In this document: piece by piece, positions 1 to 7,819 of the stretch
How the letters are laid out: every line of letters begins with the position of its first letter
Position numbering within the stretch: the first letter of the stretch is position 1
Assembly (NCBI GenBank): GCA_902795835.1
Contig: CADBNA010000351.1
Coordinates: 1-7,819, forward strand
Source: an uncultured Lachnospiraceae bacterium
GTDB taxonomy: Bacteria > Bacillota_A > Clostridia > Lachnospirales > Lachnospiraceae
Direction: 5' to 3'
Length of the DNA: 7,819 nt
Notes under the pieces: generated by a model
Told to the model about the DNA's origin: nothing
The model's database searches: none
What the model saw: the letters and a program-made list of their open reading frames with translations, nothing else
Position numbers and translations under genes: made by a program

Positions 1-23
1 CAGGTTTAGAAGGGAGGGGCTTG

Positions 24-470
24 ATGAAAGATGGTAGATTCTGGAGGAGAGGCGCCGGTGAATTCATCGGATATACGATAACGGTCACCTTTCTGCTCTA
101 TATCCTGATCCTCGGACTTTCCGCGATGATCCTCTTCCGAAATATCCGCCTTCTTACGCAGAGCGCGCAGAAGGCGGCAAGAGAGTGCGTGACGGCGCAC
201 AGCCTTGCCGACGCAGAGAAAATCGCGCAGATGGAAGCCGACAAGGCCCTGCAGGGGCGCACCGGCGTTTCGGATATCCGCGCATCGGTGACGCCGGCGG
301 CCTTTTCGGGTAATGAGTGGAAGAAGGGGAGCTATATCTACGTGAGGGTATCGGCCTATATTGCGACAATGGATCCTCTGACATCCGGGACGCGCGACTG
401 CGTAGTGATGATCATGGTCGAGCATGAAGAGGATGAGGAAGAGGATCCAAGGCTTGCGGAAGGGGGGTGA
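24..470 (+). CDS. TadE-like pseudopilin (stand-alone)
   Basis: This 148-residue protein has a short basic N-terminus, the motif RRGAGEF at residues 8-14, one long hydrophobic segment (about 15-37) and an extracytoplasmic domain of about 80 residues, the TadE-like minor-pilin plan. ATG 24 is preferred over the adjacent TTG 21 because GGAGG at 13-17 leaves a 6-base spacer. The domain ends in a block (W-x-K-G-S-Y-I-x-V, then TMDP) that recurs in the lysozyme fusion downstream, so the two are paralogues. The last 16 residues are strikingly acidic (EHEEDEEEDP). Its stop lies within the ribosome site of the next gene, indicating one operon. The likely role is a minor structural subunit of a Tad/Flp-like pilus or pseudopilus. 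An upstream gene may end at TAG 7-9. The family call is from architecture and motif only. Confidence 0.72.
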   Translation: MKDGRFWRRGAGEFIGYTITVTFLLYILILGLSAMILFRNIRLLTQSAQKAARECVTAHSLADAEKIAQMEADKALQGRTGVSDIRASVTPAAFSGNEWKKGSYIYVRVSAYIATMDPLTSGTRDCVVMIMVEHEEDEEEDPRLAEGG

Positions 471-476
471 CAGATC

Positions 477-1319
477 ATGCGGAAGGCGTATCTTTTTTTT
501 CGGAAAGGGACCGGAACCATGCTCCTGGGAAGTTTCATGTGCGTTATCTGCGCGGTGTTTTTCCTGTATTTCTGGAACATGTTCCTGTTAAACAACAGTG
601 CCGTCAACATGCAGAATGCCCTTGATTCCATAGCGGACGGGACAGCCTATGCCATGGCAAAGGATACAGGAGAGTATGAGGATGCCGTTGACGAGGCCGG
701 AAGGGTAAGAGGCATCGTCACGGATGCTCTGGGCGCGGATCTCGGACCGGTTGCTGTCAGCCGGGAGGCGTTTGAGAAGAGCACGATTGATCTTACCGTC
801 AGGGGAATGCTGTATCCGGCCGCAGCAGGAATCTCAGTCGTCAGGCGCTCCGCGACCACATTCGGAGCCTGTGAGTATGTTCAGTGGATGATGCGCGTAG
901 CGGAAAATGACCATATCGGATACAGCCAGGCGGACCGGTATTCCCTGTTTTCGGCTGCTGATCTGAACGAGAATACTTCGATGCAGGTCAACTGCGACTG
1001 CTCTTCCCTGGTCAGCATGGCCATGATGAAGGCGGGGATTTTTGACAGGTCCGGCGCTTCCATCTGTACAACGGCTACGCTGCCGAACGCGCTGCTCTCT
1101 GCCGGGGCAAGGGATGTGACATCAGAGACCGAAGGCGGCACGGATCTTTCCCGCATGCGGAAGGGAGACATCCTGATCTGGGACGGCGCGGGAAATCTGG
1201 GGCACGCGAAAGTCTATGCCGGGAACGGCCTGCAGGTGGAAGCGGCCGGCGATGACATCGGGGTGATTGTCACATCGTACTACATTGACGGGCATGACTG
1301 GCATGTATACAGACTGTGA
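477..1319 (+). CDS. TadE-like pseudopilin fused to NlpC/P60-type peptidoglycan hydrolase
   Basis: The protein has 280 residues. Residues 1-12 are basic and end in RKGTG, 14-38 form one membrane segment, and about 40-125 are a TadE-like extracytoplasmic region. Residues about 130-280 look like an NlpC/P60 or phage amidase-type cysteine hydrolase. The catalytic Cys is probably C175 in CDCSSLVS, followed by RKGDILIWD (228-236), then H243 in GHAKVYAGNG; E255 in QVEA sits where the third catalytic polar residue is expected. This fold cuts peptide bonds in the wall stem peptide. With an N-in anchor the enzyme would face the wall. ATG 477 has the purine-rich site AGGGGGGTGA at 461-470, shared with the preceding stop. 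The 3' end overlaps the next gene's ribosome site. The hydrolase call is good; the pilin-like N-terminus is inferred from position and layout. Confidence 0.78.
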   Translation: MRKAYLFFRKGTGTMLLGSFMCVICAVFFLYFWNMFLLNNSAVNMQNALDSIADGTAYAMAKDTGEYEDAVDEAGRVRGIVTDALGADLGPVAVSREAFEKSTIDLTVRGMLYPAAAGISVVRRSATTFGACEYVQWMMRVAENDHIGYSQADRYSLFSAADLNENTSMQVNCDCSSLVSMAMMKAGIFDRSGASICTTATLPNALLSAGARDVTSETEGGTDLSRMRKGDILIWDGAGNLGHAKVYAGNGLQVEAAGDDIGVIVTSYYIDGHDWHVYRL

Positions 1320-1324
1320 GGTGG
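1318..1324 (+). promoter_or_regulatory. Ribosome binding site deciding the ATG 1328 start
   Basis: GAGGTGG overlaps the stop of the upstream hydrolase gene (TGA 1317-1319). GAGG is followed by a 6-base spacer before ATG 1328, whereas GTG 1316 would begin before its own ribosome site. Translation of the two hydrolases is therefore probably coupled. Confidence 0.6.
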
Positions 1325-1327
1325 CCC

Positions 1328-2242
1328 ATGGGATACCGAATCGTAAGGAAGATGAAATCCGGAGTCGGTGAGATGGTCTCTTTTTCCATCATCTGCGTAC
1401 TGCTGTCCGTCATTTTCATCTATATCACGGCCTTCCTGCAGTACGCGCATGCCATGGATGCCCTGACCAACGCGCTTACGGCGGCAGGGCGCGCGGCAGC
1501 GCTGTGCGAAAGCGAGGAGGACGCGAGAAGGCGCGTTCAGATGGTGGCGGAAGCGGCTGTTACGGATCCCGCCCTTTCCGAAATAGAGACGGAAATGTCT
1601 TACGCCGACGGGAACAGCTGGGAGGGCGGCAGCTACGTAAAGGTAACGGTCAGGGCCTATGTAAGGACGATGGATCCCTATATCCTTTCCGGCGTAAGGT
1701 CAAAATCACTGGTTACGGTCATTGAAGAAAAAATACAGCTCTATGGAAGCAACATCAATCTGTCACCGGAAGCGGAGGCGCTCCGTCCTCTGGTGGAGGC
1801 CTGTGCGGCCGAGTACGGCATATCCGAATACGTCCCCGTCCTCATGGCGATCATCATGAACGAATCCGGGGGCGTCTATCATCCGGACGGCGGAGAGTAT
1901 ACCGGAATCAGTGACGCATCCGGCGGCATTGCGATAGGAGCGGAGGAGTCGCTTCGGGAAGAGGCCAGGATTTTCCGGGACATACTGGACTATACCTACG
2001 CGAGAGGATGCGATCTGGACACGGCGATACAGTCCTATAATTACGGGCCGGGATTTGCCGATTTCGTGGCGGCAAGAGGAGGCGCCTACAGCTTTGAACT
2101 GGCAGAAGAGTTTGCCATGATGTATTCGGGCGGGGCAACCGTCCCTTACGTAAATGCCATATCCGTACCGATCAACGGCGGATGGCGGTATCAGTACGGG
2201 TGCATGTTTTACGTTCTCTGCGCGCACCAGTATCTGGGCTGA
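1328..2242 (+). CDS. TadE-like pseudopilin fused to CwlT-type lysozyme-like muramidase
   Basis: The protein has 304 residues from ATG 1328, which is favoured over GTG 1316 because GAGGTGG at 1318-1324 is correctly spaced. Residues 1-15 carry KSGVGEM, 17-40 are one membrane segment, and 41-140 are a TadE-like domain matching the first protein of the operon (W-E-G-G-S-Y-V-x-V and TMDP). Residues about 145-304 match the lysozyme-like domain of CwlT-type enzymes: VLMAIIMNESGG (171-182) with E179 as the presumed catalytic glutamate, EESLREEARIF (206-216), and AIQSYNYGPGF (233-243). Such domains cut the glycan strand of peptidoglycan. In conjugative elements this domain normally sits in one protein with an NlpC/P60 domain; here that partner is the gene just upstream. 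The two genes would then supply complementary wall cleavage to the same envelope machine. Confidence 0.82.
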   Translation: MGYRIVRKMKSGVGEMVSFSIICVLLSVIFIYITAFLQYAHAMDALTNALTAAGRAAALCESEEDARRRVQMVAEAAVTDPALSEIETEMSYADGNSWEGGSYVKVTVRAYVRTMDPYILSGVRSKSLVTVIEEKIQLYGSNINLSPEAEALRPLVEACAAEYGISEYVPVLMAIIMNESGGVYHPDGGEYTGISDASGGIAIGAEESLREEARIFRDILDYTYARGCDLDTAIQSYNYGPGFADFVAARGGAYSFELAEEFAMMYSGGATVPYVNAISVPINGGWRYQYGCMFYVLCAHQYLG

Positions 2243-2390
2243 TACCGGATGCCGCAAGGAGCGTGCCACAGACTGATTCTGTCATATTTACGGTGAGGCA
2301 GATCCTTCTTTACAGCAGCACATGGAAGCGGGAACTGCCTCCGGACAGAAGAAAACCGGATTGGCCGGATTACGGCAGGAAGGCGGATAT

Positions 2391-2612
2391 ATGAGTGGAA
2401 AAGCAAAAGCCTTGAAGAGATACGCGAAGCGGTTTATTGAGGAAGAGTCGGGTATGGAACTGCTCCAGATGGCGATTGTACTGGCGGTTACCGTCGGACT
2501 GATCGGCGTGGTAAAAGGTCTTGGAGACATGGTGAGCAGGAACATCTCCAACGCGTCCAATAACGCGGATGCCGAGCTGGGCTCCATCATAGGCACCGGC
2601 ACGGGAAACTGA
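2391..2612 (+). CDS. Flp-like (type IVb) pilin, small structural subunit
   Basis: This 73-residue protein has a basic leader (MSGKAKALKRYAKRF), an acidic EEES, then G21 and a long hydrophobic helix (about 24-44: LLQMAIVLAVTVGLIGVV). A short polar tail rich in Asn, Ser and Gly follows. This is the plan of Flp-type pilins processed by a prepilin peptidase after the Gly, which would leave a mature subunit of about 52 residues. ATG 2391 follows AGGAAGG at 2377-2383 with a 7-base spacer, so the in-frame ATG 2322 is disfavoured. Glu lies at +2 of the mature chain and Gln at +5, where Flp pilins usually have Glu. A terminator-like hairpin follows at once, consistent with a separately abundant pilin message. 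The 148 bases before the gene show no feature beyond a weak 5-bp inverted repeat at 2268-2282. Confidence 0.7.
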   Translation: MSGKAKALKRYAKRFIEEESGMELLQMAIVLAVTVGLIGVVKGLGDMVSRNISNASNNADAELGSIIGTGTGN

Positions 2613-2638
2613 CAGAAAGCCGGGCAAAAAAAGTGTGT

Positions 2639-2674
2639 GCTGCCGCAGGGTGCTGCTTGCGGCAGCTTTTCTTT
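2639..2674 (+). terminator. Perfect-stem terminator or attenuator after the pilin gene
   Basis: GCTGCCGCA (2639-2647) pairs perfectly with TGCGGCAGC (2658-2666) around a 10-base loop, followed by TTTTCTTT (2667-2674). A run of seven A precedes it at 2626-2632. It lies between the pilin stop and the ribosome site (2675-2683) of the next gene, so it probably allows partial readthrough: abundant pilin mRNA, less of the downstream message. Confidence 0.72.
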
Positions 2675-2690
2675 GGGGGGTGAATCAGGC

Positions 2691-4142
2691 ATGAGAAAAC
2701 GAATGAGAACGGCAGCGGCTTTTGCCTTATCCTGGCTGCTTCTTTCCTCTGTCACATACGGTGAGGACATACAGGTTACGATAACGGAAGGGGGATACGC
2801 GGATCTGCAGGCTCACGGGCAGGGCGGAAATGCCGCGGGAGGATACGGAAACGCTGACAATGCCGGGAATACCGGTATGATGGAACAGTCATCCGCCGGA
2901 GGAGGCGCTTCCTATGGAGGAAGTGCGGCCGTGCCGGTTCCGACGCCGGCTGCACAGGGCAGGGCGCTGGAGAGCCAGAGGGAAGTAAAGCGCCTGCTGC
3001 AGAGCCTGATGAACCGCGCAAGGAACAATTCCAGAACCGTTCAGTCGGGCGTGAGCCTTCTTACCATGGGGACTGCCGAAATGTCCTTATCCGAAGTGGA
3101 GAGCCTGCGGAAGCATCTGGGAACCTTCTATGAGTCCCTGGGATCCGCGTACATCCGCGGGAACCAGCTGGAAGGATATGCCTCACTGCTTGAAGGATGG
3201 TTTTCAGATGGAGGAACGGAACAGTCCGGAAGTGAAAGCGGGTCTTCCCGGACCTGGACGGCGCCAGATGCCGACGATCCCTCCAACCGCGCGGGAGGGC
3301 TTTACAACTCGCAGGCGCCGGGTTCAGGCGCGCTCCCATCTTCAGATATCAGCGGGCTGCATCTTGGCAACAGGGGGGACTACCGTGACTTTCTTTCTTC
3401 CGTCAATCTCGCGGATGAGGAGATGCGTGCCGTCTGGAAGGAACTCGCATCCAAAATGCATGCGCAGTACGCGGACAGGGAAGGACAGGTTTACTATTTT
3501 CCGGCAGGAAACGCATACCTTCACGGCGGCGTTTATCCGCCGGTGCATTTCTACGGCCTGGATGCGGAAGGCCGTTTTGCCGGGGACTACGGCGGCATCC
3601 GGATGGACCTGGTCGCGGGAGGTCTGCATGACTGCACTTCCTGGATCGGCAGGTTTTCCGGGATTCTGGGCAGGTACCGGTCGGGAGCGCTTACGGATTC
3701 GGTCAGTGTGGCATATCTGGAAGATACATGTATTACACATGTGGGAGAGCGGAACCTCTATAATGTGAATTACACTTCCAATAACAGGCGCTGGAGGATT
3801 TATGACCGGAACAACAACCTGGTCCACACGGAGTTTACGGACAACATAGAGCATATCTACAGGATAGAAGGCCTTGCAGAGGGCACGTACCGGGTCCTGG
3901 TCGATCAGGAAGCCGTTTTTGACTACAGGCGGGATATGACATATTCAGGCTGCGAGTATCTGGTGGATACCGCGACAGGGAATATTCTGTACTTCAATGA
4001 AAAGGGGGCCGTGGGGAATATCACGCTTGAGAGGGAGAGGGTATCCGGCTATGTAAGCACCGGCCAGACCTTTCTTCTGACGGTGCAGGAAGGCGGGGAT
4101 GCCTCCCTTACGGAAGATCCGCCGACACAGCGGGTCCGGTAG
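2691..4142 (+). CDS. Secreted protein of unknown function in the pilus-like operon
   Basis: The protein has 483 residues from ATG 2691, preceded by GGGGGGTGA (2675-2683). An open stretch reaching back to 2637 would place coding sequence across the terminator and is rejected. Residues 1-24 form a signal peptide (MRKRMRT, hydrophobic core, VTYG). Residues 34-90 are a Gly/Ala/Asn-rich low-complexity linker, 91-170 are largely helical, and 172-220 are a Ser/Gly-rich linker. Residues 228-330 contain YYFPAGNAYLHGG and HFYGLDAEGRF. Residues 335-475 look beta-rich and Ig-like, including RRWRIYDRNNN and GLAEGTYRVLVD. No membrane anchor or LPXTG signal is seen at the C-terminus. I do not recognise a family. 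Position and export suggest a surface component, adhesin or tip protein of the apparatus, but this is inference. Confidence 0.75.
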   Translation: MRKRMRTAAAFALSWLLLSSVTYGEDIQVTITEGGYADLQAHGQGGNAAGGYGNADNAGNTGMMEQSSAGGGASYGGSAAVPVPTPAAQGRALESQREVKRLLQSLMNRARNNSRTVQSGVSLLTMGTAEMSLSEVESLRKHLGTFYESLGSAYIRGNQLEGYASLLEGWFSDGGTEQSGSESGSSRTWTAPDADDPSNRAGGLYNSQAPGSGALPSSDISGLHLGNRGDYRDFLSSVNLADEEMRAVWKELASKMHAQYADREGQVYYFPAGNAYLHGGVYPPVHFYGLDAEGRFAGDYGGIRMDLVAGGLHDCTSWIGRFSGILGRYRSGALTDSVSVAYLEDTCITHVGERNLYNVNYTSNNRRWRIYDRNNNLVHTEFTDNIEHIYRIEGLAEGTYRVLVDQEAVFDYRRDMTYSGCEYLVDTATGNILYFNEKGAVGNITLERERVSGYVSTGQTFLLTVQEGGDASLTEDPPTQRVR

Positions 4143-4265
4143 ATGGCGTCCCCGGTCAGAAATCACACACTTCTTTTGAGGGATTCCGATATTGGCAGGT
4201 TTTTCCTGAAGATACCGGGATCCCTTTATGATGCAGTGATGGAAATGGATGGAAAAGCATGCTAA
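4143..4265 (+). CDS. Possible 40-residue ORF abutting the secreted-protein stop
   Basis: ATG 4143 directly follows TAG 4140-4142 and opens a frame to TAA 4263-4265. It encodes MASPVRNHTLLLRDSD, then IGRFFLKIPGSLYDAVMEM and a short end. No ribosome site precedes it, so expression would depend on termination-reinitiation coupling. It could be a real small gene, the N-terminal remnant of a longer gene, or chance. I recognise no family. It overlaps upstream extensions of the next gene but not its preferred start at 4312. Confidence 0.25.
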   Translation: MASPVRNHTLLLRDSDIGRFFLKIPGSLYDAVMEMDGKAC

Positions 4266-4311
4266 GATACAATCACAGACCGCTTGTTTATCCGGGGGAC
4301 AGGGAATAACT

Positions 4312-5247
4312 ATGGAACACAAAAGAGAAAAGAAGAATTCAATGATTATTGAACAGGCCTTTGATCTTATTTGCCTTGCTGTGTCTTATGGAATTCTGTT
4401 CCTTCTCCCCCAGAAGATCGATTTCTTCTTTTACCTGATCTTTGGGGTATCCGCCTTTCTGTTTTGCATCGGTTTCTTCCGTCTGGGCTTTTCGTTTGAT
4501 GCCCCGGCAGGCTCTAAGGGGGAACTGGTTGCCGGATTGTTTTACACGGGGTTTGGAACGGTTTTAAATGCTGCGGGTTTATATGGCATCTGTCAGGACC
4601 ATGGCAGCGGACGCAGTATTACGATTGCGACACTTCTGCTGATCGAAGCGCTTGTATTGTTTGCCATGGCAGGGAGCAGTCCCAAAACGCCGGGAACGCA
4701 GAGACTGTCAGCGATCGTGTTTCGGGCTGCGGCTGTTCTCCTTATTGTTTTCGGGATCGCGTTTGCCCTCTGGAAGCGTATCAGCGTCTCTTCCGTGATT
4801 GCTGCGACCATGCTTCTGATTGAAGGAATTTGCCTCTGGAGGATGGGAGGCGGCAGCAATCCATTCAATACACTGAATTCCGAAATACAGGCGGTCCCGG
4901 GACTTCGGATTCAGATCTCGCAGCTTCAGCAGACTTTTGCCGGTGTAGAGACACAGCTGGGATACCCGTGGATCGGGAAGATCAAATCGATCGGGCAGGA
5001 TGCTGTCATTTACGGCCCTTCGGAAGACGGCTTCTGCGTTTACGGCTACTATCTTTATGGGCGTTTCTATGTCGCCGGCAGTACCAGCCCTCTCTTTCCC
5101 AGCCCTGAAGATACCGCGGGGCATACCGTAACAGAAGTTCCGGACAGCAGCGGGCTCCTGCTGGCAAAAGAAGACCTTCCGAAAGCATATGCCGGAATGT
5201 TTGCACGGTATGCAGAGAACGGAAGCACGCAGTGGATCACGGATTGA
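4312..5247 (+). CDS. Six-TM membrane protein with soluble C-terminal domain, function unknown
   Basis: The protein has 311 residues from ATG 4312, chosen because AGGGA at 4301-4305 gives a 6-base spacer; an in-frame ATG at 4249 lacks a ribosome site. Hydrophobic segments lie near 12-33, 37-59, 70-93, 103-120, 132-154 and 159-177. They are followed by a soluble region of about 130 residues containing GRFYVAGSTSP. TM4 and TM6 share an evident repeat (ATLLLIEALVLFAM against ATMLLIEGICLWRM), and TM1-2 has the same hairpin layout, suggesting three two-TM units. The six-TM half resembles general DUF-type membrane proteins, but no family is recognised. The gene ends next to the ribosome site of the nitroreductase gene, so the two are probably co-transcribed. 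The link to the upstream pilus operon is unclear; composition here is less GC-rich. Confidence 0.7.
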   Translation: MEHKREKKNSMIIEQAFDLICLAVSYGILFLLPQKIDFFFYLIFGVSAFLFCIGFFRLGFSFDAPAGSKGELVAGLFYTGFGTVLNAAGLYGICQDHGSGRSITIATLLLIEALVLFAMAGSSPKTPGTQRLSAIVFRAAAVLLIVFGIAFALWKRISVSSVIAATMLLIEGICLWRMGGGSNPFNTLNSEIQAVPGLRIQISQLQQTFAGVETQLGYPWIGKIKSIGQDAVIYGPSEDGFCVYGYYLYGRFYVAGSTSPLFPSPEDTAGHTVTEVPDSSGLLLAKEDLPKAYAGMFARYAENGSTQWITD

Positions 5248-5266
5248 GGAGGAAAGTATTGTAATA

Positions 5267-6139
5267 ATGCAGAGTATTAACAATCAGCCGAACAGAAGAA
5301 ATGGTCCCACGCCTTCCGGAGGCGATTACTCAGAGATTTTCTACTTCAACGAGCGTCATGAGATCGCAGAGCCGGAGGAGGCAGTCTCTGGAATAATCCG
5401 CGAATGCAGGGAAGACGGAACACTTGTGCAGGAAACCTGGTTCAGGGTGAATCAGGAGAAAGGAGAATCGGCGATGACACTGTCTGAAGCAATTGATGCC
5501 CGCCATTCTGTAAGGGCGTACAAAGACAAACCGATACCTGAAGATATCCGTACGCAGCTCGATGCATTCGTTGCGGAGTGCAATGAAGAGGGCAACCTCC
5601 ACATCTCTGTTCAGTATGATGATCCCGCAGGGTTTGATTCCAGACTGGCACAGTACGGCAGTTTCCGAAATGTGCAGAACTATATTGTCCTTGCAGGGAA
5701 GAAGGAGGGGGATTTTGATTTCCGCTGCGGATACTATGGGGAAAAGATCGTTCTTTTCGCGCAGCAGGCAGGACTTAATACCTGTTGGGCAGCTTTGACT
5801 TTCAACAAACGGCGTGTGAAGGAGATCGTACCCCCGGGAGATTCTCTCTGTATGGTGATCGCTTTGGGATTTGGAGAGACGCAGGGAAACAGCCGCAGGA
5901 GCAAAACCGTCGATGAAGTCGTAATAAGCAGGGGGGAGATGCCTGACTGGTTCCGCAGGGGCGTGGAGGCGGCGCTTAAGGCGCCTACGGCAATGAACCA
6001 GCAGAAATTTGTTTTCGGCATGAAGGATGGAAAGCCGGCAGTAAAAGTAAAGGGCATAGGCGTTCATACGAAGGTCGACTGCGGGATTGTTGCGTACCAT
6101 TTTGAGGTGGAATCCGGCAGAAAGGTGACGTTTGCCTGA
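5267..6139 (+). CDS. Nitroreductase family protein (TM1586 type) with N-terminal extension
   Basis: From ATG 5267 the protein has 290 residues; the nitroreductase proper starts at ATG 5474 and has 221. Nitroreductases bind FMN and reduce nitro compounds, quinones or similar acceptors with NAD(P)H in the cytoplasm. In 5474 numbering, ARHSVR (9-14) is the phosphate-binding start, YYGEKIVLFAQQAGLNTCW (87-105) is the central helix region, and APTAMNQQKF (170-179) is the second FMN motif typical of the TM1586 group. VDCGIVAYHFEV (201-212) closes the fold. The extra 69 residues include a compact segment (GGDYSEIFYFN, then about 35 residues). GGAGG at 5248-5252 serves the far start with a long 14-base spacer. 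ATG 5474 has a better site. Both forms may be made. The physiological substrate cannot be told. Confidence 0.85.
   Translation: MQSINNQPNRRNGPTPSGGDYSEIFYFNERHEIAEPEEAVSGIIRECREDGTLVQETWFRVNQEKGESAMTLSEAIDARHSVRAYKDKPIPEDIRTQLDAFVAECNEEGNLHISVQYDDPAGFDSRLAQYGSFRNVQNYIVLAGKKEGDFDFRCGYYGEKIVLFAQQAGLNTCWAALTFNKRRVKEIVPPGDSLCMVIALGFGETQGNSRRSKTVDEVVISRGEMPDWFRRGVEAALKAPTAMNQQKFVFGMKDGKPAVKVKGIGVHTKVDCGIVAYHFEVESGRKVTFA
5454..5465 (+). promoter_or_regulatory. Internal ribosome binding site for the nitroreductase core
   Basis: AGGAGAAAGGAG lies 8 bases before ATG 5474, exactly where nitroreductase proteins of this family usually begin (MTLSEAI-ARHSVRAY). It supports an internal start and a two-product or two-gene reading of the 5267-6139 frame. 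Confidence 0.5.
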
Positions 6140-6220
6140 TTATCCGCCGATTGCCGGCACTAAGGAAAGACATGATATCCCGCCGGCCAGGCAGGATGAA
6201 AAAACGTTCAGAAAACATTT

Positions 6221-6283
6221 GGGGCTTTCACAGTTTACGCCGGATAATAACCGGAGGGACTGAGAAAGCCCCTGCTTTCTTTT
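6221..6283 (+). terminator. Composite rho-independent terminator
   Basis: GGGGCTTTC (6221-6229) pairs with GAAAGCCCC (6264-6272). After an A-A mismatch, CAGT (6231-6234) pairs with ACTG (6259-6262), and CCGG (6240-6243) pairs with CCGG (6251-6254) around ATAATAA. TTTCTTTT follows at 6276-6283. It ends the membrane protein and nitroreductase unit and insulates the promoter to its right. The bases from 6140 to 6220 hold no gene or signal I can support. Confidence 0.85.
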
Positions 6284-6335
6284 AGATCAGTAAAGCACGC
6301 TTAGGGCACTTTGACTCGTATCCGTGTTAAGATAA

Positions 6336-6364
6336 TTGACACATCCTATTGAATAGGGTAAAAT
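6336..6364 (+). promoter_or_regulatory. Sigma-A promoter of the interrupted regulator gene
   Basis: TTGACA (6336-6341) is a perfect -35 box and TAAAAT (6359-6364) a near-perfect -10 box, with the ideal 17-base spacer. The predicted start of transcription is about 6370-6372, on the ATG at 6371, so the message would be leaderless or nearly so. Confidence 0.75.
6345..6357. promoter_or_regulatory. Palindromic operator candidate inside the promoter
   Basis: CCTATTGAATAGG is a perfect 6-1-6 inverted repeat filling most of the spacer between the -35 and -10 boxes. A dimeric HTH repressor bound here would block RNA polymerase. The XRE-type gene starting 14 bases later is the natural candidate for autorepression. 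Confidence 0.55.
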
Positions 6365-6370
6365 CAGAGC

Positions 6371-6436
6371 ATGAAAAGAACATTCTTTGAGATGAGACAC
6401 TTTACAAAAAAGTGGAATGAGTTAGGGAAACACTGA
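6371..6436 (+). pseudogene. 5' fragment of XRE-type regulator gene, cut by the IS5-family element
   Basis: ATG 6371 starts 18 host codons (MKRTFFEMRHFTKKWNEL) before the frame enters the insertion element and stops at TGA 6434-6436. An in-frame TAA at 6359 excludes an earlier start. No ribosome site is visible, matching the leaderless promoter prediction. Joining this fragment to base 7666, with one target copy kept, gives an uninterrupted frame into the HTH sequence right of the element. The first 18 residues alone also resemble the start of RelE/HigB-type toxins, an alternative that the continuous rejoined frame makes less likely. Confidence 0.55.
6422..6425. repeat. Left target-site copy (TTAG) of the insertion element
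   Basis: TTAG fits the YTAR target favoured by IS5-group elements and abuts the left terminal repeat. The right copy is CTAG, so the pair differs at one base. Confidence 0.55.
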
Positions 6437-6441
6437 TAAAT
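6426..6441 (+). repeat. Left terminal inverted repeat of the IS
   Basis: GGAAACACTGATAAAT matches the reverse complement of the right end at 13 of 16 positions, differing at positions 6, 7 and 13. Confidence 0.8.
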
Positions 6442-6553
6442 AATGACATACTGCCATAAGATCAGCGTTTGTAAATTTTTTTCAGTTGCTTATCACTATA
6501 ATGCCCAGAATGGGCTGAAATGCAGCTGGTTTTCGGCTATAAAGCCTACTTTT

Positions 6554-6562
6554 TGTGGATAA
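6554..6562 (-). promoter_or_regulatory. Perfect DnaA box inside the IS left end
   Basis: On the - strand this reads TTATCCACA, the consensus DnaA-binding 9-mer. It lies just past the transposase stop and about 130 bases inside the left tip. Some insertion sequences carry DnaA sites near their ends; whether this one works is unknown. Confidence 0.35.
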
Positions 6563-6580
6563 CTTGCCTAATTGGACACA

Positions 6581-7573
6581 CTATGCCATACAGAATTCCC
6601 TCGTTCGCCCGGTACGGAAGCATTTTACAAGATTGGCACTGGCAAACAGAATGTGGAAACGATTCATGTTTTTGGCTATACCCCGGTATACCACCTTGGC
6701 ATATCCGAACTGCCGCTTGACAATTAAAAACGGATGTTCAACTTTGCATCTGACCGATGACTTCCGGTTTTCGATCTCCTTATCCCAGTTGATGCCATTA
6801 TAGCTGGGAGAGATCTTAAGGCTGGACGGCCTGACGTTTGTACGGAACTCTATGTTCCGAAAATGTTCGTTATTCCGAATCTCCGGCCGCTTTTCGGCTC
6901 CGCTGTATCCGGAATCGCCGTAGCAGACCTCATCGTCCTCTCGCAGGAGATTGGCGGTTTCATCGATGTCATGGACATTGGCTGCTGTTCCTGTGATCGT
7001 GTGTACGTAACCGCTCCCGGCATCAACTCCGGCATGGACTTTCATGCCGTGGTACCACTGGTTGCCTTTCCTGGTCTGGTGCATTTCCGGATCACGTTTG
7101 CCCTCTTTGTTCTTGGTAGAACTCGGAGCTGCGATGATCGTCGCATCTACAATGGAGCCGCCATGCATGATCAGTCCGGCTTTTTCCAGGCGATCGCTCA
7201 CATCCTGAAAGATCTTTTCTCCGATGTGATGCTGCTCCAGAAGATGCCAGAACTTCAGCAGGGTTGTAGCATCCGGAACCTGTTCATCGATGAAGTTGAT
7301 CCCGAGGAAGTTTCTCATGGCATAGCTGTCATAAATGGCTTCTTCCATCCCTTCATCGGAAAGATTGAACCAGTTCTGCATAAGATACATGCGGAGCATG
7401 ACTTCGATGTCCTTCGGCCTGCGGCCACGTTTGCTATTATAATAATATGGCCGGATGATCTCGATCCACTGAGCCCAGGGAATGATTTCATCCATGGATT
7501 CAAGGAAGCGTTCCCGCTTGGTTTTACGCCGGCGGTTTGCGTATTCAATGTCACTAAATGATTGTTGTTTCAT
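6581..7573 (-). CDS. IS5-family (IS5 group) DDE transposase
   Basis: This 330-residue protein cuts and joins the ends of the element. It is full length for the group and strongly resembles the E. coli IS5 transposase: SDEGMEEAIYD (72-82), PDATTLLKFWHLLEQH (100-115), DATIIAAPSSTKNKEGKRDP (143-162), MHQTRKGNQWYHGMKVH (164-180). The DDE triad is D143 (VDATII), D220 (YGDSGY) and E279 (VEHPF). R275 and K286 give the R(3)E(6)K spacing of the C-terminal signature, although its usual Tyr is replaced by Ser. The frame is intact, with ATG at 7573 preceded by GGGACGG (7581-7587, - strand) at a 7-base spacer. No defect is seen. It is transcribed against all neighbouring genes. Confidence 0.95.
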   Translation of the reverse strand: MKQQSFSDIEYANRRRKTKRERFLESMDEIIPWAQWIEIIRPYYYNSKRGRRPKDIEVMLRMYLMQNWFNLSDEGMEEAIYDSYAMRNFLGINFIDEQVPDATTLLKFWHLLEQHHIGEKIFQDVSDRLEKAGLIMHGGSIVDATIIAAPSSTKNKEGKRDPEMHQTRKGNQWYHGMKVHAGVDAGSGYVHTITGTAANVHDIDETANLLREDDEVCYGDSGYSGAEKRPEIRNNEHFRNIEFRTNVRPSSLKISPSYNGINWDKEIENRKSSVRCKVEHPFLIVKRQFGYAKVVYRGIAKNMNRFHILFASANLVKCFRTGRTREFCMA

Positions 7574-7603
7574 GCTTGCACCGTCCCTGTTTTTGATGTT
7601 TCC

Positions 7604-7632
7604 ATTATACAGGATTCGGGGCTTTTCTTAAA
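7604..7632 (-). promoter_or_regulatory. Probable transposase promoter
   Basis: On the - strand a perfect TATAAT (7604-7609) lies about 30 bases before the transposase start. A poor -35 (TTTAAG, 7627-7632) is 17 bases upstream of it. A weak -35 fits the low expression usual for transposases. Confidence 0.5.
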
Positions 7633-7645
7633 CCGGAGGTGCTGA

Positions 7646-7661
7646 ATTAATCAGCATTTCC
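7646..7661 (-). repeat. Right terminal inverted repeat of the IS
   Basis: Read on the - strand as GGAAATGCTGATTAAT, it matches the left end at 13 of 16 bases. The conserved core is GGAAA--CTGAT-AAT. Confidence 0.8.
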
Positions 7662-7665
7662 CTAG
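7662..7665. repeat. Right target-site copy (CTAG) of the insertion element
   Basis: CTAG abuts the right terminal repeat. It differs from the left TTAG by one pyrimidine; in the rejoined gene both read as leucine (TTA or CTA), so the difference is silent. Confidence 0.55.
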
Positions 7666-7819
7666 ATATAAAGACCATGTGCATAGAGACCGGCACCTCT
7701 CAAACGGAGATTGCCGATAAGCTTGACGTATCAATTCCATATGTCAATCGAATCATCAAGGGTCGGGAGCAGATCGTGAACAAGACGTTCGTGAAAATGA
7801 TGGATGAACTCGGCTATGA
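7662..7819 (+). pseudogene. 3' part of XRE-family HTH regulator, truncated by the IS, runs off the window
   Basis: The frame reads LDIKTMCIETGTSQTE, then IADKLDVSIPYVNRIIKGRE and a conserved-looking VNKTFVKMMDELGY up to the window edge. TSQTEIADKL and SIPYVNRIIKG are the second and third helices of an XRE/Cro-type HTH that binds operator DNA as a dimer. The gene lost its promoter and first 18 codons to the insertion. The only usual start left is ATG 7677, which would give a protein lacking its N-terminal residues, without a recognisable ribosome site. A GGAGGTG at 7635-7641 within the IS end points this way but has no ATG, GTG or TTG in frame near it. The palindrome at 6345-6357 is its likely operator. 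The 3' end is outside the window. Confidence 0.65.

What the first reader, a model, noticed from the sequence alone, without database searches (positions are those of the whole stretch)
477..2242. Two peptidoglycan hydrolases carried on pilin-like (TadE-type) anchors, CwlT split in two
Adjacent genes each combine a basic leader with a Gly motif, one membrane helix, a TadE-like domain and a wall hydrolase: NlpC/P60 type (C175, H243) and CwlT-type muramidase (E179). In ICEBs1/Tn916-type elements these two catalytic domains sit in one CwlT protein. Here they are split and each joined to a pseudopilin inside a Tad/Flp-like operon, followed by a pilin. This suggests a pilus-like machine that opens the Gram-positive wall with enzymes that are themselves pseudopilins.
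Basis: partly seen in the sequence, partly recalled or inferred. Interest (0 to 1): 0.85.

Follow-up and report, generated by a model that had tools for sequence, protein, structure and literature searches.

The report
Pilus tip proteins carrying wall-cutting enzymes
A bacterial contig encodes two small pilus-type subunits that each end in a different cell-wall-cutting enzyme, which suggests a pilus that cuts its own way through the thick Gram-positive wall, although only the protein layout, not the activity, could be shown here.

Summary
P2 (477-1319) and P3 (1328-2242) are each a one-helix pseudopilin-like domain followed by a wall hydrolase: P2 an NlpC/P60 domain of endolysin (ELLD) type with C175, H243, E255; P3 a Lysozyme_like domain with E179.

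They sit between P1 (24-470, TadE-like, no enzyme) and P4 (2391-2612, Flp-like); secreted P5 follows. No Tad ATPase or platform gene is in the window, which opens at P1. But P1, the N-termini of P2 and P3, and P4 all match genes of one tad operon on the Ruminococcus albus 7 plasmid pRUMAL01, with TadZ-, TadA-, TadB-, TadC-type genes and a prepilin peptidase. AlphaFold gives P3's N-terminus a pilin-like shape (pLDDT 75.7).

"CwlT split in two" is not supported for P2: its enzyme domain is much nearer to endolysins than to CwlT's NlpC half. P3's lysozyme does fall within the CwlT family.

No accepted hit in 299 family and 391 class genomes reached the carriers. Best reading: modular minor pilins of a Tad tip that open peptidoglycan for pilus exit; a new variant of a known kind.

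The parts
24..470 (+). P1, 148 aa, TadE-like minor pilin without enzyme module
   Evidence: 31-33% identical to P3 N-terminus; hits RUMAL_RS16800 of the pRUMAL01 tad operon, tblastn E 7e-6; hhalign 97.2%
477..1319 (+). P2, 280 aa, modular pseudopilin: carrier 477-863, ELLD/NlpC-P60 hydrolase about 864-1319 (C175, H243, E255)
   Evidence: Pfam; residue alignment; carrier matches RUMAL_RS16805 N-terminus, hhalign 85.1% over 55 columns, BLASTP E 0.001
1328..2242 (+). P3, 304 aa, modular pseudopilin: TadE-like carrier about 1328-1738, Lysozyme_like domain about 1751-2242 (E179)
   Evidence: Pfam and PDB; carrier vs RUMAL_RS16800 BLASTP 44 bits, E 2e-10, 155 columns; AlphaFold of carrier
2391..2612 (+). 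P4, 73 aa, Flp-like major pilin (ESG/MELLQMAIVL)
   Evidence: PF16982 18 bits, below cut-off 33.5; top 3 of 225 blind targets are Flp-like ORFs; R. albus Flp-like protein 94.3%, P4 rank 1 of 226 in the reverse test
2691..4142 (+). P5, 483 aa, secreted protein of unknown family after the pilin genes; placed like RUMAL_RS16810
   Evidence: no Pfam; similarity to RS16810 weak: E 0.018, hhalign 3.8% though rank 1 of 176

Best explanation
P1-P4 are the pilin end of a Tad pilus operon of the kind found on the R. albus plasmid pRUMAL01. P1 is a plain TadE-like minor pilin, P4 the Flp-type major pilin, and P2 and P3 are modular minor pilins whose C-terminal modules are an NlpC/P60 (ELLD) enzyme and a lysozyme-type enzyme. 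A prepilin peptidase trims them, they prime the filament as its tip complex, and as the Flp shaft grows it pushes the two enzymes into the cell's own wall, where cutting peptide and glycan together opens a local hole for the pilus. Shown: the fusions, the gene order, homology of the carriers to tad-operon proteins, key enzyme residues. Inferred: processing, assembly at the tip, enzyme activity, and that the target is the own wall.
For: Carriers and the Flp-like protein match one operon annotated with an AAA ATPase, a T2SS/T4P ATPase (PF00437 8.2e-51), two T2SSF proteins and an A24 peptidase (PF01478 2.8e-12). A profile of the P1/P3-type carriers in 391 Clostridia genomes gave 14 weak hits; I fetched 8 of the 14 places and in 5 of the 8 the hit is a small ORF in a tad locus, four with a TadA ORF and one with a TadZ-like ORF only. 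AlphaFold of the P3 carrier: helix 2-59, helix 63-77, three strands. In one of these relatives, L224, a 1465-aa secreted M23 peptidase with Ig-like domains is the gene just upstream of the tad genes, on the same strand: a different wall enzyme beside the same kind of machine. Literature: TadEFG minor pilins are proposed to form tips with variable C-terminal modules (PMC12075869, passages); grafted modules on pilins are widespread (PMC8179133, passages); a separate hydrolase, LytF, promotes pilus exit in Streptococcus sanguinis (PMC13192262, abstract and passages).
Against: No ATPase, platform or peptidase gene in the window. The R. albus operon has no hydrolase module by Pfam, and none of 441 ORFs picked from 26 tad regions of 24 genomes matched P1, P2, P3 or P5, so a Tad pilus in such bacteria does not generally need these fusions. 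In P1 and P3 the Glu is at +3 from the Gly, not +5, and P2 has none. P3 and its closest relative lack the MQSSES stretch of CwlT, so activity could be changed. AlphaFold of P2 failed (pLDDT 39.1). Foldseek found no solved match of the P3 carrier at E 0.001, and pantothenate synthetases head the VIA list. P2's carrier link rests on about 50 residues.
Confidence: 0.5

Rival explanations
1. Tip weapon or bridge: the same modular tip cuts the wall of a neighbouring cell, for killing or for DNA transfer, and not (mainly) the producer's own wall.
For: Tad tips with variable modules kill prey by contact in Myxococcus (PMC12075869, passages). P2's module is of phage endolysin type. The closest homologous operon is on a plasmid typed mobilizable.
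Against: No immunity gene or relaxase recognised among the window's eight ORFs scanned; two wall enzymes beside the pilin are explained more simply by wall exit; no evidence that the window itself is a plasmid.
Confidence: 0.25
2. Membrane-tethered wall hydrolases: the pseudopilin part is only a membrane anchor and the enzymes loosen the wall around the Tad base without entering the filament.
For: P2 lacks the conserved Glu and P3 has it at an unusual place; LytF promotes pilus exit as a separate enzyme (PMC13192262, abstract and passages).
Against: A whole TadE-like domain is kept in P3, not just a helix, and it has a full-length sister, P1.
Confidence: 0.2
3. Decayed or chimeric artefact: chance fusion, pseudogenes or misassembly.
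For: P3 fusion seen in this contig only; MQSSES stretch absent.
Against: Open frames of 280 and 304 codons with key residues kept; P1 and P2 copies apparently on a second contig; a 79% identical P1 elsewhere; even GC3 across P1-P4.
Confidence: 0.05

Closest known systems
Tad operon of Ruminococcus albus 7 plasmid pRUMAL01 (RUMAL_RS16765-RS16810)
   Same: TadE-like RS16800, P2-type carrier RS16805, an 86-aa Flp-like protein and a secreted last gene; homology by sequence for the first three
   Different: RS16805 (457 aa) ends in a module without Pfam match over cut-off, there is no lysozyme fusion, and the Flp-like gene comes before, not after, the minor pilins
Tad tip complexes TadEFG / KilLMN of Myxococcus (PMC12075869, passages)
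   Same: minor pilins with variable C-terminal modules placed at a Tad pilus tip
   Different: the paper's main text held no word beginning 'hydrolase' or 'peptidoglycan' (term counts); here the modules are wall hydrolases in a presumed monoderm
Modular type IV pilins, e.g. PilB of S. sanguinis (PMC8179133, passages)
   Same: functional module grafted on a pilin
   Different: those were collected by the IPR012902 N-terminus; peptidases named in the passages are S74 and M26; 'hydrolase' and 'lysozyme' do not occur in the main text
CwlT of ICEBs1/Tn916-type elements
   Same: Lysozyme_like domain of P3 (4fdy E 5.8e-37) and tree placement
   Different: CwlT has both enzymes in one protein and no TadE-like part; P2's enzyme domain is nearer to ELLD endolysins
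LytF of S. sanguinis (PMC13192262, abstract and passages)
   Same: peptidoglycan hydrolase that promotes type IV pilus exit
   Different: a separate enzyme, not a pilin

Membership tests
Tad minor pilins (TadE-like) | basic leader, Gly, single N-terminal helix | tested here: met
   P1, P2, P3: 4 Arg/Lys in the first 11 residues, one hydrophobic segment each
Tad minor pilins (TadE-like) | Glu at +5 after the cleaved Gly | tested here: inconclusive
   P1 and P3 have G-x-G-E (Glu +3 from the Gly); so does R. albus RS16800; P2 has no Glu; cleavage site unknown
Tad minor pilins (TadE-like) | sequence match to TadE models | tested here: inconclusive
   no Pfam TadE hit for P1-P3; homologue RS16800 17.9 bits, cut-off 22.9; P2 to TIGR03816 E 0.05, far below cut-off
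Tad minor pilins (TadE-like) | long helix followed by small beta sheet | tested here: inconclusive
Tad minor pilins (TadE-like) | gene beside tadA/B/C and prepilin peptidase | tested here: inconclusive
   not in the window, which begins at P1; present beside the homologous R. albus genes
Flp pilin (P4) | short prepilin with Gly, Glu +5, Tyr +6 | tested here: inconclusive
   Gly present, Gln and Met at +5 and +6 by sequence; homology to the R. albus Flp-like protein 94.3%; Flp-like pilins without Tyr +6 are reported in Gram-positives (PMC3244431, passage)
CwlT | lysozyme and NlpC/P60 domains in one polypeptide | tested here: not met
   separate genes
CwlT | NlpC half of the CwlT kind | tested here: not met
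   P2 domain: no phmmer match to six CwlT-family proteins at E 10, four of four ELLD proteins at 1.3e-12 or better; only weak tblastn matches to CwlT-type genes, best 33 bits
Modular pilins | pilin N-terminus plus unrelated functional module | tested here: inconclusive
   architecture of P2 and P3 fits; that the carriers are assembled pilins, and IPR012902 itself, were not tested

The most novel reading that the evidence does not exclude
A self-drilling pilus: a Tad filament in a monoderm whose tip is built from two enzymes with complementary cuts (glycan and peptide), so that wall opening is mechanically coupled to filament growth and limited to the spot where the pilus emerges, or is delivered to a neighbour.
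Probability: 0.4. Interest if true: 0.82.

Novelty: new variant of a known kind. Interest (0 to 1): 0.62.

Why it matters
How type IV and Tad filaments pass a thick Gram-positive wall is little understood; the 2026 LytF paper offers one separate helper enzyme (PMC13192262, abstract and passages). A genetic fusion of two hydrolases to minor pilins would place the enzyme in the filament and make the idea directly testable with point mutants. It would also extend modular pilins from binding and predicted S74/M26 peptidase modules to wall hydrolases. The limit is that I found it in one lineage only.

Tried and rejected
Rejected: that both enzymes come from one CwlT. Not supported: that the fusion is common in the lineage (no accepted match reached the carriers). 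A fused relative with a very different carrier would show only its enzyme part there; I read the N-termini by eye only for hits that came with a locus and saw none like P2 or P3. Set aside: the two P2-carrier hits in the genus of G001 (L134, L137), both flagged with 2 stops inside; L137 was only listed for ORFs, L134 not looked at. ELLD-type hits in 3 of 5 genomes of the genus of G086: the one read, L149, is by eye a secreted protein with repeats, not a pilin.

Led nowhere: viral-contig scans with P2, P3, A1 and A9; first genome-contig scan; protein search with the P1+P3 carriers, 2 hits only, one with the same longest contig as P0017; PDB search with the carrier profile; P5 in plasmids and phages and in 16 genomes of the genus of G001; P1 in phages; DNA search of 1-4200 in plasmids; Lysozyme_like in 5 genomes with carrier hits, 0 of 5; AlphaFold of P2; Foldseek and VIA of the P3 carrier. 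Mafft misplaced P1 when lysozyme rows were added, so P3 was not modelled whole. The host is unknown: no own genome; the nitroreductase downstream is closest to G086, 72% identical, among 397 genomes.

Weak points kept: in the first blind hhalign test P2's carrier found no pilin at the top of 225 targets (best 10.4%) and the best for P1/P3 was a TadE-like ORF at only 20.7%; against a profile of 26 TadE-like ORFs P1/P3 reached 61% and P2 2.9%. The clear links came only with the R. albus proteins. P2's carrier did not match the second gene of L224 (3.2%).

Full report
What is there. The window holds, on the + strand, P1 24-470, P2 477-1319, P3 1328-2242 (GTG 1316 is the other start), P4 2391-2612 and P5 2691-4142. 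GC content of P1-P3 is 56% and third-position GC of P1-P4 67-68%, so they look like one unit. After P5 come a membrane protein, a nitroreductase and an IS5-type transposase.

The enzymes. P2 ends in an NlpC/P60 domain of ELLD type (PF25309 5.6e-14, PF00877 2.6e-7). C175, H243 and E255 line up with Cys, His and Glu in RipB/RipA-type chains (weak alignments; their role is recalled). P3 ends in a Lysozyme_like domain (1.9e-28; CwlT 4fdy 5.8e-37) with the Glu of the ESGG motif, E179. In a tree of 73 lysozyme-domain rows (72 different) P3 joins one other row, a secreted 679-aa protein of an uncultured Eubacterium genome (L016), at 100/99 on a long branch among CwlT-type rows; the bootstrap had not settled and 29 of 69 inner branches are open. 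Both lack the MQSSES stretch of CwlT. P2's enzyme domain matched the four ELLD proteins offered, which had been found with P2 itself, and none of six CwlT-family proteins at E 10; tblastn against 140 loci gave weak matches to CwlT-type genes, best 33 bits, E 0.003. So the two modules most likely have different origins.

The carriers. Pfam and NCBIfam do not name them. P1 and P3's N-terminus are paralogues (31-33% identity). tblastn of P1 against 72,556 plasmid records gave 4 records at E 10 or less, one of them convincing, R. albus 7 pRUMAL01, E 7e-6. There the gene, RS16800, annotated hypothetical, sits in an operon: RS16765 (RcpC match below cut-off), AAA ATPase (TadZ-like), T2SS/T4P ATPase, two T2SSF proteins, an 86-aa protein that I read as Flp-like, A24 peptidase, RS16800 (TadE match below cut-off), RS16805, RS16810. 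P3's N-terminus aligns with RS16800 at 44 bits, E 2e-10 for the single comparison. hhalign: P1-RS16800 97.2%, P3-RS16800 95.4%, P2-RS16805 N-terminus 85.1%, P4-R. albus Flp-like protein 94.3%, where P4 ranked 1 of 226 in the reverse test. Before these relatives were known, a blind test on 225 helix-bearing ORFs (of 441) from tad regions put three Flp-like ORFs on top for P4 and a TadE-like ORF on top, weakly, for P1+P3; it gave nothing for P2.

A second test: the profile of P1, P0026, the P3 carrier and RS16800 in 391 Clostridia genomes gave 14 genomes with a hit at E 0.01 or less, where about 4 are expected by chance from the E-values. I fetched 8 of the 14 places; in 5 of the 8 the hit ORF lies in a tad locus (L222, L224, L225, L227 with a TadA ORF, L223 with a TadZ-like ORF near the contig end) and in 3 it does not (L220, L221, L226). 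Six were not looked at.

Shape. AlphaFold of P3 residues 1-142 with four rows: pLDDT 75.7, pTM 0.62, one long helix, a second helix, three strands; PMC12075869 describes a helix followed by a stranded domain for the Kil minor pilins (passage). Search of the fold was not decisive. P2 gave no usable model.

How rare. P3 as query: 59 of 299 genomes of the family of G001 (the genome of L016) matched, none with the match starting before residue 125 of 308; 18 of 391 class genomes, none before residue 140 of 304. P2: 23 of 391, none before residue 126; 3 of 5 in the genus of G086, none before residue 99; 5 of 16 in the genus of G001, where the two carrier-side hits have stops inside and were set aside. 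TadA relatives are in 25 of 26 genomes tried; I fetched 26 tad regions of 24 of these genomes, some short, and of 441 ORFs picked there none matched P1, P2, P3 or P5 at E 0.01 and one matched P4. The picking kept the longest ORF where ORFs overlap, so a gene may have been missed. So tad loci are common in this group and the fused form was not seen. In 5.8 billion proteins the word-based search found the fusions only in this contig and, for P2, one more contig; that search is blind to distant relatives.

Mechanism. In Tad systems TadE/F/G-like minor pilins are proposed to form a tip that starts the filament and shows a variable C-terminal module (PMC12075869, passages). Here that module would be two wall enzymes. 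Since pilins leave the membrane tip first, the enzymes would meet the cell's own peptidoglycan first. P2 lacks the Glu that neighbouring subunits use, which in other systems marks the outermost tip subunit (recalled for GspK); this is inference. In a relative, L224, a 1465-aa secreted protein with an M23 peptidase and Ig-like domains (the wall-binding match is below cut-off) is the gene just upstream of the tad genes, and S. sanguinis uses LytF for pilus exit (PMC13192262, abstract and passages), so coupling of wall hydrolysis to pilus exit has precedent; for the fusion I saw none.

Print. Searches for TadE with lysozyme/NlpC/Tad pilus (5 papers, 5 listed), Tad pili with peptidoglycan hydrolase and pseudopilin (20 of 20), Tad pilus with Ruminococcus/Flp pili/Clostridia (6 of 6), modular pilins (7 of 7), minor pilin with NlpC and Tad (15 of 65 listed), type IV pilus with peptidoglycan hydrolase and monoderm (6 of 6), and TadE with peptidoglycan hydrolase and pilin (10 of 33 listed) showed no title or abstract start that describes such a fusion. 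I read passages of PMC8179133, PMC12075869 and PMC3244431, and the abstract plus passages of PMC13192262; no paper was read whole. The library lacks most subscription papers.

Verdict. Observation confirmed; Tad link well supported by homology but not seen in cis; CwlT-split idea not supported for P2; mechanism plausible, untested.

Noticed in passing
L224 14534-18931 (-): A 1465-aa secreted protein with M23 peptidase and Ig-like domains is the gene just upstream of a tad operon, in a stretch that also holds an actin-like (ALP_N) gene and may be an integrated element.
   Followed up: partly
L016 4660-6699 and 13515-15475: The closest lysozyme relative of P3 is a secreted 679-aa protein on a contig that also carries the start of a tad locus (by eye a prepilin peptidase, a TadZ-like ORF, and TadA) about 7 kb downstream.
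   Followed up: partly
L205 20500-21873: RUMAL_RS16805 has the P2-type carrier and a long C-terminal part with no Pfam match over cut-off: possibly another tip module.
   Followed up: no
window 6581-7573 (-): IS5-type transposase; no clear terminal inverted repeats found around it.
   Followed up: partly
window 5189-6139: TM1586-type nitroreductase ORF; most matches in relatives begin near residue 60-70 of the stretch from 5270, so the true start is probably near 5474.
   Followed up: no
window 7664-7819: Open frame at the right edge that reads by eye like a helix-turn-helix protein, cut by the window end.
   Followed up: no
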